Source: Flexibacter flexilis DSM 6793
GTDB taxonomy: Bacteria; Bacteroidota; Bacteroidia; Cytophagales; Flexibacteraceae
Direction: 5' to 3'
Length of the DNA stretch: 64,000 nt
NCBI RefSeq assembly: GCF_900112255.1
Contig: NZ_FOLE01000011.1
Span: 62,001 to 126,000, forward strand
The notes under the pieces: generated by a model
Told to the model about the DNA's origin: nothing
The model's database searches: none
What the model saw: the letters and a program-made list of their open reading frames with translations, nothing else
Made by a program: the position numbers and the translations under genes
Shown: positions 1-64,000 of the stretch, one piece after another
How positions within the stretch are numbered: the stretch's first letter is position 1
How the letters are laid out: every line of letters begins with the position of its first letter

Positions 1-561
1 AAATCCTTGTGTTACAATTACTTTATTGGTCAGGATTTCGGGAAGTTCGCGTTTTACCTGTTTTTCCGTCCAAGCAAAATCTACTTTGCCTTCGCGCCAA
101 GTGTCGTCGGTTTGGATGTAACGACGCGCATCGAGCCACGTGTTATTTACGCCTGCTTCGGTGAGGTAATGCGCCACAATGTGCGTGGAAAGCAATTCCC
201 CAAAACTAATGATTTGGTCATAACCTTCGTCGTAGTTTTTGTACAGCGGCGACTTTTCCAATTGCGCATCAAGGCGCGTAAACATATTGACCAAAACCCC
301 GAAAATAGGAGCTTGTTTGTTGTCAAAAAGCTGATTGACAATATCTTCATGGTATTGCGTGAGCTGCTTAAACTCTGCGCTGTAATCTTGTTTGGTATGG
401 GCTTTTTCGTAAAGTACTTCTAAGGCGTTGGTGGTTTTGCCCATCGCGGACACCACCACGAGCAGTTCGTTAGAAGGGGCGTGTTTTTTAATGATTTTAG
501 CGGAGTTACGAACGGCTGGAGCATCTTTTACCGACGCGCCGCCAAACTTAAATATTTTCAT
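1..561 (-). CDS. lysC: Aspartate kinase (N-terminal part, cut by window edge)
   Basis: This gene phosphorylates aspartate, the first step toward lysine, threonine, methionine and diaminopimelate. The first 187 codons are visible and start MKIFKFGGASVKDA, the amino acid kinase signature KFGG(A/T)SV. VVVSAMGKTTNAL follows near residue 40, as in stand-alone Bacteroidota aspartokinases; the fused ThrA enzymes usually begin differently. The C-terminal half, where ACT regulatory domains would lie, is outside the window, so a fusion to homoserine dehydrogenase cannot be excluded. It is divergent from the ribosomal operon. The start is the ATG at 559-561. Confidence 0.9.
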   Translation of the reverse strand, partial: MKIFKFGGASVKDAPAVRNSAKIIKKHAPSNELLVVVSAMGKTTNALEVLYEKAHTKQDYSAEFKQLTQYHEDIVNQLFDNKQAPIFGVLVNMFTRLDAQLEKSPLYKNYDEGYDQIISFGELLSTHIVAHYLTEAGVNNTWLDARRYIQTDDTWREGKVDFAWTEKQVKRELPEILTNKVIVTQGF

Positions 562-880
562 AATTTAATAAGCTGAAACGAAATTAATAATCAAAACCGT
601 GTTGGGTTTTATGGTGTATATGGGTAAAAGTCTTTGCGCTTAACGAACAAATCTGACCATTGTTTTGGCCTCCGCAATTTATACGTTTCGTGAAAAGAAC
701 AAGTTATTCGGTTAATTTTTTTAGTTGAAAAGAGAAAAAATACTATTCGTGAAAGGTGATTCGCCGAACGAAATTTGGACAATTTAGGGCTTGGGCTTTT
801 TGCGCAAAAACGATGTTATGGTTTGGTAAAGGTTTTGTAAAAATAAACTCAAAAAAAATTAACTTATTTTTTATCAAGTG
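562..880. other. Intergenic region between lysC and the ribosomal operon
   Basis: AT-rich spacer between divergent genes. No gene, RNA or strong hairpin is visible, and no clear TAnnTTTG element for the leftward lysC was found. Confidence 0.5.
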
Positions 881-911
881 TTTGCAAAGTAAAATATTAC
901 TGTTACTTTTG
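881..911 (+). promoter_or_regulatory. Consensus Bacteroidota promoter for the rplC-rpsN operon
   Basis: TTTG at 881-884, a 19-nt spacer, then TACTTTTG at 904-911. This matches the known Bacteroidota sigma-A pattern TTTG-N19-TAnnTTTG exactly. Transcription should start near 917, giving a leader of about 76 nt before rplC. Confidence 0.85.
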
Positions 912-924
912 CAGTCCTTTTTGG

Positions 925-964
925 CACACCATCTGCAAAGACTAAGGAAAGAATAGGTGGTGTG
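925..964 (+). promoter_or_regulatory. Leader hairpin upstream of rplC
   Basis: CACACCATCT (925-934) pairs with AGGTGGTGTG (955-964) over 10 bp including one G-U pair, with a 20-nt purine-rich loop. It lies at the 5' end of the predicted mRNA, 29 nt before the rplC start, and is not followed by a U-tract. A regulatory leader, for example for L4-type feedback, is a reasonable inference; the role is unproven. Confidence 0.5.
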
Positions 965-993
965 GAGTACATTCCTAAAATATAACTATAACA

Positions 994-1614
994 ATGTCAG
1001 GTATTATCGGAAAAAAAGTGGGCATGACTAGCGTGTTTACAGCAGATGGCAAAAGTGTTGCCGCTACTGTTATCGCAGCTGGCCCTTGCGTAGTAACGCA
1101 AGTGAAGACGGTGGATAATGACGGTTACCAAGCAGTGCAATTAGGTTTTGGCGAGAAAAAAGAATCGCACACAACTAAAGCATTGTTGGGTCACTTCAAA
1201 AAAGCTGCCACTTCTCCCAAGAGAAAACTCGTAGAGTTTAGCAATTTTGAGCAATCGCTCAACCTAGGCGACACCATTGATGCTACTGCATTCGCTGAAG
1301 GCGATTCTGTAGCCGCTGTTGGCACGTCGAAAGGTAAAGGTTTTCAAGGCGTTGTGAAACGTCATGGATTTGGTGGTGTAGGTGGCCAAACACACGGTCA
1401 GCACAACCGCCAACGTCACCCTGGTTCTATCGGTGCGTGTTCGTTCCCTTCTCGTGTATTCAAAGGCTTGCGCATGGCTGGCCGCACAGGTGGCGACCGC
1501 GTGAAAGTTCAGAACTTAACTGTACTTAAAGTATTGGCTGAACACAACTTGATTGTGATTAGTGGTTCAGTACCAGGTGCTAAAAACTCATACGTAATTC
1601 TGGAGAAGAACTAA
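994..1614 (+). CDS. rplC: 50S ribosomal protein L3
   Basis: L3 is an early assembly protein of the large subunit that reaches toward the peptidyl transferase centre. The 206-residue product has family length. The conserved central loop, with [18 protein letters not shown] around residues 130-147, and MAGRTGGD near 161-168 are intact. It is the first gene of the operon here, whereas rpsJ normally precedes it. rplD starts 3 nt after its stop. Confidence 0.98.
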
Positions 1615-1617
1615 GAA

Positions 1618-2244
1618 ATGGAGATTGCAGTATTAAATATCAGTGGTAAAGAAACTGGCAGAAAAGTTCTGCTCGCTGATGACATATATAGCGTAGAGCC
1701 AAACGACCACGCAATATATTTGGACGTGAAACAATATCTTGCTAACCAACGTCAAGGTACGCACAAAGCCAAAGAACGTGCTGAAGTTGCTCGTACAACT
1801 AAAAAGTTGAAAAAGCAAAAAGGTACAGGTGGTGCACGTGCAGGTAGCATGAAATCGCCAGTATTTATTGGTGGTGGTCGCGTGTTCGGTCCTCGCCCAC
1901 GCAGCTACGGTTTCAAATTGAACAAGAAACTAAAAGCATTAGCCCGTAAATCGGCTCTTACTTATAAAGCAAAAGACAATAGCATTTTGGTAGTTGAAGC
2001 ATTTGGCTTTGAAACGCCAAGCACTAAAGGCTACTTGAATGTATTGGACGGTTTGTCATTATTGAATAAAAAGACGCTCCTCGTACTGCCTGAAAACAAC
2101 GCAAACGTGTATTTGTCAAGCAGAAACCTCCCGAAGGCAAAAGTAACTACTGTAAATGAGTTGAGTACTTATGACCTTTTACATGCTGATAACTTGCTTA
2201 TTAGCGAACAGTCCGTAGAGAAAATCGAAGCCTTATTGAAATAA
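1618..2244 (+). CDS. rplD: 50S ribosomal protein L4
   Basis: L4 binds 23S rRNA and lines the exit tunnel; in enterobacteria it also represses the S10 operon. The 208-residue product keeps the extended tunnel loop, with KKQKGTGGARAGS and a following glycine- and arginine-rich stretch at about residues 65-100. The start lies 3 nt after rplC. The hairpin in the operon leader makes L4 feedback possible here, but nothing in the sequence proves it. Confidence 0.98.
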   Translation: MEIAVLNISGKETGRKVLLADDIYSVEPNDHAIYLDVKQYLANQRQGTHKAKERAEVARTTKKLKKQKGTGGARAGSMKSPVFIGGGRVFGPRPRSYGFKLNKKLKALARKSALTYKAKDNSILVVEAFGFETPSTKGYLNVLDGLSLLNKKTLLVLPENNANVYLSSRNLPKAKVTTVNELSTYDLLHADNLLISEQSVEKIEALLK

Positions 2245-2246
2245 TT

Positions 2247-2534
2247 ATGAGCATCTTAAAGAAACCAATTACAAACGAGAAAGCCGTATCCCTACACGAA
2301 AAAGGTATTTACAGCTTCGTAGTTGAGAAGAGTGCCAACAAAATTGAAATCAAAAAGGCTGTTGAGCAAATGTACGGCGTAAATGTGGACAAAGTTCGCA
2401 CAATGATTGCCATTGGTAAAACCAAAAATCGTATGACAAATGGTCGCTTCATCGCAGGCCGTAAAGCGTCTTACAAAAAGGCCATCGTAACTTTGTCTCA
2501 GGGAGAAATTATTGATTTTTATAGCGGAATTTAA
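2247..2534 (+). CDS. rplW: 50S ribosomal protein L23
   Basis: L23 sits at the tunnel exit and docks trigger factor and SRP. The 95-residue product has the N-terminal KKPITNEKA segment and the GKTKNRMTNGRFIAGRK loop near residues 57-73. It starts 2 nt after rplD and is followed by a 13-nt spacer to rplB. It is of normal size with no oddities. Confidence 0.97.
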   Translation: MSILKKPITNEKAVSLHEKGIYSFVVEKSANKIEIKKAVEQMYGVNVDKVRTMIAIGKTKNRMTNGRFIAGRKASYKKAIVTLSQGEIIDFYSGI

Positions 2535-2547
2535 TTCAGACTGACAA

Positions 2548-3369
2548 ATGGCATTAAAGAAATTAAGACCAGTTACACCTGGCCAGCGATTCAGAGTTGC
2601 ACCCGCTTTCGACGAAATTACGGCCTCTAAGCCAGAAAAATCACTTGTAACTTCTATCAAGAGAACAGGTGGTCGTAACAGTGCTGGTGCTATGACTATG
2701 CGCTACATCGGTGGTGGTCACAAAAAAAGTTACCGTATCATTGACTTCAAACGTAACAAACACGGCGTTCCTGCTGTCGTGAAGTCTATCGAATACGATC
2801 CAAACCGCAGCGCACGCATCGCGTTGCTATATTATGTAGATGGTGAGAAGCGTTATATCCTTGCTCCTCAAGGTCTTACAGTGAACCAAACAGTTGTTTC
2901 GGGTGCTGATGTTGCTCCTGAAGTAGGCAACAGCCTTCCTTTGTCAGCGATTCCGTTGGGTACTATTATCCACAACGTAGAATTGAAGCCAGGCAAAGGT
3001 GCTGCGATGGTTCGCAGTGCAGGTGCTTACGCTCAGTTGCTTGCTCGTGATGGCAAATATGCTACGCTTAAATTACCTTCTGGTGAAATGCGTATGGTGT
3101 TGGTAACTTGCATGGCTACGGTTGGTGCAGTTTCTAACCCAGACCACATGAACGAGAATGATGGTAAAGCAGGTCGCGCTCGTTGGAAAGGCTCTCGCCC
3201 TCGTACACGTGCCGTTGCGATGAACCCAGTGGATCACCCAATGGGTGGTGGTGAAGGTAGAGCTTCGGGTGGTCACCCACGCTCACGTAAAGGTTTGCTT
3301 GCTAAAGGTAAGAAAACTCGTAGCCCCAAAAAGTATTCAGATAACTTAATCATCGGCAAGAAAAAATAA
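2548..3369 (+). CDS. rplB: 50S ribosomal protein L2
   Basis: L2 is needed for subunit association and peptidyl transfer. The 273-residue product has the expected length. The conserved C-terminal block, with [20 protein letters not shown] around residues 223-242, contains the histidine-containing loop typical of L2. It ends in a basic tail and leads to rpsS after 2 nt. Confidence 0.98.
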
Positions 3370-3371
3370 CA

Positions 3372-3650
3372 ATGGGACGTTCACTAAAAAAAGGTCCATA
3401 TATTGATTATAGACTGGACAAAAAAATACAGGAAATGAATGAAGCTGGCAAGAAAAACGTGATCAAAACGTGGTCTCGCCGCTCAATGATTTCTCCTGAC
3501 TTTGTAGGCAATACATTAGCTGTACATAACGGAAACAAATTCATTCCTGTATATGTAACAGAAAATATGGTAGGACATAAACTTGGAGAGTTTGCACCTA
3601 CTCGTAACTTCCGTGGTCATATTGCTAAGAAAGATAAAGGCAAAAAGTAA
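3372..3650 (+). CDS. rpsS: 30S ribosomal protein S19
   Basis: S19 lies in the head of the small subunit with S13. The 92-residue product begins [12 protein letters not shown] and carries the conserved KTWSRRSMI and [11 protein letters not shown] segments. It follows rplB by 2 nt. A 68-nt spacer, unusually long for this operon, separates it from rplV. Confidence 0.98.
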
Positions 3651-3659
3651 TTTAACAAT

Positions 3660-3703
3660 GAACAACAATAGCCTACATCGTTAGACTGGGTGGTTCGTTG
3701 TTC
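3660..3703 (+). promoter_or_regulatory. Inverted repeat in the rpsS-rplV spacer
   Basis: GAACAAC (3660-3666) and GTTGTTC (3697-3703) can form a 7-bp stem with a 30-nt loop. An eight-codon reading frame starts at 3658 inside it. The stem is weak and its role is unknown. Confidence 0.3.
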
Positions 3704-3718
3704 GCTACACATTATAAT

Positions 3719-4084
3719 ATGGAAGCAATAGCAAAATTAAATAACGTGCCTACATCACCTCGCAAGATGCGCCTTATCGCAGACCTTATCAGAGGTAAAA
3801 AAGTAGGACACGCCCTCAATATACTTAAATTTGACTCGAAAAGCGGTGCGCCTAAATTGGAGAAATTGCTCCTTTCGGCGATCGCTAACTGGCAAGAAAA
3901 AAATCCTGCCGATAGCATCGAGACTGCTGATTTGTTTGTAAAAACAATCTTCGTAAACGAAGGTCGTCAGCTTAAAAGATTGCGCCCAGCTCCTCAAGGA
4001 CGTGCTTATCGTGTTCGTAAACGTTCTAACCACGTTACGATTGTTGTGGACAGCGCAGCTCAAAATTCATCTGATAGTAAGTAA
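3719..4084 (+). CDS. rplV: 50S ribosomal protein L22
   Basis: L22 has a long hairpin that lines the exit tunnel. The ATG at 3719 gives a product starting [19 protein letters not shown], which fits the family start; an in-frame TTG at 3698 would add seven unlikely residues. The product is 121 residues with a typical basic C-terminal part ([17 protein letters not shown]). rpsC follows after 22 nt. Confidence 0.96.
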
Positions 4085-4106
4085 AAACGTAATGACGGTA
4101 TAAACA

Positions 4107-4931
4107 ATGGGACAAAAAGTTAATCCTGTCGGGCTTAGACTCGGAATCGTGAAGGGTTGGGACTCCAACTGGTATGGCGGTAAAACTTTTGCTGATAAAT
4201 TAGTAGAAGACGAAAAAATCCGCAAATACGTGTTGGCACGTATCCCCAAAGGCGGTATCTCGAAAGTTATTATCGAAAGAACGCTAAAACGCATTACGCT
4301 TACTATTAACACTGCTCGTCCAGGTGTCGTAATTGGCAAAGGCGGTGCAGAAGTAGATAAGATTAAAGAAGAGTTGAAAAAACTTACCCAAAAAGATGTT
4401 CAAATCAACATCTACGAAATTAAGCGTCCTGAAATTGATGCGAAATTGGTAGGGGAGTCTATCGCTCAACAACTTGAAGCACGTATTTCTTACCGTCGTG
4501 CCATGAAGCAAGCGATTGCTGCGGCTTTGCGTGTAGGTGCTCAAGGTATCAAAGTGAAATTGTCGGGTCGTTTGGCTGGTGCTGAGATGGCGCGTACTGA
4601 GCAATACAAAGAAGGACGTATTCCTTTGCACACACTTCGTGCGGATATTGACTACGCTATCTCTGAAGCCCTTACAGTTTACGGTAAAATCGGTATCAAA
4701 GTATGGGTTTTCCGTGGCGAAGTATATGGCAAACGCGACTTGTCTCCAAACGTAGCTACAATGGCTGCTCAAAATGCTTCAAGTGGTGACAGCCAATCTC
4801 GTGGCAATTTCGGAGGCAATGACAACGATAAAGGTCGTCGTGGCAACCGCAAAGACGACAAACGCGGTAATGACAGACGTGGTGGCGGCAACAACAGAGG
4901 TGCTGGCAACAACAACAACAAAAAACGCTAG
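4107..4931 (+). CDS. rpsC: 30S ribosomal protein S3 with long low-complexity tail
   Basis: S3 forms part of the mRNA entry channel. Residues 1-225 are a normal S3: an N-terminal [12 protein letters not shown] segment, a KH domain with GVVIGKGG near 73-80, and a C-terminal domain ending near VYGKRDLSP. Residues 226-274 form an added tail rich in Asn, Gly, Arg, Asp and Lys. Most S3 proteins are 210-240 residues, so the tail is unusual. It is in frame and bases look like its neighbours, so it is not a frameshift artefact. Confidence 0.97.
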
Positions 4932-4944
4932 TCATTCCCTTAAT

Positions 4945-4993
4945 CAATAGAACTGATAAACAGTAACTTGTGTACTCTTTGTCAGTTCTGTTG
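4945..4993 (+). promoter_or_regulatory. Twenty-base-pair hairpin between rpsC and rplP
   Basis: The arms at 4945-4964 and 4974-4993 pair over 20 positions with two G-U pairs and one C-C mismatch, closing a 9-nt loop. No U-tract follows, so it is not a standard terminator. It fills the 100-nt rpsC-rplP spacer. It could be an RNase III processing site, a ribosomal protein binding site or an mRNA stabiliser. Confidence 0.65.
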
Positions 4994-5031
4994 TGTGTTT
5001 AATTTCACAACATTAGTATTGGACAACGACA

Positions 5032-5451
5032 ATGTTACAACCAAAAAGAACTAAATATAGAAAGATGCAAAAAGGCAGAGTTCGTGGTATCGCTCAACGC
5101 GGTCATACGATTTCTTTTGGCTCTTTCGCTATAAAATCTCTTGAAGCTGGCTGGATTACTGCTCGCCAAATAGAGTCGGCTCGTATCGCCGTAACACGTG
5201 CAATGAAACGTGAAGGCCAAGTATGGGTTCGTATTTTCCCTGATAAGCCTATTACCAAAAAACCTGCAGAGGTTCGTATGGGTAAAGGTAAGGGTGCTCC
5301 AGAATACTGGGTTGCTCCTATCAAACCTGGTACTATTTTGTTTGAATCTACGGGTGTTCCTTTGGCCGTAGCTACCGAAGCTCTTCGTTTGGCTGCCCAA
5401 AAACTTCCAGTAAGAACCAAATTCATAGTACGTCCTGACTATCAAGAATAG
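5032..5451 (+). CDS. rplP: 50S ribosomal protein L16
   Basis: L16 helps place tRNA in the A and P sites. The 139-residue product begins [16 protein letters not shown] and has the conserved [12 protein letters not shown] segment near residues 85-96, the region around the arginine hydroxylated in some bacteria. Length is normal. Long spacers on both sides (100 and 176 nt) are atypical for this operon. Confidence 0.97.
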
Positions 5452-5459
5452 TCTAACCC

Positions 5460-5543
5460 AAAGGTAGCTTATCAACGGCGGCAAAGTATCCGTTACTATT
5501 TTGCTCAATAGCCTTGTATGTTGCCTTTCAGATGATTACCTTT
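5460..5543 (+). promoter_or_regulatory. Candidate structured RNA in the rplP-rpmC spacer
   Basis: Nested pairings are visible: AAAGGTA (5460-5466) with TACCTTT (5537-5543), ATC (5471-5473) with GAT (5531-5533), and GGCAA (5480-5484) with TTGCC (5521-5525). An alternative inner hairpin uses GCAAA with TTTGC at 5481-5485 and 5510-5514. The 176-nt spacer has no visible gene. A regulatory role is inferred only from the unusual length and pairing. Confidence 0.35.
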
Positions 5544-5627
5544 ATGACTGGCCGTTTGTCTGCTTTTAATTCTCCTCAAATATAAAGAAGACGGCGGCAC
5601 TCAACCCTGAAAATGTTTTTCAAAACA

Positions 5628-5828
5628 ATGGCAAAAAAAGAAAATTTCTCGGCATTAAGCGCAGACGAGCTTCGTAGCCGCCTTAGCGAAGAAAAGGCCA
5701 GACTTGATAAAATTAAGTTTGCTCACGCAGTAACTCCTCTTACAAACCCAATGGAAGTGCGCGAAACACGCCGCAACATTGCGCGTTTGAACACTGAGTT
5801 ACGCAAAAAAGAACTCGCTACTGCTTAA
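5628..5828 (+). CDS. rpmC: 50S ribosomal protein L29
   Basis: L29 sits at the tunnel exit next to L23. The ATG at 5628 gives 66 residues starting MAKKENFSALSADEL, the usual size; an in-frame ATG at 5613 adds MFFKT, which is not family-like. The protein is two helices, with the NPMEVRETRRNIARLNT motif near residues 39-53. rpsQ follows after 11 nt. Confidence 0.94.
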   Translation: MAKKENFSALSADELRSRLSEEKARLDKIKFAHAVTPLTNPMEVRETRRNIARLNTELRKKELATA

Positions 5829-5839
5829 CTAATTGACAA

Positions 5840-6118
5840 ATGGAAACAACAAATAATCAGCCAATAGACCGTAATGTACGCAAAGAGCGTATCGGTAAAG
5901 TGTTGAGCAACAAAATGGACAAATCTATTACTGTTGCTGTGGAGCGCAAAGTAAAGCACCCCATTTACGGTAAGTTTATGACAAAAACTACCAAATTTAT
6001 GGCTCACGACGAGAAAAATGAGTGTGGTATCGGCGACATCGTTCGCATTTCTGAAACACGCCCATTGAGCAAACTTAAGCGTTGGAGATTAGTGGAAATT
6101 ATTGAAAGAGCGAAATAA
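5840..6118 (+). CDS. rpsQ: 30S ribosomal protein S17
   Basis: S17 is a primary 16S rRNA binding protein with an OB fold. The 92-residue product shows [19 protein letters not shown] near residues 12-30 and the [18 protein letters not shown] segment. Length is normal and rplN starts 2 nt after its stop. Confidence 0.97.
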
Positions 6119-6120
6119 TT

Positions 6121-6489
6121 ATGATACAGCAAGAATCAAGATTAAACGTAGCTGATAACAGTGGAGCTAAACAAGTTCTTGTTATCCGCGTATTGGGTGG
6201 TACTCGTAAGAAGTATGCCTCAGTAGGTGATAAAATTGTTGTTACCGTAAAATCAGCTCTTTCTTCGAGCAACCTCAAAAAAGGAACTGTATCGAAAGCG
6301 GTAATTGTACGCACTAAAAAAGAAGTTCGTCGTAAAGACGGTTCTTATATTCGTTTTGAAGACAATGCAGCCGTATTGCTTAACAACAACGACGAGCCTC
6401 GTGGCACGCGTATCTTCGGGCCAGTTGCCCGCGAATTGCGCGACAAACAATTTATGAAAATCGTGTCATTAGCCCCCGAAGTTCTATAA
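6121..6489 (+). CDS. rplN: 50S ribosomal protein L14
   Basis: L14 contacts the small subunit at a bridge. The 122-residue product starts [17 protein letters not shown] and ends [12 protein letters not shown], both standard for L14. Its stop codon shares one base with the rplX start (TAATG), which suggests translational coupling. Confidence 0.98.
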
Positions 6490-6842
6490 TGAAAGCACAA
6501 CCTAAAAAAATAAAATTGCGCATCAAAGTTGGTGACGAAGTAACTGTTATCGCGGGCGATTCAAAAGGTAAAACTGGTACTGTGTTATCGGTTGATGCTG
6601 TGAAAAACCGTGCCATCGTGAAAGATGTTAACTTGGTTACAAAACACATCAAACCAACTGCTGCTACTGCTAACGCTGCCGCTCAACAAGGCGACATCGT
6701 GAAAAAAGAAGCCTCTATCCATATCAGCAACTTGGCGCTGATTGACCCTAAGTCGGGCAAAGCTACTCGCGTAGGCCGTAAACTTGACGAAAAAGGCAAA
6801 CTTCAAAGATTTTCTAAGAAAACAGGCGACATCATAAAGTAA
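6489..6842 (+). CDS. rplX: 50S ribosomal protein L24
   Basis: L24 starts assembly of the large subunit. The 117-residue product has the KOW motif near residues 14-34 ([20 protein letters not shown]). It overlaps rplN by 1 nt and rplE follows 1 nt after its stop. Confidence 0.97.
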
Positions 6843-6843
6843 C

Positions 6844-7404
6844 ATGGCAACTCCAAGATTAAAAAATAAATACTTGAAAGAGGTAATGCCTGCACTGCAA
6901 GAGAAGTTTCAGTACAAAACTGTTATGCAAGTGCCTAAAATTACCAAAATCTGCATCAACAAAGGTATTGGTGCGGCTGTTTCAGACAAAAAATTAGTAG
7001 ATATAGGTGTAGAAGAACTTACTACTATCTCTGGCCAAAAAGCCGTTTCTACTAAATCGAAACAAGCTATCTCGAACTTCAAACTTCGTGAGAATATGCC
7101 TATCGGTGCACGTGTTACTTTGCGTGGAGAACGTATGTACGAATTCCTTGACCGCCTTGTAACTGTTGCGCTTCCTCGTGTACGTGACTTCAAAGGCGTA
7201 AACGATAAAGGTTTTGACGGACGTGGTAACTACACGCTCGGTGTGAAAGAACAAATCATTTTCCCTGAAATCAGCATCGACAAAGTAAACAAAATCTCTG
7301 GTATGGACATTACTTTCGTAACAACAGCCACTACCGACGAAGAGAGCTTTGAATTGTTGAAATTGATGGGTATGCCTTTCGCAAACCAAAAAAATAATCA
7401 GTAA
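6844..7404 (+). CDS. rplE: 50S ribosomal protein L5
   Basis: L5 binds 5S rRNA and contacts P-site tRNA. The 186-residue product has the conserved [13 protein letters not shown] segment near residues 30-42, the [20 protein letters not shown] block and the C-terminal [12 protein letters not shown]. Length is normal. A 45-nt spacer precedes rpsN. Confidence 0.98.
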
Positions 7405-7449
7405 TTAAAGAAAAATCAGTAGTTTTACACTGGTCAAAACTTTACTAAT

Positions 7450-7719
7450 ATGGCAAAAGAATCAATGAAAGCGCGTGAGCGCAAAAGACAAGCCGCCGTT
7501 ACTAAATATGCTGAAAAACGCGCTGCGTTGAAAGCTGCTGGCGACTATGCAGGTTTGGATAAATTGCCTCGTAACGCTTCGCCTATTCGTTTGCACAACC
7601 GTTGCAAACTTACTGGCCGTCCGCGTGGCTATATGCGCAAATTCGGCATTTCACGTGTTACTTTCCGTGAAATGGCTTCTGATGGCAAAATCCCAGGTGT
7701 TACAAAATCAAGCTGGTAA
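7450..7719 (+). CDS. rpsN: 30S ribosomal protein S14, zinc-free type
   Basis: S14 helps assemble the head of the small subunit. The 89-residue product is the longer form without the CxxC pairs that bind zinc in the 61-residue form; only one cysteine ([11 protein letters not shown]) remains. It is the last gene of the operon, followed directly by a strong terminator. In related genomes rpsH and the rest of the spc genes would follow. Confidence 0.97.
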
Positions 7720-7741
7720 TTTATTGCCTCCAAAAGTATTT

Positions 7742-7787
7742 AAAAGCCTCTTATCGAATCCAATCCGATGAGAGGCTTTTGCTTTTT
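7742..7787 (+). terminator. Terminator of the ribosomal operon
   Basis: AAAAGCCTCTTATCG (7742-7756) pairs with CGATGAGAGGCTTTT (7766-7780) over 15 bp with one G-U pair, followed by GCTTTTTG. It lies 22 nt after the rpsN stop. Confidence 0.9.
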
Positions 7788-7884
7788 GCTCCCACAAAAA
7801 GAACAGTCTTTCGGCGGATTTTTCCGAAAAATTAACATCTTTGCCCCGAATCTATATTTCACCAACTTAACAAATCCCGTCTTT

Positions 7885-9168
7885 ATGTTGCCTCTTTCGT
7901 CTTGGGTGGAAGTGCCCGAAAACAGCGACTTTTCTATTTATAATTTGCCTTACGGCATTTATAGCCATGCCAAATATTCGCCTGCGCCTTCGGTGGGCGT
8001 GCGCATTGGTAATTTTGTTCTCAATCTCCAGCAATGCGCCAAACACCCTGATTTTTGGGCGGATATAGCTTTTGATACATCGGTTTTTGCTCAAAAAAGC
8101 CTCAATGCATTTATGGCTTGCGGTCGCCCTGTGTGGCGTGCTGTGCGCGAACGCCTCACGGATTTATTGCGTCATAACACTTCTTACACCTTGCGTCATT
8201 TGCACGAACACGCCGTAAGTGTAGGGCAAAGTCCGTATTTGATTCCTGTGGAAGAAGTACAAATGTATTTACCCATAGAAATTGGCGATTACACGGATTT
8301 TTATTCGAGCATTGAGCACGCCACGAACGTGGGGACAATGTTCCGCGACCCAGCGAATGCACTTTTGCCCAATTGGAAGCATTTGCCTGTGGCTTATCAT
8401 GGCCGCGCCTCGTCGATTGTGGTGTCTGGTGTGGACATACACCGCCCGAAAGGTCAGATAAAGCCAGCAGACGCGCCTGCACCGATTTTTACGCCTACAC
8501 GTATGCTCGATTTTGAATTGGAAATGGCTTTTATTGTGGGTAAAGAAACGGCTTTGGGGCAGTCGGTGAGTACGGCAGAGGCACACGATTATATTTTTGG
8601 TTTCACGCTGTTTAACGACTGGTCCGCGCGAGATATTCAGACGTGGGAATACGTGCCACTTGGGCCATTTTTGGCTAAAAATTTCGCGTCTTCGATGTCG
8701 GCTTGGGTCGTAACATTAGATGCACTTGAGCCATTCAAAGTGGATAGTCCAGCGCAAAATCCTGAGGTTTTGCCGTACCTGCAATACAGTGGCCAATACA
8801 ACTATGATATTCAGTTAGAGGTGTTTTTGAAGCCAGAAGGCGGGCAAGAACAACAGATTTGTAGTTCTAATTTTAAGTACATGTATTGGAACATTGCACA
8901 ACAGCTTGCACATCATACCGTAAATGGCTGTAATATACGTGTAGGCGATGTTTGCGCAAGTGGTACAATTAGCGGAAAAGAAACAAATTCTTACGGTTCG
9001 TTACTAGAACTTACATGGAAAGGGACGAATCCGATACGCATGGTTGATGGCTCTGAGCGTACATTTATTTTAGATGGAGATGTCGTTATAGTAAGAGGGT
9101 TTGCATTTAAAAATAATGTTAGAGTCGGTTTTGGTGAAGTTTACGCCAAAGTTCTGCCCGCATTATAA
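7885..9168 (+). CDS. fahA: Fumarylacetoacetase
   Basis: This enzyme cleaves fumarylacetoacetate to fumarate and acetoacetate, the last step of tyrosine breakdown. The ATG at 7885 gives 427 residues starting MLPLSSWVEVPENSDFSIYN, the usual N-terminal SH3-like domain start; an upstream in-frame ATG at 7768 lies inside the operon terminator and is rejected. The catalytic domain carries DFYSSIEHATNVG, RMLDFELEMAFIVG and FNDWSARDIQTWEYVPLGPF, which hold the metal ligands. It is a single-gene unit with its own terminator. Confidence 0.95.
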   Translation: MLPLSSWVEVPENSDFSIYNLPYGIYSHAKYSPAPSVGVRIGNFVLNLQQCAKHPDFWADIAFDTSVFAQKSLNAFMACGRPVWRAVRERLTDLLRHNTSYTLRHLHEHAVSVGQSPYLIPVEEVQMYLPIEIGDYTDFYSSIEHATNVGTMFRDPANALLPNWKHLPVAYHGRASSIVVSGVDIHRPKGQIKPADAPAPIFTPTRMLDFELEMAFIVGKETALGQSVSTAEAHDYIFGFTLFNDWSARDIQTWEYVPLGPFLAKNFASSMSAWVVTLDALEPFKVDSPAQNPEVLPYLQYSGQYNYDIQLEVFLKPEGGQEQQICSSNFKYMYWNIAQQLAHHTVNGCNIRVGDVCASGTISGKETNSYGSLLELTWKGTNPIRMVDGSERTFILDGDVVIVRGFAFKNNVRVGFGEVYAKVLPAL

Positions 9169-9198
9169 TGGCTTAACACTGCTATAAAATTTTACTTG

Positions 9199-9243
9199 AA
9201 AAGCGTGCTTTATATTACATAAATATAAAACAGTGCTTTTTTG
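9199..9243 (+). terminator. Terminator of fahA
   Basis: AAAAGC (9199-9204) pairs with GCTTTT (9235-9240), and inside it TTTATATT (9209-9216) pairs with AATATAAA (9222-9229). The stem has an internal loop and runs into a T-rich stretch. Confidence 0.6.
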
Positions 9244-9269
9244 TATAACATTTGAAATAAGGTATGCCC

Positions 9270-9277
9270 TATATTTG
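9270..9277 (+). promoter_or_regulatory. -7 element in front of a candidate small RNA
   Basis: TATATTTG matches TAnnTTTG. A TTTG lies at 9251-9254, but the 15-nt spacer is shorter than the usual 19, so the promoter is only partly consensus. Confidence 0.5.
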
Positions 9278-9282
9278 CAGTG

Positions 9283-9452
9283 TAACAAAAAGGATTACAA
9301 GTTAAATAGCATAAAATGCTGTGTGTGATCCCCTCAACCTTGTAAAAGGTTTGCTAATTTGTTAATTAAATTTAAGCGTGATAAAAATAGAGTGGTTTTT
9401 TTAGAGTTAGAGTAATGGCGGGGTTTTTAATCTCGCCTTTATTATTTTTAGA
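9283..9452 (+). ncRNA. Candidate small RNA, unknown class
   Basis: About 170 nt with no coding potential lie between a promoter-like element (9270-9277) and a terminator-like stem, GGCGGGG (9418-9424) with TCTCGCC (9431-9437), followed by TTTATTATTTTTA. Three more stems lie between: TGTAA/TTACA (9281-9285 and 9295-9299), AGCAT/ATGCT (9308-9312 and 9316-9320) and AACCTT/AAGGTT (9336-9341 and 9346-9351). It is not a tRNA and shows no SRP RNA core motif. It could instead be a leader of mltG, but mltG has its own -7 element further down. Confidence 0.4.
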
Positions 9453-9536
9453 CGTTTAGGTTTTACTTTTTTGTCCTTTGTAGCTCGTCAGAACGGATGT
9501 TTTTGGGCTTGGGCATTATTCTAACAGCATTTTTTT

Positions 9537-9544
9537 TAACTTTG
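9537..9544 (+). promoter_or_regulatory. -7 element for mltG
   Basis: TAACTTTG matches TAnnTTTG, 95 nt before the mltG start. No TTTG lies at the expected distance upstream. Confidence 0.45.
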
Positions 9545-9639
9545 CGATTAAAGTTTTTGTAAAAATACTGTTTATCAGTTACTTATATATTTCATAAACT
9601 CATTTTCAAACTTTCATTAGGTAAATATTTCGGTTCAAA

Positions 9640-10677
9640 ATGGCATTGTCGCGCAACACCAAAATTGGTATCTGGCTTACTGCTACCATTTTTTTTATTA
9701 CGTTTAGTTTTTATGGCTATCAGATTTTTTTTACAAAGAACTGGCTCATAGGCAAATCCGAAGGCAAGTGGCTTTATATTCCCAAAAATAGCAGCTACGA
9801 GGCCGTTTTGGATTCGATTCGCAAAGACACGCTACTCAACGATGAGTTGTCTTTTCAGTTTCTGACGCGTGCGCTCAACTATCGCACCGACGTGAAATCT
9901 GGCGCGTATTTTATCAAACCTAATGCTTCAAATCTTGATGTTTTGCGTGCGCTCAAATCGGGCAGACAAACACCCATTAAGCTGACGTTCAATAACATAC
10001 GCCTCAAAAGCGAACTTATTCAAAAACTTTCGGATAAGTTGGAAATGCAAACGGCTGACCTTCAGGCCATTCTTAACAACCCAGACAGCACGGCCAGTTA
10101 CGGATTTGACACGACGACGATTGTGGCTATGTTCATTCCGAATACTTACGAAGTGTATTGGGACATTTCGGCCAATCAGTTGGTAAAGAAAATGCAAAAG
10201 GAATACAAACGTTTCTGGACAGACGAACGCCTCGCCAAAGCTAAAGCCATGAATTTCACGCCGATACAAGTTTCTATTCTGGCCTCTATCGCCGAAGCTG
10301 AAACCAAAAAGGCTGATGAAATGCCGATTGTGGCGGGCGTTTACAAAAATCGTTTAGACCAAAACATGCCGCTACAAGCTGACCCGACGGTCGTTTTTGC
10401 GGTGGGCGATTTCACGATTAAGCGCGTGCGCGAAGGCCACAAGGCATCTACTTCGCCATACAACACGTACAAATACAATGGTTTGCCGCCAGGCCCTATC
10501 AACTTGCCATCGGTAACGGCTTTGAATGCGGCTCTGAACTACCAGCACCACGATTATTTGTTTTTCTGTGCGCGCGAAGACTTTTCGGGTTATCACAATT
10601 TTTCGGCAGATTATAACCAGCACCTGAAAAATGCCCGCACGTATCAACACGCTTTGGATTCGGCGAATATTCAATAA
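9640..10677 (+). CDS. mltG: Endolytic murein transglycosylase MltG
   Basis: MltG cuts nascent peptidoglycan glycan strands and so sets their length. The 345-residue protein has one N-terminal membrane segment (about residues 9-28), a LysM-like region near 40-110 and the YceG catalytic domain. The catalytic glutamate is in ILASIAEAETKK near residue 220, and the NRLDQNMPLQADPTV and PYNTYKYNGLPPGPI blocks typical of the family follow. It is a single-gene unit ending in a clear hairpin. Confidence 0.95.
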   Translation: MALSRNTKIGIWLTATIFFITFSFYGYQIFFTKNWLIGKSEGKWLYIPKNSSYEAVLDSIRKDTLLNDELSFQFLTRALNYRTDVKSGAYFIKPNASNLDVLRALKSGRQTPIKLTFNNIRLKSELIQKLSDKLEMQTADLQAILNNPDSTASYGFDTTTIVAMFIPNTYEVYWDISANQLVKKMQKEYKRFWTDERLAKAKAMNFTPIQVSILASIAEAETKKADEMPIVAGVYKNRLDQNMPLQADPTVVFAVGDFTIKRVREGHKASTSPYNTYKYNGLPPGPINLPSVTALNAALNYQHHDYLFFCAREDFSGYHNFSADYNQHLKNARTYQHALDSANIQ

Positions 10678-10713
10678 TTTTTTTGAATCGAGAATAAAAG
10701 ATTTATAATCAAT

Positions 10714-10766
10714 AATTTACCCAATTAGGCGGCTTTTATGGCTTTCTGGTTGGGTAAATTTTTCTT
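10714..10766 (+). terminator. Terminator of mltG
   Basis: AATTTACCCAA (10714-10724) pairs perfectly with TTGGGTAAATT (10750-10760), followed by TTTTCTTT. The 25-nt loop can form a smaller stem. Confidence 0.8.
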
Positions 10767-10899
10767 TACTAAAAAAGTATAATTGTGGTGTGAAAAATTG
10801 TTTTTCTTCACAATAATTCTTCACTTTAGCACATTAAATCATTGTCCTAAAGCATTCATTACAAACGAAAGCAAAAATAAAAAACATTACACAGCAAAC

Positions 10900-12630
10900 A
10901 TGGAACAAGCAATCGCCGATAAAATTAACCAGTGGCTTAATGGGGATTATGACGAGGCAACCAAAAATGTCATTCGTCAGTTGCAAGCCGACGGCAACGA
11001 GGCCGAACTTACCGACGCTTTTTATCGCAACTTAGAATTTGGAACGGGCGGACTTCGCGGCATTATGGGCGTGGGTTCGAACCGCATGAATAAATACACG
11101 GTCGGAATGGCTACGCAGGGTTTGGCCAATTATTTGAAAAAAAGCTATCCTGACCAAACGATTAGCGTGGCTATCGCGCACGACAGCCGCAATAACAGCG
11201 ATTTTTTTGCACGCGTTACCGCCGATGTGTTTTCGGCCAACGGCATTCAGGTTTATTTGTTTAAGGCCATGCGCCCAACTCCTGAACTTTCGTTTGCGAT
11301 TCGTCATTTTGGTTGCAAAAGTGGCGTAGTGCTTACTGCTTCGCACAACCCGAAAGAATACAACGGTTACAAGGCGTATTGGAACGATGGGGCGCAAATC
11401 GTCGCGCCGCACGACAAAAATATTATTGGTGAAGTAGAAAGCATTACCAGCCCTTCGGAAGTGAAGTGGCAACGTGCGGAAGAAAATATCCGTTTGGTGG
11501 GCGAAGACGTGGATAAAGTTTACATAGAGCGCGTTTTGGGGCTTTCGGTGAACAAAGACATGATTTTGCGCCAAAAGAACCTGAAAATCGTTTATACGCC
11601 GTTGCACGGTACGGGTATTACGTTAGTGCCGCAGGTGTTGGAAAAATTGGGTTTTGCGAATGTAAATGTCGTAACCGAGCAAGCAACGCCCGACGGCAAT
11701 TTCCCGACGGTTGTTTTCCCGAATCCAGAAGAACACGAAGCCATGAGCTTGGCCGTGAAAAAAGCCAAAGAATTGGACGCGGATTTGGCGATGGCCACCG
11801 ACCCAGACGCTGACCGCGTAGGTATTGCCGTGAAAAACCACAAAGGCGAATGGCAACTACTCAACGGCAACCAAACAGGAACAGTGTTGTTTTACTATAT
11901 GCTCAATGCTTGGAAAAACGCAGGCAAGATTATGGGCAAAGAATTTGTAGTAAAAACCATTGTTACGACGAATCTTTGGGATAAAATGGCCGAAAAATTT
12001 GGCGTAGAATGCTTCAATACGCTTACGGGCTTCAAATATATTGCGGGCGTGATTCGTGAGCTTGAAGGCCAAAAACAATTCATTTTGGGCGGTGAAGAAA
12101 GTTACGGCTATATGCTCGGCGATTTTGTGCGCGATAAAGATGCGGTTGCGTCCTGCGCCATGATTGCCGAAACGGTTGCTTACGCCAAAGACAAAAACAT
12201 GAGCCTTTTCGATTTGATGATGGAAGTGTATTTGCAATTTGGTTTTTACAAAGAAGGCATGATTTCCATTACCAAAAAAGGCCGCGACGGTGCGCAAGAA
12301 ATCCAAAACATGATGGCTGGCCTTCGTGCCAATCCGCCGAAAAGTATCAACGGTTCGCGCACGGTGAAAATGTACGACTACAAAACAAGTGTAGAAACGG
12401 ACTTGCTCACAGGCCAAACGACCAAAATCGAGATGGAATCGTCTAACGTGTTGCAATTTTTACTTGAAAATGGCGATAAAGTATCGGCCAGACCGTCGGG
12501 TACAGAACCTAAAATTAAGTTTTATTTTAGTGTAAATGCGCCGTTGGCTCGCAAAGAAGATTATGACTTGGTGGACGCGCAACTTGATGCCAAAATTGCG
12601 GGTATTATCGCCGACCTTAATCTCAAATAG
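10900..12630 (+). CDS. pgm: Phosphoglucomutase/phosphomannomutase family protein
   Basis: This enzyme interconverts sugar 1- and 6-phosphates, feeding nucleotide sugar and glycogen pathways. The ATG at 10900 gives 576 residues starting MEQAIADKINQWL; a longer frame from 10783 adds a non-family leader. The phosphoserine loop is VVLTASHNPKEYNGYK, the metal loop is ATDPDADRVGIA, the sugar loop is FILGGEESYGYM and the phosphate loop is ARPSGTEPKIKFY. Length fits the PgcA-type bacterial enzymes. It is followed by a strong bidirectional hairpin. Confidence 0.94.
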   Translation: MEQAIADKINQWLNGDYDEATKNVIRQLQADGNEAELTDAFYRNLEFGTGGLRGIMGVGSNRMNKYTVGMATQGLANYLKKSYPDQTISVAIAHDSRNNSDFFARVTADVFSANGIQVYLFKAMRPTPELSFAIRHFGCKSGVVLTASHNPKEYNGYKAYWNDGAQIVAPHDKNIIGEVESITSPSEVKWQRAEENIRLVGEDVDKVYIERVLGLSVNKDMILRQKNLKIVYTPLHGTGITLVPQVLEKLGFANVNVVTEQATPDGNFPTVVFPNPEEHEAMSLAVKKAKELDADLAMATDPDADRVGIAVKNHKGEWQLLNGNQTGTVLFYYMLNAWKNAGKIMGKEFVVKTIVTTNLWDKMAEKFGVECFNTLTGFKYIAGVIRELEGQKQFILGGEESYGYMLGDFVRDKDAVASCAMIAETVAYAKDKNMSLFDLMMEVYLQFGFYKEGMISITKKGRDGAQEIQNMMAGLRANPPKSINGSRTVKMYDYKTSVETDLLTGQTTKIEMESSNVLQFLLENGDKVSARPSGTEPKIKFYFSVNAPLARKEDYDLVDAQLDAKIAGIIADLNLK

Positions 12631-12659
12631 TTTTTTCTGAGAAATAAAAATAACGAAAA

Positions 12660-12695
12660 CGCCGCTACCTTGATGAAAAGTAGCGGCGGTTTTTT
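12660..12695. terminator. Bidirectional terminator between pgm and the acyltransferase
   Basis: CGCCGCTAC (12660-12668) pairs perfectly with GTAGCGGCG (12680-12688). A T-run follows on the plus strand, and AAAA on the left serves the leftward acyltransferase gene. Confidence 0.85.
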
Positions 12696-12713
12696 GTTTA
12701 TTGAGCCTAAAAT

Positions 12714-13841
12714 TTAGCTTCCGCTTTCTACTACTGTGTAACCCTTTGATTTTAATTTTAAAAAATAAGATTCAAAATAATTATAAGATAATTTGCTGAT
12801 CACAAAAGAACCAGCAATTGTGAAAAAATACACTAGAATATTGTAAATTATTAAATTATTTTTTTCTATAAAATTATTAATTAATGAATAAGTAATAAAC
12901 ATGATAATAGGGTGATACATATAAACTCCGTAAGATATTTTTCCAACTTCATCCAGATATTTATTCCTTAAAGAAAGGGGTGAATCATTGATACTATATA
13001 ATATTAAATAAAGAAATAATACACCAAAAATCAAATGATGCACTTGGTATTTTAAGCAAATTAAAATCAAAATTGTATTTAAAATAAAAAGCCATTTATT
13101 AGTTGTCCAAGGGATTATTTTTTCATTGTGATAGTATGTATAATAGGCTCCAATTGCTCCAATAGCCATTAGCTCTACTTTTAAAGTATATATAAAAGAA
13201 GAAGTTTCAGGAGAAAAATTGTTTTCAGCTATCATATTTAATGCTGATTTGGCTATGATGAAAGCAATAAAAAATACAACCCAAAAATCTTTTTTTATCT
13301 TATCTATTACGATAGGCCAAAATAAATAATATTGTTCTTCTGTGCCGACAGACCAAGCTTGAGAAGCTCCAGGTAATGTCAATTGCTTAGCGAGTGCAAG
13401 ATTGGGTAAAAATAATAAAAACAATAAAAATAATGTTTCAAAATTGACATCAACCATTAAAATATATTTTGCATAAAAACCGCCATCATTAAATAAGCCT
13501 AGATTTTTAACAGCGAATGGTAAAATAAAAATAGCCACTAAAAAAATAAAATAATATAGTGGCCATATTCTTAGTAATCGTCTAATATAAAATTTTTTTA
13601 TATCAATTTTACCAAATTTCTCTTTCTCCTCAATAAGTAAATAGGTAATTAGAAAGCCACTTAAAACAAAAAAAAGATTTACGCCATTATGCCCAAGAGA
13701 TTCAATACTTTTCTTTAAAAATGTATTGAACAAACTAATCGTACCAGCACGTTTTTTATAGAGTTCTATATGATAAAAAACGACAGCCAAAGCCGCTAAA
13801 GCACGCAATTCATTTAGTCCTTTAAAGTGTATTTTTTTCAT
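12714..13841 (-). CDS. Acyltransferase 3 family membrane protein
   Basis: Proteins of this family O-acylate sugars of lipopolysaccharide, capsules or other exported glycans. The 375-residue protein starts MKKIHFKGLNELRALAALAV; the N-terminal helix carries the family motif with the catalytic histidine in VVFYHIE, and NLFFVLSGFLITYLL and RRLLRIWPLYY follow. About ten membrane segments are visible. The gene is far richer in A and T than its neighbours, sits alone between pgm and ileS, and is probably laterally acquired. The substrate cannot be told. Confidence 0.88.
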   Translation of the reverse strand: MKKIHFKGLNELRALAALAVVFYHIELYKKRAGTISLFNTFLKKSIESLGHNGVNLFFVLSGFLITYLLIEEKEKFGKIDIKKFYIRRLLRIWPLYYFIFLVAIFILPFAVKNLGLFNDGGFYAKYILMVDVNFETLFLLFLLFLPNLALAKQLTLPGASQAWSVGTEEQYYLFWPIVIDKIKKDFWVVFFIAFIIAKSALNMIAENNFSPETSSFIYTLKVELMAIGAIGAYYTYYHNEKIIPWTTNKWLFILNTILILICLKYQVHHLIFGVLFLYLILYSINDSPLSLRNKYLDEVGKISYGVYMYHPIIMFITYSLINNFIEKNNLIIYNILVYFFTIAGSFVISKLSYNYFESYFLKLKSKGYTVVESGS

Positions 13842-13859
13842 GATATTTTCGTGTTTTAA

Positions 13860-13901
13860 AACAAAAGCGAGCAGTATCATTCCATACTACTCGCTTTTGT
13901 T
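13860..13901 (-). terminator. Terminator of ileS
   Basis: The arms 13860-13877 and 13884-13901 pair over 18 bp with one mismatch around a 6-nt loop. On the minus strand it lies just after the ileS stop, is followed by TTTT, and separates ileS from the acyltransferase. Confidence 0.85.
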
Positions 13902-13908
13902 GATTTTA

Positions 13909-16900
13909 TTAAACTTCCTGCACCAACATTTGGAGTGTGAAGTCGTCCATGTCCACTGCCGTAGCATTCGGCACAGAAGCACTTACCAGCAACTCAACGG
14001 CTTGCGTTTCGGTACAAATGTAGGCCTGATTGCTGTGCAACGCAGCCACCACCAACGCGTCGGCGTTGTCCTGCACCGTAATGCGGATTTTGGCTTGTAC
14101 GTCTAAGCCCATATCCTTACGCAAATTCTGAACGCGGTTCACCACGTCGCGGGCGATGCCTTCTTGTTTTAGCTCTTCGGTGAGCGTAATATCAAGGGCA
14201 ACGGTTACGCCGTTTTCGCTGGCCACAATCCAACCCGGTATGTCTTCGGAGGCAATCTCCACATCTTCCAACGTAAGCGAAACCACTTTGTCGGAAAGTT
14301 GCAGCGCGATTTGGCCTTTTTGCTCTATTTCACGGATTTTGTCTTGGTCAAAATCTTTTACCAAACCCGCCACCTCTTGCATTTGTGCGCCGAAGGTTTT
14401 GCCCAATTTCTTGAAATTTGGTTTGATTTTTTTCACCACCACGCCCGACGTATCGTCGATGTATTCGATGGTTTTAATATTTACTTCCGACAAAATTAAT
14501 TCTTCTACGGCCTGCACATCAGTCTTAAATTTCTCACTTAGCACAGGAATCAACACACGCAAAAGCGGCTGACGCACTTTCAACGAATGTTTCTTGCGCA
14601 AACTGTGAATCAAAGACGAAATGTTTTGCGCCAACGCCATACGCGCTTCCAAATCGGCATCAATCGCGGTTTTGTCTAATACTGGATAATCCGACAAATG
14701 CACCGACGTTACGGTTTCACGTTTGGTTACGGCGTTGAGGTCTTGGAACAAACGTTCCGCGTAAAACGGCGCAATCGGCGAAATGAGTTTGGCCAACGTT
14801 TCCAGGCAAGTGTAAAGCGTTTGATAAGCCGCTATTTTGTCGGTGTTGTATTCGCCTTTCCAGAAACGTTTGCGGTTGAGGCGCACGTACCAGTTACTCA
14901 AATCGTCGTTCACGAAATCCTGCATCACACGCGCCGCACGAGTTGGGTCGTAGTCGTCGAGGGCTTGCTCTACGCTGGCAATCAATGTGTTGAGTTTGGA
15001 AATAATCCAACGGTCGCTTTCGGTGCGGTCGGCCAAAGGCACGGCAGCTTCCGCAAAAGAGAAGCCGTCCAAGTTGGCGTATAGCGCGAAGAACGAATAT
15101 GTATTTTGAAGTGTTCCGAAAAACTTGCGTTGTGTTTCTTGCACGCCGTCCAAATTAAATTTGAGGTTATCCCAAGGTGGTGCGTTGGCAATCATGTACC
15201 AGCGTGTCGCATCGGGGCCGTATTGCTTGAGCGTGGCGAATGGGTCAATGGCATTGCCCAAACGTTTCGACATTTTGTTGCCGTTTTTGTCCAGTACCAA
15301 GCCGTTGGCAATTACGTTTTTGAACGCTACTTTATCAAAAAGCATCACGGCGATAGCATGCAACGTAAAGAACCAACCGCGCGTTTGGTCAACGCCTTCC
15401 GCGATAAAGTCGGCAGGATAGTTACTGGCAAAAGTATCTTGATTTTCAAATGGATAATGCCATTGTGCGTAAGGCATCGCGCCGCTATCAAACCAAACAT
15501 CTATCAAATCCGTTTCGCGTTGCAACACTTGTCCGCCACGAACCAACCAAATTTGGTCCACAAATGGGCGGTGCAAATCGTGCGTTCCCGCTTGCAGTTT
15601 GGCCACGTAGTCCAAGTTTTGGGCTTTTTGGCTTTCGGATAAAAGTCCACTTGCGGCGGCGGCGTTTAGTTCTTGCAAAAGTTCTTGCGTAGAACCCACA
15701 CAAACTTCTTCTTTGCCGTCGGCACTGCGCCAAATCGGTAGCGGCGTACCCCAATAGCGCGACCGCGACAAGTTCCAGTCCACCAAATTTTCGAGCCAGT
15801 TGCCAAAGCGACCGCTACCCGTAGAAGCTGGTTTCCAGTTGATTGTCTTGTTTAGCTCAATAAGTTGCTCTTTGTAGGCAGTAGTACGAATAAACCACGA
15901 GTCCAGCGGATAGTACAAAACGGGTTTGTCCGTGCGCCAGCAATGCGGATAGCTATGTTCGTATTTTTCTACCTTAAAAGCTCTGTTTTCTTCTTTTAAT
16001 TGAATAGAAATCAACACGTCCAACGACTTTTCGGGAGCTTGGTCGGCGGCGTAATATTCGTTTTTCACGTACATACCCGCGTATTTCGTGATTTCTTTCA
16101 CGTAGCGACCTTGTTTGTCCACGATAGGGGCGCGGTTGCCTTCTTCGTCGGTTACCAAAATGGCTGGAATGTCGGCTTGCGCTGCCGCCCTGAAGTCGTC
16201 CGAACCGAAAGTAGGCGCGATGTGTACGATACCCGTACCGTCTTCGGTGCTGACGAAATCGCCGTTAATGACGCGGAAAGCGGGTTTTTCGGGTTGTACA
16301 AATGGCATCAATTGTTCGTAGCCGATGCCGACAAGTTGCGAACCTTTCCATTCGGCTACTACTTCAAACGGAATGAGTTTGTCGCCTGCCTTGAAGTCCG
16401 CGAAAGCGACTTCTTTGGCTTTTTCCGAAAAATATTTACCCATCAAAGCCTTCGCCAAAACCACCGTTACAGGTAAAAACGTGTAAGGGTTAAATGTTTT
16501 AACGGCCACGTAATCAATGTTTTTTCCTACGGCCAAAGCAGCGTTGGCGGGAAGCGTCCAAGGGGTTGTCGTCCAAGCCAAGAAGAACGTTTCGCCCCAA
16601 GCTGGGTCAAAAAGTTCGTTGGGTTGGGCTTTGAACTGCGCCACTACGGACGTGTCTTTTACCATTCTGTAACAACCTGGTTGGTTTAGTTCGTGCGAAC
16701 TAAGGCCAGTGCCTGCGGCTGGTGAATAAGGCTGAATGGTGTAGCCTTTGTATAACAAATCTTTTTTGTATAATTCTTTGAGTAAGAACCAAATAGACTC
16801 GATATAATCGGGTTGGTAGGTTACATAAGGATTGTCCAAATCCACCCAATAGCCCATTTTTTCGGTCAGGTCGTTCCATTGGTCAGTAAATTTCATGACC

Positions 16901-17268
16901 GATTCGCGACACTTTTGGTTGTATTCTTCTACGCTAATTTTTTTACCAATATCTTCTTTGGTAATGCCTAACTCTTTTTCTACTTGCAACTCGATGGGCA
17001 GCCCGTGCGTGTCCCAACCGCCTTTGCGTTTTACTTGAAATCCTTTCAGGGTTTTGTAACGGCAGAAAACGTCTTTTACGGCACGCGCCATTACGTGATG
17101 GATACCCGGTGCGCCATTCGCCGAAGGAGGCCCTTCAAAAAAAGTAAACGAAGGCTTGCCTTCACGGCTATCAACGGAGGCTTCAAACACACGATTTTGC
17201 TTCCAAAAAGCCAAGATTTGTTCGGCCAGTTGCGCGTAATCGGGGTTTTTATATTCGTTATATTTCAT
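13909..17268 (-). CDS. ileS: Isoleucine-tRNA ligase (long, eukaryote-like type)
   Basis: IleS charges isoleucine tRNA and edits valine. The ATG at 17268 gives 1119 residues starting MKYNEYKNPDYAQLAEQIL; a start at 17316 would add 16 residues across a promoter-like element. The HIGH-type motif is ANGAPGIHHVMARAVKD near residue 55, and KMSKRLGN closes the active site. Length and the GIHHVM form fit the second bacterial IleS type, which resembles eukaryotic enzymes and is often less sensitive to mupirocin; sensitivity here is not shown. No zinc-binding C-terminal tail typical of the E. coli type is evident. Confidence 0.96.
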   Translation of the reverse strand: MKYNEYKNPDYAQLAEQILAFWKQNRVFEASVDSREGKPSFTFFEGPPSANGAPGIHHVMARAVKDVFCRYKTLKGFQVKRKGGWDTHGLPIELQVEKELGITKEDIGKKISVEEYNQKCRESVMKFTDQWNDLTEKMGYWVDLDNPYVTYQPDYIESIWFLLKELYKKDLLYKGYTIQPYSPAAGTGLSSHELNQPGCYRMVKDTSVVAQFKAQPNELFDPAWGETFFLAWTTTPWTLPANAALAVGKNIDYVAVKTFNPYTFLPVTVVLAKALMGKYFSEKAKEVAFADFKAGDKLIPFEVVAEWKGSQLVGIGYEQLMPFVQPEKPAFRVINGDFVSTEDGTGIVHIAPTFGSDDFRAAAQADIPAILVTDEEGNRAPIVDKQGRYVKEITKYAGMYVKNEYYAADQAPEKSLDVLISIQLKEENRAFKVEKYEHSYPHCWRTDKPVLYYPLDSWFIRTTAYKEQLIELNKTINWKPASTGSGRFGNWLENLVDWNLSRSRYWGTPLPIWRSADGKEEVCVGSTQELLQELNAAAASGLLSESQKAQNLDYVAKLQAGTHDLHRPFVDQIWLVRGGQVLQRETDLIDVWFDSGAMPYAQWHYPFENQDTFASNYPADFIAEGVDQTRGWFFTLHAIAVMLFDKVAFKNVIANGLVLDKNGNKMSKRLGNAIDPFATLKQYGPDATRWYMIANAPPWDNLKFNLDGVQETQRKFFGTLQNTYSFFALYANLDGFSFAEAAVPLADRTESDRWIISKLNTLIASVEQALDDYDPTRAARVMQDFVNDDLSNWYVRLNRKRFWKGEYNTDKIAAYQTLYTCLETLAKLISPIAPFYAERLFQDLNAVTKRETVTSVHLSDYPVLDKTAIDADLEARMALAQNISSLIHSLRKKHSLKVRQPLLRVLIPVLSEKFKTDVQAVEELILSEVNIKTIEYIDDTSGVVVKKIKPNFKKLGKTFGAQMQEVAGLVKDFDQDKIREIEQKGQIALQLSDKVVSLTLEDVEIASEDIPGWIVASENGVTVALDITLTEELKQEGIARDVVNRVQNLRKDMGLDVQAKIRITVQDNADALVVAALHSNQAYICTETQAVELLVSASVPNATAVDMDDFTLQMLVQEV

Positions 17269-17274
17269 TGACAA

Positions 17275-17282
17275 CAAAGATA
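17275..17282 (-). promoter_or_regulatory. -7 element directly in front of ileS
   Basis: On the minus strand TATCTTTG (17282-17275) matches TAnnTTTG and ends 6 nt before the ileS ATG. If used, the mRNA would have almost no leader. No TTTG lies at the normal distance upstream. Confidence 0.4.
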
Positions 17283-17418
17283 AACGTATTACATTTTTAA
17301 GGCGGCTAATATACACATAATCCGTTTGCTTCGGTACATTGGGTTGGTGGATTTAGGGAAATAGGGTAGATTTTGGGGGGTGGGGAGGTTAGATTGTTTA
17401 TCTGCTTTCTACCAATAT

Positions 17419-17495
17419 ACCAAGCCTAAAGGCTTTGGCACAGTGCATTTGATACAAATCCGTTAGGATTATAATCTTTGTAGAAAAACATTGGC
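17419..17495 (+). repeat. 77-bp intergenic repeat, copy A
   Basis: This copy differs from copy B (17633-17709) at only three positions. It contains two palindromes, CCAAGCCT-AA-AGGCTTTGG and AATCC-GTTA-GGATT. It encodes nothing visible. Confidence 0.85.
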
Positions 17496-17544
17496 CGCCG
17501 TTTCTAACGCAGTAGGTGTGGTATCTTCTTGCATTTTAAACCAT

Positions 17545-17594
17545 GGCCTGTGTCTTCACAGGCCGTTTCTTTTGGTGTCTTGTGCGGACACAAG
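17545..17594. repeat. Two palindromes between repeat copies A and B
   Basis: GGCCTGTG-TCTT-CACAGGCC (17545-17564) and CTTGTG-CGGA-CACAAG (17579-17594) are perfect hairpins. The second, with the sequence around it, resembles the palindrome at 20918-20939, so they may belong to one dispersed family. Confidence 0.65.
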
Positions 17595-17632
17595 CCACGG
17601 GCGGCGGTGTTGATTTTAATTTGTTCCCTACT

Positions 17633-17709
17633 ACCAAGCCTAAAGGCTTTGGCGCGGTGCATTTGGTACAAATCCGTTAGGATTATAATCTTTGTAGAAA
17701 AACATTGGC
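17633..17709 (+). repeat. 77-bp intergenic repeat, copy B
   Basis: Direct copy of 17419-17495 with three changes. It ends just before the small His-rich gene. A partial inverted copy is at 22839-22874. Confidence 0.85.
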
Positions 17710-17807
17710 GGCAAACCGAGAATCTACATAAAGGTTTGGCTTATAAATAAGATTATTTTTTTATGTTTGAGTCGTCAGTTTTTATATTTAACCCCAAACT
17801 TTATTTG

Positions 17808-18119
17808 ATGATGGATAATTTCCCCAAATTTCCTTTTTTCTTTAATAATGACCCATCAAAGCCTAAACGTGATGCTCCTGCCATTCTTGTAATCCCAGTA
17901 ACGATTATTATATACATAATTGTTTTTAAAGTTTTTTCGTCATTGCCTTTTTTTAAATCTAGCCCACCAGATACAGTTGATACCAATAAATCCAATTATG
18001 ATACAACCAGCAGAAGTCATAGTCCCCGACGTTATCACCACCATCACAGCAGCCACCACCACCACCACCGAAGTCATCACTATCATCATCACCACAGGTC
18101 TCATAGACGACGGCACTAA
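17808..18119 (+). CDS. Small membrane protein with histidine-rich tail
   Basis: No family is recognised. From the ATG at 17808 the product has 103 residues; an in-frame ATG at 17763 would add 15. A Pro- and Phe-rich start (DNFPKFPFFFNN) precedes one membrane segment (APAILVIPVTIIIYIIVFKVF), and the last 28 residues contain 17 histidines mixed with arginine and serine. The tail could bind metal ions or be a low-complexity relic of CAC/CAT slippage. It lies 29 nt before another membrane protein with a low-complexity tail, probably in the same transcript. Both other frames of the tail are open too, so the reading frame is likely but not certain. Confidence 0.5.
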   Translation: MMDNFPKFPFFFNNDPSKPKRDAPAILVIPVTIIIYIIVFKVFSSLPFFKSSPPDTVDTNKSNYDTTSRSHSPRRYHHHHSSHHHHHRSHHYHHHHRSHRRRH

Positions 18120-18148
18120 TTTATTTTGAACCTTCACTTTTATAGAAA

Positions 18149-18760
18149 ATGAATAACAATGCTACTACCAAACCCAAAGGCAAGGGTTGTTTATATACCT
18201 TCATATTTTTGGTTTGGTTTATTTTGTTGTGCTTGGTGTTAGTCGAAGACTACGAACCAATAACGGCCAATACAACCGCCGTTGCTACGGATACAGTAGC
18301 TTCAAATAAAATGAAAGTGGCAGAAGATACAACCGCCATAATGCCTATGCCGAGTAATTTGGGTAGAACTTCAGGGGCAGGTTTTTATGCTAATTCGGAC
18401 TACTATTATTACGAAGAAACTCACTGGAAAAATGGGCGTAAATTTAAAATCAAGAAACGCAAAAAGCGTAAAATCAAAAGTGTTAAACCTCTAAAAAATA
18501 ACACTGAAAGTTATGCGATGAGCCACGAGGAAGAGCCAAGTTATAGCAGCCGTACTTATGTGTTGTCGCCTAAACCCAAAACCAAACCGAATTCAAGTTC
18601 GTATCGTAGTCGGAGTTATTCGCTTTCGTCGAGCAGTAGTAAACCAAAATCGTCAAGTTCGTCCAGTAGTCGGAGTTATTCGTTTTTTAGCAAGCCAAGC
18701 AAACCCAAAAAAGCGGGAGGCATTTTTTCACTGTTCAGTAGCCGCAAAAAACGTAAATAG
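18149..18760 (+). CDS. Small membrane protein with Ser/Lys-rich tail
   Basis: No family is recognised. The 203-residue product has one N-terminal membrane segment (about residues 14-32), a linker, a tyrosine run with YANSDYYYYEE near residue 80, a very basic KIKKRKKRKIK stretch, and a C-terminal region of about 70 residues dominated by serine, lysine and proline, ending SSRKKRK. The tail probably lies outside the cytoplasmic membrane, but topology is not certain. It follows the His-rich gene closely, and the pair sits between repeats and purA. Confidence 0.6.
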   Translation: MNNNATTKPKGKGCLYTFIFLVWFILLCLVLVEDYEPITANTTAVATDTVASNKMKVAEDTTAIMPMPSNLGRTSGAGFYANSDYYYYEETHWKNGRKFKIKKRKKRKIKSVKPLKNNTESYAMSHEEEPSYSSRTYVLSPKPKTKPNSSSYRSRSYSLSSSSSKPKSSSSSSSRSYSFFSKPSKPKKAGGIFSLFSSRKKRK

Positions 18761-18907
18761 AACAAATCCGCGATAAAAACGACAAAATGGGTGTTTTGCC
18801 TCAGTTTTGGGTGCGTGTTGATGGCCGTTGGCTATATTTTCCGCGATCTTACAGTATTTTTTAAGCGATTTTCCGAAAATTAAACTGCTTTTATCCGAAA
18901 ACGCGCT

Positions 18908-18915
18908 TACTTTTG
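18908..18915 (+). promoter_or_regulatory. -7 element for purA
   Basis: TACTTTTG matches TAnnTTTG, 49 nt before the purA start. No TTTG lies at the normal distance. The rest of 18761-18964 shows nothing else. Confidence 0.5.
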
Positions 18916-18964
18916 GGCTTCGATTGAGAAATCAAATCTTTTCCCAACTTTTTTCACATAAGCA

Positions 18965-20239
18965 ATGGCGGTTGATATTCTATTAGGTTTACAATGGGGC
19001 GATGAAGGCAAAGGTAAAATCGTAGATTTTATTGCGCCCCGTTATGATGTGGTAGCACGTTTTCAGGGTGGCCCTAATGCTGGGCATACGCTCGTGTTCG
19101 ATGGCGCAAAGCACGTTTTGCATCAAATTCCTTCGGGCATATTTCACTCGCAAATCGCCAATGTAATTGGTAACGGTGTTGTGCTTGACCCGATTATTTT
19201 CCAAAAGGAAATCGTGGGCTTGCAACAAAAAGGTACGGACGCGCACAGCAACTTGTACGTTTCGCTCAAAGCCCAACTTATTTTGCCGACGCATCGTCTG
19301 CTCGACGCGGCTTCCGAAAACCAAAAAGGAGAGAAAAAAATTGGTTCTACGCTCAAAGGTATTGGTCCGACTTATCAAGACAAATACGCACGCCAAGGGC
19401 TACGCGTGGGAGACATCTTGTTGCCTGATTTTCAGGCGCGTTACAATCAGTTGGCCGACAAACACAAAAGCCAATTAGATGCCCTCAACTTTGCGTATGC
19501 TGAGCTTGCCGAGCAAGAAAAACATTTCTTTGAGGCCGTAGAATTTCTCAAAACATTCAAGTTGGTCAATACCGAATACTTGATTAATGGCTGGTTGGCC
19601 GAAGGCAAAACCATTTTGGCCGAAGGGGCACAAGGTTCGTTGCTAGATATTGATTTCGGGTCGTATCCGTTCGTAACTTCGTCCAGCACGATGGCCGCAG
19701 GTGCTTGCACAGGCTTGGGTGTTGCGCCGCATCGCATCGGGGAAGTGTATGGGATTTTCAAAGCGTACAGCACACGTGTAGGCAGTGGCCCATTCCCGAC
19801 AGAATTGCACGACGCGACGGGTGAGAAAATCCGTAAAGAAGGTCATGAATTTGGTTCGACGACAGGCCGTCCGCGCCGTTGTGGTTGGTTGGATTTGCCA
19901 GCGTTGCGCTATGCCGTCATGATTAACGGTGCTACGCAATTGCTCATGATGAAAGCCGACGTGTTGGACACTTTCGAGGAAATCGACGTTTGTACACATT
20001 ATCGTTTGGCCGATGGCACGCTTACGCAACAAATGCCTTACACACAAGGCGAAGCCGAAAGCATCGAACCCGTTTACACCACACTCAAAGGCTGGAATCA
20101 GTCGTTGGAAGGCGTGAGCCAATACGAACAAATGCCTGAAGCACTACAATCTTATGTAGCATTTATTGAAAAAGAAATCGGTGTGCCTGTGAAATTGATT
20201 TCGACGGGTGCAGACCGCAAACAAACCGTCGTAAGATAA
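18965..20239 (+). CDS. purA: Adenylosuccinate synthase
   Basis: PurA joins IMP and aspartate using GTP on the way to AMP. The 424-residue product has the family length. The N-terminal GLQWGDEGKGKIVDF loop carries the catalytic aspartate and GTP contacts, GGPNAGHT the histidine, GSTLKGIGPTYQDK the IMP site, and TTGRPRRCGWLD the later conserved block. It is a single-gene unit with its own terminator. PurQ of the same pathway lies about 16 kb away. Confidence 0.97.
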   Translation: MAVDILLGLQWGDEGKGKIVDFIAPRYDVVARFQGGPNAGHTLVFDGAKHVLHQIPSGIFHSQIANVIGNGVVLDPIIFQKEIVGLQQKGTDAHSNLYVSLKAQLILPTHRLLDAASENQKGEKKIGSTLKGIGPTYQDKYARQGLRVGDILLPDFQARYNQLADKHKSQLDALNFAYAELAEQEKHFFEAVEFLKTFKLVNTEYLINGWLAEGKTILAEGAQGSLLDIDFGSYPFVTSSSTMAAGACTGLGVAPHRIGEVYGIFKAYSTRVGSGPFPTELHDATGEKIRKEGHEFGSTTGRPRRCGWLDLPALRYAVMINGATQLLMMKADVLDTFEEIDVCTHYRLADGTLTQQMPYTQGEAESIEPVYTTLKGWNQSLEGVSQYEQMPEALQSYVAFIEKEIGVPVKLISTGADRKQTVVR

Positions 20240-20268
20240 TTATTCGTGATTTTTTAATCCGTTTATAT

Positions 20269-20307
20269 AAAACCTATAAGGCAATCAATGTCTTATAGGT
20301 TTTTTTT
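20269..20307 (+). terminator. Terminator of purA
   Basis: AAAACCTATAAG (20269-20280) pairs perfectly with CTTATAGGTTTT (20292-20303), followed by TTTTATT. Confidence 0.9.
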
Positions 20308-20338
20308 ATTGAAAGAATTTAGACGATGTAGGAAGGAT

Positions 20339-20900
20339 ATTATTAAAACCCCTCCTAAATCCTCTCCAAGGGGAGGACTTTAACAGAAGTTGCAGGTCGG
20401 ATAACAGAAGTTGCAGGTCGGATAACAGAAGTTGCAGGTCGGATAACAGAAGTTGCAGGTCGGATAACAGGAATTGCGGGAAGGATATATTCAAACCCCT
20501 CCTAAATCCTCCCCAAGGGGAGGACTTTAACAGAAGGTGAGGAAAGGATAACAGGAATTGCAGGAATGATATATTAAAACCCCATCTAAATCTTCCCCAA
20601 GGGGAGGACTTTAACAGAAGGTGAGGAAAGGATAACAGGAATTGCAGGAATGATATATTAAAACCCCATCTAAATCTTCCCCAAGGGGAGGACTTTAACA
20701 GAAGGTGAGGAAAGGATAACAGGAATTGCAGGAATGATATATTAAAACCCCATCTAAATCTTCCCCAAGGGGAGGACTTTAACAGAAGGTGAGGAAAGGA
20801 TAACAGGAATTGCAGGAATGATATATTAAAACCCCATCTAAATCTTCCCCAAGGGGAGGACTTTAACAGAAGGTGAGGAAAGGATAACAGGAATTACGGG
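20339..20900. repeat. Tandem repeat array: 84-bp units built from 21-bp blocks
   Basis: Four identical 84-bp units fill 20529-20864; a partial fifth starts at 20865 and a diverged one is 20445-20528. Each unit is two related 21-bp blocks (AACAGAAGGTGAGGAAAGGAT-type and AACAGGAATTGCAGGAATGAT-type) plus a 42-bp block. The 42-bp block holds a palindrome, CYTCCCC-AA-GGGGAGG. At 20382-20465 one 21-bp block is repeated four times by itself. A first 42-bp block lies at 20340-20381. No gene is supported inside; it lies between convergent purA and miaA. Confidence 0.95.
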
Positions 20901-20917
20901 TTTTAATATCAAGTATG

Positions 20918-20969
20918 TGGTTTGTGAGGACACAAACCATGGGTTAGAGACACAATGCTTTGCGTCTCT
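20918..20969. repeat. Two palindromes at the 3' end of miaA
   Basis: TGGTTTGTG-AGGA-CACAAACCA (20918-20939) is a perfect hairpin. AGAGAC (20946-20951) pairs with GTCTCT (20964-20969) with more pairing inside. The second overlaps the miaA stop codon at 20968-20970. Both look like dispersed repeat sequences that may also serve as the miaA terminator. Confidence 0.7.
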
Positions 20970-21879
20970 ACGTTTGGCGGGTTATCTGCTCCAATTGCTC
21001 GGCTAAAGGCAATTGCCCGTCTATCCAATGAATGTGTAGGCCATCGCGTTCCATTTTCCTGAAATATGTCATTTGGCGTTTGGCAAATTGCTGAATGGCA
21101 ATGGTTAGGTGTTCGGTCAAATACGCTTTGCTTTGTTTTTGCTGCAAATATTCTATCACAAATTTGTATTCGAGACCATAATACACGAGGGTTTCGGGGC
21201 TTACGCCTTGCGTGAGCAGGGTTTCGACTTCTTCGATAAGGCCAGCGTCAAGACGTTTGTGTAGGCGTGTGGCGATGCGTTCGCGGCGCAGGTCTCGTGG
21301 CAAATCTATTCCGAAAATAAGAGAATTTATTGGCTGAAAGTTTTGAAAATCGACGGTATGATTGGCGGCATATTCGGCTATTTCGATGGCGCGAATTAGG
21401 CGTTTGTGCGAAGCCAAATCGGTTTTGGCCGCAAAGGGCGAATTTTTTTGCAAGAAAATATCCCGTAACGTATCGGTGCTGAGTGGTAAGAGTTCGGCGC
21501 GGCGCGTGGGGTTGATGGGAATGGCCGTGAGGTTGTAGCCCTTCAGCACGGCATCGAGATACAAGCCGCTGCCGCCGCACATAATGGCCTGATGGCCGCG
21601 CGTGTGTATTTGTTCGTAAGCCGCCCAAAAATCCAGTTGAAATTGATAAATATTGTACCGTTCGCCCGCCTCGCAAATGTCGATGAGATGGTAGGGGGTT
21701 TGGCCGTATTCTTCCAAATCTTTACCCGTTCCGATGTCCATGCCGCGATAGACTTGGCGGGAGTCGGCACTCAAAATCTCGCCGTTGAGTTGTTGGGCTA
21801 CGGCAACGGCAAGGCGGGTTTTGCCCGAAGCCGTCGGCCCCAAAATCGTAATCAATGGCGTTGGGTTGCTGCTATTCAT
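20968..21879 (-). CDS. miaA: tRNA dimethylallyltransferase
   Basis: MiaA adds the dimethylallyl group to A37 of tRNAs reading UNN codons. The 303-residue product has the P-loop GPTASGKT near residue 14, the DSRQVYRGMDIGTGK block, GGSGLYLDAVLKG near residue 102 and the C-terminal QFAKRQMTYFRKM, all typical. It starts 26 nt after the stop of an upstream unknown gene, so the two probably share a transcript. Its stop codon lies inside a palindromic repeat, which suggests the last residues were replaced or shortened by repeat insertion. Confidence 0.95.
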   Translation of the reverse strand: MNSSNPTPLITILGPTASGKTRLAVAVAQQLNGEILSADSRQVYRGMDIGTGKDLEEYGQTPYHLIDICEAGERYNIYQFQLDFWAAYEQIHTRGHQAIMCGGSGLYLDAVLKGYNLTAIPINPTRRAELLPLSTDTLRDIFLQKNSPFAAKTDLASHKRLIRAIEIAEYAANHTVDFQNFQPINSLIFGIDLPRDLRRERIATRLHKRLDAGLIEEVETLLTQGVSPETLVYYGLEYKFVIEYLQQKQSKAYLTEHLTIAIQQFAKRQMTYFRKMERDGLHIHWIDGQLPLAEQLEQITRQT

Positions 21880-21905
21880 GGGGCAAAAATACAGTTTGGC
21901 GGCAT

Positions 21906-22745
21906 TTATAACAAAAGCCGAAATTTGAGGCTGCCCGCGTTGCTGATGCGCACGAGTCCTTGTGTTTGTAACGTTGTGATGATGTCGGTGTCGGGTGGCA
22001 GGCTTCGCGCCAAATGGGTTTGGGCGTGCCGCTCGAAAGTGTCAGGATTTACCCAAAAAATTTGGGGCGGAACGTTTTTTTCTTGTTCAAAGCCCAATTG
22101 CCTGTAACTGCGGCCTACCGACCAGTCGCGGTCTGCGTAACTCATAATGTCCTGCGTGTCCACTTCGTCGGCAAAAGTTTTGATTAATTTGCTCAAGCCG
22201 CCCACTACCGTAATGTTGGGCAAACTCGCGTAACGCAGCAGTTCGGAGGATTTGTAAAGACTCGGTTCGGTGCGAAACACGCGCGGCGCAGTGAAGGTGG
22301 CCACCGCCAAAAGTGCGTGATTTTGTTTGTCGAAAAGGCCGTATTTGTACCGCGCTTGCGTGGTTTGCTGGTTATGATATTGATTCAGGAATGAATTAGT
22401 TTGTTCGTTATCAATGCGTTTGGTGTAGGTGAGGCGGGCATAAATGCGGTTGTTTTCGCCCAAAAGCCCTAAAATTCTGGCTTGAACTAAAGGCTGTTGT
22501 CGCCGCCAAACGTCTTCCCACAAATGAATGATTTGCAAGCCTTTGGCCTGAAAAGTATCCGAAATTTGTTCGAATAATGCCACAGGATACGGCGCAGCTG
22601 CCAAGCTCACCAAATGCAAATGCAGATGTTTGGTCAGTGAGAGGATAGGGCAGGGGCTGAGGTTTTGGGGCATGGCCTCAAAAGTCGGGGCTTGTGGCAG
22701 GGTTTGCAGCCAATCAATGACGTTTTGGGGAAAAGTGTTGTTCAA
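21906..22745 (-). CDS. Unknown protein with a phage/homing-endonuclease-like C-terminal segment
   Basis: The 279-residue product is not assigned to a named function. Residues about 115-235 contain TVVGGLSKLIKTF and MSYADRDWSVGRSYRQLGF, a pattern that resembles a segment found in phage proteins annotated as Hef-type homing endonucleases. No catalytic motif can be named. The N-terminal 110 residues look like a nuclease- or restriction-type fold start only by weak impression. It is cotranscribed with miaA (26-nt gap), but no tRNA role can be inferred from that alone. Confidence 0.6.
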   Translation of the reverse strand: MNNTFPQNVIDWLQTLPQAPTFEAMPQNLSPCPILSLTKHLHLHLVSLAAAPYPVALFEQISDTFQAKGLQIIHLWEDVWRRQQPLVQARILGLLGENNRIYARLTYTKRIDNEQTNSFLNQYHNQQTTQARYKYGLFDKQNHALLAVATFTAPRVFRTEPSLYKSSELLRYASLPNITVVGGLSKLIKTFADEVDTQDIMSYADRDWSVGRSYRQLGFEQEKNVPPQIFWVNPDTFERHAQTHLARSLPPDTDIITTLQTQGLVRISNAGSLKFRLLL

Positions 22746-22838
22746 TTTTTAGCAATTCAGTTGTAAAATTTGTTTGGGATGTGGGCATCAATGGCCTTGA
22801 AGATGCCACGCCTACGGCATTAGAATGCAGTCGATTTA

Positions 22839-22874
22839 TGTTTTTACTACCAAGATTTTAATCCTAACAGATTT
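22839..22874 (-). repeat. Partial inverted copy (C) of the 77-bp repeat
   Basis: This 36-bp stretch, read on the minus strand, matches the right half of copies A and B (the AATCC-GTTA-GGATT part and its flank) with a few changes. The neighbouring ATGCC-ACGCCTAC-GGCAT at 22803-22820 is another palindrome. The rest of 22746-23003 shows no gene. Confidence 0.65.
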
Positions 22875-23003
22875 ATTCAAAAAGACGAATTGATAAAATA
22901 TTTACGGATTAATGTTTTGATAAATAGTGTTTTACGATTAAGAAAAATGTTGTAAGCCTGTCATCTTTCTTGTTTTATTCACTAAATAATTTCTGTATAA
23001 AAA

Positions 23004-23612
23004 TTATGGCCATTGGACTTGGGCGGCATAATGTGCCACCACCTCAGGCGTAATTTCGGGTTCGGGCAAAATGCGCAACAAGCACGGCCAACCCGCGTGT
23101 TTGAGAATAATGTCTTCGGATTGTGGGTCTGGTTCGCCATTGAAAATCAGGCCAAGCACAGGCAAATTGCGGCGTTTCAGTTCGTTGATGGACAGCAAAG
23201 AATGGTTGATGCTTCCCAAATACAAATTGCAAACCAGCACGATGGGCAAACGCAATCGCGCGGCAATGTCTATGACAAAATCGCCGTTTCGGTTGAGGGG
23301 TACGAGCAAACCGCCTGCACCTTCTACCACCAAATCGTTTTGGGTATCAGGCAATTGTATGTTGTCTAAAGAAATGATAATGTCTTCGTTGGCGGCTGCT
23401 TTGTGCGGCGAGGCAGGCATTTGCAAGAAATAAGCCTCTGGCCAAAACTGCGTTTGGGCATTATCGACCAACGTGCGCACGCGGTCGGTGTCGCGGGGCG
23501 TGCCTGCTTGGATGGGCTTCCAATAGTCGGCTTGTAGGTTTTGGGTAAGAATGGCACTGGCTAACGTTTTGCCCGAATCTGTGCCGATGGCTGTTACAAA
23601 AAGTTTTCGCAT
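23004..23612 (-). CDS. bioD: Dethiobiotin synthase
   Basis: BioD makes the ureido ring of dethiobiotin from DAPA, CO2 and ATP. The 202-residue product starts MRKLFVTAIGTDSGKTLASA with the P-loop, and has VVEGAGGLLVPLN near residue 98 and PIVLVCNLYLGSINHSLLSI, all typical. No other bio gene is adjacent. It starts 12 nt after the stop of a TSUP permease gene, so the two look cotranscribed. Confidence 0.95.
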   Translation of the reverse strand: MRKLFVTAIGTDSGKTLASAILTQNLQADYWKPIQAGTPRDTDRVRTLVDNAQTQFWPEAYFLQMPASPHKAAANEDIIISLDNIQLPDTQNDLVVEGAGGLLVPLNRNGDFVIDIAARLRLPIVLVCNLYLGSINHSLLSINELKRRNLPVLGLIFNGEPDPQSEDIILKHAGWPCLLRILPEPEITPEVVAHYAAQVQWP

Positions 23613-23624
23613 AGCTGTAAAGTT

Positions 23625-24419
23625 TTACGCCACAAAAATATCATAACTGTACCGAACTATCATCAACACCACGATAATCAGGAACATGACCCGCACAAAT
23701 CCGTTGCCTTTCTGCAAAGCCATTCGGCTACCCAACCAATTGCCCAAAACATTGAAAATGGCCATTGCTATCGCCAGCCCCAGTATAAAATTGCCTTGCC
23801 AAAGAAAGACGACTAAGGCCGAAAAGTTGGTAACGCAATTAATGATTTTGGCGTAAGCTGAAGCTGTAACAAATTCAAAACCAAGTATTACCACAAAACC
23901 CAGCACCAAGAAACTGCCCGTGCCTGGCCCGAAAAAACCGTCGTAAAAACCCACGACTAAGCCAATACCGCTACCGTACAGCATTTGGCGCGAGGTGGTC
24001 AGGTGTTTGGTTTGGACTGCGCCCAAATCTTTTTTGAAAAAAGTATAAATGGCAATCAGAATCAGGATAACTAAAATCAGGGGTTTGAGCGAGGCACTGT
24101 CCAAGTGACTGACAATTTTTGCGCCAGCAAATGAAGCCGCAAATGCCCAAAAACTCACGAGAGCCAACAGCCGCAAATCAAACCGAATGCGTTGGGCGTA
24201 GCGATACGCGGCCAGCGACGTGCCCGACAGTGCCGCAATTTTGTTTGTGCCGAAAATGGTGGCCAAAGGTTCTTTGGGCAAATTGATGAGCATAATCGGA
24301 ATTTGGACGAGTCCGCCGCCGCCAACCACCGCATCAATAAAGCCCGCCACCAACGAAAACGCCGCCAAAAGCAACACTACGTCGAGGCCATAGCCACCAA
24401 AAAAAGAAGAATATTCCAT
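23625..24419 (-). CDS. TSUP (TauE/SafE) family membrane permease
   Basis: This family exports sulfite, sulfoacetate or related anions across the inner membrane; the substrate is unknown here. The ATG at 24419 gives 264 residues starting MEYSSFFGGYGLDVV; a start at 24485 would run through the terminator of the upstream gene. Seven to eight membrane segments are visible, with the family glycine motifs GFIDAVVGGGGLVQIP near residue 29 and GFYDGFFGPGTGSF near 160. It lies directly upstream of bioD. Confidence 0.9.
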   Translation of the reverse strand: MEYSSFFGGYGLDVVLLLAAFSLVAGFIDAVVGGGGLVQIPIMLINLPKEPLATIFGTNKIAALSGTSLAAYRYAQRIRFDLRLLALVSFWAFAASFAGAKIVSHLDSASLKPLILVILILIAIYTFFKKDLGAVQTKHLTTSRQMLYGSGIGLVVGFYDGFFGPGTGSFLVLGFVVILGFEFVTASAYAKIINCVTNFSALVVFLWQGNFILGLAIAMAIFNVLGNWLGSRMALQKGNGFVRVMFLIIVVLMIVRYSYDIFVA

Positions 24420-24432
24420 CAGGATAAAAAAG

Positions 24433-24471
24433 AAAAGTGTTTTTGCTTGCCTTACAAACAAAAACACTTTT
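24433..24471 (-). terminator. Terminator after the MacB-type permease gene
   Basis: AAAAGTGTTTTTG (24433-24445) pairs perfectly with CAAAAACACTTTT (24459-24471). On the minus strand it follows the permease stop and leads into CTTTTTTAT. Confidence 0.85.
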
Positions 24472-24491
24472 GGGAGATAATTCAAGAAAAA

Positions 24492-25739
24492 TTATTTGCT
24501 GCGAATAGCCTCTACAGGGTCGAGGCGTGAGGCCAAATACGCTGGCACAATCCCCGCGATTATGCCGATAATCGAAGAAATACTCAAGCCAAGTATAATG
24601 TTGCCAGCCGACAAGGAAACCTCCATCATGTCTTGGGGAATGAGTGTGAGCAAATAGACGATGAAAAGCCCCGCCAAACCGCCGATTACACTCAAACAAA
24701 TGGCTTCAAATAGAAACTGAAATAAAATGAAGTAATTTTTCGCACCCAAAGATTTTTGTATCCCAATGATGTTGGTTCGTTCTTTTACGGATACAAACAT
24801 GATGTTGGCGATACCGAAGCCGCCCACCAAAATCGAAAATCCACCGATAATACTCCCCGCCAAGCTTAGCACGCTGAAAATAGAACTAATAGCACCTGCA
24901 ATCATTTCGGGACGATTGACCGCGAAGTTGTCATCTTGTGCAGGTTTTAGGCCACGTTTGGCACGCATGAGGCCGCGTGCTTCGCCTTCTAAGCGCATGA
25001 GGTCTTTGTCATTAGCATAACCTTTGATGCCGATGACAGGCTCTGCGCCGTACCTTCCAACCACAAAGAGTTGCGTAAAAGCTCCGTACGGAACAATGCA
25101 ATTGTAGTCGTTGCTGGGTGCGCCCAAAAAGTTTTCGCCTTGCTTTTTCATTACGCCAATAACCGTGAATTTGTGGCCTTTGACGCTGATTTTGCGGCCA
25201 ACAGGATTGAGCATCGGGAAAAGATTGTCGGCTACGGTATAGCCAATAATCATTACTTTTTTGCTGGCATCAATTTCTTGCTGAGAAAAATAACGGCCTT
25301 GCTCCAATGGAACCTCCGAAATGCCATTGTAGCCATACGTTACACCCATCAGTGCCGCGTTTGACATACTGTTGCTGCCGTTGCGAATGGTACGATTTCC
25401 GCGCGAAGCAAACATGGCAATAGCGGTTTGTTCTTTGAGATTTTTTTCCAAAAAACGAAAATCGGAGGTGCTGGATACGGGTCTGTTGAGGTATTTCCAC
25501 CACGGATAATCTGGGCCAAAAGACCAAGGCCATTTTTGTACATACAGTACTTTGTCGCCCAAAAAGGACATACTGTCGCGGATATTTTTTTCCAACGAAT
25601 CAACTAAAGTGAGTACAGCGATAATGGCAAAAATCCCGATGGTTACGCCCAAAAGCGAAAGTATCGTGCGCAATAAGTTGGATTTGAGGGCTTGCACCGC
25701 AAAAACAAAACTTTCAAAAATAAGCCTGATAACTAACAT
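24492..25739 (-). CDS. ABC transporter permease, MacB/FtsX type
   Basis: Such permeases use ATP binding in the cytoplasm to drive work in the periplasm, often drug, lipoprotein or peptide export. The 415-residue product has one N-terminal membrane helix after ALKSNLLRTILSLLGVTIG, a MacB-type periplasmic core, and three C-terminal helices ending PAYLASRLDPVEAIRSK, the standard end of this family. There is no ATPase domain in it or next to it. A TolC/HlyD pair lies 3-5 kb to the right on the other strand and may be its partner. Confidence 0.92.
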   Translation of the reverse strand: MLVIRLIFESFVFAVQALKSNLLRTILSLLGVTIGIFAIIAVLTLVDSLEKNIRDSMSFLGDKVLYVQKWPWSFGPDYPWWKYLNRPVSSTSDFRFLEKNLKEQTAIAMFASRGNRTIRNGSNSMSNAALMGVTYGYNGISEVPLEQGRYFSQQEIDASKKVMIIGYTVADNLFPMLNPVGRKISVKGHKFTVIGVMKKQGENFLGAPSNDYNCIVPYGAFTQLFVVGRYGAEPVIGIKGYANDKDLMRLEGEARGLMRAKRGLKPAQDDNFAVNRPEMIAGAISSIFSVLSLAGSIIGGFSILVGGFGIANIMFVSVKERTNIIGIQKSLGAKNYFILFQFLFEAICLSVIGGLAGLFIVYLLTLIPQDMMEVSLSAGNIILGLSISSIIGIIAGIVPAYLASRLDPVEAIRSK

Positions 25740-25868
25740 ACCACAAATCTGAGAAATAAAAAGGCAACGTTTGATGATTTAGGCTGTAATAATACAAATT
25801 TGTGGCTGCCTTGTTCATAAAAAAAGGCAGAAAGGCGTACAATAAGGCCAAACGGACAAATAACACGA

Positions 25869-27461
25869 TTAAGGTTTGTTCAGTTTACCGTACTGCTGTA
25901 AGTTTTCGGTGCGCTTCACTATGTCTGTGATAGTTTTATCTAATCGTGTAAGTTCGTCGTGTACGTACACCAACATTGGTTCTTCAAGGATAGCATTATT
26001 TTTTTCTGCTTCGAATAACTCAAAAACAGCTAAGATAGAAGAAACAGAATTGCGTACTCTGTGCGATTGCTCGTGGGCAATATCAGTAAGCCGTTTTTCC
26101 GCGTCTTTGAGTGCCGTAATATCGGTGATGGTGGCAATAATTTGGAAGCGGTTATGCTCGTGGTTGCGTTTGAGTTGGGCGCGTGTAAGCAATTGCCGAC
26201 GTGTGCCGTCGCGATGTATTACCGCAAATTCGATATTAATAGAAGTTTCGATAGCACTATAATTCAACTGCCAAAATACATTGGCTACACGTTCTTTATA
26301 TTCGGGAGCAATCACCGAAAAAAACAGATCGCTATTCTCATAAAAATCTTGGGGTGAATAGCCACAAATACCACGACTAGCCTCATTGACATAGATAATG
26401 GAGAAGTCGTCAGACCATACCGAACAAATCAAATCATTGACAGAATTTAAAATCTCCTGCAATTTTTCTTTGTATTCCTTGAGGCTTTGCAAATATTCAT
26501 GTTTTTCGGTTACGTCGCGGCCTACCCATTGCAGTTCTTTGATGTGTCGTTCATTGGATTCATTCAGAATTGGCGCGATTTCCCAATCAATCCATCTTGT
26601 TTTGTTCAGAAGCAATGATGTACTGATGATTTTTTGCCCACCATGCAGCCCATCTCTAATGCTTTTTTTGCACAAAACGGCTTGTGCCTCATTCATGAGC
26701 TCAAATATGTTTTGGTTAATGATTGATTCTTCAGGCTCACCTATAAATTGAAGAAAGGCTTGATTGATAAACGTACAACGACCGTCCATGCTGGTTCTTA
26801 CCAAAAAATTGCTACTCGAATCAATGAGCGAACGCAAATAGTTTTTGCGCTGTGTAATTTCTAAGTTACGCTCTTTCAGTTCGTTTTGTGCCAATACTTT
26901 TTCGTTGATGTCGATGGCCAATACCAAACGCGCTTGCTTTTCCTTAAAAGTAGTAGCAAAGGAATGTACTTTCACATAAAACACTTCACCCGATTTACGC
27001 TTGTGCCTGACTTCACCATCTTTGGAGACGCGTTTGGGCGCATCATTATCAATTAGTTTATGTAAAAGATTGATGTCCTCGGGTGGGCGGATCTGCGTGA
27101 TCGTCATTTTTTTCAACTCTTGTGCCGAGTAGCCATATTGCTCTGTGGCTACCTTGTTCACGTGCAAAATTTTTAGGGTTTGGGCATCATACAAAAATAG
27201 AGGTACAGGCAACTTGTCAAAAAGCTGCTGATATTCTTTTTCTGATGTCTTTATTACTTGATTGTGTTTGTGGATAAAAAAATATAGCACCACAGAAGTA
27301 ACTAGCACATAACTAATTCCTTTGATACTTTGTACTGCTTGCATAAATTCTGCAGACTCTTCAGCAAAAAAATTATAAATAAAGTTGTCTGAGAAATATA
27401 TCCAGAAAACGCCAATAACAGCGTATGTGGCTGGTATTACCCAATTGCGAAGATTCATCAT
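25869..27461 (-). CDS. Membrane PAS sensor with kinase-like dimerisation domain but no ATPase domain
   Basis: The 530-residue protein has two N-terminal membrane segments (about residues 7-27 and 47-64) and three PAS domains (about 75-190, 205-320, 335-450). It ends with a helical region, DIAHEQSHRVRNSVSSIL, that resembles the histidine-bearing DHp domain of sensor kinases. The sequence stops about 65 residues later, with no N, G1 or G2 boxes of the ATP-binding domain. Similar PAS-DHp ends occur in other Bacteroidota. It may work with a partner kinase. No response regulator is adjacent. Confidence 0.85.
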   Translation of the reverse strand: MMNLRNWVIPATYAVIGVFWIYFSDNFIYNFFAEESAEFMQAVQSIKGISYVLVTSVVLYFFIHKHNQVIKTSEKEYQQLFDKLPVPLFLYDAQTLKILHVNKVATEQYGYSAQELKKMTITQIRPPEDINLLHKLIDNDAPKRVSKDGEVRHKRKSGEVFYVKVHSFATTFKEKQARLVLAIDINEKVLAQNELKERNLEITQRKNYLRSLIDSSSNFLVRTSMDGRCTFINQAFLQFIGEPEESIINQNIFELMNEAQAVLCKKSIRDGLHGGQKIISTSLLLNKTRWIDWEIAPILNESNERHIKELQWVGRDVTEKHEYLQSLKEYKEKLQEILNSVNDLICSVWSDDFSIIYVNEASRGICGYSPQDFYENSDLFFSVIAPEYKERVANVFWQLNYSAIETSINIEFAVIHRDGTRRQLLTRAQLKRNHEHNRFQIIATITDITALKDAEKRLTDIAHEQSHRVRNSVSSILAVFELFEAEKNNAILEEPMLVYVHDELTRLDKTITDIVKRTENLQQYGKLNKP

Positions 27462-27790
27462 GACCTAGCTGATTAGAGTGTGTATTGTTTTAATTAAAGT
27501 GGAGAAAATGAGATGTTCGCGTTTTTCATTTGGCTAAAATCGCTAAAAAAAGATAATAGCACAACTATATGTACAACTTAATGTAATTTTTTTTGTTTTA
27601 AAAAAAATAAAAAAAATTATAACACTGAAAACCCATATAATTCATTTATCAATATAGAAAGGCCTCTTTTCAGTTAAAATTTCCTTTAATCAATAAAAGC
27701 CGTGCGCATTTTGGGCTTTTTCTGATATTTACTTCAAATTTGTGAGTTATACGTTACACCATAATTCACCATATTTTAACACAAGATTGT
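27462..27790. other. Intergenic region between the PAS sensor and sdaAB
   Basis: Very AT-rich spacer between divergent genes. A hairpin AAAAGCC (27697-27703) with GGCTTTT (27714-27720) followed by TCTGAT is the only visible structure. No gene or consensus promoter was found. Confidence 0.4.
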
Positions 27791-28468
27791 ATGCCAGAAA
27801 AAAGCAGCATTTTTGACATGATTGGCCCAGTAATGATTGGCCCTTCGAGTTCGCATACGGCAGGCGTGGTACGCATTGGCCGTGTGGCACGTCATATACT
27901 TGGCGCACAGCCCGTAGAGGCACAGATTACATTTTATAATTCTTTTGCCAGCACTTACGAAGGGCACGGCAGCGACCGCGCTATTTTGGCGGGTTTGCTC
28001 GACTTCCGCACCGACGACGTGCGTATCAAAAATGCGCTTGATTTGGCCAAAGAAGCTGGTTTGAAATATCAGTTTAAGCCTATCGGGAATGCTTCGACCA
28101 TGCACCCGAACACCATTAAGTTGCAACTCACTGCCGCCGACGGCAAGCAAGTGGAAGTGGTAGGTGAAAGCAGAGGCGGTGGACTCATTAATATAGCCCA
28201 AGTCAATGGCTTTACGGCTAATTTTTCGGCGCAATTGCAAACGCTGATTATTCGCGCCGAAGACAAAAAAGGTGCTATCGCTTTTGTAGCGGATATTTTG
28301 GCGCAAGAAGATTGTAACATTGCTACGATGACCGTTTCGCGCAAAGGCCGCAACGATTTGGCTTGCCATTTTATCGAAATGGATTCGGGCATCCGACCAC
28401 TTACTTTACAATATCTTAGCTCTTTGGCTTGGATTAAAGAAATTACGTACTTGATTGGCCTCGACTAA
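27791..28468 (+). CDS. sdaAB: L-serine dehydratase, beta subunit
   Basis: The two-subunit iron-sulfur enzyme turns serine into pyruvate and ammonia. The 225-residue product is the beta subunit: FDMIGPVMIGPSSSHTAG near residues 8-25 is the family signature, GGGLINIAQVNG follows, and the C-terminal 75 residues are an ACT domain (AIAFVADILAQEDCNIATMTV). The alpha subunit, which holds the cluster cysteines, is not in the window. A TolC gene follows in the same direction, 38 nt later, and may be read through. Confidence 0.94.
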   Translation: MPEKSSIFDMIGPVMIGPSSSHTAGVVRIGRVARHILGAQPVEAQITFYNSFASTYEGHGSDRAILAGLLDFRTDDVRIKNALDLAKEAGLKYQFKPIGNASTMHPNTIKLQLTAADGKQVEVVGESRGGGLINIAQVNGFTANFSAQLQTLIIRAEDKKGAIAFVADILAQEDCNIATMTVSRKGRNDLACHFIEMDSGIRPLTLQYLSSLAWIKEITYLIGLD

Positions 28469-28506
28469 GGCTTCTGAACATTAGACAAAATCATCTATCA
28501 TAAAAA

Positions 28507-29967
28507 ATGAAAACCCTGAAACCCCTGTACTTCAGTATTTGTTTGTCGGCTGCCACGTTTTCAGCTTTTGCTCAAACGCCCGCCGCCAACCCCGAAAAGT
28601 GGACGCTACAAGCCTGCGTAGATTATGCCTTGCAACACAATTTGCAAGTGAAACAATCGGAACTTACAGCCGAAACCAACCAAAATAATTTGGTGCAGTC
28701 TAAGGCTAATATGTTGCCGTCGTTGGCGGGTTCGGCTTCGCATAGTTATAACATTGGTCGTTCGATTGACCCATTTACAAACACGGTCGTACAAAATGAA
28801 ACGGTTCAATCCAATAGTTTCAATTTGGGTGTAAACATGAACTTGTTCAGTGGGTTTCAGACGCGTAACACCATTGAGCGCAACAAACTTTCTACCAAAG
28901 CTTCTGAGTTGGATATTGAAACCAACAAAAACACGATTGCTTTGCAAGTGGTGAGTGCTTATACGCAAATTTTGTTTTCGCAGGAACTTTTGAAAAATGC
29001 CCAAACGCAATTGGCCACTTCCAAATCGCAAGTAGAACGCACCGAAAAACTCGTAAAAGCAGGTTCTTTGCCCATGACCAATTTGCTGGATTTGAAAGCA
29101 CAAATGGCCGCCGATGAACAAAATGTAGTGACTTACGAAAATCAATTGGATATGGCCAAGCTCAATTTGTTGCAATTGCTTCAAAAGCCCGCGACCGAAA
29201 CCATTGACATTGTAGTTCCGAACGTAGATGCGCCGCAAGAGTCTGTACTTCAGCGCAATGCACAGCAAATCTACGAAGCTGCCGAAAAAACACAACCTCA
29301 AATCAAGGCTGCCGAATTGCGTATTCAAAGCTCAGAACGCAATATTTCCATTGCCAAAGGTGGTTATATGCCTTCCCTGAGCTTGAGTGCGGGTGTTTAT
29401 ACGAGTTATTCGAGCATTGCGCAGCGTTATGTTTACGACGGTTCTTTGGTGGAATATCCGACGGGTGCGTATTGGAAAGACCCTGTAAGCGGTTCAAATG
29501 TACCTGTGTATAGTGTTACGAGAGGCGGCCACGCTGAAAAATTTGCGTACTTTAAGCAATTGGATAATAACCTTCGTGAAAGTGTTTCTTTTTCGCTGAA
29601 TATCCCAATTTTCAGTAACTTACAGAACAAAACCAATGTAGCCAATGCCGTGATTAGTCGTCAATCGGCGCGTTATTCGGCAGAAAGCACCAAAAATACG
29701 TTGCGCCAAACCATCGAACAGGCGTATTTGGATGCCAAACTTGCCCAAAAGACGTTTACCACAACTCAAAATCAGGTGACGGCTTACCAAGAATCATTCC
29801 GTGCCACAGAGCAGCGTTTCAATGTGGGCGCACTCAATTCGGTGGACTACAATCAGGCAAAAAACAACCTGAATAAAGCTGAAACCGACTTGATTCGCAG
29901 CAAATACAATTTCATTTTCAAGATGAAAGTGCTTGATTTTTACGAAGGCAAACCGCTTAATTTTTAA
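28507..29967 (+). CDS. TolC family outer membrane efflux protein
   Basis: TolC-type proteins form the outer membrane duct of tripartite exporters. The 486-residue product has a signal peptide ending SAFAQ near residue 23, then two OEP repeats rich in long helices (WTLQACVDYALQHNLQVKQ at the start of the first; ISIAKGGYMPSLSLSAGVY in the second). A periplasmic adaptor follows after 67 nt, so the two form a unit. No ABC or RND pump gene follows. Confidence 0.93.
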   Translation: MKTLKPLYFSICLSAATFSAFAQTPAANPEKWTLQACVDYALQHNLQVKQSELTAETNQNNLVQSKANMLPSLAGSASHSYNIGRSIDPFTNTVVQNETVQSNSFNLGVNMNLFSGFQTRNTIERNKLSTKASELDIETNKNTIALQVVSAYTQILFSQELLKNAQTQLATSKSQVERTEKLVKAGSLPMTNLLDLKAQMAADEQNVVTYENQLDMAKLNLLQLLQKPATETIDIVVPNVDAPQESVLQRNAQQIYEAAEKTQPQIKAAELRIQSSERNISIAKGGYMPSLSLSAGVYTSYSSIAQRYVYDGSLVEYPTGAYWKDPVSGSNVPVYSVTRGGHAEKFAYFKQLDNNLRESVSFSLNIPIFSNLQNKTNVANAVISRQSARYSAESTKNTLRQTIEQAYLDAKLAQKTFTTTQNQVTAYQESFRATEQRFNVGALNSVDYNQAKNNLNKAETDLIRSKYNFIFKMKVLDFYEGKPLNF

Positions 29968-30034
29968 TTGAAAGAAACGTTTATTTCTTCTCCCAAAGTT
30001 TATTTAACTGCTAAAAGATAAAATCTGAAATTCC

Positions 30035-31405
30035 ATGAAAAATTCTAAAAAATGGCTCTATATCTTGGCTGGTCTGGTGGTCGTGGTCATTATAGGGGCT
30101 GTTGTGGCCAAAAATAATGGCTGGGTAGGCCAACCCAAAGGCACGGAAGTAACCGTAGTGAAAGTGGGCAAATCCAATATCACAGAACGCGTGAGTGCTT
30201 CGGGCAAAATTCAACCAGAAATAGAAGTAAAAATTAGTCCAGACGTATCAGGTGAGATTATCGCACTTTATGTGGCCGAAGGCGATTCGGTGAAAAAAGG
30301 TCAATTATTGCTCAAAATTCGCCCCGACAACTACGAGTCTATGCTCGAACGTGCAAAGGCCAGTTTGAGCAGCAGCCGTGCCAGCTTGGCACAAAGTAAG
30401 GCTTTGGAGTCGCAGTCGGAAGCACGTTTGCAACGCGTAAAATTGGAATACGAACGCAATCAAAAATTGTATGCTGACAAAGTAATTTCGGATGCGGATA
30501 TGCAAACCAGCAAATCGAACTACGATGTAGCCGTAGAAGAGTTGGAGTCGGCTAAGCAAAATGTACGTGCAGCGTATTTTAGCGTACAAAGTGCGGAGGC
30601 TTCGTTGAAAGACGCTTCGGAAAACTTGCGCAAAACCTCAATTTACGCGCCTGTGGACGGTACTGTTTCTAAGTTGAATGTAGAAAACGGCGAACGCGTA
30701 GTAGGTACGTCGCAAATGGCTGGTACTGAGATGCTTCGTTTGGCCAATTTGCACAACATGGAAGTGAAAATCGACGTGAACGAAAATGACATCGTGCGCG
30801 TGCATTTGGGCGATACTGCTGACATCGAAGTAGATTCGTACAGCGAACAAGAACGTAAATTTAAAGGCATTGTTACTTTAATTGCTAATACTGCCAAAGA
30901 TGCTTCTAGCATGGAAACCGTAACGGAATTTGAAGTAAAAGTGCGTATTTTGAGCGAATCTTATTTGGATTTGATTGACAAAAAAACGGGTAATTCGCCA
31001 TTCCGCCCAGGCATGACGGCCAGCGTGGAAATTATTACAGAGCACCGCAACGGCGTACTTTCTGTGCCATTGGCTGCCGTAACAACGCGTCCGCGTGTTG
31101 AGAAAAAAGAGGAAGTGAAAAAAGATGACAACGGCACCACAACCGACGACACACAGAAAAAAGAAGAAGTTGATGAGGTTGTTTTTGTGTGCAAAGACGG
31201 TAAAGCCGTGAAAAAAGTTGTAAAAACAGGCATTAGCGACTTTGAAAATATTCAGATTGTCAGTGGCTTATCGGCGGGCGAAGAAGTGATTTCGGGGCCT
31301 TTCTTGGAAGTGTCTAAGCACCTGAAAGATGGTGATAAAGTTACCATTAAGAAAGACGAGAAAAAAGGCGAAAAGGAATCGGGCTTTAAAGTCGTGGTGA
31401 ACTAA
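30035..31405 (+). CDS. HlyD/MacA family periplasmic adaptor
   Basis: The adaptor joins an inner membrane pump to TolC. The 456-residue product has an N-terminal membrane anchor (about residues 6-25), a lipoyl-like hairpin (KISPDVSGEIIALYVAEGDSV near 70), a long coiled coil (about 105-195), a second lipoyl half (IYAPVDGTVSKLNVENGE) and beta-barrel domains. A charged Lys/Glu/Asp stretch near residues 365-385 interrupts the last domain. MacA-type adaptors pair with MacB-type permeases such as the one at 24492-25739. It ends at a bidirectional terminator. Confidence 0.93.
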   Translation: MKNSKKWLYILAGLVVVVIIGAVVAKNNGWVGQPKGTEVTVVKVGKSNITERVSASGKIQPEIEVKISPDVSGEIIALYVAEGDSVKKGQLLLKIRPDNYESMLERAKASLSSSRASLAQSKALESQSEARLQRVKLEYERNQKLYADKVISDADMQTSKSNYDVAVEELESAKQNVRAAYFSVQSAEASLKDASENLRKTSIYAPVDGTVSKLNVENGERVVGTSQMAGTEMLRLANLHNMEVKIDVNENDIVRVHLGDTADIEVDSYSEQERKFKGIVTLIANTAKDASSMETVTEFEVKVRILSESYLDLIDKKTGNSPFRPGMTASVEIITEHRNGVLSVPLAAVTTRPRVEKKEEVKKDDNGTTTDDTQKKEEVDEVVFVCKDGKAVKKVVKTGISDFENIQIVSGLSAGEEVISGPFLEVSKHLKDGDKVTIKKDEKKGEKESGFKVVVN

Positions 31406-31428
31406 GTTGCTTTCTTGTTTTAGAGATA

Positions 31429-31477
31429 AAAAGTAAAACCTCCCAACTTATCATCAAGTGGGAGGTTTTACTTTTTT
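31429..31477. terminator. Bidirectional terminator between the adaptor gene and the PLP enzyme gene
   Basis: The arms 31429-31449 and 31456-31475 pair over 20 bp with one bulged A. A-run and T-run flank it on the two sides. Confidence 0.92.
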
Positions 31478-31496
31478 ATTTATGTATCTAAAAAAA

Positions 31497-32636
31497 TTAG
31501 CCAATTGCTTGCGCCAAATCTTCGATAAGGTCTTCCACGTCTTCCACGCCCACACTCAAGCGAATAAGTGTATCGCGTAGGCCGTTTTTCTCGCGTTCGG
31601 CTTTCGGGATACTCGCGTGCGTCATGGAGGCAGGGTGCGTACAAAGCGATTCTACGCCGCCCAACGACTCGGCCAATGTAAACAATTTGATAGTTTCCAT
31701 TACACGGCGTGCCTCGTCAATATCGTCGCCTTTGAGTACAAATGAAACGATCCCGCCAAAGCCGCGCATTTGCTTGCTCGCGATTTCGTGCGATGGGTGC
31801 AACGGCAAGCCTGGGTAATAAACGCGTTCTACTTTCGGGTGTGTATCTAAGAAATTAGCGATTTGCGCCGCGTTTTCGCAGTGGCGTTGCATACGCAAAT
31901 GCAATGTTTTTATGCCGCGCAAAATCAAGAAACAATCTTGTGGGCCGGGTGTTGCGCCGCAGGAGTTTTGGATAAATGCCAAACGTTGTGCCAGAGCTTC
32001 ATCTTTGACGATAAGTGCGCCCATTACTACGTCCGAGTGGCCAGCCATGTATTTGGTCAGCGAGTGCATGACGATGTCCGCACCCAAATCCAATGGGTTT
32101 TGTAAATATGGCGTCGCAAAAGTATTATCTACGGCCAACAGCAAATGGTTAGATTTGGCAATTGCTGCCGCTTCCGCAATACTAATCACGTTCAAAAGCG
32201 GATTGGTTGGGGTTTCCACCCAAAGCAATTTGGTATTAGCATTTAAGTTTTTGCGCACTTCGTCCATGTTGTGCATGGGTACGAAATGGAATTTAATACC
32301 GAAATCAGCATATATTTTAGTGAAAATACGGTAAGTGCCGCCGTAAAGGTCATTGGCTGCAATTACTTCATCCCCAGGTTTTAACAGTTTAACGACTGCA
32401 TCAATGGCGGCCATTCCCGACGAAAAACAAAGACCATGTGTTCCGTTTTCTAAGGCTGCGAGGCTGTCTTGTAGGGCTGTGCGCGTTGGGTTGTGTGTGC
32501 GCGAATATTCATAACCTTTATGCTGACCTGGTGAGGTTTGGGCATAAGTAGAAGTTTGGAAAATCGGTGTCATTACCGCGCCTGTGCTGGGGTCTGGGTG
32601 TACGCCCGCATGGATGGCTTTGGTTGCAAATTTCAT
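31497..32636 (-). CDS. Cystathionine gamma-synthase / beta- or gamma-lyase family PLP enzyme
   Basis: This family makes or splits cystathionine in methionine and cysteine metabolism. The 379-residue product starts MKFATKAIHAGVHPDPSTGAV and has the cofactor lysine in MHSLTKYMAGHSD near residue 195, plus YEYSRTHNPTR and GGVESLCTHPASMTH. Length fits. Family members with different reactions look alike, so MetB, MetC and gamma-lyase roles cannot be separated from sequence alone. It is a single-gene unit. Confidence 0.9.
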   Translation of the reverse strand: MKFATKAIHAGVHPDPSTGAVMTPIFQTSTYAQTSPGQHKGYEYSRTHNPTRTALQDSLAALENGTHGLCFSSGMAAIDAVVKLLKPGDEVIAANDLYGGTYRIFTKIYADFGIKFHFVPMHNMDEVRKNLNANTKLLWVETPTNPLLNVISIAEAAAIAKSNHLLLAVDNTFATPYLQNPLDLGADIVMHSLTKYMAGHSDVVMGALIVKDEALAQRLAFIQNSCGATPGPQDCFLILRGIKTLHLRMQRHCENAAQIANFLDTHPKVERVYYPGLPLHPSHEIASKQMRGFGGIVSFVLKGDDIDEARRVMETIKLFTLAESLGGVESLCTHPASMTHASIPKAEREKNGLRDTLIRLSVGVEDVEDLIEDLAQAIG

Positions 32637-32676
32637 AAAAAAAATGTGTTAAGTCTTGATAAAACCACTTGAGCCG

Positions 32677-32684
32677 CAAAGATA
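32677..32684 (-). promoter_or_regulatory. -7 element for the PLP enzyme gene
   Basis: On the minus strand TATCTTTG matches TAnnTTTG, 40 nt before the start codon. No TTTG lies at the usual distance. Confidence 0.45.
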
Positions 32685-32718
32685 TAAGGTTTCGGGGAGT
32701 TTTTATCCTCAAAAAACG

Positions 32719-34236
32719 TTAGTCTTTATATTGATATGCGCCAATATCTGGGTGGTCGAGTGGACGTGCGTTGCCTGCTTTGTCGGTTTGGAGCAATGTG
32801 CGAAGATTCACATCAAGAACAGGTATTTGATTTAATTGTTCCCCGCCCTGATATGCCAAACGCGGCTTGCCTACTATTGTTTCGAGGCTGTCTATCCCGA
32901 AATTATATTTTTTTGCATTTCTGAACGAATAACTTTTTTCTATCAGAAAGTTGCCGTTTGTATCGAAAGTTTGTGTCTGATTGTTGCGTTTGCTGCGTAT
33001 GACATTGTGTTCGGTGTGCACATTGCTGTTTGGCAAAATATTGCTTTGATACGACCCAAAAATAAGTTCTTCAGCTTGATTGCCAGAAATGATATTGTTA
33101 AAAAGTTTGACCGTTGGATAATTGGTTTGTGTGTAAAGCACGCCGCTTGCCTCATCTTTATAAAAGTCATTGAAGCCTACGGCTGGTGTTTTGCGTTGAA
33201 AACTTATGTTGTTGCTGAAACCCAACGTGTTGTGGTATAGCTCGTAATGGCCGCCCATCAGACCCGCGAACAAATATTGCGCACAATCCGTAATTTCGTT
33301 GTTCCACGCGAACACGGCACCGCCAAAGCTCCAAACTCCCGAACCCGACATATTACGGATTTCGGTATTTGAAATTTGTAACGTAGCGCGTAGCGAATCG
33401 GTCGGCAAATTGACTTGTACGCCGTGCAAGCCGTTATGCAAAATGGCATGGTCTATCACGCCCAACGCATTTTCCAGCAACACGATAGCACCCCATTGGT
33501 CAGGTTGATTTTTGTAGGCTACTTCCAAACGCGTGCCTGTAAACGTAACAGGCTGATTGGCAGTTCCTAATAAAAGTATAGTTCCTTCTACAAAAATATT
33601 TACACTTTTGAAACAATGCACGATTGCCCCAGCATCTACCGTCAGCGTGCAGCCTTTCGGAACGTACAAATGATTGTATAAAACGGTTGGTTTGGTGGCT
33701 GTTAGGTGCGTGCCGTCGGCGATTTCGTAGTATAAAAAGCCGTTATCGTTTTGGGTGTAACGGTAGTAAGTGGCATTTTGTCCCCACGCCAAAAGTTTTA
33801 CTTCTTGCGTTTGATTTTCTAATACAAATTGTAGTGTATTCTCGATGATAAACGGACTGTTTTCGGCGGTCGCGCTTACGTTGGCTTCCACGAGTACCAA
33901 AATGCTGTCGCCGCCTTTAATTTCGATGTCATTTACCACTTTGCCGCCTTTTTGTCCGTTTACGGTGATGGAGTAAGGGGAGGCGTTGCCTTCAGCGATT
34001 TGCACGGAGCTAATCACCACCGCGTTTTTGTTCGGGTTATAAACCTTCATGCGTCTGGTTGCCGTGCGCATTTGCGTAAAAACGGTATCGAACAGAATCG
34101 TATCTTCAGAAAAACGTAGGCTTTTTTCGGGCGAATGCGTGATGATTTCGTCTTGTGGCTGACAGTTGGCCAATAGCAACAAAAAGCCCATGCAGGCCAA
34201 GCCCAAAAATTGTTTGATGATGGTTTTGATATTCAT
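32719..34236 (-). CDS. Lipoprotein with right-handed beta-helix repeats
   Basis: No exact function is known. The 505-residue product starts with a lipoprotein signal (lipobox LLANC, cysteine at residue 25). An immunoglobulin-like region (about residues 40-150) with FDTVFTQMRTATRRMKVYNP is followed by repeated beta strands of the pectin-lyase type (about 190-460; for example VDAGAIVHCFKSVNIFVEG). It ends HPDIGAYQYKD, a common end of such Bacteroidota surface proteins. Location is probably the outer membrane. The gene is 82 nt upstream of the PLP enzyme gene but has no clear functional link. Confidence 0.85.
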   Translation of the reverse strand: MNIKTIIKQFLGLACMGFLLLLANCQPQDEIITHSPEKSLRFSEDTILFDTVFTQMRTATRRMKVYNPNKNAVVISSVQIAEGNASPYSITVNGQKGGKVVNDIEIKGGDSILVLVEANVSATAENSPFIIENTLQFVLENQTQEVKLLAWGQNATYYRYTQNDNGFLYYEIADGTHLTATKPTVLYNHLYVPKGCTLTVDAGAIVHCFKSVNIFVEGTILLLGTANQPVTFTGTRLEVAYKNQPDQWGAIVLLENALGVIDHAILHNGLHGVQVNLPTDSLRATLQISNTEIRNMSGSGVWSFGGAVFAWNNEITDCAQYLFAGLMGGHYELYHNTLGFSNNISFQRKTPAVGFNDFYKDEASGVLYTQTNYPTVKLFNNIISGNQAEELIFGSYQSNILPNSNVHTEHNVIRSKRNNQTQTFDTNGNFLIEKSYSFRNAKKYNFGIDSLETIVGKPRLAYQGGEQLNQIPVLDVNLRTLLQTDKAGNARPLDHPDIGAYQYKD

Positions 34237-34468
34237 AAAATGAATTGAATTACGGCAACTTTTATACCAAACGCCTAACTTGTCATTTTATTGAAAAAAT
34301 ATCTTGCAGCAATAAAATTTGAGACAAGGGCATTGTTTTTGGTAAAATTCAACTTGCAAATAAACGTGTTTTTGCCAACAAACAACACAGTGAGTTAATA
34401 ATAAATCACAGGTTATAAAGGCGACTGAATTTGCTTTTTATGTGAATAAACGAAAGATTATCAGTAGT

Positions 34469-35233
34469 TTATAAATGTTTTTTCACAAAACCATCGTAGC
34501 CGAGTTTTTTATATTTATCTAAGTCGGCTTCGGCGTGTTCGCGGCGAGCGTATTCGCCCAATACCACGCGGTACGTTTTAGCTCCTTTTGTCCAACCTAC
34601 CTGAATATAGGCATCAGAAACGCCTTTGTTGATGACGGCTTTGCAGTCTGCTTTGGCCGTTTCCAAATTGTCGTAAGAGCCGATTTGCACGCCAAAACCC
34701 ATTGGTTCTTTTTCTGTTCCCCAAAGGCTAAAGGTTTTGCCCGTTCCGAAACCGCCGTTTCCGTTTGGGTTGGCTACCAAAATGCCCTTCGGTTTGGGTA
34801 ATGCTTTGATGACGTTGGGGGCTGGCGTTGCTTTTTTGTCTTTCTTAGGGTCTTTGCTGGTAATTTTGCCTTCATTGCCCACTACTTCTATTTTTACCTT
34901 TCCGCTTCCTTGTCGGATAAGGCCAATATCTGTGGCGGCACGCTTGGACAAATCCAAAACACGCTTGCGGGCATGAGGCCCTCTATCATTTACGCGCACA
35001 ATCACCGATTTGCCGTTGGCCAAATTCGTTACCTTGAGCATGGTGTTGAAAGGGTGCGTGCGGTGGGCTGCGGTATAGGCATACATATTGAATTTTTCGC
35101 CATTGGAAGTGCGCCTACCGTGAAACTTATCGGCATAGTACGAGGCCATACCTGTTTGGGGGCGTTTATTATTTCCGCCAGCCCACGCAAATGTCAAGCT
35201 ACAAAGCCAAAATATCCAAATAGTAAACTTCAT
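34469..35233 (-). CDS. rlpA: RlpA-like septal lytic transglycosylase with SPOR domain
   Basis: RlpA proteins cut peptidoglycan lacking stem peptides at the septum. The ATG at 35233 gives 254 residues with a signal peptide ending TFAWA; the longer frame to 35305 is not signal-like. The double-psi beta barrel (about residues 28-115) includes [20 protein letters not shown] and [18 protein letters not shown] with the catalytic Asp/Glu. A Lys/Pro linker leads to a C-terminal SPOR domain (about 180-254), which binds denuded glycan. It has no lipobox. The 232-nt spacer 34237-34468 downstream shows nothing. Confidence 0.9.
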
Positions 35234-35374
35234 GGTTATAAATGGGTTAAGTGGTAATATATTTAACAACAAAGCAAACCGATTGCAAATTTCCTTAAAA
35301 ATCAAGGGTATTTATTTTGAAATCTGGTTTTGCTTACTAATTTTACTCTCCATTAACATTTTAAAAACAACGTT

Positions 35375-35734
35375 GTGGAAAGAAAAAAATTTCAGGATAA
35401 AAACGAGGTGTACTCGCACCGTCTGAAAGCGGGGAAAAGAACTTATTTTTTCGACGTTAAAGCCACAAGGCACGGCGATTATTTCATTACGATTACTGAA
35501 AGCAAAAAAGTTCCGAAGGATGACGGCGAAGGCTTTTTCTATGAAAAGCACAAGATTTTTTTACAGAAAGAAGATTTTCTTCCGTTTATGGAGGGTTTGC
35601 AGCAGTCCATTGACCATGTCAAGACACTGATGCCAGATTATGATTTCGCCCGTCAACCAGACCGCTATTCTTCCGAAGAAAACAACGCTGGTTACAGCAC
35701 AGATAATAACGATACAGAATTACGCTGGGAATAG
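35375..35734 (+). CDS. PUR-alpha-like (DUF3276) nucleic acid-binding protein
   Basis: Small PUR-domain proteins are typical of Bacteroidota and bind single-stranded nucleic acid; the cell role is not settled. The 119-residue product starts at a GTG (35375) with MERKKFQDKNEVYSHRLKAGKRTYFFDVK, then DYFITITESKK and an acidic, disordered C-terminal 30 residues. The start context fits: no ATG lies upstream in frame. It is a single-gene unit with a strong terminator. Confidence 0.9.
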   Translation: MERKKFQDKNEVYSHRLKAGKRTYFFDVKATRHGDYFITITESKKVPKDDGEGFFYEKHKIFLQKEDFLPFMEGLQQSIDHVKTLMPDYDFARQPDRYSSEENNAGYSTDNNDTELRWE

Positions 35735-35768
35735 TCGTTTCATTCCAGCCGCTCTAAAACAATTAGTT

Positions 35769-35803
35769 AGAGACCTTTATAAACCATAAAGGTCTCTTTT
35801 TTG
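35769..35803 (+). terminator. Terminator of the PUR-domain gene
   Basis: AGAGACCTTTAT (35769-35780) pairs perfectly with ATAAAGGTCTCT (35786-35797) around a 5-nt loop, followed by TTTTTTG. Confidence 0.92.
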
Positions 35804-35843
35804 TTCCAGAATTGCTATATTTTTTTTTATTTTCTTGAAAAAA

Positions 35844-36530
35844 TTAGGCTAAAACCGAAAGCACAGATTCAAAAATAGCGCGTCCGTCGGTGTTGCTAAG
35901 TGCCGCCGAAGTAGCTCTTTCGGGGTGTGGCATCATACCAAACACGTTACGGCCTTTGTTGCAAACGCCTGCAATGTTATCAATCGCACCGTTTGGATTA
36001 AATTCCTCAGCTACAACGCCTTGCGCATCGCAATACTGAAATAAAATTTGGTCGTTGGCTTTTAGCTCTTCGATTACCTGCGTGGAAGCAAAGTAACGGC
36101 CTTCGCCATGTGCAATCGGAATTTTGTAAGCTTGTGCGGCAAGTCCCTGCGTGATAGCCGTCTGGAACGTGGCAGGTTTGATGTACACATTTTTACAAAT
36201 AAATTGTTGGCTGTTATTGTGTAACAATGCACCTGGGACAAGTCCTGCTTCTGTCAGAATCTGAAACCCATTGCAAACGCCCAACACGTAGCCACCACGA
36301 TTCGCATGCGCAATCACCTCTTGCATGATAGGCGAAAAACGCGCAATCGCACCCGAACGCAAATAATCGCCATAAGAGAAGCCCCCTGGAAGTACCACAA
36401 AATCGCAGCCTTGCAAGTCAGTGTCTTTGTGCCAAAGTTGCACGACTTCTTGTTGTAAATCGTGGCGCAAAGAATGCACCATGTCTGCATCGCAGTTAGA
36501 ACCCGGAAAAACAATTACGCCAAATTTCAT
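35844..36530 (-). CDS. purQ: Phosphoribosylformylglycinamidine synthase, glutaminase subunit
   Basis: PurQ releases ammonia from glutamine for PurL in purine synthesis. The 228-residue product starts MKFGVIVFPGSNCDADM; the nucleophile cysteine is in GGYVLGVCNGFQILTEAG near residue 90 and the catalytic histidine and glutamate are in MMPHPERAT near the C-terminus. A separate PurQ implies a short PurL and a PurS elsewhere, not the large fused PurL. It is a single-gene unit. Confidence 0.95.
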   Translation of the reverse strand: MKFGVIVFPGSNCDADMVHSLRHDLQQEVVQLWHKDTDLQGCDFVVLPGGFSYGDYLRSGAIARFSPIMQEVIAHANRGGYVLGVCNGFQILTEAGLVPGALLHNNSQQFICKNVYIKPATFQTAITQGLAAQAYKIPIAHGEGRYFASTQVIEELKANDQILFQYCDAQGVVAEEFNPNGAIDNIAGVCNKGRNVFGMMPHPERATSAALSNTDGRAIFESVLSVLA

Positions 36531-36655
36531 AAGAAGATGATTATAAAAAATTTAAGCCACGAAATTACACACAGTTCGGGCGGTAAACAATAAAAATTTG
36601 ATTGTTGTGTTGCTTGTGGTCGTTTTTTGTAAAATGTAGTTTTTTTATATAAAAA

Positions 36656-36688
36656 TTCAGGCTGTGTTCAACGTGAACACAGCCTGAA
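36656..36688 (-). terminator. Terminator of the FadN-type gene
   Basis: TTCAGGCTGTGTTCA (36656-36670) pairs perfectly with TGAACACAGCCTGAA (36674-36688) around a 3-nt loop. On the minus strand TTTTT follows. Confidence 0.95.
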
Positions 36689-36716
36689 AAAATCAAAACA
36701 CAATAAACAATATAAA

Positions 36717-39173
36717 TTAGTTGCGGATTACTTTGCCGCCATTCAAAAGGCTTTGGATACGTTCCAATGTTTTGCGTTCGCCAGAAAGCGACAAGAACGC
36801 CTCACGCTCCAAGTCCAATAAGTATTGTTCGGTTACTAATTGCGGATAAGACAAATCGCCACCCGAAATCACATAAGCGAGTTTCTCGGCTACTTTTTGG
36901 TCGTGTTCCGAAATGTAACGTCCCATGCGCATCGCGTTGATACCTGCTTTGAAAAGCGCGATACCTGCTTTGCCTTGTACTTTGATATCGGTGCGTTGTT
37001 TTGGTTGTGTATAACCAGCGTTAGCCAAATCCAATACAAATTCTTTCGCATCACGAATCTGACGAGAAAGGTTCGTAGAGATACGGTCGCCACGACGCAA
37101 AATGTTCATGTCGAACGCCTCGTTAGCCGAAGTAGCCACTTTAGCCGTCGCGATGTTCATAAACGCATTTTGCAAACGGTTCAATTCTGGGTCGCCAGTT
37201 TCTACGGACGAAGAAACGCGCAAAGCCATTTCTTTTGTACCGCCACCAGCAGGGATAAGACCTACGCCCAATTCCACCAAACCGATATACGTTTCGGCTG
37301 CTGCTTGTACGCCGTCTGCGTGCATCGTGAACTCGCAACCACCGCCCAAAGTAAGGCCGTGTGGTGCAACTACCACTGGTACAGACGAATAACGCGCACG
37401 CATTACCGTATTTTGGAACTGGCGAATCATCATGTCCACTTCGTCGTATTCTTGCTCAACAGCAAACATAAACAACATGGCCAAGTTAGCACCCGCCGAG
37501 AAGTTAGAACCTTGATTACCAATTACCAAACCTCTGTAGCTCTTTTCAGTCAAAGAGATTGCTTTGTTTACGCCTTCGATTACTTCCGCGCCCAACGTGT
37601 TCATTTTGGTATGGAATTCCACGCCCAAAACGCCGTCGCCCAAATCGAAAATCGTAGAACCTGCATTGCCCCATACTTTGTTGGTGCTGCGCAAGTTGTC
37701 CAAAATAATGAAGTTTTCAGTACCTGGGATACCTTTGTACGATTTGGTAGCTACGTCGTAGAACTTGCGCACGCCACCTTCTACTTTGTAGAATGAAGTG
37801 TGACCAGCTGCTAACATTTCCGTAACCCAAGCCGCAGGTTTTTTGCCCAAAGCCGTCATGATTTCGATAGCTTTCGCCACGCCAATTGCGTCCCATTTCT
37901 CGAATGGACCTACTTCCCAACCGAAACCAGCACGAAGTGCATCGTCAATTTTGTAAAGCTCATCAGAAATTTCTGGAATGCGGTGCGAAACGTATTGGAA
38001 CAAACCAGCAAACATTTGTCTGTAAAATTCGCCTGCTTTGTCTTGGCCTTTTACCAACACTTTGAAGCGGTCTTTTACAACTTCAATTGTTTTAGTAAGC
38101 TCCAATGTTGCGAATTTCACTTTACCCGCAGGGGCATATTCTAATGTTTTGAGGTTAAGGCTATGAATTTCTTTCGCGCCATTTGCCCCAACTGTTTTCT
38201 TGTAGAAACCTTGTTTGGTTTTGTCGCCAAGCCATTTGTTCGCTTCCATTTGCTTCAAAAATTCAGGCAACACGAAAATGTCGCGTGATTCGTCGTTTGG
38301 AAGAGCTGCGTACAAGTTGCTGGCCACTTTCGTAAGTGTGTCCAAACCAACCACGTCCGAAGTACGGAAAGTAGCCGATTTAGCGTGTCCGATTACAGGA
38401 CCAGTGAGTTTGTCCACTTCGTCGATGGTCATATCAAGGTCTTGCATAATCTTGATTACTTCCATGATGGCATAAACGCCCACGCGGTTAGCGATGAAAG
38501 CAGGCGTATCTTTACACAAAACGGTTGTTTTGCCCAAGAAACGGTCGCCGTAGTGCATCAAGAAATTAACCACTTCTGCATCAGTGTGAGGCGTAGGGAT
38601 AATTTCGAGCAAACGCAAATAGCGTGGAGGGTTGAAGAAGTGAACACCGCAGAAGTTTTTCACGAAATCTTCCGAACGGCCTTCCGCCATCAAATGAATC
38701 GGAATACCAGAGGTGTTAGAAGTAATTAGTGTACCTGGTTTGCGGTATTTTTCTACTTGTTCAAAAACAGTTTTTTTGATAGCCAAGTTTTCTACTACTA
38801 CCTCAATTACCCAATCCGAATTGGCAATGTCTTTCATGTTGTCTTCGAAGTTGCCAAGCGAAACGCGGCTTGCAAACGAAGCATGATACAAAGGATTTGG
38901 GTTTGATTTTACGGCAGAAGTGAAAGCGTCCGTAACAATGCGGTTACGCACTGCTTTATCGTTTACAGTAAGGCCTTTCGCTTTTTCTGCGTCGTTTGGT
39001 TCTTTTGGTGCAATATCTAAAAGTAATACTTCTACACCAACGTTGGCCAAATGGCAAGCGATGCGGCTGCCCATTACGCCCGAACCCAAAACGGTTGCGC
39101 GGCGAATACGGCGTTGTGAGGCTGGAATTACAGCAACATTGGAAGTTGCTGGTGAAGCAAAAGTCATGTCCAT
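36717..39173 (-). CDS. fadN: 3-hydroxyacyl-CoA dehydrogenase / enoyl-CoA hydratase, FadN type
   Basis: This fused enzyme carries out two steps of fatty acid beta-oxidation. The 818-residue product has the dehydrogenase first: ATVLGSGVMGSRIACHLANVG near residue 30 binds NAD, and GVHFFNPPRYLRLLEIIPT holds the catalytic histidine. The hydratase-like part is C-terminal (about residues 480-700), with GSNFSAGANLAMLF and GLTLGGGCEFTMHADG. This order is that of Bacillus FadN and the reverse of E. coli FadB. No thiolase or acyl-CoA dehydrogenase gene is adjacent. Confidence 0.92.
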   Translation of the reverse strand: MDMTFASPATSNVAVIPASQRRIRRATVLGSGVMGSRIACHLANVGVEVLLLDIAPKEPNDAEKAKGLTVNDKAVRNRIVTDAFTSAVKSNPNPLYHASFASRVSLGNFEDNMKDIANSDWVIEVVVENLAIKKTVFEQVEKYRKPGTLITSNTSGIPIHLMAEGRSEDFVKNFCGVHFFNPPRYLRLLEIIPTPHTDAEVVNFLMHYGDRFLGKTTVLCKDTPAFIANRVGVYAIMEVIKIMQDLDMTIDEVDKLTGPVIGHAKSATFRTSDVVGLDTLTKVASNLYAALPNDESRDIFVLPEFLKQMEANKWLGDKTKQGFYKKTVGANGAKEIHSLNLKTLEYAPAGKVKFATLELTKTIEVVKDRFKVLVKGQDKAGEFYRQMFAGLFQYVSHRIPEISDELYKIDDALRAGFGWEVGPFEKWDAIGVAKAIEIMTALGKKPAAWVTEMLAAGHTSFYKVEGGVRKFYDVATKSYKGIPGTENFIILDNLRSTNKVWGNAGSTIFDLGDGVLGVEFHTKMNTLGAEVIEGVNKAISLTEKSYRGLVIGNQGSNFSAGANLAMLFMFAVEQEYDEVDMMIRQFQNTVMRARYSSVPVVVAPHGLTLGGGCEFTMHADGVQAAAETYIGLVELGVGLIPAGGGTKEMALRVSSSVETGDPELNRLQNAFMNIATAKVATSANEAFDMNILRRGDRISTNLSRQIRDAKEFVLDLANAGYTQPKQRTDIKVQGKAGIALFKAGINAMRMGRYISEHDQKVAEKLAYVISGGDLSYPQLVTEQYLLDLEREAFLSLSGERKTLERIQSLLNGGKVIRN

Positions 39174-39218
39174 AATATAAATGATGTATTTTGGTTTCGG
39201 GTGTTAAATTTAACTGAA

Positions 39219-39226
39219 CAAAGATA
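39219..39226 (-). promoter_or_regulatory. -7 element for the FadN-type gene
   Basis: On the minus strand TATCTTTG matches TAnnTTTG, 45 nt before the start codon. No TTTG lies at the usual distance. Confidence 0.45.
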
Positions 39227-39425
39227 GTTAAAAAATAATTGGGTGGTAATTTTTTTTGAAATATTTTTTTTATTGTTGATATTGAGCATATTACAAAACA
39301 TTATTTGTACTCGTATAGCTTAACAAATATTCCACAAGTATTGTATTTTTTTTATAAACCTTGTATTTGCGACAGCCCACGCCACCAACTTTTGAAATGT
39401 AACACGATTGGCTAATAACGTTTGG

Positions 39426-39455
39426 TTGGCCTTACATTGTCAAATTTTATTTTTG
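39426..39455 (+). promoter_or_regulatory. Near-consensus promoter in the 39.4-kb spacer
   Basis: GTTG (39425-39428), 19 nt, then TATTTTTG (39448-39455), which fits TAnnTTTG. It points toward a 19-codon reading frame and the gene at 39631. Confidence 0.5.
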
Positions 39456-39482
39456 CCAAATAATTATATGGTTACAACAAAA

Positions 39483-39542
39483 ATGAACAATTATAAATTT
39501 TGTATTGGGTGTGTTTTGTATTTTTCTTGTTCGGCTTTTTAA
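39483..39542 (+). CDS. Possible micropeptide resembling a lipoprotein signal
   Basis: A 19-codon frame starts 28 nt after the promoter-like element. It reads MNNYKFCIGCVLYFSCSAF, a short basic start, hydrophobic stretch and cysteine near the end, as in lipoprotein signals. It could be a remnant, a leader peptide or chance. No homolog is recognised. Confidence 0.2.
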   Translation: MNNYKFCIGCVLYFSCSAF

Positions 39543-39630
39543 TTACATTTGAGCTAAAGCACCCACACCAAGCCAAAAGCCCAACGACTTTTATTTTATA
39601 TACGTTCTTTTCCTTTGTTTACTTGATTTT

Positions 39631-40824
39631 ATGATTCCTCCAATCAGACAAAACTACAACGAGCAATTTACCGACGAAAAGTATCAGGCTTTGCGCCAAT
39701 GGCTTTACGCGCCTTACAACTACGAAATTGAATTTCGCATTGCCGAAACGCCCGTTTTCATTCCCAAAGCCCTGACCGACCACGTGGTAAAGGCTTGTGA
39801 TGAAATTATTGACGTAATCGTGCGTCCAGACTTTAAGCAAATCACCCAAAAAGCCGTTCCCGAAGGCCTTTTTGTGCCCAACGAAGACGAACATACGCTT
39901 TGTTTGGCCATAGATTTTGCCATTTGTCAGGACAAACAAACTGGCGAACTGATTCCGCAACTGATTGAATTACAGGGATTCCCGTCGTTGTATGCGTTTC
40001 AGCAGTTCATTGCGTTGGGCTATCGCAAATTTTTTGATATTCCGCCGCAACTTGATTATTTGTTCGGAGGCCTGACGGCCGAAAGCTACGTGGAACTGTT
40101 GCGCGAAGTGTTTCTGGGCAAACACGCCGTTGAAAATGTGATTTTGTTGGAGGTGGAACCCGAAAAACAAAAAACCAAAGTCGATTTTTATTGCACCCAA
40201 GACTATACAGGCATCAAGCCCGTGTGCATTACGGAAGTGATACGCGAAGGCCGCAAGCTTTATTATATGCGCGATGGCGTCAAAACGCCGATTTACCGCA
40301 TTTACAACCGCGTGATTTTTGATGAGTTGAGCCGCCGCACGGATTTAGATTTGCAGTTTAACCTCACCGAAGATGTAGATGTGGAATGGGCAGGCCATCC
40401 GAACTGGTTTTTCCGTATCAGCAAATACACGTTGCCGTTCCTGAAAAGCCGCTATGTACCCGAAACCAAGTTTTTGAGCCAGTACACGGAATATCCGCAA
40501 GACCTCGAAAATTATGTACTCAAGCCGTTGTTTTCGTTTGCGGGTGTGGGCGTGATTTTCAATGTTACGCAAGCTGACATCGACGCAATTGCCGACAAGG
40601 AAAATTATATTTTGATGAAAAAAGTAGAATACGCGCCTGCGCTACATTCGCCAGACGGAGACATCAAAACCGAATTGCGCATGTTGTTCATTTGGAAAGA
40701 TGGCGATGCGCGTCCGACACTGGCCACGAGTTTGGTAAGGCTTGGCCGCGCCGACCTGATGGGCGTGCGTTACAACAAAGATAAAACGTGGGTTGGCGGC
40801 TCGGCTGCTTTCTTTGAAAAATGA
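39631..40824 (+). CDS. Conserved unknown protein with ATP-grasp-like C-terminal half
   Basis: The 397-residue product is not assigned a function. The C-terminal half shows spaced elements like those of ATP-grasp ligases: YVLKPLFSFAGVGVIF near residue 291 (a lysine and glycine-rich loop), TELRMLFIW near 350 and TSLVRLGRADLMGVRYNKD near 370, where acidic and Asn residues usually bind Mg-ATP. The N-terminal half (IPQLIELQGFPSLYAFQQF) may bind an acid substrate. It starts at an ATG 89 nt after the micropeptide frame and forms a single unit with its own terminator. Confidence 0.6.
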   Translation: MIPPIRQNYNEQFTDEKYQALRQWLYAPYNYEIEFRIAETPVFIPKALTDHVVKACDEIIDVIVRPDFKQITQKAVPEGLFVPNEDEHTLCLAIDFAICQDKQTGELIPQLIELQGFPSLYAFQQFIALGYRKFFDIPPQLDYLFGGLTAESYVELLREVFLGKHAVENVILLEVEPEKQKTKVDFYCTQDYTGIKPVCITEVIREGRKLYYMRDGVKTPIYRIYNRVIFDELSRRTDLDLQFNLTEDVDVEWAGHPNWFFRISKYTLPFLKSRYVPETKFLSQYTEYPQDLENYVLKPLFSFAGVGVIFNVTQADIDAIADKENYILMKKVEYAPALHSPDGDIKTELRMLFIWKDGDARPTLATSLVRLGRADLMGVRYNKDKTWVGGSAAFFEK

Positions 40825-40855
40825 AATTTTTGAGAAAATAACACGAAATGAACGA

Positions 40856-40889
40856 AATAGGTATGTGGTAGCCACGTACCTATTTTTAT
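40856..40889 (+). terminator. Terminator of the ATP-grasp-like gene
   Basis: AATAGGTATGTGG (40856-40868) pairs with CCACGTACCTATT (40872-40884) over 13 bp with one G-U pair and a 3-nt loop, followed by TTTATT. Confidence 0.85.
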
Positions 40890-40961
40890 TGGCATTAGTA
40901 ACATATAGTAAAAAGTGTACCTTTACTTTTTAGAGAAAAAGGACTTTTTGTAAAAAACGCG

Positions 40962-41690
40962 ATGTTTGAGAAATATTATTTGTTTGTGCTGCTGGCACTC
41001 ATTTCAGAAATTATCGGGACTACTTCGGGTTTTGGTTCGTCTATTTTGTTTGTGCCCATAGCGTCCATGTTTTTTGATTTCAAAACCGTGTTAGGCATTA
41101 CGGCGGTGTTTCATGTGTTCAGCAATTTGTCCAAAATCGCGCTGTTTAAGCAAGGAATCCAGAAAGACATTGCCTTGAAATTGGGGATTCCTGCGGTGGT
41201 TTTTGTGATAATTGGCGCGTGGCTTACGGCGTATTTGCCCGTCAAGTACATGGAATTGGGTATGAATTTCGCGTTGGCTCTTTTGTCTATTTACCTGATT
41301 ATCAATTTCAATAAAACCATTGAGCAAACAAACTCCAATCTGTATTTGGGTGGTGTGGCTTCGGGCTTTTTGGCGGGTGTGGCTGGCACAGGCGGAGCTA
41401 TTCGAGGAATTACTTTGTCGGCTTTTCATTTGCCCAAAGAAATATTTATTGCTACGTCCGCACTCATAGATTTGGGGGTGGACAGCAGTCGCGCGGTGGT
41501 GTATGTGGCCAATGGTTATTTTCAGAAAGAATACATTGTGCTCATTCCTGTACTGATTGGCGTGAGTGTGTTGGGGAGTTATTTGGGTAAACTTATCCTG
41601 CAACGCACTTCGGAAAAGGCGTTTCGCTACATCGTGTTGGCTGTGATTGTATGCACGTCGGCGTTTCAGATTTTGAAACTTTTGCACTAA
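40962..41690 (+). CDS. TSUP (TauE/SafE) family membrane permease
   Basis: A second, distinct member of the anion exporter family in this window. The 242-residue product has about eight membrane segments, the motif IIGTTSGFGSSILFVPI near residue 17 and GFLAGVAGTGGAIRGI near 134. It is shorter and unlike the copy at 23625-24419, so they are not recent duplicates. Its substrate is unknown. It is alone, between two terminators. Confidence 0.9.
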   Translation: MFEKYYLFVLLALISEIIGTTSGFGSSILFVPIASMFFDFKTVLGITAVFHVFSNLSKIALFKQGIQKDIALKLGIPAVVFVIIGAWLTAYLPVKYMELGMNFALALLSIYLIINFNKTIEQTNSNLYLGGVASGFLAGVAGTGGAIRGITLSAFHLPKEIFIATSALIDLGVDSSRAVVYVANGYFQKEYIVLIPVLIGVSVLGSYLGKLILQRTSEKAFRYIVLAVIVCTSAFQILKLLH

Positions 41691-41691
41691 A

Positions 41692-41737
41692 AATAAAAAG
41701 CCTATAAGTGTCTGATTTTACTTATAGGCTTTTTATT
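41692..41737. terminator. Bidirectional terminator between the TSUP gene and gatB
   Basis: The 18-nt arms 41692-41709 and 41720-41737 pair perfectly around a 10-nt loop, with A- and T-runs at the stem base. Confidence 0.95.
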
Positions 41738-41775
41738 TAATGAATTTGTATTATAAATATTGTAAAATTAGATTT

Positions 41776-43227
41776 TTAAGCATTGTTCAAGGCTTCTTCC
41801 ATGAGCTTGTTGGCTACTTTCGGGTCGGCTTTTCCTTTGGTGGCTTTCATCAAATCGCCCATAAACATTCCCAAAATCCCTTTTTTGCCGCCTTTGTATT
41901 CGGCTACTTTTTGCGGGTATTTCGCGATGATTTCGGCAATAATTGGCGTAAGCGAATCGGCGTCACCCTCTTGCAACACGTTGAGTTTTTCGGCAATGGC
42001 CAAAGGCGCGTCCGAATTTTCAAGCATGGCAGGGAATATTTTTTGTGCGCCTACCGTGTGGCTCACTTTGCCGCTTTCGATGAGTGCAATCAAATCGGCC
42101 AAACGTGCCGCACTAATCGGGAAGTCGTTGATGTGCAAAGTTCTTTCGTTCAAATACGATTTTACAGCACCCGTTACCCAGTTAGAAGCCATTTTGTAGC
42201 TGCTCGTATGGCGGCAAACTTCATCGAAATATAAAGCGATTTCTTTGCTGTCTGTCAATACGTTAGCATCATATTCTGACAAACCAAATTGTGCCGTAAA
42301 CTTCTCGAACAATTCGGCTGGCAGGCTTGGCATTAGTGCTTTGATGTCGGCAAGCCATTGGTCAGAAACTACGATTGGTTGCAAATCTGGCTCAGGGAAA
42401 TAGCGGTAATCGTTCAGATTCTCTTTGCTGCGCAAGCTGTACGTTTCGCCAGTGGTGGCATCGAACATACGCGTTTCGGATACAATCGTCTGGCCTGCTT
42501 CCGCCAATACAATTTGACGGTCAATTTCGTGTTCGATGGCGCGTTGTACGTTGCGGAAAGAGTTCATGTTTTTCACTTCCACTTTGTTGCCAAACTTGGT
42601 AGTGCCTACGGGCATAATCGAAATGTTGGCATCGCAACGCAACGAACCTTCTTCCATGTTGCCATCGCAAATTTCCAGATAGCGCACCAATTTGCGTACT
42701 TCGTTCAGGTAGGCGTAAGCCTCATCCGAATTGCAAATTTCTGGCTCTGAAACAATCTCGATAAGCGGCACGCCTGCGCGGTTAAGGTCAATCAACGATT
42801 CAATTTCGCCAGCCAAGTGCATAGACTTGCCCGCATCTTCTTCCATGTGAATGCGCGTAAGTTGTACATTTTTGGTAGAACCGTCTTTTAGCTTAATAGG
42901 CACGTGTCCGCCCACACAAATCGGCGTTTTATCTTGGGTGATTTGGTAGCCTTTTGGCAAGTCTGGATAAAAATAATTTTTACGGTCATAGAAATTGTAA
43001 CGCGTAATGGCCGAGTGGCACGCCAAACCCATTTTGATAGCGTATTCAACTACTTTGCGGTTGCTGCGCGGCAGCGTACCAGGGTGTGCCAACGTAATAA
43101 CACTAATGTTGGTATTGGGCAAATTGCCGAACTCTGTGGAGTCTGTGGAATAGGCTTTACTTGCTGTAAGCAATTGAGCGTGAACCTCTAAACCTATCAC
43201 GACGGTATATTTTTCTCTTGCAGACAT
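41776..43227 (-). CDS. gatB: Aspartyl/glutamyl-tRNA amidotransferase subunit B
   Basis: GatB is the kinase/amidase core of GatCAB, which converts Glu-tRNA(Gln) to Gln-tRNA(Gln). The ATG at 43227 gives 484 residues starting MSAREKYTVVIGLEVHAQLL; the longer frame to 43299 adds non-family residues. The catalytic domain has FYDRKNYFYPDLPKGYQITQ and GSLRCDANISI, and the C-terminal YqeY-like tail ends NKLMEEALNNA. gatA and gatC are not adjacent, which is common in this phylum. Confidence 0.96.
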   Translation of the reverse strand: MSAREKYTVVIGLEVHAQLLTASKAYSTDSTEFGNLPNTNISVITLAHPGTLPRSNRKVVEYAIKMGLACHSAITRYNFYDRKNYFYPDLPKGYQITQDKTPICVGGHVPIKLKDGSTKNVQLTRIHMEEDAGKSMHLAGEIESLIDLNRAGVPLIEIVSEPEICNSDEAYAYLNEVRKLVRYLEICDGNMEEGSLRCDANISIMPVGTTKFGNKVEVKNMNSFRNVQRAIEHEIDRQIVLAEAGQTIVSETRMFDATTGETYSLRSKENLNDYRYFPEPDLQPIVVSDQWLADIKALMPSLPAELFEKFTAQFGLSEYDANVLTDSKEIALYFDEVCRHTSSYKMASNWVTGAVKSYLNERTLHINDFPISAARLADLIALIESGKVSHTVGAQKIFPAMLENSDAPLAIAEKLNVLQEGDADSLTPIIAEIIAKYPQKVAEYKGGKKGILGMFMGDLMKATKGKADPKVANKLMEEALNNA

Positions 43228-43414
43228 TGATGTTGATTTTGATGCGTTTGGGTAAGGTTTACAGCCGCCGCAAAGGGGTGTACTTTGCTTATAAAGCACT
43301 GTATTTTATCCGAACCGCAAATATACAGATTGTTTGGGATTGTGTAGGCCGCTTTCAGGCTTTTTTTGTGGGCATATTGGCCGATTTTGGGGTATAATTT
43401 TCCCGAAAAAACAA

Positions 43415-43453
43415 AAACGAGGTACACCGACACGCCGCCGATGTACCTCGTTT
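43415..43453 (-). terminator. Terminator of the M16 peptidase pair
   Basis: AAACGAGGTACA (43415-43426) pairs perfectly with TGTACCTCGTTT (43442-43453). On the minus strand TTTGTTTTTT follows. Confidence 0.85.
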
Positions 43454-43481
43454 GTATTTTCATTTCTACCAAAAGCAACGA

Positions 43482-44864
43482 TTAAAAACCGTCTGTTTTG
43501 ATGTCTTTTTCCGAATACTTTCCGTACTTTTTCACTTTCTCGCGAATCTCTGAGCCTTTGCCCGTCAGTACGAATTGCAAATTATTTTTAGGGAAATATT
43601 TAGCAATAATTTCTTTGGCGCGTTCTGGCGTGATAGCGTCCACATCGCGTTGGAAATTGTTAATTACCGACTCATCAAAGCCATAAATATACATTTCCGT
43701 TAGCAAATCTGCCAACGCACCCGACGTTTCGTAAGTAGGCGGATAGTTGCCTTTCACGTAGTTTTTGGCTGAGTTCAAAATTTCCTGATTCACACCGTGT
43801 TTGTGCAAACTGTCCAACACGTCTAAGGCCATATCTATCGCCTCGATGGTCGTTGAGTTTTTGGTAAATGTCGAAATCTGGAACGTACCCGCATACTTCA
43901 GTCGGTCGAAACGGCTATTTGCACCGTATGTCAAGCCCGAATTTACGCGCAACGCATCATTGAGCCACGAGGTGAAACGGCCTCCCAAAATCGTGTTAAT
44001 TACTTGTATGCCAACATAATCTGAGTTGTTGCGCGTTACGCCTTTGCCGCCAATGCGGAACGTAGTTTCGCGGGCATCGTCTTTGTTTACCAACAAAATG
44101 CGGCTTTCCGTAAAGTCCAAATTCGGTGTTCCCAAATTCAGTTTAGTTGGTTGGCTGCTTGGTTGCCAAGTGCCAAACAAAGCCGTAATTTCTTTGAGCA
44201 TGGCTTTAGCCGAAAAATCGCCCACCACCGCAATGGCCGTTTCGGTCGGTGCGTATTCTTTGCCATAAAATTGCTTTACGTCCTGCACCGTGATTTTGCT
44301 CACTGTGCCTTCCGAACCCGTTACAGGCGTGCCGTAAGGGTGCGAACCGTACATAAACGCATTGTAATACGAGCCGATTACCTCGCGCGGACTTTCTTTT
44401 TGTTGCTTGAGTTGAGCCACAAGGCGTGTTTTGTGTTTGTCAAATTCTTGTGCATCAAACACAGGATTGACCAACACATCGTGCAGCATATCAAGCACTA
44501 AGGCTTGGTCTTTCTTGGCAAACGAAGCCGAAATTTCGGACGCTTCCTTGCCCGCACCAGTGGCCAATTCTGCACCCACAAACTCCAATTTTTCTTCGAT
44601 TTGCTCTTTGCTGTATTTTTTTGTGCCAAACAAAAGCGCGTCGGCAGTCAGGGCGGCCAAGCCGTAACGGTTGCCGTCTTTCACAGACCCCGCCGTTACC
44701 GCTACCGAAACATTGACCATCGGCACTTCGTGTTGCTCCATCAAATAAACGGTAAGGCCGTTTTTGAGTTTTGTTTTTTGGTAAGCAGGCAATTTGAATG
44801 ACTGCGCCCAAAGGCTTTGTTGCGCCGTAAACAACAACATCGCCATGACAAATATTTTTTTCAT
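43482..44864 (-). CDS. M16 family protein without the zinc site
   Basis: M16 peptidases often work as heterodimers of an active and an inactive subunit. The 460-residue product has a signal peptide ending QSLWAQ and the M16 fold, starting KTKLKNGLTVYLMEQHEVP. Where active members have HxxEH it reads GLAALTADALLFGT, so zinc cannot bind. It retains the C-terminal R/Y-type substrate-contact region (TYGANSRFDRLKYAGTF). It is cotranscribed with the active partner just upstream (66-nt gap) and is probably periplasmic. Confidence 0.92.
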   Translation of the reverse strand: MKKIFVMAMLLFTAQQSLWAQSFKLPAYQKTKLKNGLTVYLMEQHEVPMVNVSVAVTAGSVKDGNRYGLAALTADALLFGTKKYSKEQIEEKLEFVGAELATGAGKEASEISASFAKKDQALVLDMLHDVLVNPVFDAQEFDKHKTRLVAQLKQQKESPREVIGSYYNAFMYGSHPYGTPVTGSEGTVSKITVQDVKQFYGKEYAPTETAIAVVGDFSAKAMLKEITALFGTWQPSSQPTKLNLGTPNLDFTESRILLVNKDDARETTFRIGGKGVTRNNSDYVGIQVINTILGGRFTSWLNDALRVNSGLTYGANSRFDRLKYAGTFQISTFTKNSTTIEAIDMALDVLDSLHKHGVNQEILNSAKNYVKGNYPPTYETSGALADLLTEMYIYGFDESVINNFQRDVDAITPERAKEIIAKYFPKNNLQFVLTGKGSEIREKVKKYGKYSEKDIKTDGF

Positions 44865-44930
44865 CGGATTGAAATATTCGATTTTGAAATTTTTTAAATC
44901 AAGAATAAATAACAGAAAACCAGCGACTTA

Positions 44931-46256
44931 TTATTCTTTGTCGGCTGGTGTTTCGGGCAGCAAATAGCCGACCGTACGGTTATTTTTGGTAAAATATTTT
45001 TTGGCTACGCGCTGAATGTCCTCTTTTGTAACTTTTTGGTAAAGCGCAGGCGCATCAAACATTTTCTTGTAATCCCCAAAAAACACTTCGTAAGTACCCA
45101 AGTTGTTGGCTTTGCCGTTGATGGTTTCTAATTGATGATAAAAAGCCACCAATTTTTGATTTTTCACTTTCTGTAATTCGTCTGCCGTTATGCCGTTTTT
45201 CTTGATTTTCTCAATTTCCCCTAACATTGCTTTTTCCAATGTATCAGGCGCAACGCCGTCGGCCACCACGCCATATACAAAGAAAAGTGTCGGGTCGAAA
45301 CTTTCGGGCATATACGTGAACAGCTCTGTGGCTAATTCTTTATCAAAAACCAACGATTTGTTCAGACGCGACGAGTTGCCAGCCGACAAAATGCTATTGA
45401 GCAAATCCAATGCGTAATAGTCTGCGTTGCGCGTTTCGGGTACGTGATACGCCAACAACACATTCGGAGAACTTACGTCTTTGTGTACGAGCAAACGACG
45501 TTCGCCATTTTGCGGCGGCTCTACCGTGCGCAAAGCAGGCGGCGGCGTGTTGGCTGGAATTGGCTCTAAATATTTGGCAGCCAATTGTTTTACTTCCGCC
45601 AACGTTACATCGCCGCTAATAACCACGGTACAGTTATTGGGGGCGTAATAAGTACGGAAATAGCGTTCCAAATCTTTCTTTGTCCAGCTTTTAATGTCTG
45701 ATTCGTAGCCAATTACGGGAATCATGTACGGATGTTCCGTGAAGGCCACTGAGTTCAGTGCCTCGCTCAACATGTTGAAATTGTTGTTTTCAAGGCCTGT
45801 GCTGCGCTCCGAAAGCACTACACCGCGTTCGCTTTCCACCATCGCCGAATCAATGTTCAGATGCCCAATGCGGTCAGCTTCCAAATCAAAAATTGTTTCG
45901 AGTGCTTTGCCCTGAAACCAATCGGTATAAACGGTTACGTTTTCGGTGGTGTAAGCGTTGTTAGAACCGCCATTTGCTTCCATGACGCGGTCAAACATCT
46001 TAGGGCCATATTTTTTTGAGCCGTTAAACATCATGTGTTCGAAGAAGTGCGACAGCCCCGTAATGCCGTGTACTTCGTTGCGCGAACCCACGCGCCAGAA
46101 CAAATACATATTGGCGTTGGGAATGGAATGGTCTTCCAACACCATGATTTTCATGCCGTTTTTGAGGGTAAAAGACTTCACGTCTTCGGCTTTGTTTTGG
46201 GCTTGCACGGAAAGCGTCCCGCAGAGCAAACCTGCCAACAGTAGTTTCTTAATCAT
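44931..46256 (-). CDS. M16 family zinc peptidase, active subunit
   Basis: The 441-residue product starts MIKKLLLAGLLCGTLSVQAQ, a signal peptide; the longer frame to 46313 does not fit. The zinc site HFFEH is in TGLSHFFEHMMFNGS near residue 62, and the downstream glutamate ligand is in SERGVVLSERS near residue 135. Substrates of the periplasmic M16 pairs in Bacteroidota are not known with certainty. The inactive partner follows 66 nt downstream. Confidence 0.94.
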   Translation of the reverse strand: MIKKLLLAGLLCGTLSVQAQNKAEDVKSFTLKNGMKIMVLEDHSIPNANMYLFWRVGSRNEVHGITGLSHFFEHMMFNGSKKYGPKMFDRVMEANGGSNNAYTTENVTVYTDWFQGKALETIFDLEADRIGHLNIDSAMVESERGVVLSERSTGLENNNFNMLSEALNSVAFTEHPYMIPVIGYESDIKSWTKKDLERYFRTYYAPNNCTVVISGDVTLAEVKQLAAKYLEPIPANTPPPALRTVEPPQNGERRLLVHKDVSSPNVLLAYHVPETRNADYYALDLLNSILSAGNSSRLNKSLVFDKELATELFTYMPESFDPTLFFVYGVVADGVAPDTLEKAMLGEIEKIKKNGITADELQKVKNQKLVAFYHQLETINGKANNLGTYEVFFGDYKKMFDAPALYQKVTKEDIQRVAKKYFTKNNRTVGYLLPETPADKE

Positions 46257-46364
46257 TTTGAAAAGATTAGATAAGTAAAACCAAAGCGGCAATTTAGAAA
46301 TCCACTGCCCCAAAACAAAACAGATTGGGATAAATGGTATGGACAGAATAATTCAAATCTTTTT

Positions 46365-46397
46365 TTTGCTATAAATTGAATATTTTTTATACCTTCG
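46365..46397 (+). promoter_or_regulatory. Near-consensus promoter for the DUF2892-YeeE unit
   Basis: TTTG (46365-46368), 21 nt, then TACCTTCG (46390-46397), one base off TAnnTTTG. Confidence 0.5.
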
Positions 46398-46446
46398 TAA
46401 TAGTGTTTTTTCTATGCATATTTAACAATTAAAAAATACTTTACTT

Positions 46447-46653
46447 ATGAAAGCAAACATGGGGTTAGTTGACCGCGGTATTCGCATTGCGGTTGCTTTA
46501 GTAATCGCGACTTTGTCGTTTACGCACGTGATTGAAGGTACACTGGAAATTATTTTACTTGTTTTTGGGTTTGTATTTGTACTTACAAGTTTGGTTAGTT
46601 TTTGCCCGCTTTATACTATTTTTGGCATTAACACTTGTAAAGTCAAAAAATAA
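46447..46653 (+). CDS. DUF2892 family membrane protein
   Basis: The 68-residue product has two membrane segments and the family pattern MGLVDRGIRIAVAL at the start and SFCPLYTIFGINTC at the end; the C-terminal cysteines are typical. DUF2892 segments are also fused to rhodaneses such as YgaP, so a sulfur-linked role is likely. It precedes a YeeE-type transporter by 11 nt and is surely cotranscribed. Confidence 0.88.
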   Translation: MKANMGLVDRGIRIAVALVIATLSFTHVIEGTLEIILLVFGFVFVLTSLVSFCPLYTIFGINTCKVKK

Positions 46654-46664
46654 TACTTTAAAAA

Positions 46665-47231
46665 ATGATAGATTGGCTTCGCTCGCCTTGGCCGTGGTAT
46701 GTGGCTGGTCCTGCTATCGGGCTTACTGTTCCCGCCTTATTGTTGTTGGGTAACAAAACTTTCGGGATTTCCTCGTCACTGCGGCACTTATGCGCGGCTT
46801 GTGTTCCTGCCAAAATAAGTTTTTTCCAATACGATTGGCGCAAAGAACGCTGGAATTTAAGTTTTGTATTGGGCATCACGCTGGGAGCTTTTATTGCATC
46901 TTGGTTGTTGGTTTCGCCTGATTATCAGATGGGCATTGCACCTGATTTGCGCGAAGAATTGGCCAGTTATGGCCTTTCCCAAAATCCTGATGTGTTGGCA
47001 CAGCAACTTTTTGGCCTGTCCAATTTGCTGACAATCAGAGGGTTGTTAATGATGGTTGGTGGTGGATTTTTGGTGGGGTTTGGCACGCGTTATGCGGGCG
47101 GCTGCACGTCTGGCCACTCCATTAGTGGCATTGCCAATTTGCAATGGCCGTCTTTGGTGGCTACCATTTGTTTTATGCTTGGCGGAATCATTGTGGCAAA
47201 TTTTGTACTGCCGTTTATTCTGCAACTCTAA
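46665..47231 (+). CDS. YeeE/YedE family sulfur transporter
   Basis: YeeE takes up thiosulfate through a chain of cysteines in the membrane. The 188-residue product has about five membrane segments and the conserved cysteine motif [15 protein letters not shown] near residue 143; a second cysteine pair (RHLCAACVP near 40-48) fits the pathway. It looks like one half of the family fold; the usual second YeeE/YedE gene is not adjacent. It ends at a bidirectional terminator. Confidence 0.88.
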
Positions 47232-47256
47232 GGCGTTTTGATTCTTGAAAAATAAA

Positions 47257-47291
47257 AAAGCCTCCGTAACACATTGGATTACGGAGGCTTT
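47257..47291. terminator. Bidirectional terminator between yeeE-like and rng
   Basis: AAAGCCTCCGTAA (47257-47269) pairs perfectly with TTACGGAGGCTTT (47279-47291); A-run on the left serves the leftward rng. Confidence 0.92.
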
Positions 47292-47320
47292 ACATTTCAT
47301 TGGCAGGCTATGCGATTCGA

Positions 47321-48880
47321 CTAACTTATTTCGATCTGCTCGCCTTGTTTGTTGATAAACTTAAAGTCTGTAACACCTAAAGACGTATCTTCTACTACTT
47401 TTATCCAAGTGTGGTATCTAAAAAGCCACTGTACTTGTCTGGAGAAGAATCCTTTGGTGTAATAAGAATACAAAAACGGGTGCATACGGACGGTGAGTCC
47501 TTTTTCGTTTTGTTTACCAACGATAAATTCAATGTTTTGTTCTATCAGGTCAGCAACCAAGATACTGGCCGATATTTTCCCGGTGCCGTTGCACGTAGGG
47601 CAGGTTTCGAGTGTGATAACATTCATTTCGGGGCGCACGCGTTGTCGGGTGATTTGCATGAGTCCAAATTTGGACAGAGGCAAAACCGTAAACTTGGAGC
47701 GTTCTCCCTGCATTTCGGTTTTCATTTGTTCATAGATAAGGCGTTTGTTCTCAGCCTTTTTCATGTCTATGAAGTCAATAACAATGATACCGCCCATATC
47801 GCGCAAGCGCAGTTGTCGGGCTATTTCGCGAGCAGCTTCTTTGTTGGCATTAAAGGCCGTCGTTTCTTGGTCTTCCGCTTCGGCTTTGTTGGCACTGCTG
47901 CCGCTGTTCACGTCAATTACGTGCAATGCTTCGGTGTGTTCTATAATCAGGTAACCGCCACTTGGCAGGCTTACCGACTTCCCAAAGAGTGTTTTGAGTT
48001 GTTTCTCTATACCGGCAGCCTCAAAAAGTTTGGCTTTACCAGTATGCAAGCGCACTATTTTTTCTTTGTCGGGGGCGAAGTTGCGAATGTAGTTTTTGAC
48101 CTCGTCATAAATTTCTTTGCTATCTACCGATACGCCGTCAAAACTTTCGTTTAACAAATCTCGTAGCATAGAAGAAACGCGGTTCATTTCGCCGATTACC
48201 TTGTCGCGAGGGCGAGCCGTGCGCAACAAGCCAAATCCTTCTTCCCATTTTTGTACCAAATTGCTCAAATCTTTGTCCAATTCGGCTACGTCTTTTCCTT
48301 CGGCTACGGTGCGAATAATTACGCCAAAATTATCTGGCTTAATGGATTGCATCAGGCGCGAAAGGCGTTGACGTTCTTCTTTGCTGGTTATTTTTTTGGA
48401 AATACTGATAGCGTCCGAAAAGGGCACTAACACTATGTACCGACCAGCCAGAGACAACTCGCAGGAAAGGCGAGGCCCTTTTGTTGAGATAGGTTCTTTG
48501 ATGACTTGCACCAATACCTGTTGGCCTTTGCTCAACACTTGCGTCATGTTGCCCAATTTCTCAATTTCTGGCTCATATTTGAAGCCGTTGAGTTTGTGCG
48601 TAGCCGCTTTGTTGCTTTGCGAATTTTTCAGAAACTTGTTGAGCGAACGAATGTTAGGCCCCAAATCCTGATAATGCAAAAAGGCATCTTTCTCATGGCC
48701 GATGTCCACGAAAGCCGCATTCAGCCCTTTGGACACCTTCCGTACCACGCCCAGATAAATGTCGCCTACCGTGAAGGTATTGCCATTTTCTTCTACGTGA
48801 TACTCAATTAGTTGCTTGTTTTGTAAGAGAGCAATTCTATCACCTTTTTGAGTAGAACTGATTAGCAATTCGTTGCTCAA
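47321..48880 (-). CDS. rng: Ribonuclease G/E family
   Basis: This endonuclease matures rRNA and starts mRNA decay. The 519-residue product has an S1 domain near residues 36-120 (TVGDIYLGVVRKVSKGLNAAFVDIG), then the DNase I-like catalytic part with metal aspartates in GGIIVIDFIDMK near residue 345 and the zinc-link TCPTCNGTGKI near 425. It is RNase G in size, lacking the long C-terminal scaffold of RNase E. The gene lies next to COX24-like, TPR and HU genes, an order seen in other Bacteroidota. Confidence 0.94.
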   Translation of the reverse strand: MSNELLISSTQKGDRIALLQNKQLIEYHVEENGNTFTVGDIYLGVVRKVSKGLNAAFVDIGHEKDAFLHYQDLGPNIRSLNKFLKNSQSNKAATHKLNGFKYEPEIEKLGNMTQVLSKGQQVLVQVIKEPISTKGPRLSCELSLAGRYIVLVPFSDAISISKKITSKEERQRLSRLMQSIKPDNFGVIIRTVAEGKDVAELDKDLSNLVQKWEEGFGLLRTARPRDKVIGEMNRVSSMLRDLLNESFDGVSVDSKEIYDEVKNYIRNFAPDKEKIVRLHTGKAKLFEAAGIEKQLKTLFGKSVSLPSGGYLIIEHTEALHVIDVNSGSSANKAEAEDQETTAFNANKEAAREIARQLRLRDMGGIIVIDFIDMKKAENKRLIYEQMKTEMQGERSKFTVLPLSKFGLMQITRQRVRPEMNVITLETCPTCNGTGKISASILVADLIEQNIEFIVGKQNEKGLTVRMHPFLYSYYTKGFFSRQVQWLFRYHTWIKVVEDTSLGVTDFKFINKQGEQIEIS

Positions 48881-48976
48881 ATTCGTAGCGATTTAGAATG
48901 AACGGGAATAAAACAGTAAAATGATAGCCATGCAATAAAGCATTACACAGCTATCATTTAGTATAGTATAAGACAA

Positions 48977-49066
48977 CTATTTTTTCTTGTGTCTGTTTTT
49001 TCTCAAACGCTTCTTTCTCTTGTGTGTAGCGATTTTGTGTCTTTTTCTTTTTTTACCGCAAGGCAT
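48977..49066 (-). CDS. 29-residue basic protein, AURKAIP1/COX24-like
   Basis: Short frame missed by length cut-offs. It reads MPCGKKRKRHKIATHKRKKR and continues LRKNRHKKK, with 18 Lys/Arg. This matches a conserved Bacteroidota family with the COX24/mS38-like domain, related to a mitochondrial small-subunit ribosomal protein. A ribosomal location is therefore likely but inferred. It sits between rng and the TPR gene. The start ATG at 49064-49066 and the stop at 48977-48979 are clear. Confidence 0.85.
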   Translation of the reverse strand: MPCGKKRKRHKIATHKRKKRLRKNRHKKK

Positions 49067-49154
49067 AATTTGTCCTGTTTTGAAGTGAAACAATTATTTT
49101 AACTTTGTGGAAACCAGTTAGTTGCCACGTGGAAAGTATTTCAGGCCGTTTTGG

Positions 49155-50018
49155 TTATAGGGCTTGTAATTCTGCCAGATTTTCGTCCACCGATTCTTGT
49201 ACGGCGGGGTCTTTATCGAGTTGTTTTACTTTGTTAAAAAACTCGATTGCTTTTTCTTTTTTGCCAGCTTGTTTGTAGCTCATCGCCAAAAAGTACGTGG
49301 CTTTCAAGTGCTTAGGATTGATTTTGAGGAGTTCCTCAAAGCGTCCGATGGCCTTTTCGTATTGATTCGAGCGCATCGAAAGCAAACCTAAGTTATAAAT
49401 AGCCGTTTCGTTTTTGGGGTCGGCACTTACCACTTCGCGAAGCATTCCGATTGCCTGCATGGGATTATCTGTATCCACATAAGTCATCGCTAATTTAGCT
49501 TTTGCGTCGAGGTTATTTTTATCGGCCTCCAATGCTTGTTGGTACATTTGCCTTGAGTGCTCAGTCCAGTAAGCAATTTTGTCGGCTTTGAGTGCAAAAC
49601 CTGCTGCGTCAAACATCGCATCGCCTGCTTTGATAAAATTCGCGGCATTTGGTGCGTGGCTTGCCAATTGGCCTGTATAAACCGCCGCGCTGTCAAACTG
49701 ATTGTTTAGCGCAAAACGCTTGGCCAGCGAGTCGGCAAATTGAGCCTTTTGGTTTGGTTTGGCTTGTTGGTAACGCTTACGCAAAGAAGCCAAATACTTC
49801 ATTTCTGATTCCGAAAGCGGAGTTTCCTCGTGCTGCGGCTCATCCGTGTGTGTATCCGAATGCTGTGCGGTATCGGTTGGGGTGCTGCTCTTTCCGGCCA
49901 TTTGGTCGCGGACTGCCTGCTCTCCTCCAGCTTTTTTTACCACGCCTTTCGGCAAAAAGTAGATGCCTACTACTGCCAAAAGTGCCAATCCTGTGATTAT
50001 TAATTTTTGCTTTGACAT
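49155..50018 (-). CDS. Membrane-anchored TPR protein
   Basis: The 287-residue product has one N-terminal membrane segment (about residues 6-24), a Ser/Thr/His/Glu-rich linker, and TPR repeats from about residue 75 to the end (for example AIYNLGLLSMRSNQYEKAIG and ATYFLAMSYKQAGKKEKAIE). The repeats should face the periplasm. It lies between HU and the COX24-like gene, in a neighbourhood that recurs in Bacteroidota, but no exact function is known. Confidence 0.85.
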   Translation of the reverse strand: MSKQKLIITGLALLAVVGIYFLPKGVVKKAGGEQAVRDQMAGKSSTPTDTAQHSDTHTDEPQHEETPLSESEMKYLASLRKRYQQAKPNQKAQFADSLAKRFALNNQFDSAAVYTGQLASHAPNAANFIKAGDAMFDAAGFALKADKIAYWTEHSRQMYQQALEADKNNLDAKAKLAMTYVDTDNPMQAIGMLREVVSADPKNETAIYNLGLLSMRSNQYEKAIGRFEELLKINPKHLKATYFLAMSYKQAGKKEKAIEFFNKVKQLDKDPAVQESVDENLAELQAL

Positions 50019-50105
50019 AAGTCAAAAAAGAAAAAAAGGAAGATGCAAAACTTTGATGCCCCAAAGGTAACACATAAGTCTTGCATCTGCCCCGAAATGA
50101 AAAAC

Positions 50106-50411
50106 TTATTTTTTAAGTTCAGCTTTAAGTTTCTCGCTTTCTTTGATCATTTTCACGAATTCTTTAGAAGGCTTGAAGCTTGGTACGTAGTGAGCATCAA
50201 TGGTCATAGCCGTATTTTTAGAAATGTTACGAGCTACTTTAGCGGCTCTGTGCTTGTTGATAAAGCTACCGAAACCTCTTACATAAATATTATCACCTTG
50301 TGCCATTGAGTCTTTTACTACTTCAAAGAAGTTCTCGATAGTAGTCTGAACGTCGTTTTTGTCAACGCCTGTCTTTTCGGCGATAGCGGCAATTACTTCT
50401 GCTTTTGTCAC
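50106..50411 (-). CDS. HU family DNA-binding protein
   Basis: HU dimers bend and compact DNA. The 101-residue product has MTKAEVIAAIAEKTGVDK, then the beta-arm region GDNIYVRGFGSFINKHRAAKVARN near residue 40-63, and a lysine-rich C-terminal extension (KESEKLKAELKK). The arm proline appears in VPSFKPSKEFVKMI. It has a promoter-like element just upstream on the minus strand. Confidence 0.94.
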   Translation of the reverse strand: MTKAEVIAAIAEKTGVDKNDVQTTIENFFEVVKDSMAQGDNIYVRGFGSFINKHRAAKVARNISKNTAMTIDAHYVPSFKPSKEFVKMIKESEKLKAELKK

Positions 50412-50473
50412 TTTTATTGTAATTAGATGTTAAACAATTCTATAATCTACTGTTTCCCAAATTTTTGGGAGTG

Positions 50474-50502
50474 CAAAAATAGCCGCTTTTTTTAATTCCA
50501 AA
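50474..50502 (-). promoter_or_regulatory. Near-consensus promoter for the HU gene
   Basis: On the minus strand TTTG (50502-50499), 17 nt, then TATTTTTG (50481-50474). The spacer is 2 nt short of the usual 19. A second TATTTTTG-like element lies at 50519-50512. Confidence 0.55.
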
Positions 50503-50540
50503 AAAATAAAGCAAAAATAGTTTGTCTTTTTTTTGCAACT

Positions 50541-50555
50541 CACTGATTATCAGTG
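50541..50555. promoter_or_regulatory. Small palindrome in the AT-rich spacer
   Basis: CACTGA-TTA-TCAGTG is a perfect 15-bp palindrome, a possible operator or RNA stem. The rest of the 500-nt spacer 50412-50911 is AT-rich, with no gene. Confidence 0.25.
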
Positions 50556-50818
50556 TTATATTTTTAAAATATTTTTTGCAAAATATTGAAAATCAGAATT
50601 TTATCATTTCGGATGCCCCCAAACGGCATTTCATTACATATTTTTTCCTGATTTTTATCAAAAAAGCCTTGTTTGGGTGTCTTTTTATCACAAAAAATAA
50701 TAACAATCAATTGAATATCAGTTTTTTATTAAAATAAAATATGCTAAAAATGAGGTTTTTATGGTAGTATTTTAGCAAAAAAATCAAATGATAGGGTATG
50801 TTTTGTTATAGATGTTTT

Positions 50819-50850
50819 TTTGCCAACTCTATCAATATTCTATACTTTTA
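50819..50850 (+). promoter_or_regulatory. Near-consensus promoter for the NeuA-like pair
   Basis: TTTG (50819-50822), 20 nt, then TACTTTTA (50843-50850), one base off TAnnTTTG. The start codon is 61 nt downstream. Confidence 0.6.
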
Positions 50851-50911
50851 CGTCATCTTCTTTTAACCTCGAAATAATATTAAAAAAATCGATAATAGTC
50901 AAAAACTTATC

Positions 50912-51655
50912 ATGTATAAAGATTTGAAAATAATGGCCATTGTGCCTGCGCGTGGCGGTAGCAAAGGTTTACCCAACAAGAATATATTGCCGTTGGCTGG
51001 CCACCCGCTTATTGCTTACAGTATTGAGGCTAGCAAACGCTCTAAATACATTGATCGCGTGTTAGTTACGACCGATTCGGAGGCCATCGCCGACGTGTCG
51101 CGCCAATACGGAGCAGATGTTCCATTTTTGCGCCCTGCGCATTTGGCCGCCGACCTAAGCACTGACGTAGAGGCATTTACGCACGCTTTGGAATGGTTGC
51201 AAGCCAACGAAGGCGAAATTCCTGATCTTATTATACAACTTCGCCCTACGTCGCCGATTCGTTTTGTAGAAGAAATAGACGACTGCATCGCACGCTTGGC
51301 TGACACGCCAGCCGCTACCGCATTGCGTGCCGTGACACTTTCTCCTAACACTCCGTACAAAATGTGGCGTTTGGGTGCAAGCGAAAACGACTTTATGACG
51401 CCTTTGCTCACGGTGGACGGCATCGCAGAGCCTTACAACGAGCCGCGCCAAAACCTCCCGAAAGTCTATTGGCAAACAGGAACGTTGGATATTTTCCGCC
51501 CTTCGGTGTTGCTGGAGCAAAAATCCATGACAGGCCGTCACATTTTGCCTTACGTGATGGACGCGAGTTTGTCCATTGATATAGACGACATCGACAGTTT
51601 CCGTCGTGCCGAAAATCTTTTACCTAAAATTAATTGTATCAAATTCGATGCTTAG
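50912..51655 (+). CDS. NeuA-like cytidylyltransferase
   Basis: Enzymes of this family activate sialic, legionaminic or pseudaminic acids, or Kdo-like sugars, as CMP derivatives. The 247-residue product starts MYKDLKIMAIVPARGGSKGL, carrying the CTP-binding PARGGSKG motif, followed by PNKNILPLAGHPLIAYSI and LRPTSPIR. The C-terminal SIDIDDIDSFRRAE holds the metal aspartates. The sugar is not known. The next gene overlaps it by 8 nt. No NeuB, NeuC or sugar transferase gene is adjacent. Confidence 0.88.
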   Translation: MYKDLKIMAIVPARGGSKGLPNKNILPLAGHPLIAYSIEASKRSKYIDRVLVTTDSEAIADVSRQYGADVPFLRPAHLAADLSTDVEAFTHALEWLQANEGEIPDLIIQLRPTSPIRFVEEIDDCIARLADTPAATALRAVTLSPNTPYKMWRLGASENDFMTPLLTVDGIAEPYNEPRQNLPKVYWQTGTLDIFRPSVLLEQKSMTGRHILPYVMDASLSIDIDDIDSFRRAENLLPKINCIKFDA

Positions 51656-52613
51656 TCCAGAAAGTCCTTTATTAGTGATTGGCGCAGGTTCTATCGGCGA
51701 GCGTCATATCGGCAACCTTCAGGCCAAAGGTTTCCGTAATATATACGTGTTGCGTTCGCGCAATTTGCCGATGCGTAACATTGATGCCAGCACCGTAAAA
51801 GTGCTGACCAAATGGAACGAAGTGGAAGCCGTGAAACCTGTGGCCGCATTCATTACGTCCCCGACGGCTTTGCACGTAGAACAAACGCTCGCGTGCGTGC
51901 GTGCGGGTATGCACGTGTTGGTAGAAAAACCGCTTTCGCATAACTTGGAAGGTTTGGATGCACTCAAACAAGCCATTAGCGAAAAAGGCGTATATGTTTA
52001 CATTGCGTATATGTTGCGTTTTCATCCGTTGCTCAAGCGCATGAGGGCATTTGTTGAAGCGGAAACCTATGGCAAATTGCTTTCGTTTACCACGCATTGG
52101 GGCGAGTATTTACCCGACTGGCATCCGTGGGAAGATTACCGCGAGTCGTATGCGGCGCGTAAAGAACTCGGAGGCGGTGCAGCACTGACGCTAAGCCACG
52201 ATTTGGATATGTCTAACTGGTTGGTGGGCAGACCGATAGCCAGTTTTATGAGTTTGGCCAATCGCAAATCGGCTTTGGAAGTGAGCGTGGAAGCTGGGGC
52301 AGATTTTTTGATTAAATACGAAAATGACGTAACGGGACACGTACATCTGAATTTCTACGAACAGCCCGCAACGCGTTTTATGCACTTTGTATTTGAAACG
52401 GGAACGGTGTATTTCGATTATTACAAAGCAACCCTAACATTCCGTACCAAAACGACAACGGAAGTGGTGAGCCTCAATAATTTTGACCGAAATGCAATGT
52501 TTTTAGAGCAAGCAGACGCATTTTTGAGTAAAATCAACAGCTACACGGTAGCCGAGTCGTTGGCGGGTGTGGCCGAGTCTGAGCAGTTGATTAAAATGTG
52601 TAATACATTGTAA
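51648..52613 (+). CDS. Gfo/Idh/MocA family sugar oxidoreductase
   Basis: These NAD(P)-dependent enzymes oxidise or reduce sugar derivatives. The ATG at 51648 gives 321 residues starting MLSPESPLLVIGAGSIGERH with the Rossmann loop; the longer frame to 51606 lies inside neuA-like. VLVEKPLSHNLEGL near residue 100 carries the EKP lysine. The C-terminal domain starts near 120. The 8-nt overlap with the NeuA-like gene suggests translational coupling and joint work on one sugar; similar pairs occur in nonulosonic acid and flagellin glycan loci. Confidence 0.9.
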   Translation: MLSPESPLLVIGAGSIGERHIGNLQAKGFRNIYVLRSRNLPMRNIDASTVKVLTKWNEVEAVKPVAAFITSPTALHVEQTLACVRAGMHVLVEKPLSHNLEGLDALKQAISEKGVYVYIAYMLRFHPLLKRMRAFVEAETYGKLLSFTTHWGEYLPDWHPWEDYRESYAARKELGGGAALTLSHDLDMSNWLVGRPIASFMSLANRKSALEVSVEAGADFLIKYENDVTGHVHLNFYEQPATRFMHFVFETGTVYFDYYKATLTFRTKTTTEVVSLNNFDRNAMFLEQADAFLSKINSYTVAESLAGVAESEQLIKMCNTL

Positions 52614-52634
52614 ATAAATTGATTATATTATTTT

Positions 52635-52681
52635 AAAAGCCTGTATTTTTTCATTGATGCAAAGAATACAGGCTTTTTCTT
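52635..52681 (+). terminator. Terminator after the NeuA-like pair
   Basis: AAAAGCCTGTATT (52635-52647) pairs perfectly with AATACAGGCTTTT (52665-52677), followed by TCTTTT. Confidence 0.9.
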
Positions 52682-52713
52682 TTGTAGAATTTTTTAAAAC
52701 AAAACTTATAGTT

Positions 52714-53040
52714 ATGACCATTGAGCAAGCCCAAGAAACAGTAGATAACTGGATTAAGACAACAGGCGTTCGGTACTTTAATGAACTTACGAACATGGCC
52801 ATCCTGACGGAAGAAGTTGGGGAAGTGGCGCGTATTATTTCCCGCCAATACGGGGAACAATCCTTTAAGCCCAGCGACAAAGACAAGGTACTCGCCGACG
52901 AGTTGGCCGACGTGCTTTTTGTGGTGATTTGCTTGGCCAACCAGACGGGCATTAACCTTACGGAAGCCCTTCAAAATAATTTGGAGAAGAAAACATTGCG
53001 TGATGCTGACCGCCATCAGCAAAACGAGAAATTGAGGTAA
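52714..53040 (+). CDS. MazG-like nucleotide pyrophosphohydrolase
   Basis: MazG-type enzymes hydrolyse nucleoside triphosphates to monophosphates, often for pool cleaning. The ATG at 52714 gives 108 residues starting MTIEQAQETVDNWI; a longer frame starts inside the terminator. The metal site is EEVGEVAR (near residue 32) with DELADVLFVVICLAN (near 68), the standard pair. It is a single-domain form, unlike E. coli MazG with two. It lies just before dnaN. Confidence 0.9.
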   Translation: MTIEQAQETVDNWIKTTGVRYFNELTNMAILTEEVGEVARIISRQYGEQSFKPSDKDKVLADELADVLFVVICLANQTGINLTEALQNNLEKKTLRDADRHQQNEKLR

Positions 53041-53053
53041 AAAACGCCTATTT

Positions 53054-53087
53054 TTTGAGGAAATTTGCGCTTTTGTATGTACTTTTG
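53054..53087 (+). promoter_or_regulatory. Near-consensus promoter for dnaN
   Basis: TTTG (53054-53057), 22 nt, then TACTTTTG (53080-53087), a perfect -7 element. The dnaN start is 28 nt downstream. Confidence 0.55.
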
Positions 53088-53115
53088 TCCCTCTTAAATT
53101 CAGACAGAAATCAAT

Positions 53116-54240
53116 ATGAAATTTATAGTCAATTCGACGGCTTTACTAAAGCAACTTTCGGGCATTAATGGGGTGATTGCTTCTAATCCGATTCTGCCGA
53201 TTTTGGAAAATTTCCTTTTCGACTTGGACGGGGAAAAACTTTCGGTTACCGCGTCGGATTTGCAAACAACCATCGTAACAGAACTTACGGTGGACAGTGC
53301 CGACAGTGGCAAAGTGGCTGTTCCTGCTCGCATTTTGCTTGATACGCTTCGCAATTTGCCTGAGCAACCTGTTACATTCCTCATAGACACAGACACTTAC
53401 AGCATTGAGCTTATTTCGGAAAATGGCCATTACAAACTCTCTGGCGAAAATGCCATAGATTTCCCAGCTACGCCAAGTGTAAACAACGGGACAGCCATCG
53501 AAGCTCCAGCCGACGTGATTCAGAAAGCCGTAGTAAGCACACTTTTCGCCACTGGTACGGACGATTTGCGCCCAGCCATGACGGGGGTTTTCTTCCAATT
53601 GGGTACAGAAAATTGTACGTTTGTTTCCACCGACGGCCACCGTTTGGTACGCTACCGCCGCACGGACATTCAGTCTTCTACGGAAGCGAATTTGATTGTG
53701 CCGCGCAAAGCCCTGAATCTGCTTAAATCGGTGTTGCCTTCTGATAACACAACACTTACGATTTCATTCAATAGTTCAAACGCGTTTTTCAGCTTCGGAC
53801 ATATCCGCATGATTTGCCGTTTGATTGATGAACGTTTCCCTGACTACGCCAACGCCATTCCACTCAACAACCCAAACCAATTGGTCATTGAGCGTTTGGA
53901 ATTGCTAAGTTCTTTGAAACGTATTTCGATTTATGCCAATAAAACAACGCATCAAATCCGCCTGAAACTTTCGCCGCAAGGTTTGCAGATTTCGGCAGAA
54001 GATTTGGATTTCTCGAACGAGGCTTCCGAAACGCTCCAATGCGAATATGAAGGCGAAAGCATGGAAATTGGCTTTAATGCTAAATTTTTGATGGAAATGC
54101 TCAATAATTTGGATTCAAATTTGATTTCCCTTGAGCTTTCGGCCCCAAATCGCGCGGGATTGATTATTCCTAAAAAACAAGATGCAAACGAAGATACACT
54201 CATGTTGGTAATGCCTGTAATGCTTAATCAATATGTGTAA
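53116..54240 (+). CDS. dnaN: DNA polymerase III sliding clamp (beta subunit)
   Basis: The clamp ring tethers the replicative polymerase. The 374-residue product starts MKFIVNSTALLKQLSGINGV and shows three clamp domains, with FVSTDGHRLVRYRR near residue 175 and the C-terminal LVMPVMLNQYV, the pocket-forming end. dnaA is not adjacent, so this is not a classical dnaA-dnaN origin region. Confidence 0.97.
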   Translation: MKFIVNSTALLKQLSGINGVIASNPILPILENFLFDLDGEKLSVTASDLQTTIVTELTVDSADSGKVAVPARILLDTLRNLPEQPVTFLIDTDTYSIELISENGHYKLSGENAIDFPATPSVNNGTAIEAPADVIQKAVVSTLFATGTDDLRPAMTGVFFQLGTENCTFVSTDGHRLVRYRRTDIQSSTEANLIVPRKALNLLKSVLPSDNTTLTISFNSSNAFFSFGHIRMICRLIDERFPDYANAIPLNNPNQLVIERLELLSSLKRISIYANKTTHQIRLKLSPQGLQISAEDLDFSNEASETLQCEYEGESMEIGFNAKFLMEMLNNLDSNLISLELSAPNRAGLIIPKKQDANEDTLMLVMPVMLNQYV

Positions 54241-54268
54241 TTTCGATTTTTTGAAATAAAATATTTCC

Positions 54269-54310
54269 AAAGCCCGCCGTTCCGATTTGCCGAACGACGG
54301 GCTTTATTTT
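54269..54310 (+). terminator. Terminator of dnaN
   Basis: AAAGCCCG (54269-54276) pairs with CGGGCTTT (54298-54305), and CGTTC with GAACG inside. TATTTT follows. It lies just before trpE. Confidence 0.8.
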
Positions 54311-54334
54311 ACACTAACCCAACCCCTGAATCTG

Positions 54335-55747
54335 ATGAAACATAAAGTAACCACCCGCTACAAAAAACTACTGGCCGACACGTTTACGCCCGTGAGCATT
54401 TACCTCAAGTTACGCGACCGTTTCGTCAATACCATTTTGCTGGAAAGTTCTGATTATCATGGCGTAGAAGATAGCTTTTCGTATATTTGCTGCTCGCCAA
54501 TGGCTAAGTTTGAACTCCAAGCCGACGGCGGACTTTCGCAACATTTCCCCGACGGAACAAGCCTGCATTCGCAGCCTACGCGCGAGAATCTGCTCCAAAA
54601 TTTGCAGGATTTTATCGGTAGTTTTGAGGTAGAAAAAACGCCTTTCCAGTTCATTTCCAACGGCCTTTTCGGGCATATTGCTTACGATGCCGTGCAGTAT
54701 TTTGAGGATATTGATTTTGATAAGAAAAAATTGAACCTCGAAATCCCGCTAATTACTTACCAAGCCTTTAGGTTTGTGATTGCGGTGCATCATTTCAAAA
54801 ATGAATTATACATTTTCGAACATACCGCCGAAGCAGCACAAACGCCTGAAGGTGAAGATATTGCCTTTGTTGAATCATTGATTCAGAACAAAAGTTTTGC
54901 GGCGTATCAGTTTGCACCCAAAGGCGAAGAACAGACAAATTTTACGGATGCCGAATTTATGGACGTGTTGGCCGCAGGCCAGAAACATTGCTTTAGAGGA
55001 GATGTGTTCCAGATTGTGATGGCACGCCGTTTCTGGCAGCAATTCAGCGGCGACGAGTTTAATGTATATCGCGCGTTGCGTTCTATCAATCCTTCGCCCT
55101 ATTTGTTTTATTTTGATTATGGAAATTTCAAAATCTTTGGTTCTTCTCCTGAATCACAGATAGTTATAAAAAATGGCGTGGCTGGCATTTATCCAATCGC
55201 GGGTACTTTCAGACGCACAGGCAACGACCTTGCCGACAGCGAATTGGCGCAAAAGTTGCTCAACGACCCCAAAGAAAGTGCAGAACACGTGATGTTGGTG
55301 GATTTGGCGCGTAACGATTTGAGCCGCAACAGCGAAACCGTACAAGTGGAATCGTTCAAAGAAGTACAATATTATTCGCACGTCATCCATTTGGTGTCGA
55401 AGGTGACGGGCAAACTTCGCCCAGACACTACGTCGTTGCGCATGGTGGCCGATACGTTTCCTGCGGGTACGCTGTCGGGTGCGCCTAAGCACAATGCCAT
55501 GCAACTCATTGACCAATACGAAAATACCAACCGTTCGTATTATGGCGGCTGCATCGGTTACATTGGTTTTGATGGTGCGTTCAATCACGCCATTATGATA
55601 CGTTCGTTTTTGAGTAGTGCCAACACGTTGTATTATCAGGCGGGCGCGGGCGTGGTGGCCAAGTCCGATTTGCCAAGCGAACTACAAGAAGTACACAACA
55701 AATTGATGGCTTTGCGCGAGGCGATTCGCTTAGCTGCAACGCTCTAA
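54335..55747 (+). CDS. trpE: Anthranilate synthase component I
   Basis: TrpE turns chorismate into anthranilate with ammonia from TrpG. The ATG at 54335 gives 470 residues starting MKHKVTTRYKKLLADTFTPV; the longer frame starts within the dnaN terminator. An LLESSD segment near residue 38 sits where tryptophan binds for feedback, and the catalytic part has GIYPIAGTFRRTGND, DLARNDLSRN, PAGTLSGAPKHNAMQLID and YGGCIGYIGFDG. Confusion with PabB is possible. trpG and other trp genes are not adjacent. Confidence 0.87.
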   Translation: MKHKVTTRYKKLLADTFTPVSIYLKLRDRFVNTILLESSDYHGVEDSFSYICCSPMAKFELQADGGLSQHFPDGTSLHSQPTRENLLQNLQDFIGSFEVEKTPFQFISNGLFGHIAYDAVQYFEDIDFDKKKLNLEIPLITYQAFRFVIAVHHFKNELYIFEHTAEAAQTPEGEDIAFVESLIQNKSFAAYQFAPKGEEQTNFTDAEFMDVLAAGQKHCFRGDVFQIVMARRFWQQFSGDEFNVYRALRSINPSPYLFYFDYGNFKIFGSSPESQIVIKNGVAGIYPIAGTFRRTGNDLADSELAQKLLNDPKESAEHVMLVDLARNDLSRNSETVQVESFKEVQYYSHVIHLVSKVTGKLRPDTTSLRMVADTFPAGTLSGAPKHNAMQLIDQYENTNRSYYGGCIGYIGFDGAFNHAIMIRSFLSSANTLYYQAGAGVVAKSDLPSELQEVHNKLMALREAIRLAATL

Positions 55748-55766
55748 TATTCAGGATTTTATTTTG

Positions 55767-55810
55767 CCCAAAGTTACTGCTTGCGGGTAGTGGCTTTGGG
55801 TTTTGTTTTT
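55767..55810 (+). terminator. Terminator of trpE
   Basis: CCCAAAG (55767-55773) pairs with CTTTGGG (55794-55800), with ACT/AGT inside, followed by TTTTGTTTTTG. It overlaps the space before ksgA. Confidence 0.7.
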
Positions 55811-55822
55811 GATAAAAATAGT

Positions 55823-56608
55823 ATGTCGGTAAAACCCAAAAAACATCTTGGTCAGCACTTCCTGACCGATACGAACATTGCCCTGCAAATTGTGGAGCTT
55901 TTGAGCCTGCACGGAGATTATAAAAATGTGTTGGAAATAGGGCCGGGCATGGGCGTTCTGACCAATTTTTTGATTCAAAATACTACTTACCAAACGTGGC
56001 TGATTGACATAGACCGCGAGTCTATCGCGTACCTGAACAAGCATTTTCCGACGCTTAAAGGCCGCATTATTGAAGGCGATTTCTTGCGTTTTGATGTAAA
56101 CAAAGAAGTGGGCAAAGGCGAACCTGTGGCCATTATCGGCAATTTTCCGTACAATATTTCTTCACAGATTTTCTTTAGCATTCTGGAAATGCGCCAATAC
56201 ATTCCCGAAGTGGTTTGTATGCTTCAGAAGGAAGTGGCTGAACGTTTGGCCTCGCCTCCCGGCAACAGAGACTACGGCATTTTGAGTGTGTTTTTGCAGG
56301 CGTATTATGATATTGAATACTGTTTTACGGTGCAAGAACACGTTTTTGACCCGCCACCGCGCGTAAAATCGGGCGTGATTCGTCTCAAACGCAATGCCCG
56401 CCAACAACTTGACTGCGACGAAAAATTATTTGTCCAAGTGGTGAAACAAGGCTTTAACAACCGCCGCAAAACCTTGCGCAATGCACTCAAGCCCTTGGGT
56501 TTGCCCGAAAGTTTTAATACAGAGCCGTTGCTCGACCGCCGCGCCGAACAACTCAGCGTAGCAGATTTTATGGGGCTTACCAATCGCATTCAAGCCGCCA
56601 AAGGATAA
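55823..56608 (+). CDS. rsmA: 16S rRNA (adenine-1518/1519) dimethyltransferase
   Basis: KsgA/RsmA dimethylates two adenines near the 3' end of 16S rRNA. The ATG at 55823 gives 261 residues starting MSVKPKKHLGQHFLTDTNIA, the family start; the longer frame runs through the terminator. The SAM site is NVLEIGPGMGVLTNFL near residue 36 and the catalytic motif is IGNFPYNISSQIFF near 111. The C-terminal NNRRKTLRNALKPLG is typical. Confidence 0.96.
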   Translation: MSVKPKKHLGQHFLTDTNIALQIVELLSLHGDYKNVLEIGPGMGVLTNFLIQNTTYQTWLIDIDRESIAYLNKHFPTLKGRIIEGDFLRFDVNKEVGKGEPVAIIGNFPYNISSQIFFSILEMRQYIPEVVCMLQKEVAERLASPPGNRDYGILSVFLQAYYDIEYCFTVQEHVFDPPPRVKSGVIRLKRNARQQLDCDEKLFVQVVKQGFNNRRKTLRNALKPLGLPESFNTEPLLDRRAEQLSVADFMGLTNRIQAAKG

Positions 56609-56632
56609 TTTTATTGGATAAACAGAATAAAT

Positions 56633-57175
56633 ATGACAACTATCACCAACCTCAATTGGCAGCCTGTGCATTTGGAAAATGAGCTTGTAAGGCTTGTTCC
56701 GCTGCAATCTGGGCATTTTGAAGCGTTATTTGCGGTAGCTTCCGACCCGCTAATTTGGGAGCAACACCCCGCCTCGAACCGCTACCAAAGAGAAGTGTTC
56801 GAAGATTTTTTTGCAAAAGCAATTGAAGAAGGAAAGGCTTTTTTGATTGTGGAAAAAGCTACAAATCAAGTGGTTGGCTCTTCGCGTTATTACGAATACG
56901 ACCCAGCCGAAAAAAGTATTTGCATTGGTTATACGTTTTTGGGGCGTGCGTATTGGGGCGGAAATTTTAATAAATCCATCAAAAAACTCATGATTGATTA
57001 TGCGTTTGAGTTGGTGGAAAAAGTAGTGTTTCATATTGGCGCAGACAACAAGCGTTCGCAAATCGCGACCATGCGCATCGGGGCAAAGAAAACCAAAGAA
57101 ATGGAAATGGTTTTGACGGGAAAACCCGTGCTTCATGTGGAATTGGTGATTGAGAAAAAAGATTGGCAGGCATAA
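56633..57175 (+). CDS. GNAT family N-acetyltransferase
   Basis: The 180-residue product resembles GNAT enzymes of the RimJ/RimL-like branch: an N-terminal LENELVRLVPLQSGHFEALF, a beta strand pair with VVGSSRYYEYDPAEKSICIGYTF and an acetyl-CoA site near GADNKRSQIATMRIGAKK. The substrate is unknown. It is 24 nt after ksgA and likely cotranscribed with it, which hints at a ribosome-related target, but this is only inference. Confidence 0.85.
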   Translation: MTTITNLNWQPVHLENELVRLVPLQSGHFEALFAVASDPLIWEQHPASNRYQREVFEDFFAKAIEEGKAFLIVEKATNQVVGSSRYYEYDPAEKSICIGYTFLGRAYWGGNFNKSIKKLMIDYAFELVEKVVFHIGADNKRSQIATMRIGAKKTKEMEMVLTGKPVLHVELVIEKKDWQA

Positions 57176-57181
57176 AAACAG

Positions 57182-57224
57182 AAACGCCAAAGTTGCTATA
57201 AGTCAGCTACTTTGGCGTTTTTGC
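57182..57224. terminator. Bidirectional terminator between GNAT and the carrier-like gene
   Basis: AAACGCCAAAGT (57182-57193) pairs perfectly with ACTTTGGCGTTT (57209-57220), with GC/GC inside. T-run follows on the plus strand. Confidence 0.9.
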
Positions 57225-57248
57225 AAATATAAGAAAGTAAAAGTCTGG

Positions 57249-57509
57249 TTATGCGGCTGCATAAGCTACACTTACGTTAAGGTGTTGGCGTACACACGAA
57301 ACGGCATCTCCTACGGTTTGGATAGATTGTACTTCTCTGTCGTCGAGATTGATGTCAAACTCTGTTTCCAAGTACAACATCATTTCCATTTGTTCCATGA
57401 TGTTGAGACCCAATTCATTTAATCTTTTATTTTTTTTGATAGCAGTGCTTGGAATCAAAAAATGTTTTTTAAAAATACGTTCGATGCGAGTTTGAACTGA
57501 ACTTTTCAT
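57249..57509 (-). CDS. Acyl carrier-like protein without the phosphopantetheine serine
   Basis: The 86-residue product has the acyl carrier fold: helix 1 (SSVQTRIERIFKKHF), then RLNELGLNIMEQMEMM, then YLETEFDINLDD and TVGDAVSCV as in ACP helices 2 and 3. Where ACP has DSL, with the serine that carries the cofactor, it reads N36-I37-M38. No other serine sits nearby. It therefore cannot be loaded in the usual way. It may have a structural or regulatory role, for example binding partner enzymes. The start is an ATG with a perfect AGGAGG 5 nt upstream, unusual in this phylum. Confidence 0.85.
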   Translation of the reverse strand: MKSSVQTRIERIFKKHFLIPSTAIKKNKRLNELGLNIMEQMEMMLYLETEFDINLDDREVQSIQTVGDAVSCVRQHLNVSVAYAAA

Positions 57510-57514
57510 AACAA

Positions 57515-57520
57515 CCTCCT
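57515..57520 (-). promoter_or_regulatory. Perfect Shine-Dalgarno sequence for the carrier-like gene
   Basis: On the minus strand AGGAGG is followed by 5 nt and ATG. Most genes in this window lack such a site, so it stands out. In Bacteroidota the anti-SD of 16S rRNA is mostly hidden. Confidence 0.8.
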
Positions 57521-57826
57521 TTTTTTAGTGCTTAACGGCTTATTTGTGTAAATTTTTTGATATTTAAACAAAACGAAATTGGCACTTTATATCATTTATA
57601 CCTTTTCCGTTGGGAATACTTTTGTTTGGTTGGGTGGGCTTTTGCCTTATTCCAACGATACAAAGGTATAGCGGGGTTGGTGCTTGTCCTAACCAAAAAA
57701 AATGAACCGCTTGTTTCGTTTACTGAACGGTATAAAATCTGGTACGAACTGATTTGGGGTTGTTTTGAAGTTATGATTTGGCGGCCTGAACCGTCGTTTT
57801 TTGGGGCTGAATTTGGGGCGAAAGTA
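57521..57826. other. Region between the carrier-like gene and the M23 gene
   Basis: About 306 nt without a supported gene. A frame at 57557-57898 on the plus strand starts at TTG and overlaps the M23 gene end; it is not credited. No promoter, terminator or repeat is clear. Confidence 0.4.
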
Positions 57827-58696
57827 TTACTGAAAATCTATGAAATTTTGGGGGTTGATGGGATTGCCATTGTACCAAACTTCCAAGTGCAAATGTGAGC
57901 CAGTGGTAAGGGTTTCGCCAGAGTTGCCTACCAGCGCGATAAGTTCGCCAGCACGCACGGCATCGCCTACTTTTCGGGTAATAGAGGCATTGTGTTTGTA
58001 GATGGAAATCAGGTTGTTACGGTGCTGAATAGCGATTACGTTGCCTGTGTCTTGTGTCCAAGAAGCCACAATAACCGTACCGTCGGCGATGGCTTTTACG
58101 GGTGTGTTTTTGTCTGTTACGATGTCTGCGCCATAGTGGGCAATTTTGGTATCAAAGCCCGAGGAAACAAATCCGTTTACGGGTTTGAAGAAAAACATTC
58201 CGCCCAGTGCGTCGCTGTTGTTGCCAGTGGGCAAACCTTGCACATCGGCATTTTGTTCAAATTCCAAACGAAGTGCCTCTTCCACTGCCGAAATAGAATC
58301 CAGATTGGCGTGCGATTGGGCGGTAGGAGTAGGGGTTTTCTTTTCTTCGGCTGCCGAAAGTTTGCCCGAATTGCCTGCTATATCCCTGAAATTTTGAATG
58401 AGCGCATCGCGGCCTTGTAGTTCGGTTTCCAGCGAATCGAGCCGAGAGGCCAATAGCACTAACTTCTTCCGATTGACGGTTTCTTGGCTGCCCGCGTCGG
58501 TAAAAGCATTGCTCCAGCGGTTGCCCAACCAGAAACTCAGGGCAGATAAAATTATTACAACACTAACCACAAAAACGATTACTTTTGCATAGTTTAGACG
58601 TAAGGTTGTCTTCTCGGCGAAAGTTTCCTCGCTGCGTAATATGAGCGTGTAATGGTTCGTTAGCCAATTATATATAGTTGTTCTCCGACGTTTCAC
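57827..58696 (-). CDS. M23 family metallopeptidase (LytM type)
   Basis: M23 enzymes cut peptide cross-links in peptidoglycan or act as amidase activators. The GTG at 58696 gives 290 residues starting VKRRRTTIYNWLTNHYTLIL, a start seen in related Bacteroidota proteins; the longer frame to 58876 looks random. One membrane segment (about residues 37-60), a coiled coil (about 75-105), then the catalytic domain with HYGADIV and GSHLHLEVW (the HxH motif) follow. Both first and last zinc ligands are present, so it should be active. Confidence 0.88.
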   Translation of the reverse strand: MKRRRTTIYNWLTNHYTLILRSEETFAEKTTLRLNYAKVIVFVVSVVIILSALSFWLGNRWSNAFTDAGSQETVNRKKLVLLASRLDSLETELQGRDALIQNFRDIAGNSGKLSAAEEKKTPTPTAQSHANLDSISAVEEALRLEFEQNADVQGLPTGNNSDALGGMFFFKPVNGFVSSGFDTKIAHYGADIVTDKNTPVKAIADGTVIVASWTQDTGNVIAIQHRNNLISIYKHNASITRKVGDAVRAGELIALVGNSGETLTTGSHLHLEVWYNGNPINPQNFIDFQ

Positions 58697-58868
58697 GATA
58701 GCCAAATTAAAAAGTCTGTTACTGGAATGAGCCACAAAAGTAATGATTCTTTCATTGCCCAAAGGCCATAAAATCCAAAAAATGGCGGCGGTGGCAGTGG
58801 CTACAATGTTAGTTTCAAAATAAAAACAGGCGTTTGACCTCAAATATAGTCTTATTGTTGTGCAAAAA

Positions 58869-61622
58869 ATGATCAATAACCGATTCTCAAAAGATTCTTT
58901 GGTAATCAGAAAAATATTCGTGCTTGCTTTTTTGGGGCTTGTGGCGTGTTCGAGCGAAAAAAATACGCCTACCAGTCGCGCTTATCATAACGTACTGGCC
59001 AAATATAATGGCTATTTCTTGGCACGCGAAAAAACCAAAGAAGTAGAAAACAACATCGTCAAGGCACACAAAGAAAACTATAATAGGATTCTTGAAATTT
59101 ATCAGCCCATCAGCGCAGCCACCGAAACGAGCATTAAACCGCTTACCGAAGAAATCGTAAAGAAGGCCTCTATTCCCGTACAACGTCACAAATATAGCAA
59201 GTGGGTGGACGATAGTTATTTGCTCATCGGAAGAGCGCGTTATTACCAAGCCGACTGGGAAAATGCCACGACCACGTATCGTTATGTTTACGGCAAAGCC
59301 AAAGGCAAGGACGAAAAATCTTCTGCTCTTATTTGGTTGTTGCGTACTTATGTGAGTGCAGGCGAACCCAAAATGGCCAGCATTGCACGCAGTGTTTTGG
59401 AAAAAGAAGCCCCCACTTTTAGTAAGGCCAACACGCGCGATTATCACCTGACAATGGCGTTCTATCATTACAAGTTGCGCGAATATAAGGAAGTGGCCGA
59501 AAATCTCGATAAGGCTTTACCACTGATGCGTCGCGGTGAAGCACGTGCCCGTTTGTACTATGCACTTGGGCAGATTCGCCAAAAACAACACGCGGATTCG
59601 GCTGCTTATAAGTCGTTTAGAGCGGTTTTGAAAAATAATCCGTCTTACGAACTTTCGTTTTATACCAAACTGAATTTGGCGCAAGTAACATCTGTTTCGG
59701 ACGAAAAAGGCAAAAAACGCATTCGGAAGTATTTCAAAAAAATGCTCAAAGACGAAAAAAATGAAGAGTACCGCGACCGCGTGTATTACGAAATGGCTTC
59801 TTTTGAACTAAAACAAGGGAATGTACCCAAAGCGATTGAGTATTACCAAACTTCTTTGCGTCAAAAAACAACCAATCCGAACCAAAAAGCTTATTCTTAT
59901 TTGCGTTTGGGAGAAATTTTTTACGACAAATTGCACCGCTATCCGCAAGCCAAAGAATATTATGATAGCACGATTACCGCACCATTAGACACCAACGAAG
60001 AAAATTACGCGGCCATTCTCAAACGCCAAAAAGTGTTGGGCGATTTTGTGCGCGAATACACCATCGTACAGCGCGAAGACAGCTTGCAACGTTTGGCCGC
60101 CATGGATACGGCAACGCTTTACGCCACTATTGATAAAATGGTAGCGGGTGATATTGCTCGCGACAAAGAAGATGCACGCCGCAAAGAGCGTGAAGCCCGC
60201 AAAGCTGCTTCGGGCGGTGGCAATGGTTCGTCTATGTTTGACAATAAAAATGGCTTGGGATTCAATAGTAGTAGCGACGACGGCAATAGCGATACCAAAT
60301 GGGCGTTGAGCAATCCTGCCGCGATTAGTGCGGGGCGTGCGGCCTTCTTGCAAAAATGGGGAAATCGTCCGTTGCAAGATAATTGGCGACGCTCAAAGAA
60401 AGATTCTGCGCCAATGCAAGAGGAAAACAATCCGTCTGCCAACGCCACCGAAGAGCCTAAAGATTCTCCGACAGATACCGCCAATAAGTCTGAAAAAGCC
60501 ACCGAAAAAACAGACGATGGAAAAGGTAAAACTACTAAAGCCGCCGCCCCAGAACGCAATCGCTCGGCTTACCTAAAAGACATTCCGTTTACGGCGCAGG
60601 CTTTGGCTGCTTCCAACGAAAAGTTAAGACCAGCGTTGTATAATTTGGGTAAAATCTATCGCCAAAAACTCGAAGAACCCGACAACGCCGCCACGACGTT
60701 TGAACATTTTGTGGAGAAATTCTATGAAGATGAAAAAACGCCCGAAGTGCTGTATTTTCTTTATCTCATTTACAAAGAAAAAGGTATGGCTGAGAAACAG
60801 GAAGTTTGTAAACAAAAGCTGCTAAAGGATTTTCCTAAGTCGGATTACGCGGGCTTGTTGCGCAACCCTAATTATTTGGTGGAGAAAAAAGCCCAAGAAG
60901 CACAAGCCGAAAAGGATTATGCAGTTGCCTATGAGCTTTACGAACAAAACCGTATGGCCGAAGCCGAAATTGCTGTGAATAAGTTGCGTGATAACTATCC
61001 CGAAACGGTTATTATGGACAAAATAGTGTTGTTGCAAACGCTCATTGCGGGGCACACACTCGCGCCAAGCGATTATGTAACACGTATTAATGAGTTTATG
61101 AAAAATTACCCTAAATCTAAACTCATTCCTTTGGCGCAAGAAATGAATGCGGTGGCCGTGCGAGTGGCTTCAGGGCAGTCGGCAGTAACCAGTATTTCGG
61201 AGGCTACCAGCACAAGCAACGAACCAAGTACGAGTTTGTCGCCTTACAAATTGGATTTGGAAAAGCCGCATTATTTTTTGGTGATATTGCCTGTCGGGAA
61301 AATTCGGAACACGGAGGCTATGGAGAAAATCTCAGAATTTAACTCAATATACTACCCTGAGCGTACTTTCACCGTAAATGATATGTTGATTAACGACAAA
61401 TATTTTATGGTGCGTGTTTGGGATTTGCCGACCAAAATTCAGGCACTTAATTACTTGAAAAAACAGAAAAGTGAAAAAGGGGCACTCAGCGAAGATTATC
61501 CTAAATTGGAAAAACATTATTTGTTGATGACTGCCGACAATCTCAAGATTTTCTATAAATCCAAAAATATTAAAGAATACGAAGATTTCTTTAACAAACA
61601 TTATAACCTCAATTTTGAGTAA
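58869..61622 (+). CDS. SprE/PorW-like TPR lipoprotein of the type IX secretion system
   Basis: SprE (Flavobacterium) and PorW (Porphyromonas) are outer membrane lipoproteins needed for T9SS secretion and gliding. The product has 917 residues from the ATG at 58869; a GTG at 58860 would add three. It has a lipobox (LVACSS, near residue 29), then AYHNVLAKYNGYFLAREK and many TPR repeats (about residues 80-400), a disordered Ser/Lys/Glu-rich middle (about 405-560), more TPRs and a SPOR-like C-terminal domain (YFLVILPVGKIR near residue 800). The name rests on architecture and N-terminal pattern; exact orthology is not proven. Confidence 0.75.
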   Translation: MINNRFSKDSLVIRKIFVLAFLGLVACSSEKNTPTSRAYHNVLAKYNGYFLAREKTKEVENNIVKAHKENYNRILEIYQPISAATETSIKPLTEEIVKKASIPVQRHKYSKWVDDSYLLIGRARYYQADWENATTTYRYVYGKAKGKDEKSSALIWLLRTYVSAGEPKMASIARSVLEKEAPTFSKANTRDYHLTMAFYHYKLREYKEVAENLDKALPLMRRGEARARLYYALGQIRQKQHADSAAYKSFRAVLKNNPSYELSFYTKLNLAQVTSVSDEKGKKRIRKYFKKMLKDEKNEEYRDRVYYEMASFELKQGNVPKAIEYYQTSLRQKTTNPNQKAYSYLRLGEIFYDKLHRYPQAKEYYDSTITAPLDTNEENYAAILKRQKVLGDFVREYTIVQREDSLQRLAAMDTATLYATIDKMVAGDIARDKEDARRKEREARKAASGGGNGSSMFDNKNGLGFNSSSDDGNSDTKWALSNPAAISAGRAAFLQKWGNRPLQDNWRRSKKDSAPMQEENNPSANATEEPKDSPTDTANKSEKATEKTDDGKGKTTKAAAPERNRSAYLKDIPFTAQALAASNEKLRPALYNLGKIYRQKLEEPDNAATTFEHFVEKFYEDEKTPEVLYFLYLIYKEKGMAEKQEVCKQKLLKDFPKSDYAGLLRNPNYLVEKKAQEAQAEKDYAVAYELYEQNRMAEAEIAVNKLRDNYPETVIMDKIVLLQTLIAGHTLAPSDYVTRINEFMKNYPKSKLIPLAQEMNAVAVRVASGQSAVTSISEATSTSNEPSTSLSPYKLDLEKPHYFLVILPVGKIRNTEAMEKISEFNSIYYPERTFTVNDMLINDKYFMVRVWDLPTKIQALNYLKKQKSEKGALSEDYPKLEKHYLLMTADNLKIFYKSKNIKEYEDFFNKHYNLNFE

Positions 61623-61652
61623 TAATAGCCACCCAATTTGCACCCAACCGAC

Positions 61653-62315
61653 ATGACCACACTGGATAATTTGGCTATCAAAAAGCAGTTTCCTAGTTTT
61701 GAAAACGAGCTGATAGATAGTATTATAGCTTTTGCGCAAATAAAAGAAGTAAAAGCGGGAGAGACGATTATTCGCAAAGGCCAGTATATCAAACACGTGG
61801 TGTTGGTGCAGTCGGGGAGTATCAAAATTTATACAGATGGCGAGGATGGCGGCGAATTTTTTATGTATTTCCTCAATGCGGGGCAAGCCTGTGCCGTTTC
61901 GATGGTTTGTGTTACGCAAATGGAAATGAGTAGCATTACGGCAGTGGCCGAAGAAGATACCACATTGCTACTCGTGCCGCTGGCCATGATGGAAAAATGG
62001 ATGTCGCAGCACAAGAGTTGGTACAAATTTGTGGTGGCCAATTATCGCAATCGTTTTGATGAGATTCTGAGGGCTTTAGACCAAGTGGCCTTTAGGGGCA
62101 TGGACGAGCGTCTTAGTTTTTATTTGCGCCGCCAAGCCCAACAGTTACAAACCAACACATTGCATTTGTCGCATCAGCAAATTGCCGCAGACCTCAACTC
62201 TACGCGTGAGGTAATTTCTCGCTTGCTCAAAAAAATGGAACAGCGCAATTTGCTCAAACTCCAGCGCAACCAAATCGTACTGGAAGAGGCTTTGTTGGGA
62301 GAAATAAAAATCTGA
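61653..62315 (+). CDS. Crp/Fnr family transcriptional regulator
   Basis: The 220-residue product has an N-terminal cyclic nucleotide-binding type domain (about residues 10-120, with KAGETIIRKGQYIKHVVLVQ) and a C-terminal winged helix (LHLSHQQIAADLNSTREVISRLL near 170). No FNR-type cysteine cluster is seen, so it is not an iron-sulfur oxygen sensor. The start is the ATG at 61653; an in-frame TTG lies at 61638. It is 30 nt after the SprE/PorW gene. Its targets are unknown. Confidence 0.9.
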   Translation: MTTLDNLAIKKQFPSFENELIDSIIAFAQIKEVKAGETIIRKGQYIKHVVLVQSGSIKIYTDGEDGGEFFMYFLNAGQACAVSMVCVTQMEMSSITAVAEEDTTLLLVPLAMMEKWMSQHKSWYKFVVANYRNRFDEILRALDQVAFRGMDERLSFYLRRQAQQLQTNTLHLSHQQIAADLNSTREVISRLLKKMEQRNLLKLQRNQIVLEEALLGEIKI

Positions 62316-62341
62316 TTTTCTGTACTTTAAATTTATTTGAT

Positions 62342-63154
62342 TTGAAAAAAATAACAGTCGTGGGTTGCGGTTGGTTGGGATGGCCATTGGCGCAAACTTT
62401 ACAGCAAAAAGGTTATAGCGTAAGCGGAACAGTACGCACACCCGATAAATGCGCTGCGTTGCAGGCGGCTAATCCTCAAATAACAATGTGGGTTTGGGAT
62501 ACCAACGACTTTACGCAGCAAATCAATTCGTCATTGCTTGCCCAAACGCAAACTCTTATCATTTGCTATCCGCCCACGCGCGGCGCAGCACCGACGCAGT
62601 ACGCCCAAAATCTTGAACGAGTGTTGCAATGCGCTATGGAAAATGGTGTGCAGGAGGTCATTTTTACCAGTAGTACATCCGTGTACCCTGATTTGCCCCA
62701 GATTTTTACCGAAACATCGGACACCAACGGCGGTTCGGCGGCTATCTTAGAAGCCGAAAAAATTTGCCAATTATACAGTAAGTTTCTGAAAATAAATATT
62801 TTACGATTGGGTGGTTTGTTGGCTGCCGACCGAAATCCTGCCCGATACCTAAACCCCGACCGTATGCCCAATGGCAATGCTTCCGTCAATTTTGTGCATC
62901 GGCAAGACGTGATAGGCGTAATATTGGCCTTGTTGGAAAAAAATATTGCGGGGCAAATTTTGAATGTGGTGGCTGATTTGCACCCATTGCGTCGCGATTT
63001 TTATGCGTATGCTTGTCCTAAAATTGGGCGTGTTTGTCCGCCATTTCCTTCTGACCAAAATTTGTTTAATAGGTTAATAGTCAATGATTTATTGAAAGAA
63101 AAATTAGCATATCAATTTCTTTTCCCCAATCCTTTGCAAATGTTGGAGCAATAA
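62342..63154 (+). CDS. NAD-dependent epimerase/dehydratase family protein
   Basis: The 270-residue product resembles YeeZ-type extended SDR proteins. The start is a TTG at 62342, giving MKKITVVGCGWLGWPLAQTL with the Rossmann loop; VIFTSSTSVYPDLP near residue 100 and ILRLGGLLAADRNPARYL near 155 are family blocks. The classical YxxxK pair is not obvious, so activity is uncertain. It is 26 nt after the Crp/Fnr gene and probably read with it. Confidence 0.8.
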   Translation: MKKITVVGCGWLGWPLAQTLQQKGYSVSGTVRTPDKCAALQAANPQITMWVWDTNDFTQQINSSLLAQTQTLIICYPPTRGAAPTQYAQNLERVLQCAMENGVQEVIFTSSTSVYPDLPQIFTETSDTNGGSAAILEAEKICQLYSKFLKINILRLGGLLAADRNPARYLNPDRMPNGNASVNFVHRQDVIGVILALLEKNIAGQILNVVADLHPLRRDFYAYACPKIGRVCPPFPSDQNLFNRLIVNDLLKEKLAYQFLFPNPLQMLEQ

Positions 63155-63226
63155 ACTTTGGAACGAAAAACAAAGGAGTAAGGTTGTAGGCAAAAAGCAA
63201 TTTAAAATTCTTTTAAATCAAAAAAA

Positions 63227-63733
63227 ATGAACGCAACAACTAATCCAACCTTTGTTTTGGAAACTGGCCGACAAGCATTGTTAGTCAATTTTTTACAAAA
63301 AGAAATCCCTGCGGCACTCTCCAAACTTGGCGATTCTACCAAGCCACTTTGGGGCGGCATGACACCGCAACAAATGATTGAACACCTTAACAATGTGATT
63401 GTTACGGGAACAATCGTAACCGAAAAAGAGCCTGTCGCACCGACCAAAGGCCAAACCGATGCCCGCAATTTCATTATCCATAGCGATGAGCCACTGCCAC
63501 GCGGTTTGCAAAACCCTGCTTTTCAGTTTGGTATGCCTCCGAATACGAACCGTACTTTAGACGAGGCCAAAGCCCAATTAGCTAAAAATATAGAGATGTT
63601 CTTCCGTGTGCGTGGTAGCAAACCCAAGGGCATTACGTTCAGTGCGTTTTTGGGTGATTTGAATTTTGATGAACAATTGGTGTTTCATAACAAGCATTTC
63701 CGCCACCATTTCACACAATTTAACTTGCTATAA
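63227..63733 (+). CDS. DUF1569-like protein
   Basis: The 168-residue product resembles small Bacteroidota proteins related to the DinB four-helix fold. GMTPQQMIEHLNNVI near residue 45 holds a conserved histidine, and VFHNKHFRHHFTQFNLL at the end gives further possible metal ligands. No exact function is known. It starts at an ATG 72 nt after the epimerase-like gene. Confidence 0.7.
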   Translation: MNATTNPTFVLETGRQALLVNFLQKEIPAALSKLGDSTKPLWGGMTPQQMIEHLNNVIVTGTIVTEKEPVAPTKGQTDARNFIIHSDEPLPRGLQNPAFQFGMPPNTNRTLDEAKAQLAKNIEMFFRVRGSKPKGITFSAFLGDLNFDEQLVFHNKHFRHHFTQFNLL

Positions 63734-63736
63734 ACC

Positions 63737-64000
63737 ATGTATTTCAGGGGTTTATTAACGGCGTTTTATGTGTTACTTTCGGCTGGATTTTGGGCTTGCA
63801 CGGCAGCCAATTCAGACGGACAAAACAAGCATTCGGACAATATGGAAAATCTCTCGGAACAAACAACGGCTACTGCTGCGCAGTTGGACACGGCCACTTT
63901 TGCAGCGGGTTGTTTTTGGTGTGTAGAAGCTGTATTTCAGCAACTTGACGGCGTTCAGTTGGTCGTTTCGGGCTATATGGGCGGCCACGTCAAAAACCCG
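63737..64000 (+). CDS. msrA: Peptide methionine sulfoxide reductase MsrA (N-terminal part, cut by window edge)
   Basis: MsrA repairs the S-sulfoxide of methionine. The first 88 codons are visible: a lipoprotein-like signal ending GFWACT, a Ser/Thr/Gln linker, then [18 protein letters not shown], where the first cysteine is catalytic. The signal suggests a periplasmic, membrane-attached form. It starts 3 nt after the DUF1569-like gene, and the rest lies beyond the window. Confidence 0.92.

Follow-up and report, generated by a model that had tools for sequence, protein, structure and literature searches.

Flexibacter flexilis encodes an acyl carrier protein (ACP)-like protein of 86 aa that has isoleucine in place of the phosphopantetheine serine and belongs to a clade of Cytophagales proteins whose genes are often linked to efflux operons of the RND and MFS types. 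The gene lies at 57249-57509 on the minus strand of the window, the whole stretch of 64,000 nucleotides that was analysed. We tentatively read the protein as a non-carrying ACP, retained for the surface with which it binds other proteins; in this reading it is most likely an accessory docking on an envelope exporter or on the regulator of an exporter. The position of the window gene gives no clue to a partner, and this assignment rests on the clade.

The window protein and its carrier site

The reading frame at 57249-57509 is intact, agrees in coordinates and strand with a preliminary description of this DNA, and is preceded by a Shine-Dalgarno-like AGGAGG (57515-57520, minus strand) 5 nt ahead of the ATG. 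The protein scores just over the cut-off of the Pfam PP-binding family PF00550 (21.8 against 20.8 bits). Matches to the NCBIfam ACP models reach an E value of 2.8e-10, yet 14 of 14 stay below their own cut-offs, TIGR00517 with a score of 38 against 70.45. A sequence search of the PDB led to ACPs (best E 3.7e-7), and an AlphaFold2 model made from a nine-sequence alignment has four helices with a mean pLDDT of 89.3. When this model was used in Foldseek, 39 PDB matches were obtained at E <= 0.001 with a TM score by query of 0.72-0.82, all of them ACPs or ACP-containing complexes by title or chain name with the sole exception of 8pk8_C, whose title mentions a human iron-sulfur assembly complex only; this complex presumably contains an ACP as well. 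The ACP-like fold claimed in the preliminary description is confirmed as a predicted four-helix ACP fold by the Pfam score, the model and its structural matches.

At the position of the D-S-L motif the alignment reads N36-I37-M38 in register, and the codon at the place of the phosphopantetheine serine is ATC for Ile37 (57399-57401, minus strand), so that the replacement of D-S-L by N-I-M described earlier holds for alignment and codon alike. Residues Met38-Asp52 (57354-57398, minus strand), mostly helix 2 in the model (helix 37-51), include Glu39, Glu42, Glu48, Glu50 and Phe51. The end of helix 1 carries His16-Phe17-Leu18 (57456-57464, minus strand), with His16 present in all nine rows of a first alignment of relatives (A1) and Phe17 in all 13 rows of a second (A2). 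The protein resembles AcpP, the ACP of type II fatty-acid synthesis (PF00550, TIGR00517), in its four-helix fold, its length, its acidic helix 2 and the LG ahead of the motif. It differs in having N-I-M for D-S-L, in falling below the NCBIfam ACP cut-offs and in adjoining no fab gene that could be seen by eye in the window; the counterpart of its His16-Phe17 is Leu-Gly in most of the AcpP-type ACPs encountered in this analysis.

The genome of the window (G000) also contains a canonical AcpP-type ACP (G000:C7) and a second ACP with D-S-L (G000:C3), the two PF00550 matches found there at the default threshold, as well as one match to the ACPS family of the phosphopantetheinyl transferase type. 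Since carriers and a transferase are encoded elsewhere, the window protein is a paralogue. The region of the second D-S-L ACP (L072:4634-9389) shows this gene flanked by an ECF sigma factor gene and a 649-aa ORF with no Pfam match, and by an asparagine-synthase-like gene.

On the downstream side, an ORF identified by eye as a GNAT-like acetyltransferase runs convergently on the plus strand and ends at 57175. Between the two genes lies a perfect 11-bp inverted repeat (57183-57193 and 57209-57219) which resembles a terminator acting on both strands; a terminator scan with a loop limit of 8 did not report it, the loop being 15 nt long. Upstream, an M23 peptidase ORF occupies 57827-58876 on the minus strand. 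The convergent gene, the repeat and the neighbours together suggest that the window gene is transcribed on its own. No TetR gene was found beside it and no exporter operon is present, with OEP, HlyD and RND genes absent within 1.5 kb.

A clade of ACPs without the D-S-L site

Relatives were sought in 59 genomes (58 relatives and the window genome itself) and in 390 Cytophagales genomes, and clear relatives were found. In the 390 genomes of the order, a profile made from the 13 rows of A2 gave 18 loci at 100 bits or more, and five further loci at 61-66 bits were placed by the tree, which brings the clade to at least 23 loci among the matches listed down to E 1e-15. Among 345 genomes drawn from the class and 345 from the phylum, the window's own locus alone passes E 1e-17, a threshold too strict to catch divergent members like the ones in G137 and G331. 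The clade has so far been found in Cytophagales only.

The tree places the window protein in a clade of 22 distinct rows (23 loci) with a support of 99/96, apart from the AcpP-type ACPs, on few columns, with long branches and with a bootstrap that had not settled according to the tree program's own warning. Besides lying in this supported clade, the protein has the Phe at position 17 of helix 1 that marks its members; G331 also has Phe at this position, but Thr ahead of it. The closest relative, from G004, is 50% identical. Serine-free relatives are present in 10 other genomes of the order, and the N-I-M of the window protein is therefore more than chance.

Serine is missing from 13 of the 23 clade loci, the site being I once, Q once, P three times, K three times and E five times, while eight loci read N-S-L or S-S-L and two (G008 and G009) T-S-P; the nine rows of A1 have I Q P K K K P S S in column 37. 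The Asp of D-S-L is absent from all 23. N-I-M, for which the preliminary description had proposed an alignment of homologues, is thus not fixed, and what is shared is the absence of the D-S-L carrier site. Around the site much is kept: in A1, His16, Phe17, Glu39, Glu42, Glu48, Glu50, Phe51, Ile53, Ile63, Thr65 and Asp68 are invariant, and across the clade Glu39 and Glu48 are found at 23 of 23 loci and Phe or Tyr at position 51 at all 23. Glu42 is kept at 19, with Ala in the four pump-linked loci of the group g45, and Glu50 at 10 of 23.

The loss of serine in the main clade extends over three families of the order in the tree, and one further loss lies inside the serine-bearing group f10 (G331; group support 100/97). 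By the branching, serine was lost at least twice and, as the relation of the main clade to g45 is ambiguous, probably three times. The T-S-P serine of G008 and G009 was considered as the ancestral carrier site and rejected, since it is nested among lysine-bearing relatives and so looks re-gained. A recent loss or a sequencing slip was likewise rejected, serine absence being common to several genera and families. Homologues with serine, together with signs of recent loss, had been named earlier as what would speak against another role; serine-bearing sisters do exist, but the loss is old.

Selection could be followed in pairs of relatives by the NG86 method. The dN/dS ratio is 0.033/0.263 = 0.125 for G009 and G008 (the T-S-P pair of the genus g3), 0.178/1.188 (0.15) and 0.102/1.287 (0.08) for two serine-free pairs of g45, and 0.035/0.634 for the serine-bearing G357 and G378. 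These four pairs show purifying selection at ratios of about 0.06-0.15; for the window gene against G004, as for G002 against G006, dS is saturated, so that the evidence for selection comes from the relatives and not from the window gene. Reading frames are open in 13 of 13 serine-free loci. The loss over three families, the low ratios in the four pairs and the 23-fold presence of Glu39, Glu48 and an aromatic residue at 51 support the earlier claim that the protein is unable to bear phosphopantetheine in the ordinary manner and has been retained to serve a different role.

Linkage of the clade to efflux operons

OEP, HlyD or RND genes occur within 1.5 kb of 14 of the 23 clade loci, compared with none of 51 distinct other ACP loci (Fisher p 1.8e-9, a value that is too strong because the clade loci are kin). 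The control set consisted of 59 loci, eight of them repeat fetches of others and all negative; many are AcpP orthologues, and the comparison speaks to ACPs at large rather than to the rate for solitary genes. Five further ACP loci (L075, L076, L085, L087 and L128) were also negative, two of them cut by contig ends. The HMMs for OEP, HlyD and RND were built from pump loci, the positive ones among them. Counted by lineage, the linkage is found in four groups: g3, g45, g28 and the group of G319, G357 and G378. This shows that the relatives of the window protein are linked to RND- and MFS-type efflux operons, and a physical or regulatory partnership would explain the linkage.

The place of the ACP-like gene within the efflux operons varies between groups. 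In g3, all five genomes have it between OEP and HlyD of an OEP-HlyD-RND operon, preceded by a TetR gene in the three loci where TetR was called (Pfam was run on the G002 locus). The two g45 genomes, G061 and G137, have two copies each, in two different RND operons: type A with the order TetR-ACP-OEP-HlyD-RND (two loci) and type B with OEP-ACP-HlyD-RND (two loci). Serine-bearing sisters stand behind OEP-HlyD-RND of type B in G319, G357 and G378 (three loci) and behind HlyD-MFS-OEP in G033 and G048 (two loci).

Several other genes were observed at these pumps. One g3 pump operon (L065:42-5348, minus strand) is divergent from a group of two FdtA-family genes, a DegT aminotransferase and an arginase-family gene, and similar genes occur at the loci of G010 and G006. 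Between HlyD and RND of type B, G061 (L215:4897-5814) and G075 (L225:3916-4854) have an ORF of about 305 aa that by eye is like an NAD-dependent epimerase. Seven type B RND loci (L080:12592-12966, L082, L084 and L226-L229) have a hotdog thioesterase-like gene (4HBT) ahead of OEP, named by Pfam for L080, by BLAST for L082 and L084 and by eye for L226-L229; such a gene beside type B pumps hints at an acyl substrate or acyl sensing. In G033, a weakly ACP-like ORF (L232:3405-3656, plus strand) with P-Y-R round the serine place, Tyr being at or beside it, lies just ahead of TetR at a type A pump. This ORF reaches E 5e-5 with our own HMM and has no Pfam match, and it was left out of the clade count for its weak ACP likeness; it may be one more member of the clade in an advanced state of decay.

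Nine clade loci are negative, those of the window gene, G004, G026, G033:C12, G048:C7, G125 (two), G086 and G331. Among them, the G004 gene ends 10 bp ahead of an ABC exporter gene, and G033:C12 and G048:C7 adjoin a group of LPG_synthase_TM and glycosyltransferase genes.

Pumps of the linked types were also looked at from the pump side. Of 36 chosen genomes, 30 contain a match to type A HlyD of at least 227 bits (36 with weaker matches), and of 33 genomes searched with type B HlyD, 24 contain one of at least 228 bits (28 with weaker matches), the weaker matches being probably other pumps. An ACP-like ORF is present in four of the 30 type A loci, one of the four being the weak L232 and the g3 pump locus being already known, and in four of the 24 type B loci. 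Some pump loci are cut by contig ends, and because the genomes were picked with knowledge of the ACP-bearing ones, these counts are not frequencies. The 26 type A and 20 type B loci with no such ORF imply that the protein is not required for these pumps. In the RND proteins with an ACP neighbour, no common change was seen by eye in the TM6-7 region or at the C-terminus.

There are 12 RND genes in the window genome. None of them is an orthologue of the two linked RND types, the best-scoring matches being 24% and 28% identical, and a pump of the g3 type was rejected on this ground as the partner of the window protein. An orthologue of the G004 ABC exporter (70%) is present with no ACP beside it, and its gene position thus gives no support to this exporter as the partner.

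A putative protein-binding ACP and its possible partners

In the reading that we tentatively prefer, the ACP gives up carrying while its protein-binding face is retained, and the recurrent gene linkage makes exporters, or regulators within exporter operons, its likely partners. The clade, on the same tentative footing, would have arisen from phosphopantetheine ACPs by losing first the Asp of D-S-L and then, in most members, the Ser. Binding would be independent of phosphopantetheine, and the solitary window protein may do the same job for an exporter encoded elsewhere. It counts against an exporter accessory that the window gene is solitary, that nine of 23 clade loci have no OEP, HlyD or RND gene within 1.5 kb, and that the kept acidic residues are general to ACPs.

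Docking on an exporter would be comparable to AcpM of M. smegmatis, which is described as sitting on the cytosolic face of the RND transporter MmpL5 where the contacts on its own side involve one aromatic as well as acidic residues, D40, E46, E52, D53, Y55 and D61 among them; the authors of the structure refer to AcpM as a fortuitous co-purifying protein (PMC11633376). The two cases are alike in associating an ACP with an RND-family exporter. AcpM and MmpL5, as reported, were seen as a complex, whereas the link of the present clade comes solely from gene neighbourhood; AcpM is moreover a working carrier of meromycolate synthesis, while here the serine is gone in most loci. If AcpM is aligned on Ser41, which we take to be its carrier serine, E46, E52 and Y55 come to lie at Glu42, Glu48 and Phe51 of the window protein, with E52 and Y55 at positions kept at 23 of 23 clade loci and E46 at one kept at 19. 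Of the contacts given for AcpM, Asp40 falls on Asn36 and has no acidic counterpart, so that the match is partial.

Other ACPs are described in partnerships outside metabolism. Apo- and holo-AcpP of E. coli are reported to stimulate MukB equally (PMC8602292), which resembles the present case in that an ACP serves as a protein-binding part and its apo form is equally good; AcpP differs in also serving fatty-acid synthesis, and MukB is unrelated to export. IscS of E. coli is another non-metabolic partner of AcpP, and here the interaction is reported to require Ser36, Asp35 and Asp38 (PMC13343975), so that by this account some known partners would be out of reach for an ACP lacking the serine. A dedicated ACP tied to an export system is described in IacP of SPI-1, although this is a type 3 secretion system and not an efflux pump (PMC5279801).

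A more far-reaching version of the exporter reading is possible but doubtful. Tripartite efflux operons (RND, MFS) would have taken in members of an ACP clade of Cytophagales on several occasions, as a dedicated cytosolic subunit or gauge, and the serine would then have been dropped in most members, turning the protein into a purely structural or regulatory part of the pump; the window protein would be a member outside any operon, acting in trans on an exporter.

A permanent apo-ACP could also act as a decoy or brake, keeping ACP-binding enzymes such as glycerol-3-phosphate acyltransferase occupied. Its production would then reduce lipid synthesis, perhaps in step with that of pumps when the envelope is under stress. 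Inhibition of this acyltransferase by apo-ACP is reported, as is suppression of growth by an obligate apo-ACP (PMC4736557). The window protein retains the acidic helix-2 positions Glu39, Glu42 and Glu48, and its genome has the canonical AcpP and the ACPS-type match described above. The clade-wide loss of the motif Asp speaks against this, and a pure decoy predicts neither the efflux linkage nor serine-bearing sisters in like operons. We regard a decoy as unlikely but as the main rival and a live one, the linkage pointing rather to exporters than to ACP-binding enzymes as partners.

It is considerably less probable that the partner is an adjoining TetR-family regulator through which transcription of the operon is tuned. 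A TetR gene adjoins the ACP-like gene in type A of G061 and G137 (named by similarity to the g3 TetR), in G086 (L079; named by Pfam) and in G125 (L077; named by similarity to G086), and the last two have no pump gene within 1.5 kb. Against this, most type A loci with no ACP have a similar TetR gene, none was called in the type B loci of G319, G357 and G378, type B of G061 and G137 shows a similar-sized ORF ahead of OEP that is only weakly TetR-like in G137 (E 9e-6), and the window gene has no TetR gene next to it.

A degenerate copy with no function would fit the variety of residues (I, Q, P, K, E or S) found where the serine belongs and the solitary window gene; the open frames of the serine-free loci, the residues retained round the site and the purifying selection in the G009-G008 and g45 pairs (dS of the window gene itself being saturated) leave it very little probability. 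An active carrier modified at another residue, or binding acyl groups non-covalently, is the least probable reading of all, for although three of the four g45 loci have serine next to the site (S-E-S twice and N-E-S once, the fourth being S-E-T) and one stands just ahead of it in G033 and G048 (S-P-M), residues 33-45 of the window protein contain no Ser, Thr or Cys.

ACP-fold proteins with no carrier site are a known kind, and megasynthases include carrier domains that are inactive. In the open-licence PMC literature, as judged from search listings, nothing was found on serine-free ACPs, on ACPs linked to pumps by their genes or on the two combined; a serine-free ACP fold and a transporter-bound ACP are each known, and it is their joint occurrence that is new as a variant. 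ACPs are established as hubs, and dedicated ACP genes in efflux operons would show that contact between ACP and exporter is selected. If the exporter accessory that we prefer is correct, the loss of serine with much of the binding face kept would separate exporter contact from acyl carrying. The clade thereby offers a natural test case for whether ACP lets exporters sense how lipid synthesis is running, and for what an ACP can do when it has lost its arm.
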